Of a DNA stretch of 64,000 nucleotides, positions 1 to 64,000 are shown one piece after another. The first letter of the stretch is position 1. Each line of letters starts with the position of its first letter. Below the pieces are notes generated by a model, which had not been told where the DNA came from, did not search any database, and saw nothing but the letters and a program-made list of their open reading frames with translations. The stretch comes from Rugalucina vietnamica (taxonomy: Eukaryota; Mollusca; Bivalvia; Lucinida; Lucinidae). Location of the stretch: contig OZ024872.1 in the NCBI GenBank assembly GCA_964017185.1, forward strand, positions 59,885,817 through 59,949,816, given 5' to 3'. The position numbers were made by a program, and so were the translations under genes.

Positions 1-294
1 CAATTACTGTTAATAAACGCAGGTGTCACTTTCATAATCATGTCTTTATCACGATAAAGACTGTCTTTCACGCCCTCGTCAAACACAGCTAATTATCGGA
101 TTGATATCGCGATTATTATTCTTTTAATTGATTCTATATGTCAATTAAGTTTAATAAACAATCCAAATAACAAAATCATACAAATTTTGATATATAAAAA
201 AAATAATAATAATGTTTATGAAACACTATGCCCCCAACAGATACGTCACTTTCAAGATGTAACCGAAAAATGAAAAATTATAATTCATATAACC
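1..294. other. AT-rich stretch without recognised feature
   Basis: I see no gene, repeat or RNA signature here. Base composition is AT-rich, like most of the window. Confidence 0.5.
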
Positions 295-1310
295 TGTTAA
301 CCGAACTGGGTCCGAACTTGTTAGCCGAGCTGTGTCCGAAATGTAAACCAAACTTAGGCCGAACATGTTTACCTAACTGGGGCCGAACCTGTAAACCGAA
401 CTGGGGCCGAACCTGTAAACCGAACAGGGGCCGAACCTGTTGACAGGTTCGGCCACAGTTCGGTTAGCAGGTTCGGTCACAGTTCGGTTAGCAGGTTCGG
501 CCACAGTTCGGTTGGCAGGTTCGGCCACAGTTCGGTTATCAGGTTCGGCCACAGTTCGGTTAGCAGGTTCGGCAACAGTTCGGTTGGCAGGTTCGGCCAC
601 AGTTCGGTTAGCAGGTTCGGCCACAGTTCGGTTAGCAGGTTCGGCCACAGTTCGGTTAGCAGGTTCGGCCACAGTTCGGTTAGCAGGTTCGGCCACAGTT
701 CGGTTAGCAGGTTCGGCCACAGTTCGGTTAGCAGGTTCGGTCACAGTTCGGTAAGCAGGTTCGGCCACAGTTCGGTTAGCAGGTTCGGTCACAGTTCGGT
801 TGGCAGGTTCGGCCACAGTTCGGTTGGCAGGTTCGGCCACAGGTTCGGCCACAGTTCGGTTGGCAGGTTCGGCCACAGTTCGGTTATCAGGTTCGGCCAC
901 AGTTCGGTTAGCAGGTTCGGCAACAGTTCGGTTGGCAGGTTCGGCCACAGTTCGGTTATCAGGTTCGGCCACAGTTCGGTTAGCAGGTTCGGCAACAGTT
1001 CGGTTGGCAGGTTCGGCCACAGTTCGGTTAGCAGGTTCGGCCACAGTTCGGTTAGCAGGTTCGGCCACAGTTCGGTTGGCAGGTTCGGCCACAGGTTCGG
1101 CCACAGTTCGGTTGGCAGGTTCGGCCACAGTTCGGTTAGCAGGTTCGGTGCCAGTTCGGTGAAAGTGTTCGGCCCAAGTTCGGCTAACAGGTTCGGTCCC
1201 AGTTCGGCTAACAGGTTCAGCCTCAGTTCGGTTTACATTTTCGCACTCAGTTCGGTTTACATGTTCGGTTAACAGGTTCGGTCGCAGTTCGGTTTATATG
1301 TTCGGACCCA
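295..1310. repeat. 24-bp TTCGG minisatellite with inverted left flank
   Basis: From about 443 to 1310 a 24-bp unit, roughly CAGGTTCGGCCACAGTTCGG plus TTAG, is repeated some 30 times with few changes. Between 295 and 437 the same unit runs in the opposite orientation (CCGAACCTG...), so the array has an inversion point near 434-447 and could fold back on itself. Each unit holds two TTCGG boxes about 12 bp apart. Because 24 is a multiple of three, long periodic open frames appear on both strands; these are by-products. The outer parts (295-370, 1150-1310) are more diverged, as expected at array edges. Confidence 0.93.
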
Positions 1311-1311
1311 G

Positions 1312-1359
1312 TTATTTATTTATTTTATTTTATTTTATTTTATTTTATTTTATTTTATT

Positions 1360-1398
<39 letters not shown>

Positions 1399-1400
1399 TT
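1312..1400. repeat. (TATTT)n/(TATT)n microsatellite
   Basis: An uninterrupted run of TATTT pentamers passes into TATT tetramers. It abuts the end of the TTCGG array directly. Confidence 0.95.
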
Positions 1401-1689
1401 GCCGTATACAGTTTGAATTCCCGAGCTGTCCACGTTTTTCACATGAGATCTTGCAAATAAGAAACTATATATAGTTGCATGAAAATTTGTCTAATGACCC
1501 GGAAAATCAATTCACTTATGGTCCGTCATTCATTTAAAGAACGTATGTTGTATTTTGATTTTCTTACTTTGTGTTTATCGGTTTCGTATCAAGTACTCCT
1601 TGCGTTTATATATAGGCCCTAAGAATATCTACCTTTTATTTTTCCAAATAAAACCGGTATTGATGCTAAATCTCGGTATCGATATATCG

Positions 1690-1795
1690 GCATTTTCCGT
1701 AGGTTCGGCCCGGAACGTACGGTAATTCCCGTAGGTTCGGTCGGGTAAGTTCGGTAATTTCCGTAGGTTCGGTTTGGTCTGGTTCGGTTACAGGT
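1690..1795. repeat. Second short TTCGG-rich repeat patch
   Basis: Three to four imperfect units of the form CCGTAGGTTCGG, about 27 bp apart, lie here. They share the GGTTCGG core with the 24-bp minisatellite 400 bp upstream but not its full unit, suggesting either a related array or a common parental sequence. Confidence 0.6.
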
Positions 1796-1807
1796 TTTAT
1801 ACATAAC

Positions 1808-1905
1808 CAGACAAACGTACTCTAAAACTTTGAGATTTTTTATACGTCCGGCACACGCCTCAGTCGCGCGCTAATATGTGACTGCTAAGGCGAGTTAACA
1901 CCTGA
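1808..1905 (+). repeat. Fragment of dispersed ACGCG-rich repeat (family R)
   Basis: About 95 bp beginning ACAAACGTACTCTAAAAC and running through ACGTCCGGCACACGCCTCAG to TGTGACTGCT matches 20240-20325 and 38636-38710. The two other copies continue for several hundred bases upstream; this one is a short piece. No terminal structure is visible. Confidence 0.7.
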
Positions 1906-2258
1906 AGGATGGCAACTTCTCATATCCGGAAATTTCCGTTAAGATAGTACGGAAATTGGCGAAGCGGGCGGGGCGGAAAATGATTGACCAATCAAATCTA
2001 CCTCGTAACAATATGGTGGAAAGGCACTATCTGCGAGGTCACAGAAAAATATTTTTATAAAAAGAGAAAAGAAATGAAAAGAGCGAAACAAAACAAGTGA
2101 TCAGCGAGAATCGATGTAAGCAAATCGTTTTTCTTCCTGCAGCGCGTGTATTGATGGCTGCCTGACGCAACGGAGCATCGGTTTATTTTTTGTTTTGTTA
2201 ATGTACCCCACCCACCTATTTACCTGTTTCTGATTATTACTATCTATCTTCTGATACT
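1906..2258. other. Unassigned stretch
   Basis: No coding exon, array or recognisable repeat seen. It is slightly more GC-rich around 1940-1980 than its surroundings. Confidence 0.3.
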
Positions 2259-3693
2259 GGCTGTGTTTTTTTGGTCTCGCCGGGCGTACGCCGGTTGTGC
2301 CCCGTAACCGGCTAGACACTCGATTGATTTTGATCACATGACCGGCGAACGGCGAGCGCATTTTATTGGGTCAGGTCACGTGACCGGCGGCTCAAATCGG
2401 CGCAATACCGGCGTACGCCGCTCTCGCCGAATTTTGACCAAGGCGTGGAAGCGGCGAAGCGGGGAAACAAAAAATGGCCTGGTAAATTTGTGAAGTTTAT
2501 TTTCAACATTTTGTTGAAATCCCGACTCCATATTGACGCCATATTGAGTAAAAATATTGCCTAAATAACTATTACTGCTCATTCATATGTGACCAATTTT
2601 GTGCTGTTGAAATAGATTATTGAAACTGTTTTTAATTTGTCAATGTTCAAACAAGAAATAGCTTTTTTAAAAGCGTGATGTCTGAAAATCGGATAAGGCC
2701 AAAATAAGGGGTTTCAGATTTGTTGAATTTAGTTTCAGTCTAGGCTGTTTGTTTTATAGTCTGGTTTTCAAGTTTTGAAACTGGATTTTCGCGAAGAATT
2801 TGCACTTAAATTAGAAAAAGATACATACTTTTATTATCGGATGATCATTCTTAGTTTGTCGCAATATGAGCAACAAAAACTTTCAAAAACGGTCAACAAA
2901 TAAGGATTTTACAAGCAAAAACATCTTTGAATAGGAATTTTTCTATAGTAAAACAACAAGAAAGGGAAGTAATTAATTTCCCGGAAAATTTTAAAAAGCT
3001 GATAACTTCCTTATAAATGTTTTGAATGTCTACTGGGCATCATAAATGACATTTCAGAGACAAAAACTTCCAAATAAATTCAACAGGGTTACCGGACCTG
3101 AAAGTTTGCCTCACTAAATTGTCTCCCCTATTCAAAAATTATTTCTTGCATAACTTTTTTATCTACTGGCCGATTTTCAAAATTTTTGTTGCATATTTTA
3201 CGACAAATTTAGTACCAAACTCTGACAATAACAAATTTGTCTATGCAGCCACATAAAATCCCGAAAATTTCATTATCACAAGGCCAAATACACACTATAG
3301 TTTAAATGCAGTTTCGTACATTCAGATATGGTAAAACCACCTTTTATTCAGTGTGTGTTTAGGTCAGTAAAACATTATATAATGACATTTAAATTTTGAG
3401 CTTGACCTGATGAGGGTGCTTTTTTTATCGAAGCAAGAAGAAGAGACCAGTGAGAGGCAATCAAAATCGACAAAGGAGGGCCTGAGAACCTGATTTATTT
3501 CTTTTTGGGGTGTGTATGTGGGGGGGGGGGAGGGGCGGCTTGGTTTTCTTTATTCGCCGGTGGCACTCTTTTACTCAAACGCGCCGTTTAGCCGGTCACG
3601 TGATCGGCTTAGACCGGCGTAGGCCGGTACGGCGTGAAGGAGGCACCGGCGAGACAGCGGCGTACGCCGTTTTGGTGCCAAAAAAACACAGCC
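2259..3693. mobile_element. Non-autonomous DNA transposon with GGCTGTG termini
   Basis: The left end GGCTGTGTTTTTTTGG is mirrored at the right end as CCAAAAAAACACAGCC, giving perfect 16-bp inverted ends. ACT flanks both sides (2256-2258 and 3694-3696), consistent with a 3-bp target-site duplication. Inside each end are GC-rich palindromic blocks containing CGGCGTACGCCG-like and GGTCACGTGACC-like motifs (2280-2460 and 3560-3680), while the middle is AT-rich and without an open frame of note. Length 1435 bp. The superfamily is not clear: a 3-bp duplication fits PIF/Harbinger or CACTA groups, but ACT is not the usual Harbinger target and I would leave it unassigned. Confidence 0.72.
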
Positions 3694-3751
3694 ACTGAGT
3701 CGATCAATTTCTGATCATCACCTCAGGAGCTTGGAAATGTGACATGCTCAT

Positions 3752-5083
3752 TGCCACCACAGATACTCGGGGTTACTGTTTAGATTTTGCAAAAAGCTAA
3801 TACCGGTCCCGATAGCGTAATGGTTAGAGCGTTCGCTTCGGAAGCGGGAGGCACGGGTTCTAATCCGGGCCGCGTCATACCAAAGATGTTAAAAATGGTA
3901 CCAGTGGCTACCTTGCTTGGCGCTCAGCATTAAAAAGGCAAGCACTGGCTTCTCTTCTCTCAAAAAGATAACTTCAATGATGGGAGCTCCATGTAATACT
4001 CTGTTAATGAGGTGTTTGGAGTACTTGGCAGATTCAGAATACTTGTACTTTTTTTTTAAAATTATTCTCTTTTTTTTTTCTTCTTCATTTAGCTTTCTGC
4101 ATTGGTTTCTGACCTTATATACAATTAGAAAAATATGTCTAGAATACATAAAAAGCATTAGAAATACTGATAAGCAATCACTAATGTAAAGAAAAAGCAC
4201 AAGATAAACAACTTCGCTTCTCCAAATTTTCGACCGTCACTTTGAAAAAAACTGATTCACTAATCCGTAACTTACAAGAATCTTATATACATGTATATCA
4301 GCATGTCCGGGAATCATTACGCTTCAAACGGATACAGAAAGCATTTAAATATTCCCTTGCATACCCACAAAATCGGCTATTAAACAACGATTCTCATCGC
4401 TACCGCTTTGAGATGGCCGGAAAGTAAACAATGGATGTGACTGGATTCCGGGCGTATGTTGTAAAACGGCGAAAACGGGTAACCAGCGATCAAACCGAAA
4501 GTAACCTCTGATTGCGTCAGACTTGATTGACCAATGAAAACAAGCGGTTCAGTCACATGGCAATTTGAATTTCGTTGCGTCATACCTGACTGACCAATGA
4601 AAACAAGCGGCGCAGTCACATGACGAACGGGATTTCCTTTACTGTAAGCCACTGTGGCCACCTCAGTGCGGTAGCGCTGAGAACTGCTGTTTAACAGATG
4701 ATTTTGTGGGTATGCAAGGGAATAATTAAATACTTTCTGTGTCCATTTGAAGCGTAAAGATTCCCGGACATGCTGATATATGTAAGAGTCTTGTAAGTTA
4801 CGGATTAGTGAATCAGTTTGTCTTTTCAAACTGACAGCGAGAATTTGGAGAAGCGAAGTTGGTTATCTTGTGTTTTTTCTCTACATTCAGGATGGCATAT
4901 CAGTATTTCGATTGCTTTCTATAGATTCTAGACATTTTTTTCTAATTTTGCAAGGTCACGACTATTGCAGAAAAGCTCAAAAAGATAACAAAATATAATT
5001 GTAAGTTTTGAAAAAAAAGAGTACAAGTATGAGCTTTTGAAAAAGTCTAAACAGTAACCCCAAGTATCTGTGATTGCCACAAC
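3752..5083. mobile_element. Long inverted-repeat (foldback-type) element
   Basis: The sequence from about 3752 to 4425 reappears inverted from about 5083 back to 4660. Shared stretches include CACAGATAC(T/C)(C/T)GGGGTTACTGTTTAGA near the outer ends, ACTTGTACTCTTTTTTTT, TCAGCATGTCCGGGAATC and TTCCCTTGCATACCCACAAA near the inner ends. The arms are roughly 85-90 percent alike by eye. The left arm is lengthened by a SINE insertion. The 4430-4650 loop contains a direct repeat of TTGATTGACCAATGAAAACAAGCGG. The outer borders are fuzzy and I see no clear target-site duplication. No coding capacity. Confidence 0.75.
3804..4037 (+). mobile_element. V-type tRNA-derived SINE (RUDI-like)
   Basis: The head has a tRNA-like A box (TAGCGTAATGGTTAGAGCG) and B box (GGGTTCTAATCC). 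It is followed by a conserved central block with GGTACCAGTGGCTACCTTGC and TTGGCGCTCAGCATTAA, as in the V-SINE superfamily known from molluscs (RUDI). AATAC flanks both sides (3799-3803 and 4038-4042). The opposite arm of the surrounding inverted repeat (near 5020-5045) preserves the uninterrupted sequence, which supports the insertion limits. A functional tRNA is unlikely, since the acceptor stem does not pair well. Confidence 0.85.
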
Positions 5084-5264
5084 GAACCCTGTAGTAGTGC
5101 TAGGTATAATACACACTTATATCGCCTTGTTCGGTACAAGTAAGCTTTTACAGCGACACGGTAGACTAAGACTGTTGGATTATCATGCAAAGATTCGAAG
5201 AGATCTTGATTATTCTAGGCCGTGGTAAAATGATGATAAGCATATATTTTTCTCCTGTTACAAC

Positions 5265-7188
5265 CCTACGCTGGCCAAGGACCTTGGACCAGAGTCATAT
5301 TTAAACCCAAGACCACAACACCCACTCCTATAATTGATTGAATTGAAAGGTAACAGGTCGTTTCAGCCTCGAGTCTTTTCAGCCTTGTAGGGTCGGCTTT
5401 CATTCCATGGCGTAGACTTCCTGGGTCCATGCCAGGGGGTGGGGCTAGAGGTTAAAATCTAGAACACCATTAACAATAATGGCTTTTCTGTGATATAGTA
5501 TCCTAGAAGTATATATCTTGAAAACCTTTTATCAGGGGCTTTCATAATGGGACCATAGGCACCCTATAGGATTGAGTTTCAATTCATGGCATCGGATCTC
5601 TGGGTTGATGCCGGGGTGGGGGGGGGGGGGGGTGAGGCTAGAGGTTAAAAACTAGAACACTGTAAAAAATAGATGTACTGTTGTGTAAATTTTACAAGGA
5701 GTCCATATCTTGACAACAACTTATAAAGCATTCATACTTCATACACTTTAGGTTCCATGACATTGGTCGGACCTCTGGGTCAGAGTCAGGGGGGTGGGTC
5801 TAGAGGTCAAAATCTAGAACTCTCTGATCTTTTTCCTTTTTATTTCTTAATAGAAACAACTTAGGAAGATCTTTTGACTTTGCGACACTGACTTGTGTGT
5901 CATGACGGTAAGGATCGGTTGACCTACTTTCCATGGTTCAGTGATTTTGCCTTATATCTTGACACTCAATTAATATATTTTCTTACTTCTTTCAGATTAT
6001 GAGTGAGTATGACCAGGCCTTTGACCCCAAAATACTTATAGGTCACTGTGACCTAATTTCACGGTTCAGTGATTTTGCCTTATATCTTGACACTCAATCA
6101 TATATTTTCATACTTTTTTCAGATTATGAGTGTGTATGACTAGACCTTTGACCCCAATATACTTATAGGTCACTGTGACCTAATTTCACGGTTCAGTGAT
6201 TTTGCCTTATGTCTCGGCACTCAAGTGGTTTATGAACAAACTTCTTTCACACTATGTTTGCGTATGACCAGACTTTTGACCCTAAAGTAGTCGTAGGTCA
6301 TTATGACCTAATTTCACAGTTCAGTGATTTTGCCTTATATCTCGGCACTCAATTGGTATATGAACATACTGTTTTCAGGATATGTTTGCGTATGACAAGA
6401 CCTTTGACCCTGAAGTATTCCTAGGTCACTGTGACCTTATTTCATGGTTCAGTGATTTTTCCTTATATCTCGGCGCTCAGTTGGTTTATGGCCAAACTTC
6501 TTTCACACTATGTTTGCGTATGACAAGACCTTTGACCCTAAAGTCATTTTGACCTAATTTCACGGTTTATTGATTTTCCCTTATATCTAGGCATTCAATT
6601 GGTATATGAACATACTTCTTTCTCGATATGTTTTCGTATGACAAGACCTTTGACCGTAAAGTATTCCTGGGCCACTGTGACCTAATTTCATGGTTCAGTG
6701 ACTTTGCCCTTATATCTTGACACTCAGTTGGTATTTTTTCTTACTTCTTTCTGATTATGAATGAGTATGACCAGACCTTTATTCCAAACATACTTATATG
6801 TCACTATGACCTAATTATATGGTTCAGTGATTTTGCTTTATATCTCAACACTCAAAGGGTATATGATCATATTTCTTTCACATTATGAGTTAGTATGACT
6901 AGACCTTTGACCCTGAACTACTTACAGTTCAGTGATTTTGCCTTGTATCTTGGCACTCATTTGGTATATATTTCTTTCACAATATGAGTGAGACCTTTAA
7001 ATCTTAGGTAGTTATAGTTAACTTTCATGGTTCAGTGATTTTGCCTTATTGCATCAAGGCAAAGAGATGTATGAGCATAATGCTTTGGGTTACAGGTCGG
7101 GTTTGGCTTTATGTTTGACAAAGGTCAGGCCTTATGTTTGACAAAGGTCAGAAGCAGTCGAGCACACTGTCCCTCGACAGCTCTTATT
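5265..7188 (+). mobile_element. Hairpin-ended repeat family II, 5'-truncated copy with tandem body
   Basis: The right end CGACAGCTCTTATTTT matches the end of the 15.4-16.9 kb copy. The left half carries three to four diverged units containing GGGGTGGGGCTAGAGGTTAAAATCTAGAAC. The right half (about 5900-7060) is a tandem array of ~127-bp units with TTCAGTGATTTTGCCTTATATCT. In this array AGGTCANNNTGACCT occurs as perfect inverted repeats at 6040-6054, 6167-6181, 6295-6309 and 6423-6437. The hairpin start typical of the family is missing, so the copy is truncated. There is no coding capacity. The ends resemble those of families I and III, so a Helitron/Helentron-like non-autonomous element is my best guess. 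Confidence 0.75.
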
Positions 7189-7777
7189 TTTCATTTTTTT
7201 TTTTTTTTGTTCTTCAATACAAAAGATAAGAAAGGGGGAAATGAATAATTACTGATCAGTACCACTGTGTGAGGTGTATAGATCTACATTTCTGCAAAAA
7301 ACTTATTCTTAATAAATATGTACAGGACCAAATCTTGTTCCTTTCCCAGGAAACATTTTGAGAGTCATACCTTCTGAAATACTTTTAGCATGCATTTGGT
7401 TGGATTCTGGTGCTACAAATAAGACGAGGCTACTGCTATTCCATACCCATATCCTGATGATATGGAGTTCACTTTTGTTGTAACCGATAAGCAATATAGT
7501 GAAGCTATCTTTCTGGCGAAAAAATGGCCAAAATTTGGCACAAAGTTCAAGAAAATGGCACAAAAAATATCAGATTGGCGAAAGTGGTGGCGATAGAAAA
7601 GAAAAAATCCTAGCGCAAACCCTGCTTTAGACATTTCTGGAATAAGGCTTGTATCAAACACATCACGAAAACATGTCCGTGTAATGTATCATGTTTATCT
7701 GTCCACGAAGCTGCTGTACTCAAGACAATCAATTTGTCTTTGAGATATTTCTTATCTGATGAGTTTTCATATACTTT
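7189..7777. other. Unassigned stretch with a MITE-like fragment
   Basis: Around 7664-7690 the sequence CGAAAACATGTCCGTGTAATGTAT matches the terminus of the inverted-repeat element at 41.5 kb. This is probably a solo end. Otherwise no feature is seen. Confidence 0.4.
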
Positions 7778-8215
7778 GGCTGAAACTACTCACCCAGAAA
7801 ATTGTTCAAAACAACCCACCTACCAAGGCCAAAATGATCCACCCCCAATATTGGCTGAAACAACTCAGGCCGAAACTACCTAGGGCTGAAACGACCTTAC
7901 TTGCGTAAGGGGACCAGTGATTGATAAAAAATGTGCAATTTTGATAAATTTTCATATCAGACACGCATTTGTCTTTTTGAGCAAGAATTGGAGCATACCA
8001 TCCCCAAGCTTGAATCTTCTGTATGTTTTACATTTATAATGCCACTTGATGACGTAGTTGGGGTAGAATCTACTCACCCAGAAAATTGTCCGAAACGGCC
8101 CACCTACCAAGGCCGAAACGACCCACCCCAAAATTGGCCGAAACAACTCAAGCCGAAACTACCCAGGGCTGAAACGACCTTACTTGCTTACTTATAATGC
8201 CACTTGATGACGTAG
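7778..8215 (+). repeat. Duplicated 130-bp GAAACGACC-rich repeat with 26-bp flanking duplication
   Basis: A block built of short units around GGCCGAAACGACCCACC occurs at 7778-7908 and again at 8062-8190. The second copy is bounded by identical 26-bp direct repeats ending CCACTTGATGACGTAGTTG (8036-8061 and 8190-8215). That means it either inserted with an unusually long target duplication or arose by unequal exchange. Confidence 0.75.
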
Positions 8216-8925
8216 TTGCGTCACATTCTCAGTGCGTCATTTTAATACATCCACTATAAGAAGCATTTTTTTGTGACAAACCACTCTCCCACTTTGTTAT
8301 CATTTGCTGGTGCCCAAGATGAACATACTGGGCGTTTTTTTTTTTTTTTTTGGTAAATTTTCATCGCCCAAACGAATGTTTGGTCACATTTAGCGACTAT
8401 GCCACTGGCTATTTCTAGCACTGTGCAGTTATGTTAAAATTATTTACTAGTCTGAATGAATGCAGATCTTTTCATCTTGGAGAATTTATTGAACATTCCT
8501 ATCTTTTAAGCAGTCCTACTTAGAACCCCTCTCCCTGAAAGGCTAGAAATCGCAAGATAAATATGCTAATGAAATAAATTTAAATTCACATTGTAAAGGT
8601 AAGGCTATATACTTTCTGTTAAACGAAAGATTTGCTTCGATTATCATTTTGGAATAAATAGCTGATTACCATCAGCTGATAGACCACTGGTCGCTGATTG
8701 ATCACTGGTCCTCTTACACTAGTCTTACAGGTAGCTAGCTAGTTAGGTAGACTGAATCAGCCTAAGTGACGTATGTCGATTGTACCATAGTATATGCGAC
8801 AGTCTGTATTTGCCCTTCTTACTGCAAGGACATGTATTTCCGGATATAGTGTTTAAAGGTTATTATTATTGTTTTGGCCATGAGCGCGTTATTTGTATAT
8901 TACTTGCCAAGAAGGCAGTATTCTT
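8216..8925. other. Unassigned stretch
   Basis: No supported gene. A poly-T run lies at 8337-8352. AGCTGATAGACCACTGGTCGCTGATTGATCACTGGTC near 8674-8710 is a short local repeat. Confidence 0.3.
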
Positions 8926-9661
8926 TAGAGGTGGGTAAAACCGGTATACCGTGGTTCTCTTTTGTTTTGGTATGTACCGTGGTACTTTTTCTCTGTACCG
9001 GTTTTTATGGTACATATAGGCAGTCTCCATTGTGAGGCTGTTTGCTAATATTTCCATATTTGTATGTGTCCTTAAATGATTAATTTGATCATGATCTTAT
9101 ATTAAAACATCTATAGAGAACAATTTTCCATTGCCCTACCTCCACCAAAATGTTGGCTATGTTGTTTTCATTCAAAATTAAATTATCCAAAGTCCAAAAG
9201 ATTCAGACATGATTGAAAAGACTTAGAAAAAGTATGTACATATAAGAAAAAATATGTACATATATATGTTTATCAGTAAGCTCAAGATGTGGTGTGTCAC
9301 TAAGTGTTGAGTATGTTTATCAACCAAATATCTGTAAAAGCCAATTCAATTTACTGGTTGCCTGAGATATACATTAATCAAATATATTACTACATGTACA
9401 CAGACTCATGACAACTGATATGCCCTCAAATAGTCCTACACTTTGTCCTAATAGGCAGTGTCAAATCTGATCTTTTTAAGGTTGATTTTGGTAATGGAAG
9501 AAAAACGAATGAATTGCCCAACCCCCACACATTTAATGTGTTGCACCAGAAGGCCCAAACTTTCTATATATAGCTTCTGGTACACCGTGATACATACCAC
9601 GGTACTTGACTGAATACCGTGATATACCGTGGTACCTTATTTTTCGTGGTACCCAGCTCTA
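8926..9661. mobile_element. hAT-like MITE with 8-bp target-site duplication
   Basis: The ends are TAGAGGTGGGTAAAACC and, inverted, TAGAGCTGGGTACCAC. GTATTCTT flanks both sides (8918-8925 and 9662-9669). Eight-base duplications with T/CAGRG-type termini are characteristic of hAT elements. Near both ends are ACCGTGGTAC/GGTATACCGTGG motifs, so the subterminal regions are also inverted. The element is 736 bp, AT-rich inside and without a transposase frame, hence non-autonomous. Confidence 0.88.
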
Positions 9662-9669
9662 GTATTCTT

Positions 9670-10338
9670 GGTATGCCAAGAGAGCATATATTTTTCTCTT
9701 TTTTTTGCCAAGAGGCTTTACTTATTAGAGGCCAAGAGGGCTTTCTTGCGACAAAGAGGGCTGTGTATCACTGTATGGCTCTTCTGTCAAGAGGGCAGAT
9801 TATACAAGATATTAGATGACCTGGTTTTGGGTATGTCATCAAGAGGGTGGCTTACATACTCCGTTGTTTTTCATGAGGACAGGCAAGTGAATTGTATTAT
9901 GCGAAGTGGAAGCATCCAGATGTCAGGTAGATTGGGGTAAATCACATTTATGGTAGTTTTCAGGGCTTTACAGTTTTTGAATTCACCTTTGTTATAAAAT
10001 TGCATATTTCGCGGCTACGTTGTAGTACCTTTGAGTTGGTGATCGACCATGTGGCTTTTTGATCTTCAGAGGTTATTCATTTTGTCGTGCAGCTTCCAAT
10101 CATTTTGCAGCTTTTACATCATGTGACATCTATCCTCTCTGATTGTGCCCTTTCCAATCATATTTCTTTTTGTGGTCACATGGTTTTGGAACGATGTTTA
10201 GCTTTTTCCTTTTATGGTAATGCTGCAGCTGTGGTACATGTAACCATGCTATCATGTTTGCATTTACGCTCCGTATATGTGAGCTATAAGCCGGGACACG
10301 GTTAAAGATATATATAAGCATCTTTTTGCTGATTTCAG
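9670..10338. other. Region upstream of candidate plus-strand exon
   Basis: Several GCCAAGAGGGC-like motifs recur between 9670 and 9850; one also lies just left of the hAT-like MITE, so the MITE interrupted this motif cluster. No promoter motif can be named. A polypyrimidine tract and CAG directly precede 10339. Confidence 0.35.
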
Positions 10339-10656
10339 ATGCCTCCACCAACTTTTTTGAATCGGCGACACTCTCTACAAGAAAAAAATCTTATGCCATT
10401 AGCAGTGCAGTTCCGTCATCACAACGGTCATATTCATCAATACGCAAGGCCAAAGATGAACAATTGCCTGGATACCATGCCAGCAGATGAGCTTATCTCC
10501 GTGATCAGAGACCTCACGGGCACATCGGAGAAGGACATATTTGAGCTGTCTGGCAAGCAGATCAGTGGTGATACTCTCAGGCTGTTGGTTCACCTCACCA
10601 TCGTGTACGCTAATGACCATGGACCGCCCACTGGTCAGGAGCTTGTCGACATTACA
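10339..10656 (+). CDS. Candidate exon of an unrecognised plus-strand gene
   Basis: An open frame begins with ATG immediately after a good acceptor (TTGCTGATTTCAG) and ends at a good donor (ATTACA/GTAAGC), encoding about 106 residues. The translated text has the mixed composition of a real protein, for example MPADELISVIRDLTGTSEKD and GKQISGDTLRLLVHLTIVYA. I do not recognise a domain. The ATG may be the true start or an internal methionine. The exon ends in phase 0, whereas the next good candidate exon (11392-11501) needs one leftover base, so at least one exon is missing between them or one boundary is wrong. A LINE fragment lies in the putative intron. Confidence 0.5.
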
Positions 10657-10809
10657 GTAAGCTTTTCCTATATTTTCAACATTGCTTGTAGGTGCCTTTA
10701 TGGTTGTAAGTGGCATATATGGGAACACAAATAATTTGTATAAATAATCAGTGGTGATGTATTGTACTTGGCACTCGATTGATGACAAACAGTCAGCAAC
10801 ATAAACAAG

Positions 10810-11165
10810 CACTTGGCTCTTGAAAGCATTCTTGCTGACTGTCAACATGGGTTCCGAAGTCAAAGGTCTTGCGAAACCCAGTTAGTTCAGTTTTATCATG
10901 ACTTAGTTATAGTTAGTAATGTGGATCGAGCTGTGAACCATAGTCACAAGCAAACAGACATGATTGTCATGGATTTTGCTAAAGCCTTTGACAAGGTCCC
11001 ACATAAAAGGTTATTATAGTTATACAAACTTGACTTTTACAGGATCAGGGGATCTACACATCTATAAGTAGATCGACTCATGGCTCTCTAAGGACTCTCA
11101 AAAAGTGGTATTAAATAGCTGTGCCTCAGATCTAGTCCCTGTCCTATCCTGTGTCCCGCATGTGA
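10810..11165 (+). mobile_element. LINE reverse-transcriptase fragment (CR1/Jockey type)
   Basis: The open stretch 10813-11019 encodes a reverse-transcriptase core segment containing QHGFRSQRSCETQL and VMDFAKAFDKVPHKRLL. These match the fingers region and the motif with the first catalytic aspartate (here MDFAKAFD) of CR1/Jockey-group LINEs. After the frame ends, weaker resemblance continues with stops to about 11165. Upstream endonuclease and the rest of the RT are absent. It is a short, dead fragment in an intron-like position. Confidence 0.85.
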
Positions 11166-11391
11166 CATCTTGTTTACACTGTAAGTATCAGCATTTCTTG
11201 TTTACACTGTAAGTATCAGTATTTCAAAATAAATAAGGCCATTTGACTTCTCTTTTATACAGCAAAGTCTCCAAATTTTGAGTGAGGTTTTTCTCCTTAG
11301 AGCTCAGTAACTGGACCCATTCAAGGGTCCAGGGATTATTTTGCACTGTATTACATGTACATGTATTTGCTAATGTTTTAATTATCTTTAG

Positions 11392-11501
11392 GTATTTATC
11401 TTGCCAACTACTGGGACATCTTGAAGTATGAGAAGGAGCTACACTTTCTGTGTTGCGACTGCTGCAACAGCATACCTATGCTAGATCCAGAAGATAATGT
11501 G
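11392..11501 (+). CDS. Candidate exon, cysteine-rich, unrecognised gene
   Basis: The exon lies between an acceptor (AATTATCTTTAG) and a donor (GTG/GTAACC). In the frame that starts after two bases it is open and encodes IYLANYWDILKYEKELHFLC and then CDCCNSIPMLDPEDNV. The CCDCC cluster is notable. Entry phase (one base carried in) does not match the exit phase of 10339-10656, while its exit is phase 0. The two exons sit 740 bp apart in the same orientation and probably belong to one gene, but the exact join is unresolved. Confidence 0.45.
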
Positions 11502-11826
11502 GTAACCCTTATTTTATTTTATTATTTTTTTTTTTTTTAGCAGCTCAAAGATTGAAGAAGTTTGCATACTGGGTTAAAAAGCATTGCTTGCACTGTTTAT
11601 TTCTTTAGTAATTTACAGAATGATACTTGTACTGCTAAAATAAGTATTACTTGTATACCAAGAGGATAAAAATATGATTTCAGAAGATACATGTACATTA
11701 CAATTGGGCTACATTCTTAATTTCAGCCATCACATGGTAAACAATAGCTACATGTATGTAATACAATCACAAATGCAAAGTACATATATTTTACTAATTG
11801 CTTTAAGCCGTATAGTATGCATTTTT

Positions 11827-12698
11827 AGCTCACCTGATTCGAAGGCTCACAGGTGAGCTTATAGGATAGGCAGGCATCTGGCGTCCGACATCGTCCACCA
11901 TTTTCAAAGATCTTCGTCTCTGAAACCCCTTGGCCGATCAAAGCCAAATTTTATCGGAAAAGGGAAAGTGTAAATCCAGGTCACTTGACCAAGATGGCTG
12001 CCACACCCATATATGGTAAAAACCTTTAAAAATCTCTGTAACTGGTGGACCGATTTCAACGAAACTTGGCATGAAGCATTGATGACTCAAGTACTACAAT
12101 GTTTATATAAATCATTACCCTGTGATGACCTTGACTTATTTTATGGCAAGTTCAGCATAGGTCGCCTATGCATTTGAAGAGGGGAAACTTACAAATATCA
12201 TTTAAAAGGAAAATCTTGCAGGAAATGAGCAGTAAGACTGAATATTAATGATTATGAAATAAATTGGACCCCAGGGACTTAATCTGCCCCCACCCCTGGG
12301 CAGTATGTATGGCTGCCATGCCCATATAATGGTAAAACCCTTCAAAAATCTTCTCCGGTCGGAACTGCTTTACCGATTTTAACGAAACTTGGCATGAAGC
12401 ATTGATGACTTAAGTACTACATGTACTATGTGTATATAAATCATGACCCTGTGATGACCTTGGCCTATTTTAGGGGAAGGTCACCATGGTTCGCCTATGC
12501 GTTTGAATGGGTAAAACTGTTAAAATGTCGTTTGAAGGGAAAAACTTGCAGGAAATTGGCAAATGGACAGGATATTGATTATTCTGAGAAAAAAAAAAGG
12601 CCCCAGGGCTTCATCTGTCCCTTTCCATAATATTCAAGAATGGTTATTGGTATATACAGCAGATCTCATGTGAGTGTTTACACGACCACTGGTCCTCA
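11827..12698 (+). mobile_element. Hairpin-ended repeat family I, copy 1
   Basis: It begins after a T run with a perfect stem (AGCTCACCTG at 11827 pairing with CAGGTGAGCT at 11850-11859). It ends with TGAGTGTTTACACGACCACTGGTCCTC, where GACCACTGGTC forms a short terminal stem. The body has two diverged units, each with ACTTGACCAAGATGGCTGCC- or GAAACTTGGCATGAAGCATT-like blocks, followed by GTGATGACCTTGRCYTATTTT. No coding capacity. The asymmetrical ends (5' hairpin with inverted sequence near the 3' hairpin, T-rich target, no target duplication) resemble Helentron-type non-autonomous elements. This is inference. Confidence 0.78.
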
Positions 12699-12984
12699 GT
12701 TAATATATTTTACTAGGAAACCACAGACAAAGCTGAGCCTAGCATCTTCAGTGTTCCTGTTGCTGTATGGTTGTTTTTGTTGTGGGGTGAGCTGAATGCC
12801 TCTTAGTCAGTGTAAGTAAAATTAAGGTCAATGTAACATGTAAGTGAGGTGCTTCTATGCACTCTACTTTTCCATGTCAAATCACTGGTTGTTCATAAAA
12901 TAAATATATAGTATAAAGAACTTTAATTACCCACTTTGCACATATAATTTGATTAAATAAACGTGTCAAACAGCACAGCCACTT

Positions 12985-13440
12985 TTGCTTTCCTACTCTG
13001 TCAATGCAGGTCAGCTGCATACTTTCGAGTTGCATTACTTATTTATACCTTTGATTTTATACATAAGGAATATACCGATATCCAGGACCAAAGTAGAATT
13101 TCTTGTTAGATATGGGTCTGAAAATGTATGCTATGCCATCCCGACCCACCTGAATGACCTTGAGGATATAAGTCATATACTTTGAAAGTTTATTTTTAAG
13201 TTTTTGATCAAAGACTCAAAAAAAGTTTTTACAACTTAATTTCTCATGAAAATGTGAATGGGTCTAGGTGATACAATGTCTGTTTTCAAATATTGATCAA
13301 ACATTTTATGCTGTACCACCCAAACCCACCTGATTGACCTTAAGGTCAAGGTCATAACTTGGAAATTATATAATATTTAATAGTTTTAGTGGTAAAGCAC
13401 AATTCAAGTGAAGGGAGCCAGATGGCCTCTTGTTAGAGCA
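12985..13440 (+). mobile_element. Fragment of hairpin-ended repeat family III
   Basis: The blocks CCGACCCACCTGAATGACCTTGAGG and CCACCTGATTGACCTTAAGGTCAAGGTCA match the unit of the 18.6-19.5 kb element. The start is lost. Near the end, GTGAAGGGAGCCAGATGGCCTCTTGTTAG recalls the CTCTTGTT end shared by families I and II. A short tRNA-like patch follows (13430-13510) but is too decayed to classify. Confidence 0.55.
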
Positions 13441-14419
13441 TCAAATTCCCAAACAAGGCATCCTGGGTACGCTACCCACATGTGGCGCTGAGTTGTGTCC
13501 TTGAGAAAGAGTTTTCTTTTATATTTCATGCATACTTTAAATGCATGAGAGACATACTTTGGCTACATGTTGATTCTGCCTATTTTGCATGTGCATCAGA
13601 TTGGACCATTGAATATTTCTGAAAATCTTGTATTTGTTTTCTCGGATGGCATTTACAATCTTGACCAAATTGTCAACTTTGAATTGTCATGCTCATAGTA
13701 TTCATATTTTAATTTACACATTGCAGAATCAAACTCAGCAAATGGCATTAAAAACAAATAAAACTTTTGCACACCCATGGCCAATGTCTTTGGTTTCAAC
13801 TGGTATAAATCAAAAACAAGCATATGGACTCCCTTTTTTAAAATAAATTTGCTCAGTGCACAGAAAACATTCTAATATCTTCTCAATTAAAACAAGGAAA
13901 AATTACCAGGCTATTGAAATATCACATAGGATCAGTATTTTGGTTTTTACCTTTAGTCTTATGAATGTTTCTTTCTGTAGTTTTCATGAGATCAGACAGT
14001 TGCCACATGATGCAGCCACACTCGAGAGAAGTGCCTCTACTTGTTGCCATCCCTGAACAACAGCCTATTTCTCATTCATATTGAAAACAAGAATTGTGCG
14101 GCCCCGTAGCCGATGGAGAATAGCAATAAGGTCGCTAATCAGGCTGTGCTGCTTCGAATTTGTGTGCCAGGTGAAAGAAAATGATTTGTATTTAATAGTG
14201 GGCTCTTCACCTACATTCTCACTAGTTAATTTCCCATTGCAATTGCAATATCGACCTCTGCAGCATTCTTGTTAATTGCTCTACTACATGTATCTGTGAA
14301 ACAAGGAAAAAGGTAAATTGGGTAGCTGTATTTCTAGAGATTCATATTTTAAACATTTAATCTCTCCAAATCATCCAAATTGTTGGACAGATTTCTTTAT
14401 GTAACTCATTCTTTATTCT
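13441..14419. other. Intergenic or intronic stretch with one possible exon
   Basis: Mostly unassigned. At 13979-14079 an acceptor-like TTTCTTTCTGTAG precedes a frame reading MRSDSCHMMQPHSREVPLLV and ending in TGA; its phase does not match either neighbouring candidate exon, so I do not call it as coding. Confidence 0.3.
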
Positions 14420-14812
14420 TGCACACCAGATAGAGAAATCCAATGTTTAACCCCATGTGAGAAATTCTTATCTCACCCTCGTTATCTCAACCCGTCGCAC
14501 GCTGCGTTCAAGTGTACTTTTTTAACATTGGTTGTATAGGACGTCACGTAATTTTGTCGTCAAAACGTTTTAAATCAAAATGGCGGACGCTGCGATTTTA
14601 TCGTTTTTCTAGGTAAATAGTATAAAAATCAATCTTCGCTGCATTACGGTGAGCAAGAAAAAGAATCCATCATTCATGTCGGGTATGGATAGACAAATCT
14701 GTCCCGAGGGTCACAATTTGGCATCACTCGGCGAGCCTCGTGATGCCAAAATGTGACCCTCGGGACAGATTTGTCTATCCATACCTGACACTCATGTAAG
14801 ATTCTTATATTC
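14420..14812. mobile_element. Palindrome-bearing repeat family IV, copy 1
   Basis: It starts with TTCTTGCACACCAGATAGAG and ends with TAAGATTCTTATATT, as does the copy at 54885-55185. Near the right end lies an almost perfect inverted repeat: 50-bp arms 14677-14726 and 14741-14790 with two differences, around the loop CTCGGCGAGCCTCG. The arm sequence differs completely from that of the second copy, but the loop motif CTCGGCG(G)AGCCTCG and both ends are shared. No coding capacity and no target duplication seen. Confidence 0.75.
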
Positions 14813-15404
14813 TGTACAACTAAAAGGAAAAAATCCACTTGGATTTCTATTCTGACATTAACATCTGATGTACTCCAAGGGAAAATTTATTGCAGCCTGA
14901 AGTTATTTTAGATGTTTAACATAATTGCTGTCTGAGGAATAAGTTCCTCTTTATCCGCAGTATATTTTCTGTTGAGGTCAGATATGAATGAAAGTGCTGT
15001 TGTATTTGCAGGGCTACTTTAAGGTGAAGATGTGAAACTGAAACATGAAACTGAAACATAAGATTGAAGGCAATTGAAAGAGATTTACCTGTATTTCCTG
15101 TTTACTTGGTGAGTAATTTTATGGCACTGGCTTGTAGCAGACAGAGTTCAACTTTCTGTCTATCTGTCTGCTAACAAAATTTCAATTTAAGCGTGCATAG
15201 TGGGGCTGGCTAAATGGAGCCGAAATGGTAATTGATTATCAGTCCTGGCATTGTGCTTGCTAATTGATCAATAATAACTTGTCTTAAGCATGAAAACTTG
15301 CCTAATTGCCCCAAGCAGGCACCAAGACCTTTGCGCTTGACCTATTTTCTCTCTTAATTTATCTTTCCCATTGCAGATGTTAATATTGCACAAAATTCAT
15401 TTTT
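14813..15404. other. Unassigned stretch
   Basis: No gene or repeat recognised. Some local redundancy (GAAACTGAAACATG at 15030-15050) is present. Confidence 0.3.
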
Positions 15405-16916
15405 AGCTCAACTGCAGGAAGTGCATAGAGCTATTGTAGTCACCTCGGTCTTCCGACTTCCGTGTTCCCATGCGCGTTCATGTGTGCGTTCCTGTGTGCA
15501 TCACACTTGCGTTAAAGTTTTCTAGAATTCCATTACTTGACAGCCACTTACCAGAAACCATTTCTAATTTCATACATGGTCCATGGGTACGCAGTGGGGG
15601 CTAGAGGTTAAATCTAAAACACGTTTTCTCTGTTAAGTTTTATATACTGTATTCATGCTCTGAAGGGCTGGCTTTCACTTAAGGCATCGCAGCACGATGT
15701 CCTTGCTGGGGTGGGGAGAAAGGTTAAAATCTAGAACACCATCAAAAATTGACTTTTTATATTAAAGTTTTTTTAGAAGTCTGTATATGTTGATAACCAA
15801 TTATTAGACAACATTCATAGTTATTATGTTGGTACTCTGTGGGGTTGAGTGTTGTTTCATGGCATCTGATCCCTTTGTCCATGCCTTGGGGTGGGGTTTG
15901 AGGTTGAACACCTTTAAAAAATGGATGTACTGCTGTGTAGCTTTTACAAAGAGTCGATTTCTTGAAAACAACTTATCGTAAAGCATTCATACTTCATACA
16001 GATAAGTTCTATGAGTTTCTTTTTATTTCTAAATAGAACAACTTTAATAGGCAGATGGTTGGTCATTCATCTTTTAACTTAGTGACACTGACTTATTTGT
16101 CATGACGTTATCGATGGGTTGACCTTCTTTCCATGGTCCAGTGATTTTTCCATATATTCTGACACTCAATTAGTATATTTTCATATGAGTGAGTATGGCC
16201 AGTCCTTTGACCCCAATATACTTAAGGTCACTGTGACCTTATTTCACAGTTCAGTAATTTTGTCTTACATCTCGGCACTCAATTTGTCAATATGTTTGCA
16301 TATGACAATACCTTTGACCCTTACATAGTCTTTGGTCACTGTGACCTAATTTCATGGTTTAGTGATTTTGCCCTGTATCTTGACACTGGATTGGTATATT
16401 TTCATACTTCTTTAAGATTATGAGTGAGTATGACCAGACCTTTGACCCAAAAGTACTTATAGGTCAGTATGACCTAATTTTATGGTTCAGTTATTTTGCC
16501 TTATATGTAGACATTCCATTAATATATTTTCATACTTCTTTCATATTGTATATGACAACCTGACTTTTGACCCCAAAGTAGTCATTGGTCACTGTGATTT
16601 TGCTTTATATCTCTATTTGATCATAATATGACTAGACCTTTGACCCTAAAGTTCTTATGCTCTTATAGGTCAGGATGACCTAATTTCATGGTCCAGTGAT
16701 TTTGCCTTGAATCTCAGCACTCATTTGGTATATATGAACATACTTTCACAATATGAGTGAGACCTTTAAATCTTAGGTAGTTATAGTTCTCTGTCGCCTG
16801 ATTTCATGGTTCAGTGATTTTGCCTTATAGCCTCAAGGCAAAACGATGTATGGGCATGATGCTTTGGGTTGCCCTAATGTTTTTCTACAGAAGCAGTGGA
16901 GAGCGACAGCTCTTAT
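15405..16916 (+). mobile_element. Hairpin-ended repeat family II, full-length copy
   Basis: After TTTT the left end reads AGCTCAACTGCAGGAAGTGC and AGAGCTATTG, a short fold. The right end GCGACAGCTCTTATAAT matches the 7.2 kb copy. The left half has GGTGGGGAGAAAGGTTAAAATCTAGAACACC units. The right half is a ~110-130-bp tandem array with perfect AGGTCANNNTGACCT palindromes at 16225-16239, 16461-16475 and 16667-16681, and a one-mismatch copy at 16333-16347. No open frame of note. Confidence 0.8.
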
Positions 16917-17040
16917 AATACTTAAATACAAAATAGTATACCATCATGGCCCATGCTAATTGTGTATACAAGTTATGATCATTTCCTATCTATGGTGCTA
17001 AAACCAGGAACGACAGCTATCATGAAATGACATTTTTGAC

Positions 17041-17569
17041 TCAGTAAAACCTCAACGAGGGTGCTATCTCTTTGACGAGGCACCTAGCTCCATGTCGAGA
17101 GCACTAGCTCGGACGGTAATTTAGTCAATATCCTCCCAAAACAATGTTTCCACCAGATTATTTTGCTTTTATATGGTTTCAGGGGCTTAGTTTTATCAGG
17201 GATGATGTTTCATGCGATTGGAAGGGTATATATTTGACGAAAAATGAAAAAATAGTGGTCCCAAATCCTCGTGTTGACATATTTTCATTTTGTGTCTTCA
17301 ACGCTCTTTTACAATCATATTCGCACCGTGCATATTCCAAGGACCAATCCTATCAGCGAGTGGAGTTAAATCATATCTACACAGACTACCATTTCCGGAT
17401 TTTGCAGCAGACAGCTTATAAAGAAATAAATATTGATAAAATGCTTCAAAACATACCTTTGTTTACTGTTTTTCCGTCGAGAGGACTAGCTCATGAGTTC
17501 CCGGATGTGTCGAGGGAACAAAATCTCGTTGACTCTTTTTGGAGCTAGTTCTCCTGATTACCACCCGTG
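17041..17569. mobile_element. Diverged one-ended relative of the CACGGGTGG long-TIR element
   Basis: Read inverted from 17569, the sequence starts CACGGGTGGTAATCAGG and continues through TTTGTTCCCTCGACACATCC and GGGAACTCATGAGCTAG. This parallels the end of the 35424-38104 element position by position (CACGGGTGGGCATCAGG, TTTGTTCCCACGCCACATCC, GGGAACTGTCGAGGTAG). The repeated word AGCTAG here takes the place of GAGGTAG there. The left border near 17041 is set only by similar short words (CGAGG, AGCTAGT) and no matching terminus was found, so the copy may be one-ended. Confidence 0.5.
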
Positions 17570-17574
17570 CTAGG

Positions 17575-18325
17575 CCTGTTAGATCTGAAGTTTTGTTCTG
17601 TACCATAATGACCCACCATGATGACCTTGAGATCAAGGTCACTTTGGTTAAGTTTTAAGAGCTCTATATCTCTTGAAATTTAGATGGATCTAGTTAATAC
17701 TTGACTGCTGTTAGATATTCTAGGTCTGAAGTTCTATGCTGCACCTTGTCCTAATGGACCTCTAATTTTTATATTTAGGTTTTTTAGTAAACTTTTTACA
17801 ACTTTTACATCTCTCGAACATGTGGATTGATCTATGTGATACATTGCCTGTTGTTAGATTTTGGTCTTCTCTTCAGTGCTGTACCATCTCAGCACACCTG
17901 AGTTACCTTGAGGTCAAGGTCATGGACTATAAAATTTTATGTTTAAGTTTTTTAGTTAAAGTTTTTAGAGCTCTGTATCTCTTGAACATGTGGATAGTTG
18001 ATACTTTGCTTGTTATTTGTTTGGTCTGAAGTATTATGCTGTACCATTCCAACTTTATTGTGTGACCTTGAGGTCCAGGGCATGGTCTTCAAATTTTTAT
18101 GTTAAAGTGTTGGTTAAAGTATTTAGAATTCTATTTAATACTTGTAAATTTGAAGATGGATCTAGTTGATATCTTGCCTCTTGTTAGATACTGGTCTGAA
18201 GTTTTATCTTTTAACATTAAAATCCACCTGATTGACCTAACGGTCAAGCTCATGGACTTTGAAAATAAGTTTTAATAGTTTTTGTGGCAAAGTTTTTGTC
18301 AGGTGAGCTACGCTGTCCTGCAACA
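17575..18325 (+). mobile_element. Hairpin-ended repeat family III, 5'-truncated copy
   Basis: About four diverged ~130-168-bp units carry TACCATNNTGACCCACC, TGACCTTGAGRTCAAGGTCA and AGTTTTTAGAGCTCTATATCTC. The end GTCAGGTGAGCTACGCTGTCCTGC matches the end of the 18.6-19.5 kb copy. The units differ more from each other than in that copy, so this insertion looks older. Confidence 0.7.
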
Positions 18326-18632
18326 AATTTTTTTAAGTTCGTCAGAACCTCAAAAGTGCTTACAGTGTACCCATGATTCTGTTGTCCATCTTTTCACAAT
18401 TTCAAAGACCTCCTTACAAGCTTTAAAGGAACAATTTCTGTATATTTTGGTATGTTCATGAACATGTCAAGTGTTCCTGTTTGTTTGATTAGACAATCTG
18501 TAAAGGAAAGCTCCTTGGGGTGCAACAAAATTGTATCAGATTCACAATTATGTGATGAATAAAATATGTGCATACAGGTGTAACAAAGATTCAAATCCAT
18601 GATAAAAGTGCTAACATGCCTTTTGTGTTTTT

Positions 18633-19454
18633 AGCTCGCCTGTACGAAAGTACAGGAAGAGCTATTGCAATCACCCCGGCGTCGGCGTCGGCGTTCGCGT
18701 TCGCGTTCGCGTTCTCGTTGCTCAAATGTTAAAGTTTTTCATTAAAGTTTTTAGAAGTCTATATCTTATGAACATGTAGATGGATCAAGTTGATACTTTG
18801 CATATTGGTAGATATTGGTCTGAAGTTTTATGCAGTACCATCATGACCCACCCTGGGTGACCTTGAGGTCAAGGTCACGGACTTAGAAATTTTATGTTAA
18901 AGTTTTTCATTAAAGTTTTTAGAAGTCTATATCTCTTAAACATGTTGATGGATCAAGTTGATACTTTGCATGTTGGTAGATATTGGTCTGAAGTTTTATG
19001 CAATGCCATCATGATCCACCCTGGGTGACCTTGAGGTCAAGGTCACAGACTTAGAAATTTTTTGTTAAAGTTTTTTGGTAAAAGTTTTTAGCAGTCTATA
19101 TCTCTTGAACATGTAGATGGATCAAGTTGATACTTTGCATGTTGGTAGATATAGGTTTGAAGTTTTATGCAGTACCATCATGACCCACCCTGGGTGACCT
19201 TGAGGTCAAGGTCAAGGATTTAGAAATTTTTTGTTTAAGTTTTTGGTTAAAGTTTTTAGAAGTCTATATCACTTGAACATGTAGATGGATCAAGTTGATA
19301 CTTATGTTTGCAGATATTGGTCTGATGTTTTATGCTGTACCATCACGACCCACCTGAGCGACCTTGAGGTCAAGGTCATGGGTCATAGATTTTGATAAAT
19401 TTAGTGGCAAAGCACAAGTCAGGCGAGCTACGCTGTCCTGCGACAGCTCTTATT
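18633..19454 (+). mobile_element. Hairpin-ended repeat family III, full-length copy
   Basis: The left end is AGCTCGCCTGTACGAAAGTA plus CAGG, with CCTGTAC/GTACAGG as a perfect stem. The right end reads CAGGCGAGCTACGCTGTCCT and closes CGACAGCTCTTATT. Between them are four ~168-bp tandem units (phase marked by AGAAGTCTAT at 18753, 18921, 19090 and 19258) that are about 90 percent alike. Each unit holds TGACCTTGAGGTCAAGGTCA (18858-18877, 19026-19045, 19195-19214), two oppositely facing nine-base nuclear-receptor-type half-sites. A short GGCGTC/GCGTTC microsatellite follows the left hairpin. There is no coding potential. Confidence 0.85.
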
Positions 19455-19545
19455 CTACAATATTTTAGACAATCATCAGTATACTGAGGTAGACAGAAGA
19501 AAATCTACAAGTGGGCTGAGACTCATAACTTCTTTTGCTTGACAG

Positions 19546-19586
19546 AGCCTTATTAAACTACATCACTGCCAAAAGGGACACAAAAG
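19546..19586 (+). CDS. Candidate small exon of the plus-strand gene
   Basis: Between TTCTTTTGCTTGACAG and the donor AAAAG/GTAAAA lie 41 bases. Read after one carried-over base they give ALLNYITAKRDTK and leave one base, which joins in frame to the exon at 27336 (ELSSKRNGLSQKLINK). The same frame also stays open through the donor for a further 24 codons (GKSKELLQSEPNPPSKNLAG) to TGA at about 19659. The exon may therefore have two uses, as an internal exon or as a terminal one. Function not recognised. Confidence 0.42.
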
Positions 19587-19799
19587 GTAAAAGTAAGGAA
19601 CTGCTGCAATCAGAACCAAATCCCCCATCTAAAAACCTAGCAGGGAAAACGCTTGACTGAAACAAAGAGGCAAACCATTATCAGAGTAAGCAGCCATTTC
19701 CCAAAAGGAAGCCACTTTAGTCTAATTTAACTAAATATATGATTATACATTAAAGATGCATGCACCACAAAACAAAATTGTCTCTAAAACAACAGTCAC

Positions 19800-20445
19800 A
19801 CATTAGCATATTTTTTATATAAGCCAAACGCACATCTGGGGTGTTGACAAAAATGTAAAATTCAACATACGCCAGGAGCACATCATATACACGTTAGAAG
19901 CGTGTTACATGCATGTTTTGTACGCTTGGTGTTTGCTTGGTGCATGTTGACATACGACGCTCTAAGTCGCTGGGCTCTCCAGGCACGTTTGGGCTCAATA
20001 AAAGCTCTGGACTGTCCCAGGCGTGCTTTTTATACGTTTCGAATAAGTTCCACACGTGTTACAGGCACATTGAATACGCTTCGAACGCGTTCGGCGCATA
20101 TTTGAGGCACGCCAGTGTACGCTACATGCGCATTTCGATTGTATGCGATATTGCTTCAGTAGCGTGCCCAAAGCCTGTGTGAGACCCGCGTTAAACGTTT
20201 GCTGGGCGCCTGTAGCGTGTGCATAGCGTGTTTGGGACGTAACACAAACATACTCCAAAACTGAGATTTTTTATTCGTCCGGCACAAGCCTTAGTCACGC
20301 GCTACTGTGTGACTGCTTAAGCGAGCGAAAGGAACAAATTAATTTTTATACGTTCAAAATCTTCAGTGAGATGAGAATTTTAATACGCCCGGCGCGCGTT
20401 TGGGTTATATGCTACAGTGTGACTGCTGTTTAAAACACGTAACAA
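19800..20445 (+). repeat. Dispersed ACGCG-rich repeat family R, copy 2
   Basis: The block 19970-20330 corresponds to 38370-38710, with shared words such as GCGTTTGGGCTCA, CATTGAATACGCTT/CATTGAAAACGCTT, CGATATTGCTTCAGTAGCGTGCCC and TTTTATTCGTCCGGCACA. Internally it is full of short GCGT/ACGC-centred words at irregular spacing and is clearly richer in CpG than its surroundings. Ends and class are unknown. Open frames here are short and not conserved between the copies. Confidence 0.7.
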
Positions 20446-20485
20446 ATTATGAAATAGAACCTCAACAGTATTGCTAGACTAAAAT

Positions 20486-20895
20486 CAGGGTTCCCACGGG
20501 CACTGGAAAACATGGAAAATGGCTTAAAAATCCATGCCTGGAAAAGACATGGAATTTGAAAAATGATGAAATATCATGGAAAAATCAAGGAATTTTGTTA
20601 TGAAATGCCAGTTTGTTTGTCTTTGGGATTCATTTTGTTCCTCACTCGCTAGCTAGATCTGTAAGTATTTATAAATAAAGTTCTGTTTCTCAAAAGGGCA
20701 TTCAGACTAATTTGTATTCATCAGAAAACAAGATAATATCTTGAAGTAGGTTACTTTTGCAATATAATTATCTGCTCTTGCCTTTTAAAAAGTGTTATAT
20801 GACAATAGAATACATAAATCAACAGAAAATTTAGTCCTGGAAATTACTCTGATCATGTAAAAGTCATTGAATTTTATACTTTCCGTGGGAACCTT
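20486..20895. mobile_element. hAT-like MITE with CAGGGTTCCC terminus
   Basis: The left terminus CAGGGTTCCCACGG faces CCGTGGGAACCTT at the right. CTAAAAT directly flanks both (20479-20485 and 20896-20902), that is seven identical bases of an expected eight. The interior contains repeated CATGGAAAA words and no open frame. The size, termini and duplication fit a hAT-derived MITE. Confidence 0.82.
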
Positions 20896-20902
20896 CTAAA
20901 AT

Positions 20903-22514
20903 GTAAAAAAAAAAAGCGAACAAAAAATAAAAAATCTGAGGTTATTCAGTAATTATCAAATTATTCAGAAATATATGATATTTAAAATTTTTGAATACCT
21001 TCATGTTTCACTTTTATAGTTTATAAATATATACTTATTCGCAAAAATAACGCAAAAATAAATAATACAATTGTTTTCACTTTCTATATCTGCACCAAAA
21101 TTTATTTAAGCGATATAAATATTGATAGTCCCGTCACGTCTCTTTTATACAATTTGAAAATCATGACTTACATTTGTCACGTTGCAGCGAAAAAATAAGT
21201 TATCCCCCATTTCCATAGCCAGAGGCGTAGGTTACCTTTAATTACCTTTCAAAAAGTTTCCGAACTGATACCAATATTTGAAAGTCATGGGTGAAACAAA
21301 ATTAAATCAGAAAACTTTATGCATTTTCGACGCTTTTTTCTTGAACGTGACATCATTCTTACTTTTTGACGTAAATTGCAGTGAATAGACATACTCAAAA
21401 TCTTTCAGTGCCTTAAGATAGCTGTTGACAAACTGAACAGACACCTTCATAATTGCAATGTGAAATGCGACCCTTGGGAACCTTGGCAAGCGGTATTTAC
21501 CAAATCTTTTTGTACGATTTCATTAGCTTAGACACCTGGCCACTACTTCACGTCATCTGTTTTCAAGACATATTAATCACAAATGTTTAAGATGCAATTT
21601 TGTAATACACATGCTCGTACACTACCGTCATTGCATTTTCCTAATGAAGCATGCTACAAAAGTCCAATTTTGGTTGATAATTTCTCACTGAAAATACACA
21701 GTTATATCTGACACTGAAAATTCCATCAAAATGATTCTTTTCAAGAAAATGGGGTGTTAATATTTTCGCGATTCTTTTGCGGATAAGTATATTAATCCTA
21801 TTGGTTTTTACATAAATTTCAATAATACAAGGGTCATCCAAAAAGTTCTGACAATGGCCTTATAAAAGAAAATCTATTATCCCAGTGCTACAGATAGGCA
21901 GGTATCTTTGTATTTACCCAATTAGAATGTCTCAAAACCCATTTGAAATTAACTCTGCATACTGAAAAGCATAATAAATCTTTGATACGCAAATCAGATA
22001 AATTTCTTTGCGCAAGGCGCTATAATTTAGTTTTCATTCATAATCAAACTAACAATTGTTGGGTATAAATTTACATAAAGATACCGATTTCAATTGCATT
22101 AAACTGTAAACCAGTCCATCAATTTTTGGTTGTCATAAATCGGGAAACGGGTCACTCATCCCGGTGCCAAACAGTAGTTCCTTTTGGTCCATTAACTATC
22201 GAAATGGTGTGTGCAACTTCTTATCTTAACTTTATGATTGCTAAATACCACAATACCACTGATTGATACTTTGGGAAAATGTTGTATTTGTGCAATTACA
22301 TGTCAGTTTGGGTGTTTCAGTATGGTTTGTGCAACTGGGTTTGTGGTGTCCCTGTGAAAGAATGACGAAACAACTCGGGAAGAAACTCTTAACCACATCT
22401 TACGACATTGGAACATCTTACGACATTGGACCGGCTTACGGTGATGGTAAGGTGTAATAACATCAATTTTCTAAGACTGTTTTTGTTTATTGATTTGATT
22501 TTCTTTTGTTTTTT
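20903..22514. other. Unassigned stretch with a weak inverted pair
   Basis: ATATACTTATTCGCAAAAAT near 21029 reappears inverted near 21770-21792 with several differences, perhaps the worn ends of an old ~770-bp element. No exon could be supported. Confidence 0.3.
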
Positions 22515-24818
22515 AGCTCACTGAGCCGTCACCTGAGCCGAAGGCTCACAAGGTGAGCTTATAGGATGGCCATGCTTCGACGTCCGTCCATCCATCCGTC
22601 CGTCCACAATTTCATTGATCTTCTCCTCTGAAACCACTTGGCCAATCAATAGGGCTGATTATCGCCCACTAAAACCGCATCGCGATATATCGCGGTACGG
22701 GAAATGCATATCGCAATGCGTATTGAATATATCGTACAAACAGGAAAGTCAATTTTCAATTTCTTATCGAAGCCAAAATTTGTTGCACTAGAATGGGAAT
22801 CAATTTTACAACATTTGTAGTACATCTATGACTGATATTATTGTAAACAACATGCAAAATTTTTATGCGACGTCAGGTTGTTTTAAAGTGCCGAAATAGA
22901 TGTATGTTCCAAAAATAACCACATGATTGACAGCTCAACAGGGGAGGCAAATACGCACATGTATTGGACTGGTTTCACGCTAATTACCTGTAAAAATTCG
23001 ATAGCAGGACCGATTGTAAATACACAGTCTGTGGTTGTACTCGTTTGGATTATTTTGGGTGTTGGTATAAAACCCGGACTGTGTTACGATATACCGGAAT
23101 CCTTGTATGGGCGTACCGGTATACCGTACCGCGAGCACCGTACAGCAGTATACCGATATATCGGTATATCGTTACACCCCTACCAATCAAAGCCAAACTT
23201 CATGTGCAGCATCCTTAGGAAGGGTGAACAAAAGTTTATATAAATGGTTCAAGGTCACATGACCAAGATGGCCACCATGCCATATATGGTAAAAACCATA
23301 AAAGATCTTTTCTGGAACTGGTGGACTGATTTCAACGAAACTTGGTATGTATCATTGGAGACTCTGGCCCATCATAGTTTATATAAATCATGACCTTTGG
23401 TTGACCTTGACCTATTTTACGGCAAGCTCAATTTTGGTTACATAGGCTTTTCAATGGAAAAAAAAGTAAAAACATTGAATTTTTCAGGAAGTTTTGTAGC
23501 CTGTGACCTGAAAGTTGGTAGATACAGTCAACATGTTGAGCTTATGAAGTGTTGTGAGTATAAAAGGTCAATTACAAATTAAATGTAAGACTTAATTTTC
23601 TCAGTTTTAAACCACTTGACCAATCAAAGCCAAATTTAATATGTAGTACTCTTGGGATGGAGGAACAAAAGTTTATATAAATCATTAAAATGGTCAAGGT
23701 CACATGACCAAGAGGGCCACTATGGCTATAAATAGCAAAATCTTCTCCAAACCAGAAGGCCTATGATTTTGAAACTTGGCATGAAGCATCAGGGTGAGGA
23801 GCTCTACAAAGTAAATATAAATCATGACCCTGAGATGACCTAGACCTATTTTACTTCAAGGTCAACATAAGTCGCCCATGCATTTGAATGGGGAAAATTG
23901 TCAAAATTTCATTTGAAAGGAAAACTTTATGGAAATGGGCAAATGGACATAAGATTTATGATTCTGAAAAAATAGACCCCTGAGGCAGGTCTGTCTACAC
24001 CCACGGGCAATATACATGCATATTACCATAATATTCAAAAATTGTCTTCTCTGAAACTGTTTGGCTAATCAAAGCCAAAAGTCATGTGGAGCATTCTTAG
24101 GAAGGGAGAATGAAAGTTTATATAAATGGTCATGGTCACATGACCAAGATGGCCACCATGGCTATAAATAGCAAAACCCTTTAAAAATTGTCTCTTCCGG
24201 AACCAGAAGGCCTATGATTTTGAAACTTGGCATGAAACACCAGGGAGAGGAGCTCTACAAAGTTTATATAAATCATGACCTTAAGATGACCTTGACCTTT
24301 TTTTGGCAAGGCCAACATAGGTTGCCCATGCATTTGAATGGGGGAAAATAAGTAAAATGTAATTAAATGGGGGGAAACTTGCTGGGAGTATGCAAATGGA
24401 CAGAAGATATATGTTTATGGAAAAAGTTTCCTCAGGGGGTTGTCTGCCCCAGCCCCTGGGCTATACATGAATATGACCATAATATTCAAACATCTTCTTT
24501 GAAACCGCTTGGCCAATCAAAGCCAAACTTTATGTGGAGCATCGTTAGGAAAGGAGAATGAAAGTTGATATAAATGGTCAAGGTCACATGACCAAGATGG
24601 CCACCATGGCTATAAATACCCAAAAAGCTTTATAAATCTTATTCTTCAGAACCATAAGACCTATGATTTTGAAACTTTGCCTGAAGCATCAGTGAATGGA
24701 GCTCTACAAAGTTTGTATAATCATGACCCCCTGATGACCTTGACCTATTGTATGGCAAGGTCAGCTGAGGTCGCATATCCCAGATCTCAGTTGAGCCTTT
24801 ACAGGACCATTGGTCCTC
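22515..24818 (+). mobile_element. Hairpin-ended repeat family I, copy 2
   Basis: It starts with the family hairpin (AGCTCACTGAGCC then CACCTGAGCCGAAGGCTCAC), here with a small internal duplication. A GTCC/ATCC microsatellite follows. The copy ends in TTTACAGGACCATTGGTCCTC at about 24818. The body is four or five units of ~430-460 bp, each with AAAGCCAAACTTYATGTGGA, AAGGTCACATGACCAAGATG and GAAACTTGGCATGAARCA. A hAT-like MITE interrupts the first unit. No coding capacity. Confidence 0.8.
22650..23182. mobile_element. hAT-like MITE nested in family I element
   Basis: The ends are TAGGGCTGATTATCG and, inverted, TAGGGGTGTAACGATATACC. CCAATCAA is duplicated on both sides (22642-22649 and 23183-23190), and removing the insert restores the CCAATCAAAGCCAAA found in sister units. 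Subterminal parts are rich in self-complementary words such as CGCGATATATCGCG and ACCGATATATCGGT. It is 533 bp and has no transposase frame. Confidence 0.92.
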
Positions 24819-26148
24819 TGTTGTTGTTTTTTCATTTTCTGATCGATACCCAAAAGAAGCTTGGGATGTGCAAGTCATTACGGTAATACCCAGTTATGCC
24901 AAAAATTGGTGCGAAAATACTCATTAGGTAGAGCTCTGAATTTTCATTAGGTCTGTTTCACTTATTATAGTTTTAGCTTCTACGTTCGTATATTTGTTAG
25001 TTTGTTTGTAATTCCGGGAGGTTCATAGAATTTATGTCAAAGTTTTGGTTAAAGTTTCTCTATTGGTGTATATCTCATGAAGGGATGATCAGAAACCATT
25101 CATATTTGGACCATAGGTTCCCTATAGGGTTTCTTTGTTTCCATGAGTACGGATCCCAGGGTCCATGCCTGGGGGTGGGGGTGAACGTCAAAATCTAGGT
25201 CACCTTTAATTTAGATCAGTCTTATTTAAAGTTTCTCTGGTAGTATATATCTCATGTCAGAGTTCATTGTCAGAAACCATTAGTATTTAGAATTTAGGTA
25301 CCCTATAAGGTTTGCATTGTTTCCATGAGTTCGGACCTCAGGGTCCATGCCCAGGGTGGGGCTAGAGTTAAAAAAAATAGGTCACCTCGAAAATGTGGTA
25401 TTTACACAATGTTTTTTCTTCTCTAAGTCCATATCTTAACAAATACTTATAGGAATGTATTCCTATGTGGATCATATATACCCTTCAGGGTTGAATTTTA
25501 TTCCATGGCACCTAACTCCAGGGGAGGGGCTAGAGGTCAAAATCTAGGACACATTTATATGAACATGATTTTTTTTGTCCAGCCTTTTTTGGTTACATCC
25601 TTAATCGGTTCGTGTCCAACTTTTTCGTAATAGTTTATCTCCTTATTGGAAAAGACTAAACTTGATGTTCTCAGTACGATTGGGTTTTGGTACACATATC
25701 CACGACATAATTTCTTGGACACGAAAAATTATGTTACCAATTTATTTTTTCAAATTGATTTTATTTCTAATGTTATTATTTAATTGATAAGTTTTAAGTT
25801 TCAGTTTGCAAGAGTAAGCTTTGTGTAATGCATTTCCTACAGCTTTATATTCAGTTTGCACCAGCATAAATTTCAACTCTCTCACTTAAGTAGTCCATTA
25901 AAATGTCCAAAAATCACCACTTCGATGCCCCTTTTCCCTGCTAAATGCATGGACTCAGCACAATTTTTTCAGTTTTATGGTTATAAAAGGTATAATTCTG
26001 TGTATTCCAATTATGTTTTGTTGTGTATAAACGCTACAGGAAAGTTATTTTTGAATTTGTAGAATTATTGATGATGTTACCAAAAAGGGCTGGACAAAAA
26101 AGACGTGTCCATATAATATGATAGTTACCAACATTAATATTCTGTAGG

Positions 26149-26395
26149 CGGCCCCTGTGGCTGAGCGATTAAAAGCGCTGTTTCTTAATCACTTGACCAT
26201 GTCACCGCTGTGTCTGGTGTGGGTTCGAGCCTCGCTCTGGCCACATGTGAGACAAGCCAAGTTCTGCATGCGAGTGTGCCAGGTGGTTATTCTCGGGGTT
26301 CTCCCATTTTCGCCCACCTACTGATTGGTCCATCTCATATGAACTGAAATAATCTTGAAAGGGACGTTAAACTGAAATAAAAAAAAAAATAATAA
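26149..26395 (+). mobile_element. Intact tRNA-derived SINE with 14-bp target-site duplication
   Basis: The head CGGCCCCTGTGGCTGAGCG gives an A-box-like region and GGGTTCGAGCC a B box. The long segment between them suggests descent from a tRNA with a large variable arm (Ser/Leu class). The body ends GAAAGGGACGTTAAACTGAA followed by an A-rich/TAA tail. TAATATTCTGTAGG flanks both ends (26135-26148 and 26396-26409) without a mismatch, so the insertion looks fairly recent. Related pieces lie at 32080-32156 and, inverted, at 60185-60305. Confidence 0.92.
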
Positions 26396-26471
26396 TAATA
26401 TTCTGTAGGTCTGTATCTATATATTGATAATCATGTGTTAGAAAGCATTCATGCTTAAACCATAGTACCAC

Positions 26472-26634
26472 CAGGGTTCCCATTTACCCTCTATTGAAGT
26501 TTTTTTTTACCCCCAAAATGTGTCATATACCTCCAAAATTTGCAAACCTTCTTATTTGGGCCTATACATAGGGGGTATAAACCTAAGAAAATTAAGCAAG
26601 TGTACCCTCACTTCAAAATTCAGCGGGAACCCTG
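26472..26634. mobile_element. Small CAGGGTTCCC-ended MITE
   Basis: Perfect 10-bp inverted ends (CAGGGTTCCC / GGGAACCCTG) enclose 163 bp that interrupt the family II-like unit. The termini match those of the 20.5 kb hAT-like MITE, but I could not define a clean 8-bp duplication, so flanks may have changed since insertion. Confidence 0.65.
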
Positions 26635-27335
26635 ACCATGTAAGGGTTGGACACTAGGGTCCATGCTGGAGGGTGGGGACTAGAGGTCAAGTTCTAGGAC
26701 ATATCTTTTTTATAGAACATAAAACTTATCATATTGATTTGAACCGGTTTTCATGAAACTGGGGACAGTAAATACACTTTGACAGTGCAGGTGTACCTCT
26801 CGTTATAAAACTTTGAAAATTCTAGTAAAGGGGGTACCTACTTGCTTTAGACATTTTTCCAGTTCCATGTGAGCCCCATGGGCATCTCTTGTTTACTATA
26901 ATAGGTTTGCATTATTGAAAACATACACAAATGAAGCAATCCAATTAGCAAGCATATCTAACAGTGTCAGAGGTAAACTGGCAGGGTGAAAGAAATGACT
27001 TATTGTAGCATTTTGGACTTGTTTGTTCAAATGTTGGTTATAGAATGCCCAGACCTCATGTGAGCGTTTGTTTGACATTGGCCCTCTTATTTAACAGTTG
27101 TCATTTAGAAACTATGAAATGTAAGATTAGAATGAATTATCCATACATGCCTTCCTTCTTTATATAAACCCATTTTCTTTCTTAAGCATGATTTTATGTT
27201 TTTGAAACCAAACAAATATAATTGAGGTATTTATTCTCAAATTAAATATTATTCAGTTTATGACATTTGGAATGTTTTTCTTTTAGTTTACAATTGAACT
27301 TTGTAAAAAGGCCTTAACTGATTTTTCTATTGCAG

Positions 27336-27437
27336 AATTATCCAGTAAGAGGAATGGCTTGTCACAAAAGCTGATCAACAAACAGTTACAAGTGGCATAC
27401 AAATTACGAGGACTTACTGTTTCAGATGTTATGTGAT
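27336..27437 (+). CDS. Candidate terminal exon of the plus-strand gene
   Basis: A strong acceptor (GATTTTTCTATTGCAG) leads into a frame that, after two bases, reads LSSKRNGLSQKLINKQLQVA and then YKLRGLTVSDVM before TGA. The basic, Lys/Gln/Leu-rich tail is protein-like but not recognised. Entry phase matches the exit phase of 19546-19586. No AATAAA is seen close downstream, and a family I element starts 75 bp later. Confidence 0.45.
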
Positions 27438-27511
27438 GAAAAGTGTGATAATATGACCAGCTCTATAGGTTCATAGTTGTGTTGACAAGAATCAGCATAT
27501 TTAAGCTTTTG

Positions 27512-27875
27512 AGCTCACCTAGCCGAAGGCTCATAGGTGAGCTTATAGGATCGGCAGGTACCTGGGGTCTGTCAGTCTGTCATCCATCAACATTCTGATG
27601 AGTTGAACTTGTGAAGGACTGTGAGGTAGCCGCCCTTGAATCATGTCTGGAAAAAATTGATATGTAGTGTTGATAATACTCTAGCACCTTTATTGTTGAT
27701 CAAGTCTTCATTCTTGGCAGTAACAAGGACAACCATGATACCTGGAATGAGTTAAAATTTCATCCAGATTCCATTTATGATAGCATTCGTAGCTGCCCTC
27801 GAGTGTTTGAAAAATCAATATAAACAGATGGTGTTATGTTGACTCAGGTGAGCGATCGTTGCCCTTTGGGCTTCC
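27512..27875 (+). mobile_element. Hairpin-ended repeat family I, short copy
   Basis: The left hairpin AGCTCACCTAGCCGAAGGCT and its partner CATAGGTGAGCTTATAGGAT are present. The right end CTCAGGTGAGCGATCGTTGC is followed by the stem GCCCTTTGGGC. The body is unlike that of the larger copies, so this is a distinct subfamily with the same ends. The same right end is seen inverted at 62313. Confidence 0.75.
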
Positions 27876-27984
27876 ATTCTTTATACTGTTGAAGAATATG
27901 TCTGTATTCAACAATGCTTAGCTGTTAAGTCACAGGGAGACGAGACCTCAGTAAAGTTTGTCATCCGAAAGACGGTGGAAGCTA

Positions 27985-28615
27985 TTGAGCCTTGGTGCAA
28001 TATCTTGGTCACATGACCAAGATGGCTGCCATGCCCATACCATATATATATATGATAAAAACCCTTCAAAATCTTCTCCAGAACCAATGGGCTGATTTCT
28101 ATGAAACTTGATATTTAGTATTGGGGACACCAGCCACTGCCTATCATAGTTTGCTAAAATGATGACCCGGGAATGACCTTGACCTATTTTATGGCAAGGA
28201 CAATTTTGGAATCATAGGCTTTTACATGGGAAACGGCGAAAAGAATGGATATTTTGGAAACTGTTGCAACCTAAGACTTGAAAGTTGCTAGATGCACACA
28301 ACTAATGGAGTCAATGAATGTATGTAATTAATCAAGGCCAAGGTCATTTCTTGACCTTGACCCAAGGTCATTGAAATATGAAATTTAGTCACAATTTCAA
28401 AGATCTTCTCTAAAACCACTTGGCCTATCAAGTTGAAATTTTATTTGGATACCCCATTGGTAGTGTCATTGAAATTTTGTTCGTGATATTTTGGTCACAT
28501 GACCAAGATGGCCTCCATGCCTATCTGGTTAAAAAGCCTTCAAACATCTTCAGAACCAATGGGCCAATTTCCATGAAACTTGGTATGTAGTATAGAGGAC
28601 TCCAGCCCATCATAG
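27985..28615 (+). mobile_element. Internal fragment of family I
   Basis: Two units carry TGGTCACATGACCAAGATGG, a (C/T)CCATGCC block and TGAAACTTGRTATKTAGTAT, as in the long copies. Neither end hairpin is present. Confidence 0.65.
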
Positions 28616-29708
28616 TTTGATTTAAGGGTTTTATATTGGAATTTTTGGGTTTTAATTAATAATGATAATTATATTGTAAAACAATTATTGTCTTGTTATA
28701 TACCATTATAAAGTAAAATAACTAAGAAATACTTATTTGGTGATCCTAACTTTGGTTTTAAATTATTGGCCGGTTGCTAGGCAATTGAAGAACATGACTG
28801 AAAAATGGATACCTGTTCAACTAGTAAAATGGTTGCCATGGTAACATACATGTTCACACCTGGTTGATATACTACTGAGAATAAAGCTGGTGTTTTTACC
28901 ATTGTACAAATAAATGTTTGGACAAGTTTGAACATGTAAAAAAGAAACTGCAGCCTTTTAAACTTGAAGGTTTGTTTTTGTCATGCAAAAACGACAAAAT
29001 TAACACGTTAGTCAATGGACCGTAAATGTTCTCAACCGTAAATATTCTCAGAATTTATGCGGCAATTTTAATTGCCATCTTAGTGCCATTTTAAATTTCA
29101 TAATTTTAAGACCTTTACGTCACTTTTAGATTAGCGCCTAATATCTTACCCTTCATCTCGCAAAATATCAGGTAATGTTCCCCACTGTTACCATAGCAAC
29201 TACTAACAGCAGACTGATGTTCAATTTTAGGTGGTGTTCTAAAATTGCTTAGCAACAAATTCAGTTTGCATAACGAATGATACAAATATTCTAAGTTTGC
29301 TTGTATTATTTCCCTACTTGCTGGTATGTAATATGATAGAGTTCAAGTAATACAAATTATGTTGTTTTGAAGACAAAAAATTGACTAAAAATCTTGCATT
29401 TTTTCACCTTGGGAACTCACTTGCGGCCACTGTATAAAGAAAATGCAAATGAGATAAACATTCTTGCTCCTTGAATGTTGTAAATTTTCAAAGTGTTTTT
29501 CATTGTGCTGTACAGCTAAGAATACCTTGATGTTTATCAAATTTTGAGAAGTGATATATACTACTAAATGTTTCATAAGGATCTCTTTTTTCAGTATTAT
29601 GCCAGGGGACCTATAACCAATATATTTTCACACTTCTTACATATATGTCTAGGATATTTATCCATGTAAAGAAAATTGAAAGTTTGATTAAATTCTCACT
29701 CTTTTATT
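28616..29708. other. Unassigned stretch with two X-box-like palindromes
   Basis: No gene found. GTTGCCATGGTAAC at 28832-28845 and GTTACCATAGCAAC at 29187-29200 match the RFX X-box consensus GTNRCC-N2-RGYAAC. The surrounding sequence is not obviously part of a family I body, although that family carries the same motif. Confidence 0.35.
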
Positions 29709-31682
29709 AGCTCACCTGAGCCGAAGGCTCATAGGTGAGCTTATAGTATACCCATGCTCCGGCGTCCGTCCGTCCGTCCGTCGTCCACAATTTCAAAGAT
29801 CTTCTTCTCTGAAACCGCTAGGCGGATTGTTCTCATATTACACATACACCATCTACAGGTAGGGGGAAAGAATAATTGTGTTTTTTGTTTTGATCGGATA
29901 AGAACTCTGGTTGCTATGGCAACTTATGCTTCCCATAGACTTACAATGGAAAAAAGTGAAAATTGCCAGTTTTTGCTGTCTTGTTGGAGATATTTGAATT
30001 TTGTTGTTGCAGAAATGTTTATTGAGTAGTCCTCTACGTTTCATGTGACTTTTGTCCTAATCCTTTATTTTGATTGGTTGCAGGGGCCCCATATAGGGCA
30101 AAATTTCGAAAAACATTCAAAAATCTTCTTCTCAGAAACTGTCAAGGGGATTGAGCTTGTACTTTGTATACATGTTCCTGACAGTGGCCTCTACATTATT
30201 TGTGTTTTTTATTCCAGGCGGATAAGAACTCTGGTTGCTATGGCAACTTATGCTTCCCATAGACTTACAATGGAAAAATGTGAAAATTGCCAGTTTTTGC
30301 TGTCTTGTTGGAGATATTTGAATTTTGTTTTTGCAGAAATGTTTATTGAGTAGTCCTCTACGTTTCATGTGACTTTTGTCCTAATCCTTTATTTTGATTG
30401 GTTGCAGGGGCCCCATATAGGGCAAAATTTCGAAAAACATTCAAAAATCTTCTTCTCAGAAACTGTCAAGGGGATTGAGCTTGTACTTTGTATACATGTT
30501 CCTGACAGTGGCCTCTACATTATTTGTGTTTTTTATTCCAGGCGGATAAGAACTCTGGTTGCTATGGCAACTTAAAGTTTCCATAGACTTATAATGGGAA
30601 AAGTTGAAATTGACTATTTTTGCGGTCCAGTTGCAGATATTTGAATTTTGTTTTTGTAGAAATGTTTATTGAGTAGTGCTCCACATTTATTGTTACTTTT
30701 GTCCTAATCCTTTATTTTGATTGGTTGTTGGGGCCCCATACAGGGTGAAATTTAGAAAAACATTCAAAATTCTTCTCCTCAGAAACTGTCACAGGGGTGA
30801 AGCCTGTACTTTGTATACATGTTCCTGACAGTAGCCACTACATAATTTATGTTTTTTATTCCAGTCGGATAAGAACTCTGGTTGCTATGGTAACTTTAAG
30901 TTTCCATAGACTTATAATGGGAAAAGTGGAAATTATCTATTTTTTGAAAACTATTGCAGCCTGAGATCTGAAAAGTGGTAGATGCAAACAACTAATGGAT
31001 TAGATGAAGGTATATGATTAATTAGGTCAAGGTCATCTCTTGACCTTGGCCGGTCTGTCGTCCATACACACTTTTCAAAGATTTTTTTCTCTGAAACCAC
31101 ATGGCCAATCAAAGCCAAATTTTATATGAAGAATCTATAGGAAGTGGGAACCAATGTGTATATAAATAATCCAGGTCACATGACCAAGATGGCCGCCATG
31201 CCCATATATGGTAAAAACCCTTAAAATATCTTCTTCTCCAGAACCGGTGAACCGATTTCAACGAAACTTTGCATGAAGTATGGACGACTCAAGTACTACA
31301 ATGTATATATAAATCATGACCCTGGGGTGACCTTGAACTATTTTATGGCAAGGTCAACATAGGTTGTCAATGCATTTGAATTGGGAAAACTTTTAAAATG
31401 TCATTTAAAGTGAAAGTCTTGCAGGAAATGGGCAGTAGGACTGAATATTAATGTTTCTGAAAAAAATGGACCCCATGGGCTCATCTGCTTTTAAAATGTT
31501 ATTTGAAGGGGAAAACCAGCAGGAAATTGGCAGATAGACAGAATATTGATTATTCTGAAAAAAGAAAATGGCCCAAGGGCTTCATCTGCCCCTGCACTGT
31601 GGTTAAATACCATAATATTCAAACATGTTTATTGGTATATGAAGCAGATCTCAGGTGAGCGTTTACAGGACCATTGGTCCTC
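29709..31682 (+). mobile_element. Hairpin-ended repeat family I, long copy with 324-bp tandem units
   Basis: Left hairpin AGCTCACCTGAGCCGAAGGC is paired with CATAGGTGAGCT, then comes a (GTCC)n run. The right end is CAGGTGAGCGTTTACAGGACC, closing ATTGGTCCTC. The first half contains tandem ~324-bp units (marked by CGGATAAGAACTCTGGTTGC at 29895, 30219, 30543 and about 30866); units one to three are nearly identical, which points to recent expansion or exchange. Each holds an X-box-like GTTGCTATGGCAAC (29910, 30234, 30558; GTTGCTATGGTAAC at 30881). The second half holds the ACATGACCAAGATGGCCGCC block seen in other copies. No coding capacity. Confidence 0.85.
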
Positions 31683-32115
31683 TGGTTTTTTCAACTGATG
31701 GGTACAAACACATGCACTCCTTTCCTTAAACTTGCCATAACACAAAACAAGTGGGTTGGCCTAGGGGGTACACATTTTCCCTTACTCTAATTTCAAGAAA
31801 CATTTCATCACGAAAAGGTTTCTTTGTGTGTAAAGGTTGATATCCAAGGGATAAAATAGAGATTTTTAAAAATTCCAAAAATTTGTAATTTTTTGTAAAA
31901 AATGTGTTTTTCAACAAAAAAATGGAAAAATATTTTTTTCGCTCAAAATGTTCTTCTCATTCTGAGTATGAAACTGAAAACCGAATTTGAATACGCACTC
32001 TGGTCGGCTTAAAAAAGAGTTTTTAAAATGTGTTGTCAAATGTTTTAATCACATAATGCAAATTTCCATTAATTCTCATAGGAGCTGAAATAATCTTTAA
32101 AGGGACGTAAAACTG

Positions 32116-32149
<34 letters not shown>

Positions 32150-33059
32150 AATAAGAAAATGTTCAATCCAATAACAAATGTTTTAAAACGCTGTAAAATT
32201 TAAACCAATGCCCGTAGCTCAAATCGGTTTTCTGTTCCAAACTCGCAACTTAAAGGACAACATTTTAAGCGAAAAAAAATTTTTTGGGTATAAATCGTGT
32301 TTTTAACCAAAAATCACAGATTTCTGAAATTTTCTCAAAGTGAGTTGTAGACATAAAAGTATCGACATTTCGATTATCAAAACAATTTTGCAGCTGAATG
32401 AACCAGTAAGAGGGGATGAATGACATAATTGAATATGGTTGGCAACAGTGATAACTTCAATTTCAGGGGGATTCCATCGTTTCTGCAAAGTCTGCGAGAA
32501 GCGCTCGCAGGCAATGCAAAAAACGATTGAATGTTTGCACAGTGATTCTATAGCCAAAGTTTAAGTGTTAGATCACCAGTATGTCATGTGAACAAAAATA
32601 AAGTTTTGATCCCTATCAAACTTTTAGTAGTATATGTTGATCAGTTTATTTTTGTGTGAGAAGCATGTCTTGTATTTTCTTCCCTACTTGCTTTGAAAGT
32701 AATTTATGCCAATAAAATGTACCAAACAGTTTTTTGTCTTATGTATTATTTCCCATGCCTGTCATTTCATAATTTCATGAAACAAAAACACAGTTGCTCC
32801 AAGTCCTTGAACAAGACTGCTTTCCAAAGTACAAAGGGAACAGTTGATCTGTCCAAGCATTACTTACACTTGTTTACACTGAGCATCAACTAATCAAAAA
32901 ATTTACTAGTGACTGTACTTTGTGGAATATAAGAATGCTGAGTGTCTGATTCGAATGTGATACGAGTCTGTCTAAACTGTGACATGTCTGCCTTCCACTC
33001 ATCATAGACATCCTGAGTGCAAGTCTTGAATTTCTAAGCTTTGCAATTGATAAACAATG
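31683..33059. other. Unassigned AT-rich stretch with a SINE tail
   Basis: Except for the SINE tail at 32080-32156 I see no supported feature. Long A and T runs with TTTTTT/AAAAAA inversions near 31860-31950 and 32265-32320 may be old inverted ends but cannot be aligned reliably. Confidence 0.3.
32080..32156 (+). mobile_element. SINE 3' end with 41-A tail
   Basis: CTGAAATAATCTTTAAAGGGACG then TAAAACTG matches the 3' part of the SINE at 26149-26395 and is followed by 41 consecutive A. It is 5'-truncated. The pure A tail suggests a young insertion. Confidence 0.8.
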
Positions 33060-33480
33060 TTTCATTGGCAATATGTATATTACCATAATATTCATAGAGA
33101 AACCGCTCGACCAAAGCCAAATTTAATATGAAGCATCTATAGGGAATGAAAACTAATGTGTTTATAAATAATCTAGCTCACTTTACCAAGTTGGCTGCCA
33201 TGTCCATGTGTGGTAAAATCTCTGGAACCTTTGAGCCTATTGCCACTGGAGACTGAGCACTACAATGTGATAATATATTCTGACCACGGTCGGTCATCTT
33301 AGATCGCGTATAAGTTGAATGGGGAAAACTGTTTAAATGTCATTAGAATGGGTGAAAAACTTGCAGAAAATGGGCAGAAGATATATACATTGTAATTATG
33401 AAAAAAATGACCCCAGGCGTTAGTCTGCCCCCACCTGGGGCTATATACATGTATTTGACCATAACATTCAAGCATGTACG
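33060..33480 (+). mobile_element. Diverged internal fragment of family I
   Basis: GACCAAAGCCAAATTTAATA, TTGGCTGCCATGTCCATG and the closing CCCCACCTGGGGCTATATAC follow the order of the family I unit. Ends are missing and identity is lower than in the neighbouring copies. Confidence 0.6.
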
Positions 33481-33949
33481 TATATATTGATATAATATAG
33501 CCACTATTTTGTTAGTAATACATGCTCCATATAGGTGAAAGTATGTTGAATGCGAGTTAAAATTAAATAAATGATGGTGAAAGTTTGTAAAGACATATGA
33601 TGTAAACTTTTAGTAGTTATCTTTTGTAAATCTTATCAGTTAAACAACGTAGACTAGTCTCTATAACATTCAATGGTTTAAGCATACATATATACACCTC
33701 ACAAAAAGTTTAGCATATTTTACGTTTCTAAAGCATAATGATTTAGAACGGAAGCATGAAGCAAAGCATTAACGACAGTTTTGTCTCCGTCTATCATATT
33801 TAGAAAATTGTTGGATAGGTTTATAATGCATTATTTTAATGATAAGCCGTATTTCTTAATGTTGAATTCTGCACACCACACGCCACGCCTAAGTAAAAAC
33901 TGTCGAAAATTACTCTCTTTTTTGTCTAACTGCCGATTTTGAATCCATA

Positions 33950-34150
33950 TATTCATAAATTGGTCTTTCTGTCTTATCAAGCCAGGGGAAGGCCAGTACA
34001 TGGAAATTAGGAATACGGTAGCGAAAACCAAAAGGTGCTGATCAGCTGCGCAGTTACTGCACAGGTGATCTGCACCTTTTAATTTCGCATTACTCCTGTT
34101 CTTGTTTCCTCTGTATTTAACATCGAGTAGGAACGTTTGTGTCAACATTT
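33950..34150 (-). mobile_element. Palindrome element related to the 55.4 kb MITE core
   Basis: The inverted repeat AAAAGGTGCTGATCAGCTGC...GGTGATCTGCACCTTTT (34029-34080) matches, in reverse, the palindrome at 55401-55459, including the adjoining GTTTTCGCTAC. Arms here have several differences. The wider limits are approximate. Confidence 0.55.
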
Positions 34151-34205
34151 TTTTCACTGGCACTAGTTCTGACCAGATAATTTTGCCCCCTTTTAGACAA
34201 ATAAT

Positions 34206-35345
34206 TACGCTAAACTTCTGTTCTAACCCTAACCCTAGCTTCTAACCCTAACCCTAGCTTCTAACCCTAACCCTAGCTTCAAACCCTAACCCTAGCTTCT
34301 AACCCTAACCATAGCTTCAAACCCTAACCCTAGTTTCTAACCATAACCCTAGCTTCTAACCCTAACCCTAGCTTCAAACCCTAATCCTAGCTTCTAACCC
34401 TAACCCTAGTTTCTAACCCTAACCCTAGCTTCAAACCCTAACCCTAGCTTCTAACCCTAACCCTAGCTTCAAACCCTAACCCTAGCTTCTAACCCTAACC
34501 CTAGCTTCAAACCCTAACCCTAGCTTCTAACCCTAACCCTAGCTTCAAACCCTAACCCTAGCTTCTAACCCTAACCCTAGCTTCAAACCCTAACCCTAGC
34601 TTCTAACCCTAACCCTAGCTTCAAACCCTAACCCTAGCTTCTAACCCTAACCATAGCTTCTAACCCTAACTTCAAACCCTAACCCTAGCTTCTAACCCTA
34701 ACCCTAGCTTCTAACCCTAACCCTAGCTTCAAATCCTAACCCTAGTTTCTAACTCTAACCCTAGCTTCTAACCCTAACCCTAGCTTCAAACCCTAACCCT
34801 AGCTTCTAACCTTAACTTATAACCCTAGCTTCTAGCCTTAACCGTAGCTTCTAATCCAAACCCTAGCTTCTAACCACAACCCTAGCTTCTAACCACAACC
34901 CTGACCCTAACCATAACATAACCCTAACCCCTAACCCAACCCTCTAACCCTAACCCTAAGCTCCTACTCTCGTTTCTAACCCTAACCCTAGTTTCTAACG
35001 TAATCACTACCTTCTTACCTCAACTATTACTTACAACCCTAACCCTAAGCTCCTACCCTAGTTTCTAACGCTAACTGGTAATCCTATCCCATATTGGTAA
35101 TCCTAACCCCTAAGTTCTAGCCCTAACTACTAACCCTAACCCAAAGTTTTAATTGTAATCCTAAGTTCTAACCTAACCCTAACCTCTTAACCCTATCCCT
35201 TAACCTTTCTAATCCTAACCCTAACCCTATCCTAACCCAACCCTACCCCATAAGTATTAACCCTAGCTCGAACCCTAAGTATTAACCCTAACCCTAAGTT
35301 CTCCTCTAACTCTAGCTTCTAACCCTAAGTGATAACCCTAACCGA
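34206..35345. repeat. Telomere-like 19/38-bp satellite array
   Basis: From 34206 to about 34840 a 19-bp unit, AACCCTAACCCTAGCTTCT or AACCCTAACCCTAGCTTCA, is repeated more than 30 times. The T and A variants mostly alternate, giving a 38-bp higher-order unit. Each unit holds two CCCTAA telomere-type words. From 34840 to 35345 the array decays into irregular CCTAA-rich sequence. Since unrelated sequence continues on both sides, this is an internal array and not a chromosome end. Confidence 0.92.
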
Positions 35346-36889
35346 GACACACTTCAGACCCGTTTATCTTATTTATAAGACAGCCATGCTAGTTCGTCCG
35401 TTCAGTGTGCTTCATGATATACACACGGGTGGGCATCAGGGGAGCTACCTCGAAAATGTGTTAACGCAAATTTGTTCCCACGCCACATCCGGGAACTGTC
35501 GAGGTAGTGGAAATCCCCATAATTGGAAGTACACGCAAAGGTGAGCTCTCGCTTTTTTGCTTTTTTTCTTTCAAGGGGCGCATTACTCAGAAATCGGGCG
35601 ATGCAATCCCATGTAAATATGGTTTTACAATGCATGAAGACCGAAAACCCCATTAAATAGTGGAAAATATGAGCAGGACGACCTAAACATCAGGAATGTC
35701 GGACTGCATTTTCGCCGTGTCTTGACATATCGGCGGGCATCTCAGACAGATTTTGTAGCTCAGATTCATTTTGGACCGCTGTCAGATGTTTTGGTGCAAA
35801 ACATGATCAAATTGACTACAATGACGCAAAAATTTCAGATCCCCTGTTCTCCTGAATAGATTACCTGCCCAAAAATGCATTCGTGTTGTTCCCAGACCAG
35901 CGAGGTAGCGGTAATCTAGCGAGGTAGTTCCAACGCGTTTCAAACATCTAGCCATTCGGTTGATATAAAACGGAATGGATTAACTGTATAAAATGTAAAC
36001 TCAGTGTTTTTTGCCTCTTTTTTTTATTTTTCACTCACGGATATAATATTCAGCGTCAAAGAAAAGTTACCGGAAATTGATAGTAGATATTTTGGAAATT
36101 ATTTCACATATCTTCATGTGTTGATATATTTTCATGATTCAGGACAGCGACCTAATGGTTTATTGGCGAAATTCAGTTCCGCTAGTCTCGGAGCTGTGAC
36201 GCACGTGCGATTTCTGATTTTTGCAGTTTTTTGAGAACTTATAAGTTAAAGTGAAACAATGATCAGTAACTGGCGCAATTACAACATAAATCCCAACCAA
36301 AAACCCAAGTGGAAAACAACCAAAATTGATCATGTGTTAGACCTACCAGATTTACTGGTAACTTTTCACTGACGCTGAGTACTCGTATATACCGTTATAT
36401 TGCCGAGAATGGAACAGCATAGTGGCAAAGGTTTTGCATGTTGTTTTTAAACTTAGTGAACTTTGCTTCATAAAAATACTGTTTGATTAATTTTAGTATT
36501 TTTTTTTTCAGATGAGTGTCTTCAAAGAAAGAAAGAAAAAAGGACTCTCGTTATCGTACAAAAAGAGATACAACCATTTAAAATTATATAGGGCTGCAAA
36601 GAAATCCTTTAAACATTCCAAACCGTTAAAGAGCAGTACACCTTGTTGAAATATAACTGTTAAAACTGCGTTAAAACAAATCCATGCGTCATATATGATT
36701 CATACGTACGTGTATATTAGAGAACCAGAATGGAATTTGAAGTCGATTTGAGGTGCTCTCAATGTATAGAGGGACAGTCTTTTTATGATTATTTGCTTTT
36801 AGCTGATGTAAGCCGTATGGTTTTCTTGTGGCTTTCACCAGCCAAACGTTACAAAATCCTATTCCTTAAATTGCTGTGAAGAAAGATGC

Positions 36890-37340
36890 ATGTAAAATGT
36901 AACATGTTTAAGAAACAGATCAGCTCTAGCTGTGAATTGTTGAGTATTAATTCACTTTTTGGATGTCAGTTGTAAAGCAGATCAATTGACGAGCGCGTAG
37001 CGCGAGTGATTTATCTGCTTACGACTGACCGACAAACTGATTTATTACTGAACATTTCGCGCACTAGAGCTGATCTTTTAACATTCCAACACACAATCAT
37101 GGACAAAAATACACTTGAAGCCTTCAGTTGCAGTGCCATTTCGACGAAATTGCACTAAAGAAATCCCGCAAAAAATAGACTGTTTCACTGATGCCTACAA
37201 TGAATTTGTTACATCAGTAAAAATGACGTAACGCCCGTCTGTCGCAGTAACTGACGTCACGTTTGCATCTGAAATTGACGCCATAGCCCCGCGCTTACAA
37301 AGTGTGAAATTGTTGTTCAATGTAACACGTTTTTAAAGCA
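36890..37340 (+). mobile_element. Palindrome-bearing repeat family V, copy 1
   Basis: GATCAGCTCTAGCTGTGAATTG at 36919 is mirrored by AGAGCTGATC at 37067-37076. Inside, TGTAAAGCAGATCA and TGATTTATCTGCTTACGA face each other around the core GACGAGCGCGTAGCGCGAGTGA. The flanking AACATTCCAACACACAAT and CTAAAGAAATCCCGCAAAAA are shared, inverted, with 43640-44095, so the family is wider than the palindrome. TGACGTCA occurs at 37252. It sits inside the long-TIR element. Confidence 0.65.
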
Positions 37341-37424
37341 TTGGCTATATAGGCGCGGTGTGTTAGCGCTCTTATTAACTCACACATATTTTAATGTTGT
37401 TTACAGCAATGGCATAAAGGACAA

Positions 37425-37550
37425 GTCACTCGACGTAGCCAGGGGTCTAGGGTTCGGTCCCAGGCTTCTCTAGTCTTTCGGACGAGACTTTTAACCGAGA
37501 TCCCGTCTCCATATGACCCTAGCTGCTGAGTGGGACGTAGAACACCAAAT
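37425..37550 (+). mobile_element. SINE-like fragment
   Basis: GGGTTCGGTCCCAGG resembles a tRNA B box. It is followed by TCTTTCGGACGAGACTTTTA and ACCGAGATCCCGT, a 3' motif common in animal SINEs and CR1-like LINE tails, then AAATAAACCAAATAATAAAC as a possible tail. No duplication was identified. Confidence 0.45.
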
Positions 37551-38329
37551 AAACCAAATAATAAACTGCTTTTGTTTTGCCTAGGTAAACGCGTTGGAAC
37601 TGCCTCGCTAGATTACCGCTACCTCGCTGGTCTGGGAACAACACGAATGCATTTTTGGGTAGGTAATCTATTCAGGAGAACAGGGGATCTGAAATGTTTG
37701 CGTCATTGTAGTCAATTTGATCATGTTTTGCACCAAAACATGTGACAGCGGTCCAAAACTGAATCTGAGCTACAAAATCTGTCCGAGATGCCCGCCTATA
37801 TGTCAAGACACGGCGAAAATGCAGTCCGACAGTCCTGATGTTTAGGTCGTCCTGCTCATAGTTTCCACTATTTAATGGGGTTTTTGGTCTTCATGCATTG
37901 TTAAATCATATTTACATGGGATTGCATCGCCCGATTTCTGAGTAATGCGCCCCTTGAAAGAAAAAAAGCAAAAAAGCGAGAGCTCACCTTTGCGTGTACT
38001 TCCAATTATGGGGATTTCCACTACCTCGACAGTTCCCGGATGTGGCGTGGGAACAAATTTGCGTTAACACATTTTCGAGGTAGCTCCCCTGATGCCCACC
38101 CGTGATACAGCAGGACCAAACCAAGCACCATACATGTAGCTCCACATGGTCATTGACACACTGATGCTACGCTATCATAGTTCTTCTAATGCATGTTTTG
38201 AAATACGCCACAACGACAGAGAAGACAACAGAGTTCAGAAAAGTTCAGTTTGCACGTAGCTTTATCAGCGATTTAACTTCATGCGACACACACAATGACA
38301 CCATGTCGGAGACACGATAGAACTGCGTT

Positions 38330-38840
38330 GCATGTTGGTGTTTATTGATATACTTCGCTGTAGGTCGGTGCGCGTTCAAGGCGCGTTTGGGCTCATTTTT
38401 TAAACATGCTTATTTTTTTTTTCTATAAGCTCTGCGTGTCTCGGACCTGTATCATACGTTTCAAATAAGATCCACGCGCGTAACATGTGCATTGAAAACG
38501 CTTTGAACGCGTTTGGTGCACGTTTTATGCATTCCAATGTACGCTTCATGCGCGTTTCGATTTTACAAGATATTGCTGCAGTAACGTGCCCCAAGCATGT
38601 ATGAGACACGCGTTTAACGTATATAGCGCGCCTCCGTACTCCAAAATTTTCAGTGTTTTGAGATTGTTTTATACGTCCGACACACGCCTCAGTCACATGC
38701 GACTGGTAAAAAGTTTAAGAAACAAATAGATTTTTTTATACATCCAAAATCTTAAGCGTGTCGAGATTTATCATACGCTCGGTGCGCGTTTAGGTTATAC
38801 GCTAATCTGTGACTGCTGTTTAAAAATGTACGGCATTCGT
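38330..38840 (+). repeat. Dispersed ACGCG-rich repeat family R, copy 3
   Basis: Collinear with 19970-20445: GCGCGTTTGGGCTCA, ATACGTTTCAAATAAGATCC, CGCTTTGAACGCGTTTGG, AAGATATTGCTGCAGTAACG, then TTTTATACGTCCGACACACG. Identity is moderate (roughly 75-80 percent by eye). Boundaries are not defined by any terminal repeat. Confidence 0.7.
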
Positions 38841-39060
38841 AAGACACACGCGAGCACTACTTGCCAGTTACCCCGACCTTTTAAATCCTATGAAACGTAC
38901 GATTTTCGCAGGATTTGATCATAAACCTAAAGAACATCTATTGATTCGATTGGGATTCTCCCTAAGACAAGAATGACTCTCTTTATTGTTAATGCATTCT
39001 GGTGTTTTCTGGTGTATATATATATATAGAGGATATTTACTTTTTTCAGTTTTTGAGGTG

Positions 39061-39168
39061 AACCAAATATATTTCATCGAGTGAGTTGAAAACATCGAAA
39101 TTTTCAAGAGTGCGTAGCACGAGTGAAAATTTAGATGTTTTCAAGTCACGAGATGAAATATATTTGGT
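39061..39168. repeat. 46-bp inverted repeat with GCGTAGCACGAG core
   Basis: AACCAAATATATTTCATCGA at 39061 is mirrored by TCGAGATGAAATATATTTGGT-like sequence ending 39168, arms of about 45 bp with several differences. The core AGAGTGCGTAGCACGAGTGA is nearly the same as the cores at 36990 and (inverted) 43998, although the arms are unrelated. The following 39430-39560 region has a further GATGAAAAACATTA/TAATGTTTTTCATC pair and GACGTCA words, perhaps part of the same element. Confidence 0.65.
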
Positions 39169-40109
39169 ATTTACCGATAAAAAGTAAATTTTCTTTTTAT
39201 TTTATACAATACACGGGCATTTTTCTATTCACAAAGCAGGCGGTGAAAATGCAAAAACCAAACATTTTTGAAAACACAAATAATTTTGGTACCACATTGT
39301 TCCTAACGTTCTAACTAAGAAAATGAATACCCACACTTTATGTTTTCGTTCGTAAATAACGGAGTTATAGGCATATATTTACATTTTTATTGCAATCGCC
39401 CTAGATGAAAGTATCTTTCTTGATGTTCTTCATTTCCCGATGAAAAACATTATGTCACGTGATCTAGAGGCCACGCCTATGGGCGAGGCGACGTCAAAAC
39501 CCATCCAGTGACGTTATTTGCTTCGGGCTTCACAGACATTATAACAGCCTAATGTTTTTCATCATCCAGTGAAAGCTAAAATCTGAATTTCAATCCTTAA
39601 TTGTATTTCTGAAGTGAGGCACATTTAATGACGTCAAGTGAATGGAAACGTCAGAAGTAATCCAAACTCTACAGTGAAAATATCGGCTGATATCAATCAC
39701 TAGTGAAAATATCAATATCAATTCTGCAGTGAAAATATCACTTTTATCCATTTTTGATATACATTAATTTCACTAAGTATAAAATAAATAAATGCTTCAT
39801 TCAGCCTCACTCATAACTTAACAATTTCTTCCTCTCAAATTTGAGATTTGGGGACTTTTTACAACTTATCAGTAGAGATCCTTGTAACCTTAGCCTTCAT
39901 AAATCCAACAAAGCCACTTCAGTTTCAATACGGTTCTAGTGTGATTAATCTTGTTCTGTCTACCTCTCGTGTTTTCACCTTTGCCATTTGGCTGATACCA
40001 GCCGGATAGAGCTATTCACCTGGCTCTACTAGAATGTTTTGAGAAAAATGTTTTGTCCCTGATGTCTGCTGAGATTTTAAATTTGATTGGTCCCTTTATT
40101 CTTACTCTA

Positions 40110-40400
40110 GCCCATTTTCTATTTAAAACCCTAACCAAAGTCCTATAGTTTCTAAAAAATCAAAATGGTTTCATTATTTTACATGTAAAAGCCCAAGTTT
40201 TTTAATTGAACTTGCCTTAAAATAGGTCATCCTAGGAATCATCATTTGAACCAACTTTTCCTGATCATTGCTGACTTATACCGCACTATGATGGGCTTGT
40301 GTTCTAAATGCTATACACCAAGTTTCATGGAAATCTTTTGTTCATCATGACCAAATTGCAGGTGCAATTGTTCAAGGCCTGGTGATGCTCAATATCCAAG
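40110..40400 (-). mobile_element. Diverged minus-strand fragment of family I
   Basis: Inverted, the sequence reads GATTTCCATGAAACTTGGTG then GCCCATCATAG and the AAATAGG/TTTAAGGCAAG blocks in the order of the family I unit. It is short and old; no end hairpin. Confidence 0.5.
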
Positions 40401-40843
40401 TAAGGACAGAGTGATTGCTTGGTGTGTACTTTAGAAAGTGAAAAGTCTTGTTCAGGGATTCCACAAAGTAACTGTCTTTTATCATGATTCATGGGGCCAA
40501 GTTACCAAATGAATGGGTAATAATACACAAGGACAAAGCTACTAGTCACATTTTATTCATATAAATATGAGCAATAAAAATCATACTACATGTACTACAT
40601 AGCCACATATTGCACTTCGTGACAATCAACAAATACCTGGAATGTCTGCTTCTTTTATGTCATTTGTGTGAGGAGAAAAGTATTACATGTACAAATAGCC
40701 GGTATATGCCCTGCTTATAAAATCTAGCACAACTATTACATTAAAATTACAGGATGCCATGGGAACACTCAGAAAAAAATAGAAATACCACTTTTTGCAA
40801 TTTTGGGTCTATTTTTCACTATTTAACATCATTTTTAACTACC

Positions 40844-40946
40844 GGCCCACATGATGAACAACTTCATATTAGGAAATAGTTATGAAGTATCATCCAGAGA
40901 TATTGTATGAAGTATTATTTTGTTCATCGTGTGGGCCGGTATTTAA
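40844..40946. repeat. Small palindrome, ACCGGCCCACATGATGAAC arms
   Basis: TACCGGCCCACATGATGAAC on the left is mirrored by GTTCATCGTGTGGGCCGGTA on the right, followed inward by a looser TTCATA/TATGAA pairing. It may be the remains of a short MITE. Confidence 0.6.
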
Positions 40947-41526
40947 AAATTAAAAAATATGTACAGAAATAGTCAAAAGTAGACCAAAAATGCAAAATGT
41001 GCTCTATCTATGGTTATTCTTGGTGTCACTATGGCAGCGATTGTAGGATAAATGAAGAACTTGCTCTGGTTCTTTAAAAGAGACATATGGCTGTTTTTAT
41101 AAACACTTTCCTCACCTAAATTCCCAAATTTACTTTTTGGCAAAATCTGAGACCAAAAACTGGCCTTAAATACCCTAGACCTTTACTGTAAAAGTTTTCT
41201 TTTAGTTAATGACTTTTTGGCACTTCTACAATGATATAAAAGTAGCAGACTTCCTGGAAATTTGTTGGTTACCATTACATGACAGTTAAAATTGGAATAT
41301 TAAACTGCCATATAAGGACAATACTACACAAAAATAAACTGGTCAGAATAAGTTAAGCTCATGTCATTTTTCTATAGGTTACTGAAAAAGTGTGTCATTT
41401 AGTGGTAAAAGTGAACACTGTCCATGTTTTAAACAATTAGTGCAGCTTTATCGGTATAAAATGCACACATGTATTTTTCAATAAAAAGTTGGAACTAGAT
41501 TTTTGATTATACTCGTATAGTCTATC

Positions 41527-41766
41527 AGGAAAACATGTCCGTGTAATGTATACCCCCTTGAACCCCACTTTTATATAGCAAAACTGGGGTATGCAGGGGT
41601 ATACCTATTTTTCTTATTTTTGCTCCAAAACATAGATTGTGGATACTCGTTAGAACAATCTATGTTTTGAGCACAAATTAGAAAAATATCAAAAATTTTC
41701 TAATGAAATTTTTCAATTTTTAACAACCTCTGTAAAAATCAGTATATTACATGGGCATGTTTTCGT
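41527..41766. mobile_element. MITE-like inverted-repeat element
   Basis: GAAAACATGTCCGTGTAATGTA at the left is mirrored by ATATTACATGGGCATGTTTTC at the right. Inside, CAAAACATAGATTGT and ACAATCTATGTTTTG form a second stem, and GGGGTATGCAGGGGTATACC a third. One terminus also occurs alone near 7664. It is about 240 bp with no coding capacity. Confidence 0.65.
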
Positions 41767-42059
41767 AATGCTATGAAAACATTACAGAAGGGACTCATCT
41801 TATTTTGACCACTTTTATAAAACAGCTTTCAGGAATCAGAAATATACTACTCAAATTTTGATAGGCATCAAAACTTTATTTTTGATTACAGGACATATTG
41901 GTAATCTAACACCCGAAATTTTGTTATAGAAATATGGCAGCACCATCACTGTGAAAACATTCCACCTTTTTTTCGTGTTGCCTCCAAGCCCTTCTCGCAG
42001 ACTTGCAGAAACAATGGAACCCCTGAAATTGAAGTTGTGACTGTTGCCTACCCAATCCA

Positions 42060-43015
42060 AATAAATAAACTAGGCGTAAGCCATTACAGCAACTATCCTA
42101 GTGCAGACTCTTGTGTGTCAAAATGACTGACAATAATAAGACTTTAAAGACTTTGGAAGGACAAAGATAAGTCTGTAACTGTGGAAGGAAAATGTAAATA
42201 AACTAGACGTAAGCCATTACAACAACTATCCTAGTGCAGACTCTTGTGTGTCAAAATGACTGACAATACTAAGAATTTAAAGACTGTGTAAGGATAAAAA
42301 TAAGTCTGTGGAAGGAAACGAAATAAAAATAAATTAACTAGGCGTAAGCCATTACAGCAACTTTCCCAATTCAGACTCTTGTGTGTCGAAATGACCGACA
42401 ATAATAAGACTTTAAAGACTTTGGAAGGACAAAAATGTATGTAAAGACTGTGAAAGAAAATGGAATAAATAAATTAGCTTGGCATAAGCCATTCAAGCAA
42501 CAATAATAAGTCTGTAAAGACTGTGGAAGAAAAAAATGGAATGAATAGTTAACTAGGCGTAAGCCATTACAGCAACTATCCTAGTGCAGGTTCTTGTGTG
42601 TCGAAATGACTGATAATAATAAGACTATAAAGACTGTGGAAGGACAAAAATAAGTCTGTGGAAGGAAAATGGAAGACTTTGGAAGGATAAAAAAGTCTAT
42701 AAAGACTGTGTAAGGAAAATGGAATAAATAAATTACAATAAAGCTTGGCATAAGCCATTCAAGCAACAATAATAAGTCTGTAAAGACTGTGGAAGGAAAA
42801 TGGAATAAATAAATTAACTAGGGGTAAGCCATTACAGCAACTATCCTAGTGCAGACTTGTGTGTCAAAATGACACTCATAAGACTTTAATAAAGACTGTG
42901 GAATAGGACAAAATATAATTTCTAAGGAATGCAGACAAAGGAAGATGAAATATATCAATTAACTAGGCGTAAGCCATTACAGCAACTATCCTAGTGCAGA
43001 CTCTTGTGTAATAAT
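42060..43015. repeat. ~135-bp satellite array
   Basis: Units start ACTAGGCGTAAGCCATTACAG at 42070, 42203, 42339, 42552, 42819 and 42961, with shorter deletion forms between (42480, 42745). Each contains TCTTGTGTGTCAAAATGACTG, AATAATAAGACTTTAAAGAC and GGAAGGACAAA. A lone diverged piece lies at 43395-43480. Units are 85-95 percent alike by eye. Confidence 0.88.
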
Positions 43016-43639
43016 AATAATAACAGTTGTACTCAAGAATGAAGGATTTGTTATGACACATGGTTAAGTTAAAATTAGATGATATATTCAGCCTTTATTA
43101 AAAACAAGGAGTTGGTAAAATTGTAACTTTAAATGTAAGATTTAAAGTGAAAAATGACACAGTATATAGACATTTGCAAGTTTACAGGGCGGCAATGCAG
43201 GAAGGCTAACTTAGACCAAAATATATAGTCACTATGACAACATACACAAACTGAAGGTGCATGTCAGAAAACTGTCTGATTGGGCTTTCCCTACCTAGGT
43301 CGTTTCTGACATGCATTCCCAGTGTGCGAATGACATGCTAACAAACTTGAACCTAAGCAGATAATCTAATCATACTCATACTAGGCAATTGGTGCATTTT
43401 AAGAGACAAAAAATATTAAGTTGTCAAAATCACTGACAATAATAAGCCTATAAAAGACTGTAGAATATGACAAAATAAGATCAAAACGCATAGTTGTGGA
43501 CAAATAAAATCCATTATTGTGTTCAGTGGAGACAGGAATAATCAAACCAGAGGGTCCAATGTTCCAATGGGACTGGCTTGCCCAGATTTCCACAGGAACG
43601 GTGGCACTGAGTGTTGAAATTGTTCCCGTCTCTTCTGAA
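43016..43639. other. Unassigned stretch
   Basis: Apart from the satellite fragment near 43395-43480 nothing is recognised. Confidence 0.3.
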
Positions 43640-44095
43640 CAATGATCAATTCTGACACACCCTGCCTATAGAAGCCAATGGTAAAGTGCAGTGATATATC
43701 ACTGGGGGGATAAGTGTGAAGTTACTCTGCGCAATTTTGATTAAATTATGACGTCAGCTATCCACGGTGTAACATCATTTCAACGCATTCAAAACGTACC
43801 ATACATATGTAAACATTTGTGGTACAGTCAAAAATTTGGCGGGATTTCTTCAGTGCTATGGTGGAAAAGTTAAGAAACTGAATGTTTAAAATGATTTCAT
43901 TCCGTTTATTGTGTGTTAGAATTGAAATAGATCAGCTATAGTGCGTGAATTGTTGAGTAATATATCACCATTTGTCGGTCAGTTGTACGCAGATAAATCA
44001 CTCGTGCTGCGCACTCGTGATTTGCTCTGCTTTACAACTGACCTCCAAACAGTGATATATTACTCAACAATTCACTACTAGAGCTAATCTATTTC
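43640..44095 (-). mobile_element. Palindrome-bearing repeat family V, copy 2
   Basis: TAGATCAGCTATAGTGCGTGAATTG... at 43930 is mirrored by CAATTCACTACTAGAGCTAATCTA ending near 44092, arms of about 75 bp. The centre TCACTCGTGCTGCGCACTCG inverts to the core of copy 1. The outer portion (GGCGGGATTTCTTCAGTG, CACACAATAAACGG inverted) matches copy 1 in the opposite orientation. ATGACGTCA occurs at 43749. Confidence 0.68.
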
Positions 44096-45348
44096 TTTAT
44101 TCTTTTTCTTACGTACTACATTTAAATTTCTTTCACTACTAACGTCACCCAGTACCGTGCTTTACGATTTGTATATTACAACACCCGGAAATTACATCAA
44201 ATGTAAATAAATTGTTGCCAAAGTCAATAGAGATGTAGTTTTATTTTAATCGAGCAAATATCAAGAATATTCGCCATGAACACTAATTTTGTCAAGCTTT
44301 ATTAAATACCATTGCTGAAAGCCGTTGCTTTGGCTAGAAATGATCAAATGGAGACGCATGCTTTCCTGATCTTGTTTGAGCAATTAAACCAACAGTTATG
44401 ATAGATTTTGTGCACCACAATTGAATACCAGAATTCTTCTATCTTTTTAACACAGGAATGTGAGAATTTTTTTTCTTCATAATTGGCAGATATACAATGC
44501 ATAGTTGGAGATAACGTTTGTGAGTGACCGCTTTTCAAACAGATTAATAATTCAAAAACTTCTCAGATCACCAAATTTAGTTCATGGAAGCCACAAAATA
44601 TCAAAGTGTCAGCTGGGGTAAAAAATACACAGATGAACCTTGTTATTTTGCTAAAAAACATGACAAAAATAATATTGGATTTATGTTATTTTTGGCATCA
44701 ACCATTCTATCAACAGAAGATTCAAATCTATTCCTAGAGTGTGTTTTACACATTACGGATGAAATATGTGTACTACTGACTGAAATGCAGGCTACCCGTT
44801 TAAACTTGCAGTCTGTGATAGTACACAGGCGGTTGTTGAAATTTTGTTCATGCAGCTTATGAACAAAAAAAAATATGCATTTCTGTTTATTTTTCTCTCC
44901 ACCTTTATATTTTGTGGCTTCCTTTCCCCAAATTTGGTGGTCCAAAAACTGTTTTAGAAACCTAACTTCTGTTTCAAAAGTAGTCATCCATCACATTTAT
45001 ATCCGACCATGCGTTGCTTATCTGCCAACTATCAAGAAAAGTAACTTTTATCAGCAACTATGCGTTATGATAAGCCACAGTGAGTACAGTAACTATCGCT
45101 GCAAAGTCCAGTATTCTACAATAACCGCCTTGCTTCCCTGTAAATGTAACAGGAGAATTCAACAAATACCTTTCATTTTAATAATCACTGACACATTTTA
45201 CAACAAAATCTACTCACAGGCACATATGAAGCTTTTCAGCACAATTGCAAAAAATTTAAATCAGACAAATGAAGAAAAAGGTTTCTGATTCTATATGATG
45301 CTAACTGTGGTATTAGACTGATATTTACACATTTATAGAAAACAAATG
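44096..45348. other. Region downstream of the KDZ gene
   Basis: No supported gene. It should hold the 3' untranslated part of the minus-strand gene; the first minus-strand AATAAA I see lies at about 44885, far from the stop, so the true poly(A) site is uncertain. Open frames of 90-137 codons here overlap on both strands and show no family resemblance. Confidence 0.35.
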
Positions 45349-48300
45349 TTAATTCCTCATGCCAGCTTGGGCTACCTTCAAACGCTTTAAGAATTTTTCT
45401 TCTTTCTTTTCATTCCAAATATCCAAAAAGAACTGTAAGTAAAAACAAAAATGTTCCTGGTTCATCTGTTGGGCAGATGGTTTAATGCATTGTATGAAGG
45501 CATTAAATTGCTCACAGATCTCCGAGTTAACACTCTCAAAGCCCTGCAGGCGAGATGATTTGTATGCACATGAGCATTTATGACCAAATCCATGGAAAAT
45601 ATCATGAAAGAATCTAACTGATTTATAGTACCCACTTTCTCTATTAAGGCAATATTCTTGTAAATTACAAGCAAAATCATAAAAAATGTCAGCTGGCGGA
45701 GTTTCTAAATGTGTATACAATGATGCAGAAGGATCTTTTCTTCCTTCTACACATGTCATATGGAATCCATAACAATGCCCATGATTGGGACAAAACCATA
45801 GAAATAAAGTTGATGTACCTTTTGCATTTAAATCAGTCTTACTTATATAATCTTTAGTACATTTGTCAAAATCAGCAGGAGTGTCATCAAAATTAGCATT
45901 ATTTTTATTACTTTCTGCATCTATACTAAATTTACGAACATTTCTTAAACGTTCTCCAGTCGGAGAAAAATAGTAAGCTCTTCCAAATTTGGCCGGATTG
46001 TAAGTACCATGCTGTGGATCTGCTTGTTCTGATTCATGAACAACTAAATTTAGTGAGATATCTACAAGGTGTCGAAGAAAGTTAGCAATATCATCCCTCA
46101 GTTTTTGATTTTGACTATACTCTAATGAACATTCAATTAGCTGTCTAAGTTCTTGTGCAAATGTTCTCATTTCGGCCATTGCTGTTTCTACAAAGTCCTC
46201 AGCCTGCTGCTCCTCTGTGCCTGTAAGGTAATTCACTAAACGAACTGTTGTTTCAGCATACTGAGATGGAATTAAACTACTGACAGGTGCAGTTGTAGAT
46301 AACATTTTTAAAACTTCGGCATATGCTTCCTTTTCTTTAACAGGCATATCATTTAGAAAACGTTCAAAAGAAGGTTTTACACTGTCAGGAAGAATCATGA
46401 GAATGTTGTTAGTTTTTCTTTCTTCTTCTTCTGGAGTTAGAAAAGTAGACAATTCATTCAAGGATTTCTTGCTAAGATAAAATAAATGTTCTCTACATTC
46501 AATGTGGTTTAAATTTGGAAGGTCATTAGATATAAAGCATCTGTCAAGTCTTCTGTGAAGAGTTGGTAAAATATTATCAGTGTCTGGTTTGCTAATCTCT
46601 GTAAAGTCTACATGCCTTAATCCTACACCAACTTTAGTTCCATCACAGGCGAGTTGTTTTGGACTATATTTACATACAGGACATGGTCTTCTGAAGTCCT
46701 TCCTCATCGAAGCTGCCCAGCTAAACCACCATTTAATGAAGGTCTTGGAGTCCATAAATTTATGACAATATGGGTCACGCATTTGATAGTGATCAGTTTT
46801 GGTTGCACAGTACGAAGAAAATGTGGTTTGTGAATTTAAAACTAGGTTAACAAATTCCCATCCAATTTCATCTCCTGCAGCAGTTTCATTAGAGAGAACA
46901 TGCAGACTGAGCTTGTCACCTTCGTCCCAAAGCTGTGAACACGGATTATCATAATTAACACAATTTCTTTTATATACCTTACTTTTTATAGGAACACTAT
47001 ATGTATAAATTGTTAAAACTCTTCTAGTATCTGTTATTATACCCTCAGGATTTTCAGAATTAGTCCAACCAGATCCACATGGGCATGTCTTTTCAGGAAT
47101 TTCAGGTATTAAATGGGGACCACTCAAACAACCATCATCAGTTTTTGTCAGTTTATCGTACATCCAAGTGTCTCTTAAACGTATATTCTTTATTAAATTC
47201 TCGTCTCCTTTCATCCTTGGTTTGTGCTTACTTTTACATGGGAAACTCCATAAACCAGTGTCAGGATTAAAGTGATTATCCACTGGACTCTTAGATTCAT
47301 CATCGGAGGGAATGTCTGTTTCTTCGGAATTGTTTAAATTAGTGTAGTTTTTCCAATATTGTGGATTAGCCTTTAGGATGAAGAGGTGGGGACATAAATC
47401 AGCTGTTTCTAGACTTTCAACATGCCTCTTTGAACCTTTCTTGGACTTGCATAAACCATCATGACAGGATACAATGTAGCGCATCTTTCTACTATTATAT
47501 GTTAAACTTAGAAATGAAACCTCTCCATTTTTCAAGACGGAAAATTTGCTTGTTTTACGCGATGATTCAGAGCATGTCAGCTCAACTATTTCTTTGTCTT
47601 TGAAGTCCTCAATAGATTTTTTGATGAATGCTTGTTTTTCAGATAATGTTTCAAAAGGCCCAACATTTAAATTTGGAAGAACAACTTCACGTAGAAATCT
47701 GCAATGCATACATGTTGTGCCTTGACTGTCCAAAGTGAGGTTAGGATCAGCAGTATTATCACAGTCCAGCAAAGTTTTGTAAATTTTACATGAACATTTA
47801 AAGTAATCACCTACTTCAGTAGTATACCATTTAGTTATAACAAAATCAAAGTCTTTGAAATGACCTTCTTCTTCATCAACATCATTCAATACCACAGTTA
47901 ATGATTTATTTTCAACATAATTTTGTATAACCATTTTCCCATTTTCACTAGTGACAATTTTGTTTTTGTAGTTGTCAAATATCGACATTGACGTATCCTT
48001 GAAGATTACCATATCATTTAAATCAACACAACTGGCTTGCTCTGCAATCATGTCAGCGGTTACTTTGACTTGTTTAAAATGAGGTGCAGTTTTCATCTTT
48101 TTATTTTGCTTCTCTGCAGTAGAAATACCCAATTTTTTAAGCGACATAGAAGGCTGAAGGTGATCTTTGAAGGTACTTTCCAAAGTATCTGTTAATTCAT
48201 TAATGTAAAAGTAAATTATCTTATTTCTGAACGAACAGGCTTTCTCATGGTCCGGAAATCTAGTAAGAAACCGCGTCCCTAACTTTCCTCCTGAAGAATT

Positions 48301-48495
48301 AATTTGACTCTCAGAAGCAGATGATAAATTGTTCAGGGCCATACTTTGCTTCAGCAAAGTAAGATCAGGTGGTAATTCAGACTTAATAAAAATTTCAGAA
48401 CTAACATTTCTGACAATGTTTTTCCTTTCTATTGGAAACTGGAACAGTTCATTTCGAAGGTTTTCAAAATAATCAATATTTTCAATGTTACAATT
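45349..48495 (-). CDS. KDZ gene, CxC clusters and KDZ transposase-like domain
   Basis: This frame is open for 1048 codons; positions below count from codon 48357 (1002 residues). Cysteine clusters occur at ~188-219 (CSCKIYKTLLDCD..CMHC), ~298-322 (CHDGLC..CPH), ~410-427 (CPCG) and ~560-571 (CPVC). ACDGTKVGVG (D572) resembles the first acidic motif of the KDZ fold. The 850-990 region has the KDZ core: FYDFAC (D894), FHDIFHGFGHKC (D919, H920-926) and VNSEICEQFNAF (E946/E949), then a histidine-containing helical end. No internal stop. By these motifs the catalytic residues appear present, so activity cannot be excluded. Confidence 0.85.
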   Translation of the reverse strand, partial: NCNIENIDYFENLRNELFQFPIERKNIVRNVSSEIFIKSELPPDLTLLKQSMALNNLSSASESQINSSGGKLGTRFLTRFPDHEKACSFRNKIIYFYINELTDTLESTFKDHLQPSMSLKKLGISTAEKQNKKMKTAPHFKQVKVTADMIAEQASCVDLNDMVIFKDTSMSIFDNYKNKIVTSENGKMVIQNYVENKSLTVVLNDVDEEEGHFKDFDFVITKWYTTEVGDYFKCSCKIYKTLLDCDNTADPNLTLDSQGTTCMHCRFLREVVLPNLNVGPFETLSEKQAFIKKSIEDFKDKEIVELTCSESSRKTSKFSVLKNGEVSFLSLTYNSRKMRYIVSCHDGLCKSKKGSKRHVESLETADLCPHLFILKANPQYWKNYTNLNNSEETDIPSDDESKSPVDNHFNPDTGLWSFPCKSKHKPRMKGDENLIKNIRLRDTWMYDKLTKTDDGCLSGPHLIPEIPEKTCPCGSGWTNSENPEGIITDTRRVLTIYTYSVPIKSKVYKRNCVNYDNPCSQLWDEGDKLSLHVLSNETAAGDEIGWEFVNLVLNSQTTFSSYCATKTDHYQMRDPYCHKFMDSKTFIKWWFSWAASMRKDFRRPCPVCKYSPKQLACDGTKVGVGLRHVDFTEISKPDTDNILPTLHRRLDRCFISNDLPNLNHIECREHLFYLSKKSLNELSTFLTPEEEERKTNNILMILPDSVKPSFERFLNDMPVKEKEAYAEVLKMLSTTAPVSSLIPSQYAETTVRLVNYLTGTEEQQAEDFVETAMAEMRTFAQELRQLIECSLEYSQNQKLRDDIANFLRHLVDISLNLVVHESEQADPQHGTYNPAKFGRAYYFSPTGERLRNVRKFSIDAESNKNNANFDDTPADFDKCTKDYISKTDLNAKGTSTLFLWFCPNHGHCYGFHMTCVEGRKDPSASLYTHLETPPADIFYDFACNLQEYCLNRESGYYKSVRFFHDIFHGFGHKCSCAYKSSRLQGFESVNSEICEQFNAFIQCIKPSAQQMNQEHFCFYLQFFLDIWNEKKEEKFLKRLKVAQAGMRN

Positions 48496-51400
48496 TTAGG
48501 TCTATCTTTTCACCATGCTTTTCTGTGTCCATTTTAACATTAACTTTTGCTTCAACACAGTGAAACACATAATAACATAAACCTGCATTTGTTACTTCTG
48601 ATTCTTTTAATAGGTCTGTTAGTTTATTATCAGCAGTGTTTTTGTTGCGCTTATAAGCCATATCGGCACGATCACGATCTTTTACCACTTTATCCTGCTG
48701 TTTTGCAGCCCGCTTTGCCATTTTTTTTGTACTTAGATTAGTCATACTTTTTTCAATGTCTTCTGGTGTTGCTATCTTGGACATAAAGATGAATTCTTCT
48801 GTGGTATTTAATAATTTTAAAACATCCTTTTTGTGCTCTTCCTCCATAAAACCAGTATAAAAGCCAGATTCCAAGTACCTAATATAATAATGATCACGCT
48901 GATTATATTTGTATTTGAAAACAGTGTAGACAAAAACCCCAGATGTACATTTAGGAATGGAAGCTAATTTAAAAACAGCGTCTTCGAATGCAAAAAAACT
49001 ACACGCAGAACTGCCTCTCTGATGTCCTTCTCGGAGAAATTTTGTTTCTTTTAGGTGTGATAGAACCTCACATTCAAACTTTATACCTCTATCACACTTA
49101 TGTAAATTTGATGATAAAGTCTCAACCCAAGATTCTTTTGTAGTTTCATCTTCTGGAATTTTTCTTTTTAAAACATTTTCAGTGAGTGTATCGGAATTTG
49201 CCTTAAATCTTACAGAAAAATTGTTTGTTAATTCACCTCTATTAGTTGTTATAGTACATGACTGGATTGATGTTTTGTCCAGTACAGGTGACGTAGTATG
49301 TAAATTATCCATCTGATGCGAGACAAGTGACGATTTTTGAGAAAAGGACTCTTGTACAACTTTTGAAGCATTTTCTTCCACAGGTGAACTGGCAAGATAA
49401 ACTGTATGGTCCTCTAAAGTGTATGGTCTCTTTCTAATCAAGAATTTGTCATTGAACTCCTCAAAGTTAAGCTGAAAACGCTGAAAAGATGATGAGGACA
49501 CTCATAAGAACAAGTAAAATGTTTTTGCACTTTCTTTCATGTAAATTATACAGTTCTTGAAGAATTCTACTAAACTATGGCAACACTGTCGGCAGTTTGT
49601 AACTGAAATATCTGCCAGTTTGCAATGAACAAACAATTAAATTAGTCCCAAACATGACAGACATTTCCCTGTGCTATCATTATAATGCTGAGCGCCAATC
49701 AAGGTAACCACTGGTACCATTTTTATCATCTTTAAATGTGAATATTAAAGTTGAAATCTTCTAGTGAAAGGTTCCGGCATCCTCACTTTGCATTAAAGTT
49801 TCAGAAACCTACTGACGGTCATTTGCAACTGTCAACTGGCATACCAGCTACTCATACTGATGATTGGAAAAAATATGTTTGTTTGTTTATATTGAAGTTT
49901 AAGCCATGTCAGGGCAGAGCCATCACCTCCTGTGTATAATATTAACCAGTTCCCTTGAGAGTCAATGTGTCTTCAACAAGGACACAACATGGTGCAGCTA
50001 GTGGGTGAAAAATATGTACATACCAGATGGTTTGGACACCAATTTAGATCTGTGGACAAAGGACTAAACCCTCCATTTGGTAAAGCGCTGATCCACTCTT
50101 TTATGGTCTGGAACTGGTATTCTTCCTAGAAGGAGTAACATACAAGTCAATGTGTATGTATCCTATGTTCAAAAACACAACTTAAGTTTCTTACATAGAT
50201 TTAAAGTAGAACCAATTTGTATACTAGAAGACTTTGAAAATAAGAGCTGTTGCCGGCCAGCATAGCTTTTGACATAAAATCTATTAAAATCTATGACCCA
50301 TGACCTACATATTCAAGAGATATAAACTTATAGAAACTTTTACCAAAAACTTTGACATAAAATTTCTAAGTTTGTGACTCTGGTGGGCAGGAATGGTACA
50401 GCGTAAAACTTTAAAAAAAATATTTTTTTTATTACAGCAGGCAAAGCATCAGCTAGCTCAATTCATATATGTTCAAGCAGCAAACAGTTCTAACAAACAA
50501 GAAAAGCACATGTATCATCTTATCCATCTGCATCCTCGAGAGAAATAGACTTTGAGGGTCACCCTTGTGGGTCATGGTACAGCATAAAACTTCAGACCAA
50601 TATCTACCAACACATCAAACAAAGTATCAACCTTATCCATCAACATGTTCAAGAGATGTAGACTTAAAAAACTTTTAACATTTGAGCAACACCAGGGTGA
50701 GTGCAAAAGCTCTTCTAGTACTTTTGTACTGGCGAGCTAACAATTCATATTCTATGACATTTTTTTCAGGTGAAAATATATTATAAAATTTAATACAAAT
50801 TACTCATGCAGCACATCCCAAATAACTGTGCATCAACTGAGACATCAGTTTAGGCACATTAAACATATTTATGTATTGATTTGTTCTTGGCATTGCCCAA
50901 ATATCAATCTGATGTACACCAATTCAGATGTCTTGCCATTTAAAAAAGCAACAGCATCTGCAACATCTTTGTTGTTGGCATCATTTCACCTTGTGAAGAA
51001 AATACATTGTACCATTTATTCATAAACTGTGTACATGCATGCTTTGTAGTCCAACAAACCCCATCATCAATTTAACACTAAATGTCTATGCCCTTCAGGG
51101 ATTTTTTTCGAGTGTCTCAGGGGCCGAAATAAGGCCCCATTCCCAATGAGATTTAGGTGACTTTTTTCCCAATCTGGAGGAAAAAATTCCCAATCACAGC
51201 TAAAAATAATTTTCAATAGTCCAAATATTTGTGAAATTCAATATCTGCTGTTTGAATTCTGTTTATTTTTGATTATAAGTTATCTTTAAATGATTCTAAA
51301 TGAATAAGCTTCCAAAACTATGTCAACTTGTAAAATATGATCAACTTTTTGTGTTCTTAAAATTTCCCAAATTCAGGGTTAATGTCGCTAATTTTCCCAA

Positions 51401-54400
51401 TCAGAAAGGCCCTAGGGCCCCTTCCCAAAATTTCCAAAAAAATCCCTGCCCTTTTGATTTTTTGTCACCTTAACTATCACACAAGCATTGCAAGCCTGAT
51501 TTTAGATAGCGCAACATCGTTTCAGCTTATTAAAAACGTAATAAATTTGTGTAAATGGTGCTATTACATTTGCGCACATTTTTCAAAAATTTCGTTTGCG
51601 CATAGTTTTCATTTGTGCACAGAAATGTATATCATTTGCGCACAGTTTTAGTGTTACATTTGCGCGCATATTTATACGCATTGTCCTTGTCCAGTTGCTC
51701 AAGGTATACGATAAATAAAATATCAGCACTGTTACCACTGTTTACCAACCTGCAGGTAGAAGAGTTCGAACAAGTTTACACAGTCGCTTAAAAGTCAGTG
51801 TTTAGGTTTAGTTTAACATATTTACATTTTGCGGCACTTTGTTTTGTTCATTTGGAATCCCCACGAGCTATCATTAATTTATACTTTCTCAAGTTTTTAT
51901 TTCACATATTCATCACAGACTTTTCCTTGAGTGCCATCTGTCCATTGAAATGACTAAGAAAGATGTATGCGAATCAGGGCTTGGCTTATCTGTATACAGT
52001 CTTGCTGATGTGCGCAAATGTAACATTTACCTTGATAAATTGTGTGCGCAAATGAATATGTTTACCTGGGAAAATTATGTGCGCAAATGAACCACATTCT
52101 TTGAAAAATGTGCGCAAATGTGCTGCCATCGTGTAAATATCCTCATTACAGCCAAACATTTGGTAGGATTTCAACCTTGAACAATGCCTTGAACAACTGA
52201 CTCCAGACTGCTATCCAAATTTTATCAGTTTTCAATGCATTTATAATAGTTTTATACATGTATATTTATCTTTTGGACACATTGCTGCCAGTATACCACT
52301 TTTTACTCATAAAATACTTTTGCCTCAAATAGTTTTTTGACTAGAAAAGCTTTAACAGTAGCTTAAGTGTGAAGACAGAAAAAAAATAAGAGAAAAAAAT
52401 CCATACCAGATAAATGTGGGATATAACATGTGACTCCAAGTTGCTGTAGTCAGAGTCCATATTCCAGTAGGCACACATTTTCCAGTTACAGGTATTAGAA
52501 GCTTGTATATGTTCAAACATCAGATGCTGACTCAGCTGCCCAATTGATGTGAAGATCATGTTGCAACCTCCCCAGTGGCAAACACACTAGTATATAATTA
52601 TATTAAGCTCTGTTAATGGACAGATTAGCTGAGCCTTACAATGTTTCACAACTTTGATACACAGTACACATAAAAGTGTCTTTGAATAGTACATCTCAAA
52701 ATCTTGACCAATAACATAAAAAAATAAAATACCATACTTATTTTAATAAGCACACAATGCATTTTACTTTTAAAAATAAGTGAACATTGAAGAAACTGGA
52801 ATTGTAAGAGGATCTGACTATAACCCCACTTCTGAGCTTTTTGCCAGGTTGAGAAAAACAAGGCATTGTTAATTTTGATGCACATTAAAAGATTGGTCAG
52901 ATTCTGTCAATTTGTTTGAGTATTGAGCAGACATCAATCAAGGGCCAAAACTCTGTCAAAAGTTTGCAAAAAATAGCTGGCAACAATCCCAAGCTAGATC
53001 TTGTCAATGTTGATGTGCATACAAATTTTGGTCAAGATATCAAGCGGAAACAAAATTCTGACGTCGATCATGGGCCGTAACTCCATCAAAATTTTGTGAA
53101 AAATTACTTGCAACAATCCCAAGCTAGATCTTGTCAATGTTGATGTGCATAGTAATTTTGGTCAGATTCTGTCAATTTGTTCTCAAGATATTGAGAGAAA
53201 ACGAAATTCCGACATCAACTCTGTCAAAATTTGGCGAAAAATGACAGGCTACAATCTCAAGCTAGATCTTGTCAATGTTGATGTGCATACAAAATTTGGT
53301 CCGATTCTGTCAATTCGTTCTCAAGATATTGAGCAGAAACAAAATTATGACGTCAATCAAGGGTCGCAACTCCATCAAAATTTTGCGAAAAATGACAGGC
53401 AACAATCCCAAGCTAGATCTTGTCAATGTTGATGTGCATACAAAGTATGGTCAGATTCTGTCAAATTGTTCTCAAGATATTGAGCAGAAACGAAATTCTG
53501 ACGTCAATCAAGGGCAGCAGCTCTGTCAAAATTTTGCTACTTAAGGATGACGGGCAACAATCCCAAGCTAGGTCTTATCAATATTAATGTGCATTCAAAA
53601 TTTGGTCAGACTCTGTCAATAAGTTCTCAAGATAATGAGCGGAAACAAAAATCCAACGTAAATCAAGAGCTGTAACTCTGTCAAAATTTTGCAAAAAATG
53701 AAGGGTAACGATCCCATGCTAGGTCTTGTCAATGTTGATGTGTATATAAAATCTGGTCCGATTCTATCAAGCCATTCTCAGGATATTGAATGGAAACGAA
53801 ATGTTCACGGTAAGACAGAATGACGGAATTACGGAGGGACAGGGTGAATCCAGTATAGACACACTTTTGCAATGCAGGGCTATAACAAACTGTTTTTTCA
53901 CAACTTTAACACAAGGAAAGTGCTGTTGACTCTAGCATGTCTCATATTCTTATGTTTCATTGCTTTTTATCCTAGTTATAAGGCTAGCTTTTCACCAATT
54001 CCTGAATCTTGTGGTTATCAATTGTCAAATACAGGAATTAATGTGGTGATCGATCAATGTTACAACAGATTATTGTGGGGCAGAGGCAAACAAAACACAT
54101 GATTCAAGAAAATTGCTGCAAATGAAACACAGATCTAAATACATCACATGAAACTATACATACCTGCATGGGCCCTGGATTCTGTTCCACATCACCAGAC
54201 AGGAGCAGCTTAAGTCTGGATATGTCTACAGACATTTCTACTAGTAGCTCTTCTAATACATGGAAAAACCCATCGAGACCAAGCAGCCATGTGAGCGCCA
54301 TAATCTGTGCAACAGAATTCCATTCTTTGACATCAAGGCCAGCCACTGTTCCTGTTAAAGTACAGTTTACAAACCACACTTAATAAAAGACATTCACTAG

Positions 54401-57400
54401 TATGCTAAGTTAACGTCGGCATTGTGTTAGTATATTTCATAACTTCAAGCATTGATCTCAAACTAAGATTATTATTTATCTATTTCTCACAGCCAGGATG
54501 GTCTGGGCTGATCTACTGCATTTGTATGGCCATGTTGAAATATCAAACCAGAAAAAATAAAAATAATTTAACAAAATCTGTCCAAAAAATGGTTTAGTAT
54601 ATAACTTTGCTTAGGACTAAAATGTGCAGTTAAAGAGATGACAGTTTAAAACTTACCACATACAGAGGGATACAGATGCTGCTGTTCTAGATATCTCTTA
54701 CTATAACCACTTCTGTGTGCTGGTTCTGGCTGCTCTATTGGACCCTTAGAATCTGAACTTTTTGTAGTCTAATCGCAAAAGATAAACATCACATGAAAAC
54801 AACCAAGCAGGAAACAAGAAAAAGATATCATTTACTATTGTAAATCTCAACATTCAGGTTTTCAAAGGGCAATAACTTCATTTCTTGCACACCAGACAGA
54901 AATTGCCACACTTTTTGCCTGGGTGATAAAATTGCATCTCACACAGGCGTTCTCACCCAGGCCAAAAAAAATACGCAAAACCTTGAAATAAACCAGATTT
55001 TGGGGGTTGTTGTGCAAGAAAAAGAATCTAATATGGTGTTCTGTTCTAGATGGAAGTTTCCAACCCTCGGGATGACCGTGCTGAGCGGAACCTCGGCGGA
55101 GCCTCGGTTCCGCTCAGCCCGGTCATCCCTTGGGTTGGAAACTTCCATCTAGAACAGAACCCCATATAAGATTCTTATATTTCATTATTAAATCTATCAT
55201 TCACTACAAACTCACCAAATTTCATGAGCCTTCATAAAAAGTTTTGGGAACATCTCAATGTGTAAAATTCATTCAGACTCTGAACCTTTAAAAGAGTTTA
55301 TTTTCTACAAGGGTAGAAAATTCAGATGAATAAAAATAAAGGCAGATAAAGAATACATATATGAGCCGCCTCATGGGAAAACCAACAATTTACATATGCA
55401 AAAACAAAGGCGCAGATCAGCTTCGCGGTAACCGCGAAGCTGATCAGCGCCTTTGTTTTCGCTACACGGATAGTACATTCCCTCTACTTCCTAAACACGA
55501 AATTACATGCTTCTAGCAGTCTTTTGTTACTATGCAGGCCGTTTTGTGTCAGACCTGTTCAAAAACCACATTGCTGGTTTTCCCATGAGGCGGCTCATAT
55601 GTATGAACAGACCAAAATCAATATGCTAAAACACTATCTCAGAGTTGGGTGCATAAAAATAAAACCTTACATTTCTCATCCTGACAGTTGTCTTCTTGAC
55701 ATTGTTGTCTTTCATATGTGACTCATGAGGTCGGTGGATCTTCAGAAAGTGGTTCAACATTTTCATCTCATCCCCAAAGTTTTCGTCACACACTGGACAC
55801 TAAAACAATACAGTACCAGCCCATATACAGATAATTTAATGAACATGTTTTGTCATACACACCAAGGCACTGACTCACCTGTAAAACATAGTGGTGCAGA
55901 GTTAGCATTGTCTTAAAATCTTAACTGTTTGTCAAATCAGTACTGACTAAAATCAGCCAGCTCACATCATTATTTCAAACTTTCAAAATCTTCACAATTC
56001 ACAATAAAAGCACTGTAGGCATGCAAATGCACCAATTATCTTGATGACATTCTTTAGATAATCGGCATAACAAAATTCAGGAAACAATATCATCTATAAC
56101 CCAATTCATTTTGTAGGGACACACTTCTTCACATTATATCTTGCCTTTACACATACTAGAAATTTCTGAAAGTTAAATGGGGTTGTCTTTTTTAAACCAT
56201 AGAACTAACAAACACGTACAAAAAATATATCAAATCACCTTTCAGTTGACAAAAAAGAAGGAAAGTCTTTCTTTCTTTTTGTTTTAACACAAGTTAAAGG
56301 CAATAACTTTTTTTCCAAAAATTCTCAAGAAATGAAATAGTATTTTTCAGGCCTAGATCTAATCAATGTGTTTGAAGATTCAATTTGATCTTATTCCATC
56401 CATTTGCTCAAAACATATGGAGTAAAACAATTTTTTAACATTAACCAAGGGCCATAACTCTGTAGTTAATTGGTGAAATTTACCAATCTGCTCGATTATG
56501 GCAATCCCATAATGCCTCTCTCTGTATATAAACTCTTATGCAAAGTTGAAAACGTCCAAGATCAAAAGCAGAAATATTGCTACAGTGTCACCAGTGTTAT
56601 TTTCATCTGCATTACTACAGGCGTTTTAATATTATACATACATGACTGTCATGATGCCTTTTGACTTTGCTGGAAACCACTTTAGTCTTTAAATTACTGT
56701 TGGAAGATGCTGTTGGCTGTTTCTCAACTCTGCTCTGTAAAAGACAAATGACACTTGGTCTTAGCTAAAGGCCTGAAACTATATAAATGATAAAACTACT
56801 TTTTAGTGATTCTTATTAAATATTTCAGAATATTTGTGTGGATTGTTTGATTTTAAGTTCCAAAGAATTTTAATTTTTTAATTTTTAGTAGTAGTTTATG
56901 AAAGCAATTTTGGTCATTATTTCATAAATCGATTGATCATTTCGCAGCTATTTGGGACAGTTTTAATTATAATGTTATATATCAAAACAACAACGCTGCG
57001 GAGGTCAATATCGTACCTGCATCAGACAAAATAACTAATCAGTGAAACATAGGTCGGGGGCACCAGGCCAAGGTGTATTCTGAAAGGGTATGTCAAGGAC
57101 AATTACTATGCACAGCTTCACATTCGCAGCAACCTTAGGTGCAGAGAAAACCAAACTTTGTCGTAAAAATTAACAAAGTTGATGTACTGTAAAATATAGG
57201 TTAAGGGCATTGGGTCAAGGTACATGTCAAGGACAATTACTATGCAAGGTTTCACAATCACAGCTTTCACTGATGCAGAGAAAATCAAACTTTGACGTAA
57301 AATTGAACAAAGTCAATGGACCGTGAAATATAAGACAAGAGCACCCGGTCAAGGTGCATGCTTGAAGGGTATGTCAAGGACAATTAATATACAAGGTTTC

Positions 57401-58373
57401 ATACTCACAGCTATCACTGATGCAGAGTAAATCAAATTCCACGTAAAATTGAACAAAGTCAATGGACCGTGAAATATAGGTCAAGGGCACCAAGTCAAGG
57501 GGCATGCTTGAAGGGTAGGTCAAGGACAATTACTATGCAAGGTATCACACTCACAGCTATCACTGATGCAGAGAAAACCATACTTCGACTTAAAATTGAA
57601 CAAAGTCAGTGGACTGTGAAATATAGGTCAAAGGCACTGGGTCAAGATGTGTGCTTGAAGACGTCAAGGACAATTACTATGCAAGGTTTCTTACTCACAG
57701 CTATCACTGATGCAGCGAAAACCAAACTTCAACGCAAACAGAAAACTTTGACATAAAAATTAATAAAGTCAATGGCTTGAGAAATATAGGTCAAGAGCAC
57801 CAGGTCAATGTGCGTGCTTGAAAGGTATGTCAAGGACAATTACTATGCAAGGTTTAACACTCACAGCTATCACTAATGTAGGGGAAACCAAACTTTGACC
57901 TAAATGTTGACGGAAGGACGAAGGGACAAACAGAAATTTTGACTCCTATATCGCACCCTGCTATAAGCAGGTGCGATAATAATCATACATTTACATATAC
58001 CATAGTCATTCTATTTAGCACACATGTCCCAATAAGCAATCACTCATGTCTCGAGATCCAAAATTTCTAAGTGGTATATACTCAGTCTTAAATGGCCCAA
58101 AATATTTGGCATTTACGTAAAATACAATTGTACTTAAATAGCATTACCAACAAATTTTGACTTCAATCAATAGACTGCAGCAGCAGACTATTTAAAAAAG
58201 TATTCGAAGACTTTACGACACAACTTTGATAATCTCAAGAAACAAACAGTGTGCTACATGTATATAGAACAAATAGGAAACTTACTTTGTAGATGCAGGA
58301 AATATTCTTGTGTGGAACAAGAACAGCAACCTCTTCCTCGATTATGGCGATTTGCACCACTGGCTTTTTTCCA
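45349..58373 (-). CDS. Multi-exon zinc-finger / 2A / KDZ-transposase-like gene (5' incomplete)
   Basis: Eight or nine coding exons were predicted from GT-AG sites and matching phases: 58286-58373, 56642-56734, 55671-55799, 54657-54768, 54164-54351, 52407-52586, 50024-50125 and 45349-49480, the last containing one frame change near 48490. The encoded order is a linker, a C2H2 finger, a 2A-like sequence, two GLI-type C-x4-C fingers, CxC cysteine clusters and a KDZ transposase-like domain. KDZ proteins are DDE transposases of Kyakuja, Dileera and Zisupton elements; CxC clusters accompany them. I associate the same combination with mollusc proteins named HMGXB3-like, but I see no HMG box here. 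Multi-exon structure argues for a host-type gene, though intron-bearing KDZ transposons exist. Entry into the first listed exon is in phase 2, so more exons lie upstream. Confidence 0.82.
48488..49480 (-). CDS. KDZ gene, first part of the large exon
   Basis: After the acceptor CATCATCTTTTCAG the frame reads RFQLNFEEFNDKFLIRKRPY and stays open for 330 codons to a TAA at 48488-48490. No domain is recognised; a middle segment (FAFEDAVFKLASIPKCTSGV, FKYKYNQRDHYYIRYLESGF) looks globular, followed by a Lys/Arg-rich helical stretch (KKMAKRAAKQQDKVVKDRDR). An upstream GTG at 49501 lies just after a stop and inside the intron, so it is not taken as a start. The frame ends where the next one opens (48495), so either a short intron, a +1 shift or a one-base error joins them. 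Confidence 0.75.
   Translation of the reverse strand, partial: RFQLNFEEFNDKFLIRKRPYTLEDHTVYLASSPVEENASKVVQESFSQKSSLVSHQMDNLHTTSPVLDKTSIQSCTITTNRGELTNNFSVRFKANSDTLTENVLKRKIPEDETTKESWVETLSSNLHKCDRGIKFECEVLSHLKETKFLREGHQRGSSACSFFAFEDAVFKLASIPKCTSGVFVYTVFKYKYNQRDHYYIRYLESGFYTGFMEEEHKKDVLKLLNTTEEFIFMSKIATPEDIEKSMTNLSTKKMAKRAAKQQDKVVKDRDRADMAYKRNKNTADNKLTDLLKESEVTNAGLCYYVFHCVEAKVNVKMDTEKHGEKIDLKL
49683..49745 (-). mobile_element. V-SINE central-domain fragment
   Basis: Inverted, it reads AAAGATGATAAAAATGGTAC then CAGTGGTTACCTTGATTGGC and GCTCAGC, matching 3885-3935 of the V-type SINE. Head and tail are missing. It lies in an intron of the KDZ gene. Confidence 0.7.
50024..50125 (-). CDS. KDZ gene, short linker exon
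   Basis: Acceptor GTTACTCCTTCTAG and donor CTG/GTATGT, 34 codons, phase 0 on both sides: EEYQFQTIKEWISALPNGGF then SPLSTDLNWCPNHL. It continues in frame into the exon that starts at 49480. Confidence 0.68.
50243..50745 (-). mobile_element. Hairpin-ended repeat family III, minus-strand copy
   Basis: At 50705-50740 the inverted family hairpin appears (CTAGTACTTTTGTACTGGCG then AGCT), and at 50243 the inverted end AAGAGCTGTTGCCGGCCAGC. Two or three units with TAGACTTAAAAAACTTTTAACA and GGGTCATGGTACAGCATAAA lie between. It is shorter and more diverged than the 18.6 kb copy. Intronic. Confidence 0.72.
51096..51448. mobile_element. CAGGGATTTTTTT-ended MITE
   Basis: The ends CAGGGATTTTTTTCGA and TTCCAAAAAAATCCCTG mirror each other for about 13 bases. 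GCCCTT lies next to both ends, a partial duplication. Inside are several TTCCCAAT words on one strand. The termini fit a hAT-like MITE but the duplication is not clean. Intronic. Confidence 0.6.
51557..52130. mobile_element. Foldback MITE with sub-repeated TIRs and 8-bp duplication
   Basis: GTGTAAAT flanks the element (51549-51556 and 52131-52138). Each inverted end contains four copies of the word CATTTGCGCACA at ~30-40-bp steps: at 51568, 51590, 51614 and 51640-51668 on the left, and inverted at 52007, 52041, 52079 and 52108 on the right. The outermost parts pair as GGTGCTATTACATTTGCGCA and GATGGCAGCACATTTGCGCA. The 340-bp centre has no open frame. TIRs built of sub-repeats are the hallmark of Foldback/Galileo-type elements; an 8-bp duplication fits P or hAT superfamilies. 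Confidence 0.87.
52407..52586 (-). CDS. KDZ gene, exon with two GLI-type zinc fingers
   Basis: Acceptor ATAATTATATACTAG and donor CTG/GTATGG, 60 codons, phase 0. Finger one: CHWGGCNMIFTSIGQLSQHL then MFEH (C-x4-C-x12-H-x4-H). Finger two: CNWKMCAYWNMDSDYSNLES then HVISH (C-x4-C-x14-H-x3-H). The CxWxxC pattern is typical of GLI/ZIC-like and ARID2-like fingers. Directly after the 2A proline the joined product reads PMQCVCHWGGC. Confidence 0.75.
52910..53860 (+). repeat. ~123-147-bp tandem array in a KDZ-gene intron
   Basis: Units contain CAAGCTAGATCTTGTCAATG then TTGATGTGCAT, GGTCAGATTCTGTCAA and CAAGATATTGAGCGGAAACA. They recur at about 52991, 53114, 53261, 53408, 53565 and 53715. The last units are more diverged and end in GACGGAATTACGGAGGGACA, a tail type also seen at the end of the 57 kb array. 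Both arrays could be bodies of hairpin-ended elements. Confidence 0.85.
54164..54351 (-). CDS. KDZ gene, exon carrying a 2A-like sequence
   Basis: Acceptor CTGTACTTTAACAG and donor CAG/GTATGT bound 188 bases that enter in phase 1 and leave in phase 0. The product begins TVAGLDVKEWNSVAQIMALT, continues through a leucine-rich stretch (WLLGLDGFFHVLEELLVEMS) and closes SRLKLLLSGDVEQNPGP then MQ. The 2A-like motif lies five codons or fewer from the exon end. Neighbouring exons join in frame on both sides, so the motif is inside the open frame and not in a stray LINE copy. Confidence 0.78.
54170..54211 (-). other. 2A-like ribosome-skipping sequence LKLLLSGDVEQNPGP
   Basis: The core D-V-E-Q-N-P-G-P fits the D(V/I)ExNPGP consensus, and the upstream leucine-rich SRLKLLLSG resembles the functional upstream part of known 2A sequences (for instance LLSGDVExNPGP forms in picornaviruses, CR1-like LINEs and sea-urchin NLR genes). 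In tested 2A sequences the ribosome fails to form the Gly-Pro bond, releasing an upstream chain and continuing from the proline. Here that would separate the N-terminal C2H2 portion from the GLI-finger/KDZ portion. Skipping activity is inferred from the motif only. Confidence 0.82.
54657..54768 (-). CDS. KDZ gene, linker exon before 2A
   Basis: Acceptor TTTGCGATTAG and donor TGTG/GTAAGT, encoding TTKSSDSKGPIEQPEPAHRS and GYSKRYLEQQHLYPSVC with one base left over. That base plus the first two of the next exon makes a glycine codon, so the phases agree. Confidence 0.65.
54885..55185. mobile_element. Palindrome-bearing repeat family IV, copy 2
   Basis: Starts TTCTTGCACACCAGACAGA and ends ATAAGATTCTTATATTT like the 14.4 kb copy. 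The near-perfect inverted repeat has 61-bp arms, 55032-55092 and 55106-55166, with about four differences, around CTCGGCGGAGCCTCG. Arm sequence (GTTCTAGATGGAAGTTTCCA) is unlike copy 1. Also inside is a TTTGCCTGGGTGA / TCACCCAGGCCAAA pair at about 54915-54967. Intronic. Confidence 0.75.
55360..55598. mobile_element. MITE with TATGAGCCGCCTCATGGGAA termini and central palindrome
   Basis: TATGAGCCGCCTCATGGGAA plus AACCA at 55360 is mirrored at 55574-55598, giving perfect 25-bp ends; TA next to each end may be the target duplication. The centre holds a 59-bp palindrome, 29-bp arms 55401-55429 and 55431-55459 with one difference (AAAACAAAGGCGCAGATCAG...). I recall ends of this kind as widespread in bivalve genomes. 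It sits between two KDZ exons. Confidence 0.82.
55671..55799 (-). CDS. KDZ gene, C2H2 zinc-finger exon
   Basis: Acceptor GTATTGTTTTAG and donor AAT/GTAAGG, 43 codons, phase 0. It encodes CPVCDENFGDEMKMLNHFLK followed by IHRPHESH, a C-x2-C-x12-H-x4-H finger, then a Lys/Arg-rich tail (KDNNVKKTTVRMRN). The exon begins exactly at the first cysteine. Likely DNA, RNA or protein binding. Confidence 0.75.
56642..56734 (-). CDS. KDZ gene, basic linker exon
   Basis: Acceptor GTCTTTTACAG and donor CAT/GTATGT, 31 codons in phase 0 at both ends: SRVEKQPTASSNSNLKTKVV then SSKVKRHHDSH. Ser/Lys-rich, probably flexible and possibly nuclear-localising. No domain. Confidence 0.62.
57040..57978 (+). repeat. ~145-bp tandem array ending in a hairpin
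   Basis: Six units carry AAATATAGGTCAAGGGCACC, TGTCAAGGACAATTACTATG, TTTCACACTCACAGCTATCA and TGATGCAGAGAAAACCAAAC. The array closes with GACGGAAGGACGAAGGGACA and the perfect stem TCGCACCCTGC/GCAGGTGCGA (57950-57976). As in families I-III, a tandem body is joined to a terminal hairpin, so this is probably a non-autonomous element and not a free satellite. The second end, near 57040, was not found. Intronic. Confidence 0.8.
58286..58373 (-). CDS. KDZ gene, first visible exon
   Basis: Acceptor TTAATTGTATTGCAG and donor TACAAA/GTAAGT bound 88 bases. After one carried base it encodes GKKPVVQIAIIEEEVAVLVP then HKNISCIYK, and it ends in phase 0. It needs an upstream exon, which I could not identify in 58.4-64 kb. 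The competing frames of this stretch are less protein-like. Confidence 0.6.
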
Positions 58374-60184
58374 CTGCAATACAATTAAGAAGCAACTAAA
58401 ATTGTTTTCATTGCTCACTGCTGCTGCATCATAAATACTCAAGGATCTGATGCTATCACAATTGTTTAAGCTCAAGACAGCACTAATCCATAACCTAAAC
58501 CTCTCATGAATCATGTGAGCTATATGTAGTACTGTACTATTGTAAAAAAACAAAACAGACAAGACAGATTTATAATCCAGTAAAAATCCTAACTCAAAGG
58601 GACTGTATCAATTTAAAAGAAGAAAAAAAAAAAAAAAAAACATGGTGTTCTACAAACTTGATAGATCTGCAATGTTAAAATGTACTTTTCCAAAAGCTAT
58701 TCATTCTATCTCCTCATGTAATAACTAGGATGAAATACTGTAACAATTGTAATTACTTAGACAAACCTGCTTCTGCCTATCAGGCAAGGTCTAGAAATAT
58801 ATGAACATGTTCATTTAACATGCTATTAATTTACTTAAGGCAAGCTGACATGCAAATTATTTTCATTGAACATGCATGTTTGCTTGAAGTTTGCATATGC
58901 AAAATTAAGGTCCAACAATTATGTAGTTATTTTAAACAGACATGTGAATAAGAAATCACATTCAAGAGGAAAACAAAAACTGTCAGATATATATGCAACA
59001 TTTAAAATGAACTATTTGGAACAGTGTCACAAACATGCAACTTGCATCACGTTAACATATCTATGCGTCATTGTAATCACTTATAATTTTGAGACTAATA
59101 TTGCAGATTGCAGCTTGAAAATAGGTTACAGACTGTTAGGTAGGTCAAGGTCATCATGTAAGAGTATGAGCTTGAATATTATGTAAAGGTCAGTCAAATA
59201 TAGTTATCAACATCTTAATTCTGGTACATGCAGCTATCTCTGCTGCTAACATAATTCTAGATCATAAACAATAACGATAAGGTTCTTAAAAGAGATTTTA
59301 AAGGTCATTTAATACTATACAAGAATTAAAACACAAATTAATTCCAGACTTAAAACATGTACTGGTGAGTGGACCATGAAGTCACTGGATCAAGATGTCG
59401 CAAGAGAAATATGAGCCATGAATGACGATTCAATGTCTAGTTAGAAATTCACCACAAGGACCAAACAACTAACTAAATGTTGTGAACCAATACAGAAGCT
59501 GATGGTGGGGTTATGGCCATATAAAACCGATATCAACCCCCAGTAGTTTTATATTACTGATGGTTCCAAGGAGATACCTCTGTTGTGGTTCTAAATGTTC
59601 TGTGCTTTGGTGTTGAATTTTTGTGCTATTAGCACATTCTGTGTGTTTTCACATGTTTAGTGAACTAAAGTTCAGGAAACTGACTGCCTACTGAGAAATA
59701 GCTGCTCTCTCAGCTTACGACAAGATCTCTTAGTATAAGAACCTGATTGCCAATTTATTTTTGTAACAAACAGCCAAGCCAAGCCACAGCTAAACCCTGT
59801 CAGTGGAAAGCATGCTCATCCAAAAAGGGTGGTTTACTGTGCTATATATGCAACACTTACTGAAAGTTTTGAAGGACCTACAGATGGTTAGGTGAATGAA
59901 CATATAGAAAGAAATTTGAACTGTTAAGTCAAACAGCCTATTTGCAATAAAATAATTCATTTCCAAGATTTTTGTTTTCAACAGGGGATGTACAATGGAT
60001 GATATAAAATGAGGAAAAAACAAACTAGGGATTAAAAAATACAATATGACAGTAAATGAAAAAGAAGATAAATTTAGCATCCAGTACTCAATATCATGCA
60101 AATTATCTGATTCCAAGTGACCAATGAAGTTGATTTTTCATTTTCAAGTTATACATGCAATTGTCATTTATGCTGACAGGCAGA
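58374..60184. other. Upstream side of the KDZ gene, no exon found
   Basis: The gene needs at least one more 5' exon leaving in phase 2. I could not identify one with confidence; a 24-base candidate near 58770 is too short to trust. An A run lies at 58620-58640. No promoter is called. Confidence 0.35.
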
Positions 60185-60305
60185 TCTTAGCTTATACCAT
60201 GTGCCCTGTGTGGGGCTCTTACCCACACCAGACACAGCAGTGAGATGATCAAATGATTAAGTGTGTTTATGAATTAAGTGCACTTAACCAATTGGCCACG
60301 GGGTC
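60185..60305 (-). mobile_element. tRNA-derived SINE head, minus strand
   Basis: Inverted, it reads GACCCCGTGGCCAATTGGTT, then CACTGCTGTGTCTGGTGTGG and GTAAGAGCCCCACA, following the head of the SINE at 26149-26395. The 3' part is missing. The B box is degraded (GTAAGAGCC for TTCGAGCC). Confidence 0.65.
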
Positions 60306-60607
60306 CATTATTTCATAGAGTTGTTAACGTGAAGAATGTTATGAATAATATAAAACCTGTAGCATTTTTCTGGACGTCTGTAAGTTCTCTGTTAAAATAC
60401 ATCAATGACTCAAACTTTTCACTAGAGTACAATAAAATTCAAAGTGTTCGCAAAACCTTAATCTTTGTTGATCGTATTATCAAAGTCACTGCCTCAAAAA
60501 TTGCCACTCTTTGATGATATATCTCTTTAATGATATACATGTAATTAAATCTAAATGAAAGAATGCTCATTAGCAAATATAAGAACTCACCAATTCTTTC
60601 AAATGAA

Positions 60608-62273
60608 CAAGAGGACCAATGGTCCTGTAAACGCTCACCTGAGATCTGCTTCATATACCAATAAACATATTTGAATATTATGGTATTTAACCCCAGTGCA
60701 GGGGCAGATGAAGCCCTTGCGCCATATTTTTTCAGAATAATCAATATTCTGTCCATTTGCCAATTTCCTGCTGATTTTCCCCTTCAAATAACATTTTAAA
60801 AGAAGATGAGCCCCTGGGGTCCATTTTTTTTTCAGAATCATTAAATTTCAGTCCTACTGCCCATTTCCTGCAAGACTTTCACTTAAAATGACATTTTAAA
60901 AGTTTTCCCCATTCAAATGCATTGATGACCTATGTTGACCTTGCCATAAAATAGGTCAAGGTCACCACAGGGTCATGTTTTATATATACATTGTAGTACT
61001 TGAGTCATCCATACTTCATGCAGTTTCGTTGAAATCGGTTCACCGGTTCTGGAGAAGAAGATATTTTAAGGGTTTTTACCATATATGGGCATGGCGGCCA
61101 TCTTGGTCATGTTACCTGGATTATTTATATACACATTGGTTCCCACTTCCTATAGATGCTTCATATAAAATTTGGCTTTGATTGGCCACGTGGTTTCAGA
61201 GAAAAAAATCTTTGAAAAGTGTGTATGGACGACAGACCGGCCAAGGTCAAGAGATGACCTTGACCTAAATTAATCAAATACCTTCATCTAATCCATTAGT
61301 TGTTTGCATCTACCACTTTTCAGATCTCAGGCTGCAATAGTTGCAGTTCAAAAAATAGCTAATTTCCACTTTTCCCATTATAAGTCTATGGAAACTTAAA
61401 GTTACCATAGCAACCAGAGTTCTTATCCGACTGGAATAAAAAACACAAATTATATAGAGGCTACTGTCAGGAACATGTATACAAAGTACAGGATTCATCC
61501 ACTCGACAGTTTCTGAGGAGAAGATTTTTGAATGTTTTTTTTTTTTCAAAATTTTGCCCTTTATGGGGCCCCAGCAACCAATCAAAATAAAGGATTAGGA
61601 CAAAACTCGCAAGAAACGTCAAACACTACTCAATAAACATTTCTGCAAAAACAAAATTCAAATGTCTGCAATTTTAGCAGAAAAATAGCCAATTTCAACT
61701 TTTCCCATTATAAGTCTATGGAAACTTTAAGTTGCCATAGCAACCAGAGTTCTTATCCGCCTGGAATAAAAAACACAAATTATGTAGAGGCCACTGTTAG
61801 GAACATGTATACAAAGTATAGGCTTCATCCCCTTGACAGTTTCTGAGAAGATGATTTTTGAATGTTTTTCAAAATTTTGCCCTTTATGGGGCCCCTGCAA
61901 CCAATGAAAATGAAGGATTAGGACAAAAGTCACATGAAACGTAGAGGACTACTCAATAAACATTTCTGCAAAAACAAAATTCAAATATCTCCAACAAGAC
62001 AGCAAAAACTGGCAATTTTCACTTTTTTTCCATTATAAGTCTATGGGAAGCATAAGTTGCCATAGCAACCAGAGTTCTTATCCGATCAAAATAAAAAACA
62101 TAAATATTCGTTCCCCCCATCTGTAGATGCTATATGTGAAATATGAAAAGATTTGGTCTGGCAGCTTCAGAGGAGAAGTCGTTTGAAAATGATGATGACG
62201 ACGGACGACGCACGGACGCCGGCTCGACCACTATACTATAAGCTCACCTGTGAGCCTTCGGCTCAGGTGAGCT
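60608..62273 (-). mobile_element. Hairpin-ended repeat family I, minus-strand long copy
   Basis: The right border at 62241-62273 is the inverted family hairpin (AGCTCACCTGTGAGCCTTCG...GGTGAGCT). The left border is GAGGACCAATGGTCCTGTAA then ACGCTCACCTGAGATCTG. The content parallels 29709-31682 in the opposite direction, including X-box-like GTTACCATAGCAAC (61401-61414) and GTTGCCATAGCAAC (61731-61744, 62056-62069) and the GCCATCTTGGTCATG block. The 324-bp unit occurs about three times. The two copies are near 85-90 percent alike by eye. Confidence 0.85.
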
Positions 62274-62309
62274 AAAAATTAGCAAAATACCAGGTCAAAT
62301 AAAAGACAA

Positions 62310-64000
62310 GTAGCCCAAGGGCAACAATCGCTCACCTCACAGGGTTCAAACTAGCCAAGAAATTAAGGGAAAAGTTTTGTCTCTCCCCAGGAATATTTGG
62401 GAGAAGCTTTAATTTGGATTTCAGATTTGCTTATAATTATATTCTTTACATTTTCACTTCTCCCTCAGGTGAAAATAGGTAGAAGTTTGTTCATTTGGGG
62501 AGACTATTTCTCACTAGTCGCCCTGTAGGCTATTCCCTGCTGAGAGTCGGGAAGATCCATCACTTGACAAAAAAAAACTAGAAATTGGCTGCAAGCAAGG
62601 CTTTCAGTATACCCCCCGCAAAATTATCTAAGGCCAATAACTTCCTTTAAGTCAAACATGCAAAACATTTGTCAAAAATATCTTTTCAGCATTATAATCC
62701 TTCATGAAAATCCTCCATATGTCTGACTCATGTCTGTAAGGTATTAAATAATATACTGAAAGCTCAGGGAGTAAAATTATTGTTGATTTCACTGTACACT
62801 GTTGATCATTATTTATCATGAGAAATGGTCAAAAATTGGCTATGCTAAAAAAAAGCTGTAAATTTGTCAAAAATAAATTATTCAGCATAAGAATTATTCA
62901 TGCACATCTGAAATATATCTGGAACAAGTGTGCAAAGAATTCAAATGAAACAAAGAAAGCACTAGGAGGACTTGATTTCATAAAGTATGCTCTACCAGCC
63001 GTATTGTATATTAGCGATGGTTGAAAAATGTCTAAGTTGAAAAATGCTGTAAATTTGTCAAAAATTATTTTTTCACCAATAAAATTCTTTATGCACATCT
63101 TCAATATGTCTGTAACATGTCTGCAAAGTATTGAAAAGAATTACTGAAAGCTCCAGGAGGAGTTGGATTTCACAAAGTATGTACTATCAACCATAATTGA
63201 ATATAAGCAGAAATGGTCAAAATTGGCTAAGTTTAAAAAGCTGTAAATTTGTCAAAACTAAAATTTTCAGCATAAAAATTCTTCATGCACATCTTCAATA
63301 TATCTGGAATAAATCTGCAAAGAATTAAAAAGAAACAATGAAAGCCCTAGGAGGAGTTGATTTCACAAAGTATGCACTTCCAACCATTATTGTATGTAAG
63401 CAATAGTCGAAAAATGGCTAAGTTAAAAAATGCTGTAAATTTGTCAAAAACTATTTTTTCAGCATTATAATTCTTCATGCACATCTTCAATATGTCTGTA
63501 ACATGTCTGCAAAGTACTGAAAAGAAATACTGAAAGCTCTAGGAGGAGTTGATTTCACAAAGTATGTATGTAAGCAATAGTCGAAAAATGGCAAAGTTAA
63601 AAAATGCTGTAAATTTGTCAAAAATTATTTTTTCAGCATTATAATTCTTCATGCACATCTTCAATATGTCTATAACATGTCTGCAAAGTACTGAAAAGAA
63701 ATACTGAAAGCCCTAGGAGGAGTTGATTTCACAAAGTATGTATGTAAGCAATAGTCGAAAAATGGCAAAGTTAAAAAATGCTGTAAATTTGTCAAAAATT
63801 ATTTTTTCAGCATTATAATTCTTCATGCACATCATCAATATGTCTGTAACATGTCTGCAAAGTATTGAAAAGAAACACTGAAAGCCCTAGGAGGAGTTGA
63901 TTTCACAAAGTATGCACTACCAACCATTATTGAATATAAGCAATTATAGAAAATTTGCTAAGTTAAAAATGCTGTAAATTTGTCAAAAATGATTTTTTCA
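62310..64000 (-). mobile_element. Hairpin-ended element with ~190-bp tandem body, runs off the window
   Basis: The border GCCCAAGGGCAACAATCGCT plus CACCT at 62313 is the inverted end of the short family I copy (27875). A 190-bp insert-like piece with CAGGG/CCCTG ends (62339-62526) follows. From about 62645 to the window end lie units of 172-197 bp: GCTGTAAATTTGTCAAAAA recurs near 62848, 63047, 63240, 63432, 63608, 63780 and 63971. Each also has TTCTTCATGCACATCTTCAA, CTGCAAAGTA(T/C)TGAAAAGAA and CTAGGAGGAGTTGATTTCAC. Units from 63400 on are nearly identical. The far hairpin lies outside the window. Confidence 0.8.

Follow-up and report, generated by a model that had tools for sequence, protein, structure and literature searches.

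The window, a stretch of 64,000 nucleotides from Rugalucina vietnamica, bears on its minus strand one match to the D(V/I)ExNPGP core of 2A (StopGo) sequences, and this raises the question whether the motif works as a 2A and what kind of gene it divides. The bearers of 2A named in the relevant passages of PMC11512398 are virus families, non-LTR retrotransposons and NLRs, and corresponding passages of PMC12846837 call StopGo rare in cellular genes. Those passages and PMC4981915 cite 2A-bearing APE-type non-LTR retrotransposons (Odon et al. 2013), and PMC4981915 describes sea-urchin NLR genes in which an N-terminal 2A acts as signal sequence of an immune receptor. In the titles and abstract openings among the matches listed, 2A is not mentioned for any DNA transposon, of the KDZ type or another, and PMC12730594 and PMC10294476 gave no match to the few terms searched. 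An earlier note on this DNA had read the motif as a canonical 2A within a host-type gene. Its core holds, since a canonical 2A lies in frame, with a C2H2 part before it and a C2H2-KDZ part after it, and relatives keep it, but the label of a host-type gene finds no support. In our opinion the exon probably encodes a working 2A in a gene of a bivalve lineage of KDZ-superfamily (class II, DNA) transposons.

The gene around the 2A motif

The exons were mapped with a paralogue on contig C11 and the protein P0002 as guides (Table 1). All seven introns have GT/AG ends and their phases join. Exon A starts with the last base of a codon, so that at least one more exon must precede it, and no such exon was found. 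From exon A to NPG the frame comprises 200 residues with one C2H2 pattern. By regular expression there is one C2H2 pattern upstream of the 2A and two downstream, in line with the C2H2 parts that had been claimed on both sides. Elsewhere in the window, a tandem repeat (positions 358-1293) has several open frames on the two strands (FGHSSV..., AEPVNRT...).

Table 1. Mapped parts of the 2A-bearing gene in the window
Feature	Position	Strand	Splice-site letters	Remarks
Exon A (IEEEVAVLVPHKNISCIYK...)	58286..58373	-	GCAG / GTAAGT	matches P0002 residues 1-19
Exon B	56642..56734	-	ACAG / GTATGT	matches P0002
Exon E1	55671..55799	-	TTAG / GTAAGG	C2H2 finger pattern; conserved in C11 and P0002
Exon E2	54657..54768	-	TTAG / GTAAGT	conserved in C11 and P0002
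Exon E3	54164..54351	-	ACAG / GTATGT	bears the 2A
2A block LKLLLSGDVEQNPGP	54170..54214	-		predicted break between G and last P
Exon E4	52407..52586	-	CTAG / GTATGG	two C2H2 finger patterns; predicted start of transposase product
Exon E5	50024..50125	-	CTAG / GTATGT	
Exon E6	48491..49480	-		N-terminal part of KDZ protein; ends at frameshift relative to next ORF
1048-aa ORF	45349..48495	-		CxC4 (residues 468-592), KDZ transposase (835-1028)

Exon E3 follows the acceptor TAACAG and has 62 full codons, ending in SRLKLLLSGDVEQNPGPMQ. It encodes LKLLLSGDVEQNPGP and then MQ directly before the donor, and its start and end phases match those of the adjoining exons; exon, frame, borders and donor are all as the earlier note had described them. 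The core is in frame and has a coding part on either side. Its leader, KLLLSG before DVEQNPGP, matches by eye, without a score, the L-rich class of PMC12846837. According to the passages of that paper on leaders, 'LLLLSG-like' sequences are one of the main classes that precede the core of viral 2As, L-rich motifs have (A/S/C)G as their last letters in front of D, and an example of motif 6 was active in reticulocyte lysate.

The core had been thought to be rarely met by chance. The window agrees with this, its DNA pattern matching once as compared to 0/100 dinucleotide shuffles. In the genome (1.09 Gb) DVExNPGP matches 109 times and the reversed control 0 times, so that the motif is not rare there. 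Eight of these loci (L001-L008) sit in open frames of 127-602 aa; from translations read by eye, without a profile search, L003-L008 resemble LINE endonuclease frames and L001-L002 coiled-coil frames. 2A motifs are thus common in this genome, and what is unusual is the gene around the window's motif. A 2A of the D-I-E type opens LINE-like endonuclease frames at three further loci (L032, L033, L034), and in L032 and L034 a hydrophobic, L-rich leader right after the Met resembles N-terminal 2A signals. Another GDVEQNPGP is found in a 614-aa ORF on the minus strand of L015 (G000:C15:26173416-26183400). The frame behind it matches a YDR124W-like helical bundle domain (1.2e-4, below the cut-off), and L015 is possibly a further non-LINE 2A gene.

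Pfam confirms the KDZ domain that had been claimed downstream of the 2A. The 1048-aa ORF matches KDZ (PF18758; 3.2e-9, 37.2 bits, cut-off 26.6) and CxC4 (2.2e-6, 28 bits, cut-off 26.9) and no other Pfam family, and E6 matches none. Behind the 2A, Pfam finds neither endonuclease and reverse transcriptase (1048-aa ORF and E6) nor NACHT and leucine-rich repeats. The gene has the DDE/RNase H catalytic core: D618, D940 and E995 are invariant in 27 rows, and the top 20 rows of the structural comparison hold DDE transposases and integrases only; Foldseek's own list has no PDB match at E <= 0.001. PDB sequence searches with the KDZ and SGNH parts (see below) gave nothing usable. A search for terminal repeats gave none: of the 7 inverted-repeat pairs (at least 25 bases, positions 40000-64000) not one frames the gene, although the ends may lie outside. 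With its KDZ and CxC4 domains and DDE-like fold the gene is of transposon type, and it lies among partial and decayed relatives, which speaks against the label 'host-type'. It shares the KDZ domain (above cut-off), the CxC4 cluster and the DDE-like fold with the KDZ (Kyakuja-Dileera-Zisupton) transposases, but differs from others of them by the C2H2 patterns and the 2A in front of the transposase.

P0002 is a single frame of 1675 aa on a contig of 6,366 bases from the source 'lgn' and has the same chain of exons. Because this chain is interrupted by seven introns over 13 kb in the window, the open frame of P0002 is as expected of an mRNA (or a retrocopy), and its source would appear to be an RNA assembly. 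By exon, from A to E6 and then the KDZ ORF, P0002 and the window are 52, 52, 60, 46, 90, 70, 85, 70 and 83% identical. The 2A exon is therefore the most conserved one, with 57/63 residues identical.

Conservation of the 2A in paralogues and in other bivalves

There are three other copies of the 2A exon in the same genome (C4:66.9M, C2:17.6M and C11:14.8M), with 64% amino-acid identity to that of the window, and all keep the 2A. The three loci are about 96-99% alike in long pieces (pieces below 94% or 150 bases left out) and were counted as one line. C4:66.9M and C2:17.6M were rejected as further transposon copies: they are nearly identical to C11 and thus no independent support, and their identity with C11 ends inside the KDZ frame. 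At C11 the exon is followed by a KDZ gene with 47% and 66% identity to the window's in two parts, and the order from E1 to the KDZ exon is the same. Exact duplication alone was rejected as a reason for the kept motif: about 30% of the exon bases are different in the C11 and C2 copies, which yet keep the 2A. Between window and C11, the block of 15 codons LKLLLSGDVEQNPGP has 9 synonymous and 0 non-synonymous differences (32.8 non-synonymous sites), as compared to a pN of 0.321 and a pS of 0.716 in the remainder of the exon. For the KDZ parts and E6 pN/pS is 0.29, 0.48 and 0.51, with synonymous sites nearly saturated. A relative at C11:21.04M has no 5' exons in the 7.5 kb upstream (one match, E 0.49). 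Another KDZ family, 41% identical to the window's, has four near-identical copies on different contigs (L021-L024: G000 C1:70.13M, C9:27.29M, C11:2.59M and C33:42590), which is a sign of recent copying; near the first three of these no DVExNPGP was found among the matches listed.

Two protein searches gave 81 proteins. The tree, drawn with midpoint rooting, has 88 rows: 80 of the 81 proteins, the window, C11 and six sequences from the own genome. The window falls into a group of 20 rows (100/100), made up of 18 proteins, the window and C11. The short match of P0029 kept it out of the tree, but its identity of 61% to the protein of the window (residues 246-1384) places it here; it starts downstream of the 2A. 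The bivalve KDZ clade therefore has 19 proteins, among them members from Mytilus coruscus, Mya arenaria, Argopecten irradians, Mercenaria mercenaria, Dreissena polymorpha and Mactra antiquata, and 62 proteins are outside.

NPGP is present at the 2A place in 7/19 clade proteins (Table 2) and in 0/62 homologues outside the clade; by composition, 0.0002 would be expected in all 81. The other 12 clade models align only downstream of the 2A, from window residue 176 at the earliest, whereas NPGP is at 138-141, and the unaligned leading residues that some of them have, longest in P0015 (85), P0008 (50) and P0004 (17), hold no NPGP. The earlier note had named absence of the motif in orthologues as a ground for giving up its reading; the opposite is seen, and 7/7 clade models that reach this place carry the 2A. 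That annotation can cut this gene is evident from P0001, whose public gene model starts at E6 and is without the 2A and every earlier exon. A tree test of the 2A label (8 changes, 107/500 shuffles as low) is not informative, because it scored models that are cut off as lacking the 2A. A search with P0002 120-330 found P0002 alone. A scan for 2A in cellular proteomes, reportedly made by Rao et al. 2025 (Cell Rep. 44, 115822), may include these proteins.

Table 2. Letters before NPGP at the 2A place
Sequence	Context	Remarks
Window, C11, P0002	KLLLSG-DVEQ	
P0011 (Mercenaria)	KLLLSG-DVEL	
P0012 (Dreissena)	LLILSN-DVEL	
P0013, P0016 (Mya)	KLLLSN-DVEQ	P0013 and P0016 nearly the same sequence
P0005 (Mya), P0017 (Mactra)	RLLLAN-DVEQ	no C2H2 fingers seen after the 2A

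Where the window's branch parts from that of the clams, both sides have carriers, so that, as far as this distribution tells, one old origin of the 2A in this KDZ lineage is likely; horizontal transfer is a conceivable alternative.

The part in front of the 2A had been described as a small C2H2 protein. The finger pattern is there, but some clams have an SGNH/GDSL-like domain in front of it. In P0017, residues 1 to 211 match Lipase_GDSL_2 (E 3e-5; 25 bits, cut-off 32.9 not reached), while the whole protein gives no family at E 0.1; P0011 has a match of 0.018, and similar letters were seen by eye in P0016. No SGNH exon was found in the window or 8 kb beyond, and thus either the partner varies between lineages or the exons lie further off.

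Decay, domestication and other readings

How far does this speak for a 2A that works today? It is possible, although on the whole unlikely, that the 2A worked in an ancestral transposon and that the window copy is a decaying pseudogene without a useful product. In this assembly a frameshift separates E6 from the 1048-aa ORF, the C11 gene carries one as well, and of the other relatives in the genome several are fragments interrupted by stops; two further copies of the exon belong to loci whose identity with C11 ends inside the KDZ frame. On the other hand, the exon chain in the window is otherwise open, and P0001, 99% identical to the window gene and from another assembly (contig of 2.5 Mb), continues in frame across the place of the frameshift, so that the frameshift could be allelic or a fault of the assembly. 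Judging from P0001, intact copies of the gene exist.

The frameshifts also weigh against the idea that the host took over the KDZ transposase together with its 2A and now makes two regulatory proteins from it, which we regard as improbable. The low copy number would fit, since of the relatives compared within this genome only the window and C11:14.8M were seen to have both 2A exon and KDZ part, and so would the close relative in the species of P0002, in which the 2A exon is 90% identical. But the catalytic-type residues are retained, and the public clusters of P0012 and P0009, with 35 and 30 member sequences at 90% identity (database duplicates may be included), are in agreement with multi-copy elements.

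A constraint other than skipping, with letters that are retained although the ribosome does not skip, is very improbable: five of the seven relatives lack the preferred G before the core, but seven carriers stand against the expectation from composition, and the 2A block has not changed an amino acid while the rest of the exon has. A chance origin of the motif was rejected on the basis of this expectation, the reversed control and the shuffles. Hardly credible is a piece of a 2A-bearing LINE recently spliced into the gene, common as LINE-like frames with 2A are in this genome, because outside the four gene copies the exon matches only at E 0.27 or worse, over query residues 18-61 at longest and otherwise from 35 or 37 on, and because Mercenaria P0011 aligns also upstream of the 2A within E3 (48% identity). 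A LINE origin is thereby weakened, and would have to be sought in the distant past.

Proposed expression of the transposase

A working StopGo remains the best explanation because the 2A letters are kept over strong synonymous change and stand in the same place in four named clam genera, because the 2A exon is the best conserved one, and because the leader belongs to a class with measured activity (PMC12846837, in the passages mentioned above). What counts against it are the frameshifts and the fact that 5/7 relatives have N in front of the core. According to this model, one spliced mRNA would be translated, and at NPG/P the ribosome would release the upstream chain and then continue. In the window gene the first product would be a protein with a C2H2 finger, at least 200 aa long and ending in ...NPG; in some clams it would also have an SGNH/GDSL-like domain. 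The second would be the transposase, of about 1.48 thousand residues in P0002, starting with proline; in genes that include E4, the break would set its N-terminus a few residues ahead of its own C2H2 fingers. We infer that skipping does occur and that both products act in transposition, the first one as a helper.

Such a gene would have parallels in known systems. APE-type non-LTR retrotransposons, as presented in the papers cited above, are mobile elements with the same core, and some of the LINE-like frames found here have a very similar L-rich leader, but in the window gene introns are present and a KDZ DNA transposase with a DDE-like fold follows the 2A. The sea-urchin NLR genes likewise have a 2A in a metazoan nuclear gene; there it is N-terminal according to the account cited, whereas in the window gene 200 or more residues precede it and it has a C2H2 part on either side.

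It is tempting to extend this to the whole class II lineage, and the chances that this is right are about even: the transposase would then come second in a polyprotein that the 2A divides, co-translated with a C2H2 partner (SGNH-like in some clams), an arrangement older than the split of the two bivalve branches sampled. The efficiency of skipping would determine the relative amounts of partner, fusion and free transposase, and jumping would be controlled in this way. The clade offers natural variants, with G or N before the core, for the study of 2A. If true, a 2A conserved in a lineage of DNA transposons would mean that an element of the cut-and-paste type uses the polyprotein strategy of viruses. 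The 2A would then define the true N-terminus of the transposase and also a hidden partner protein, one that is fused or cut off in gene models.
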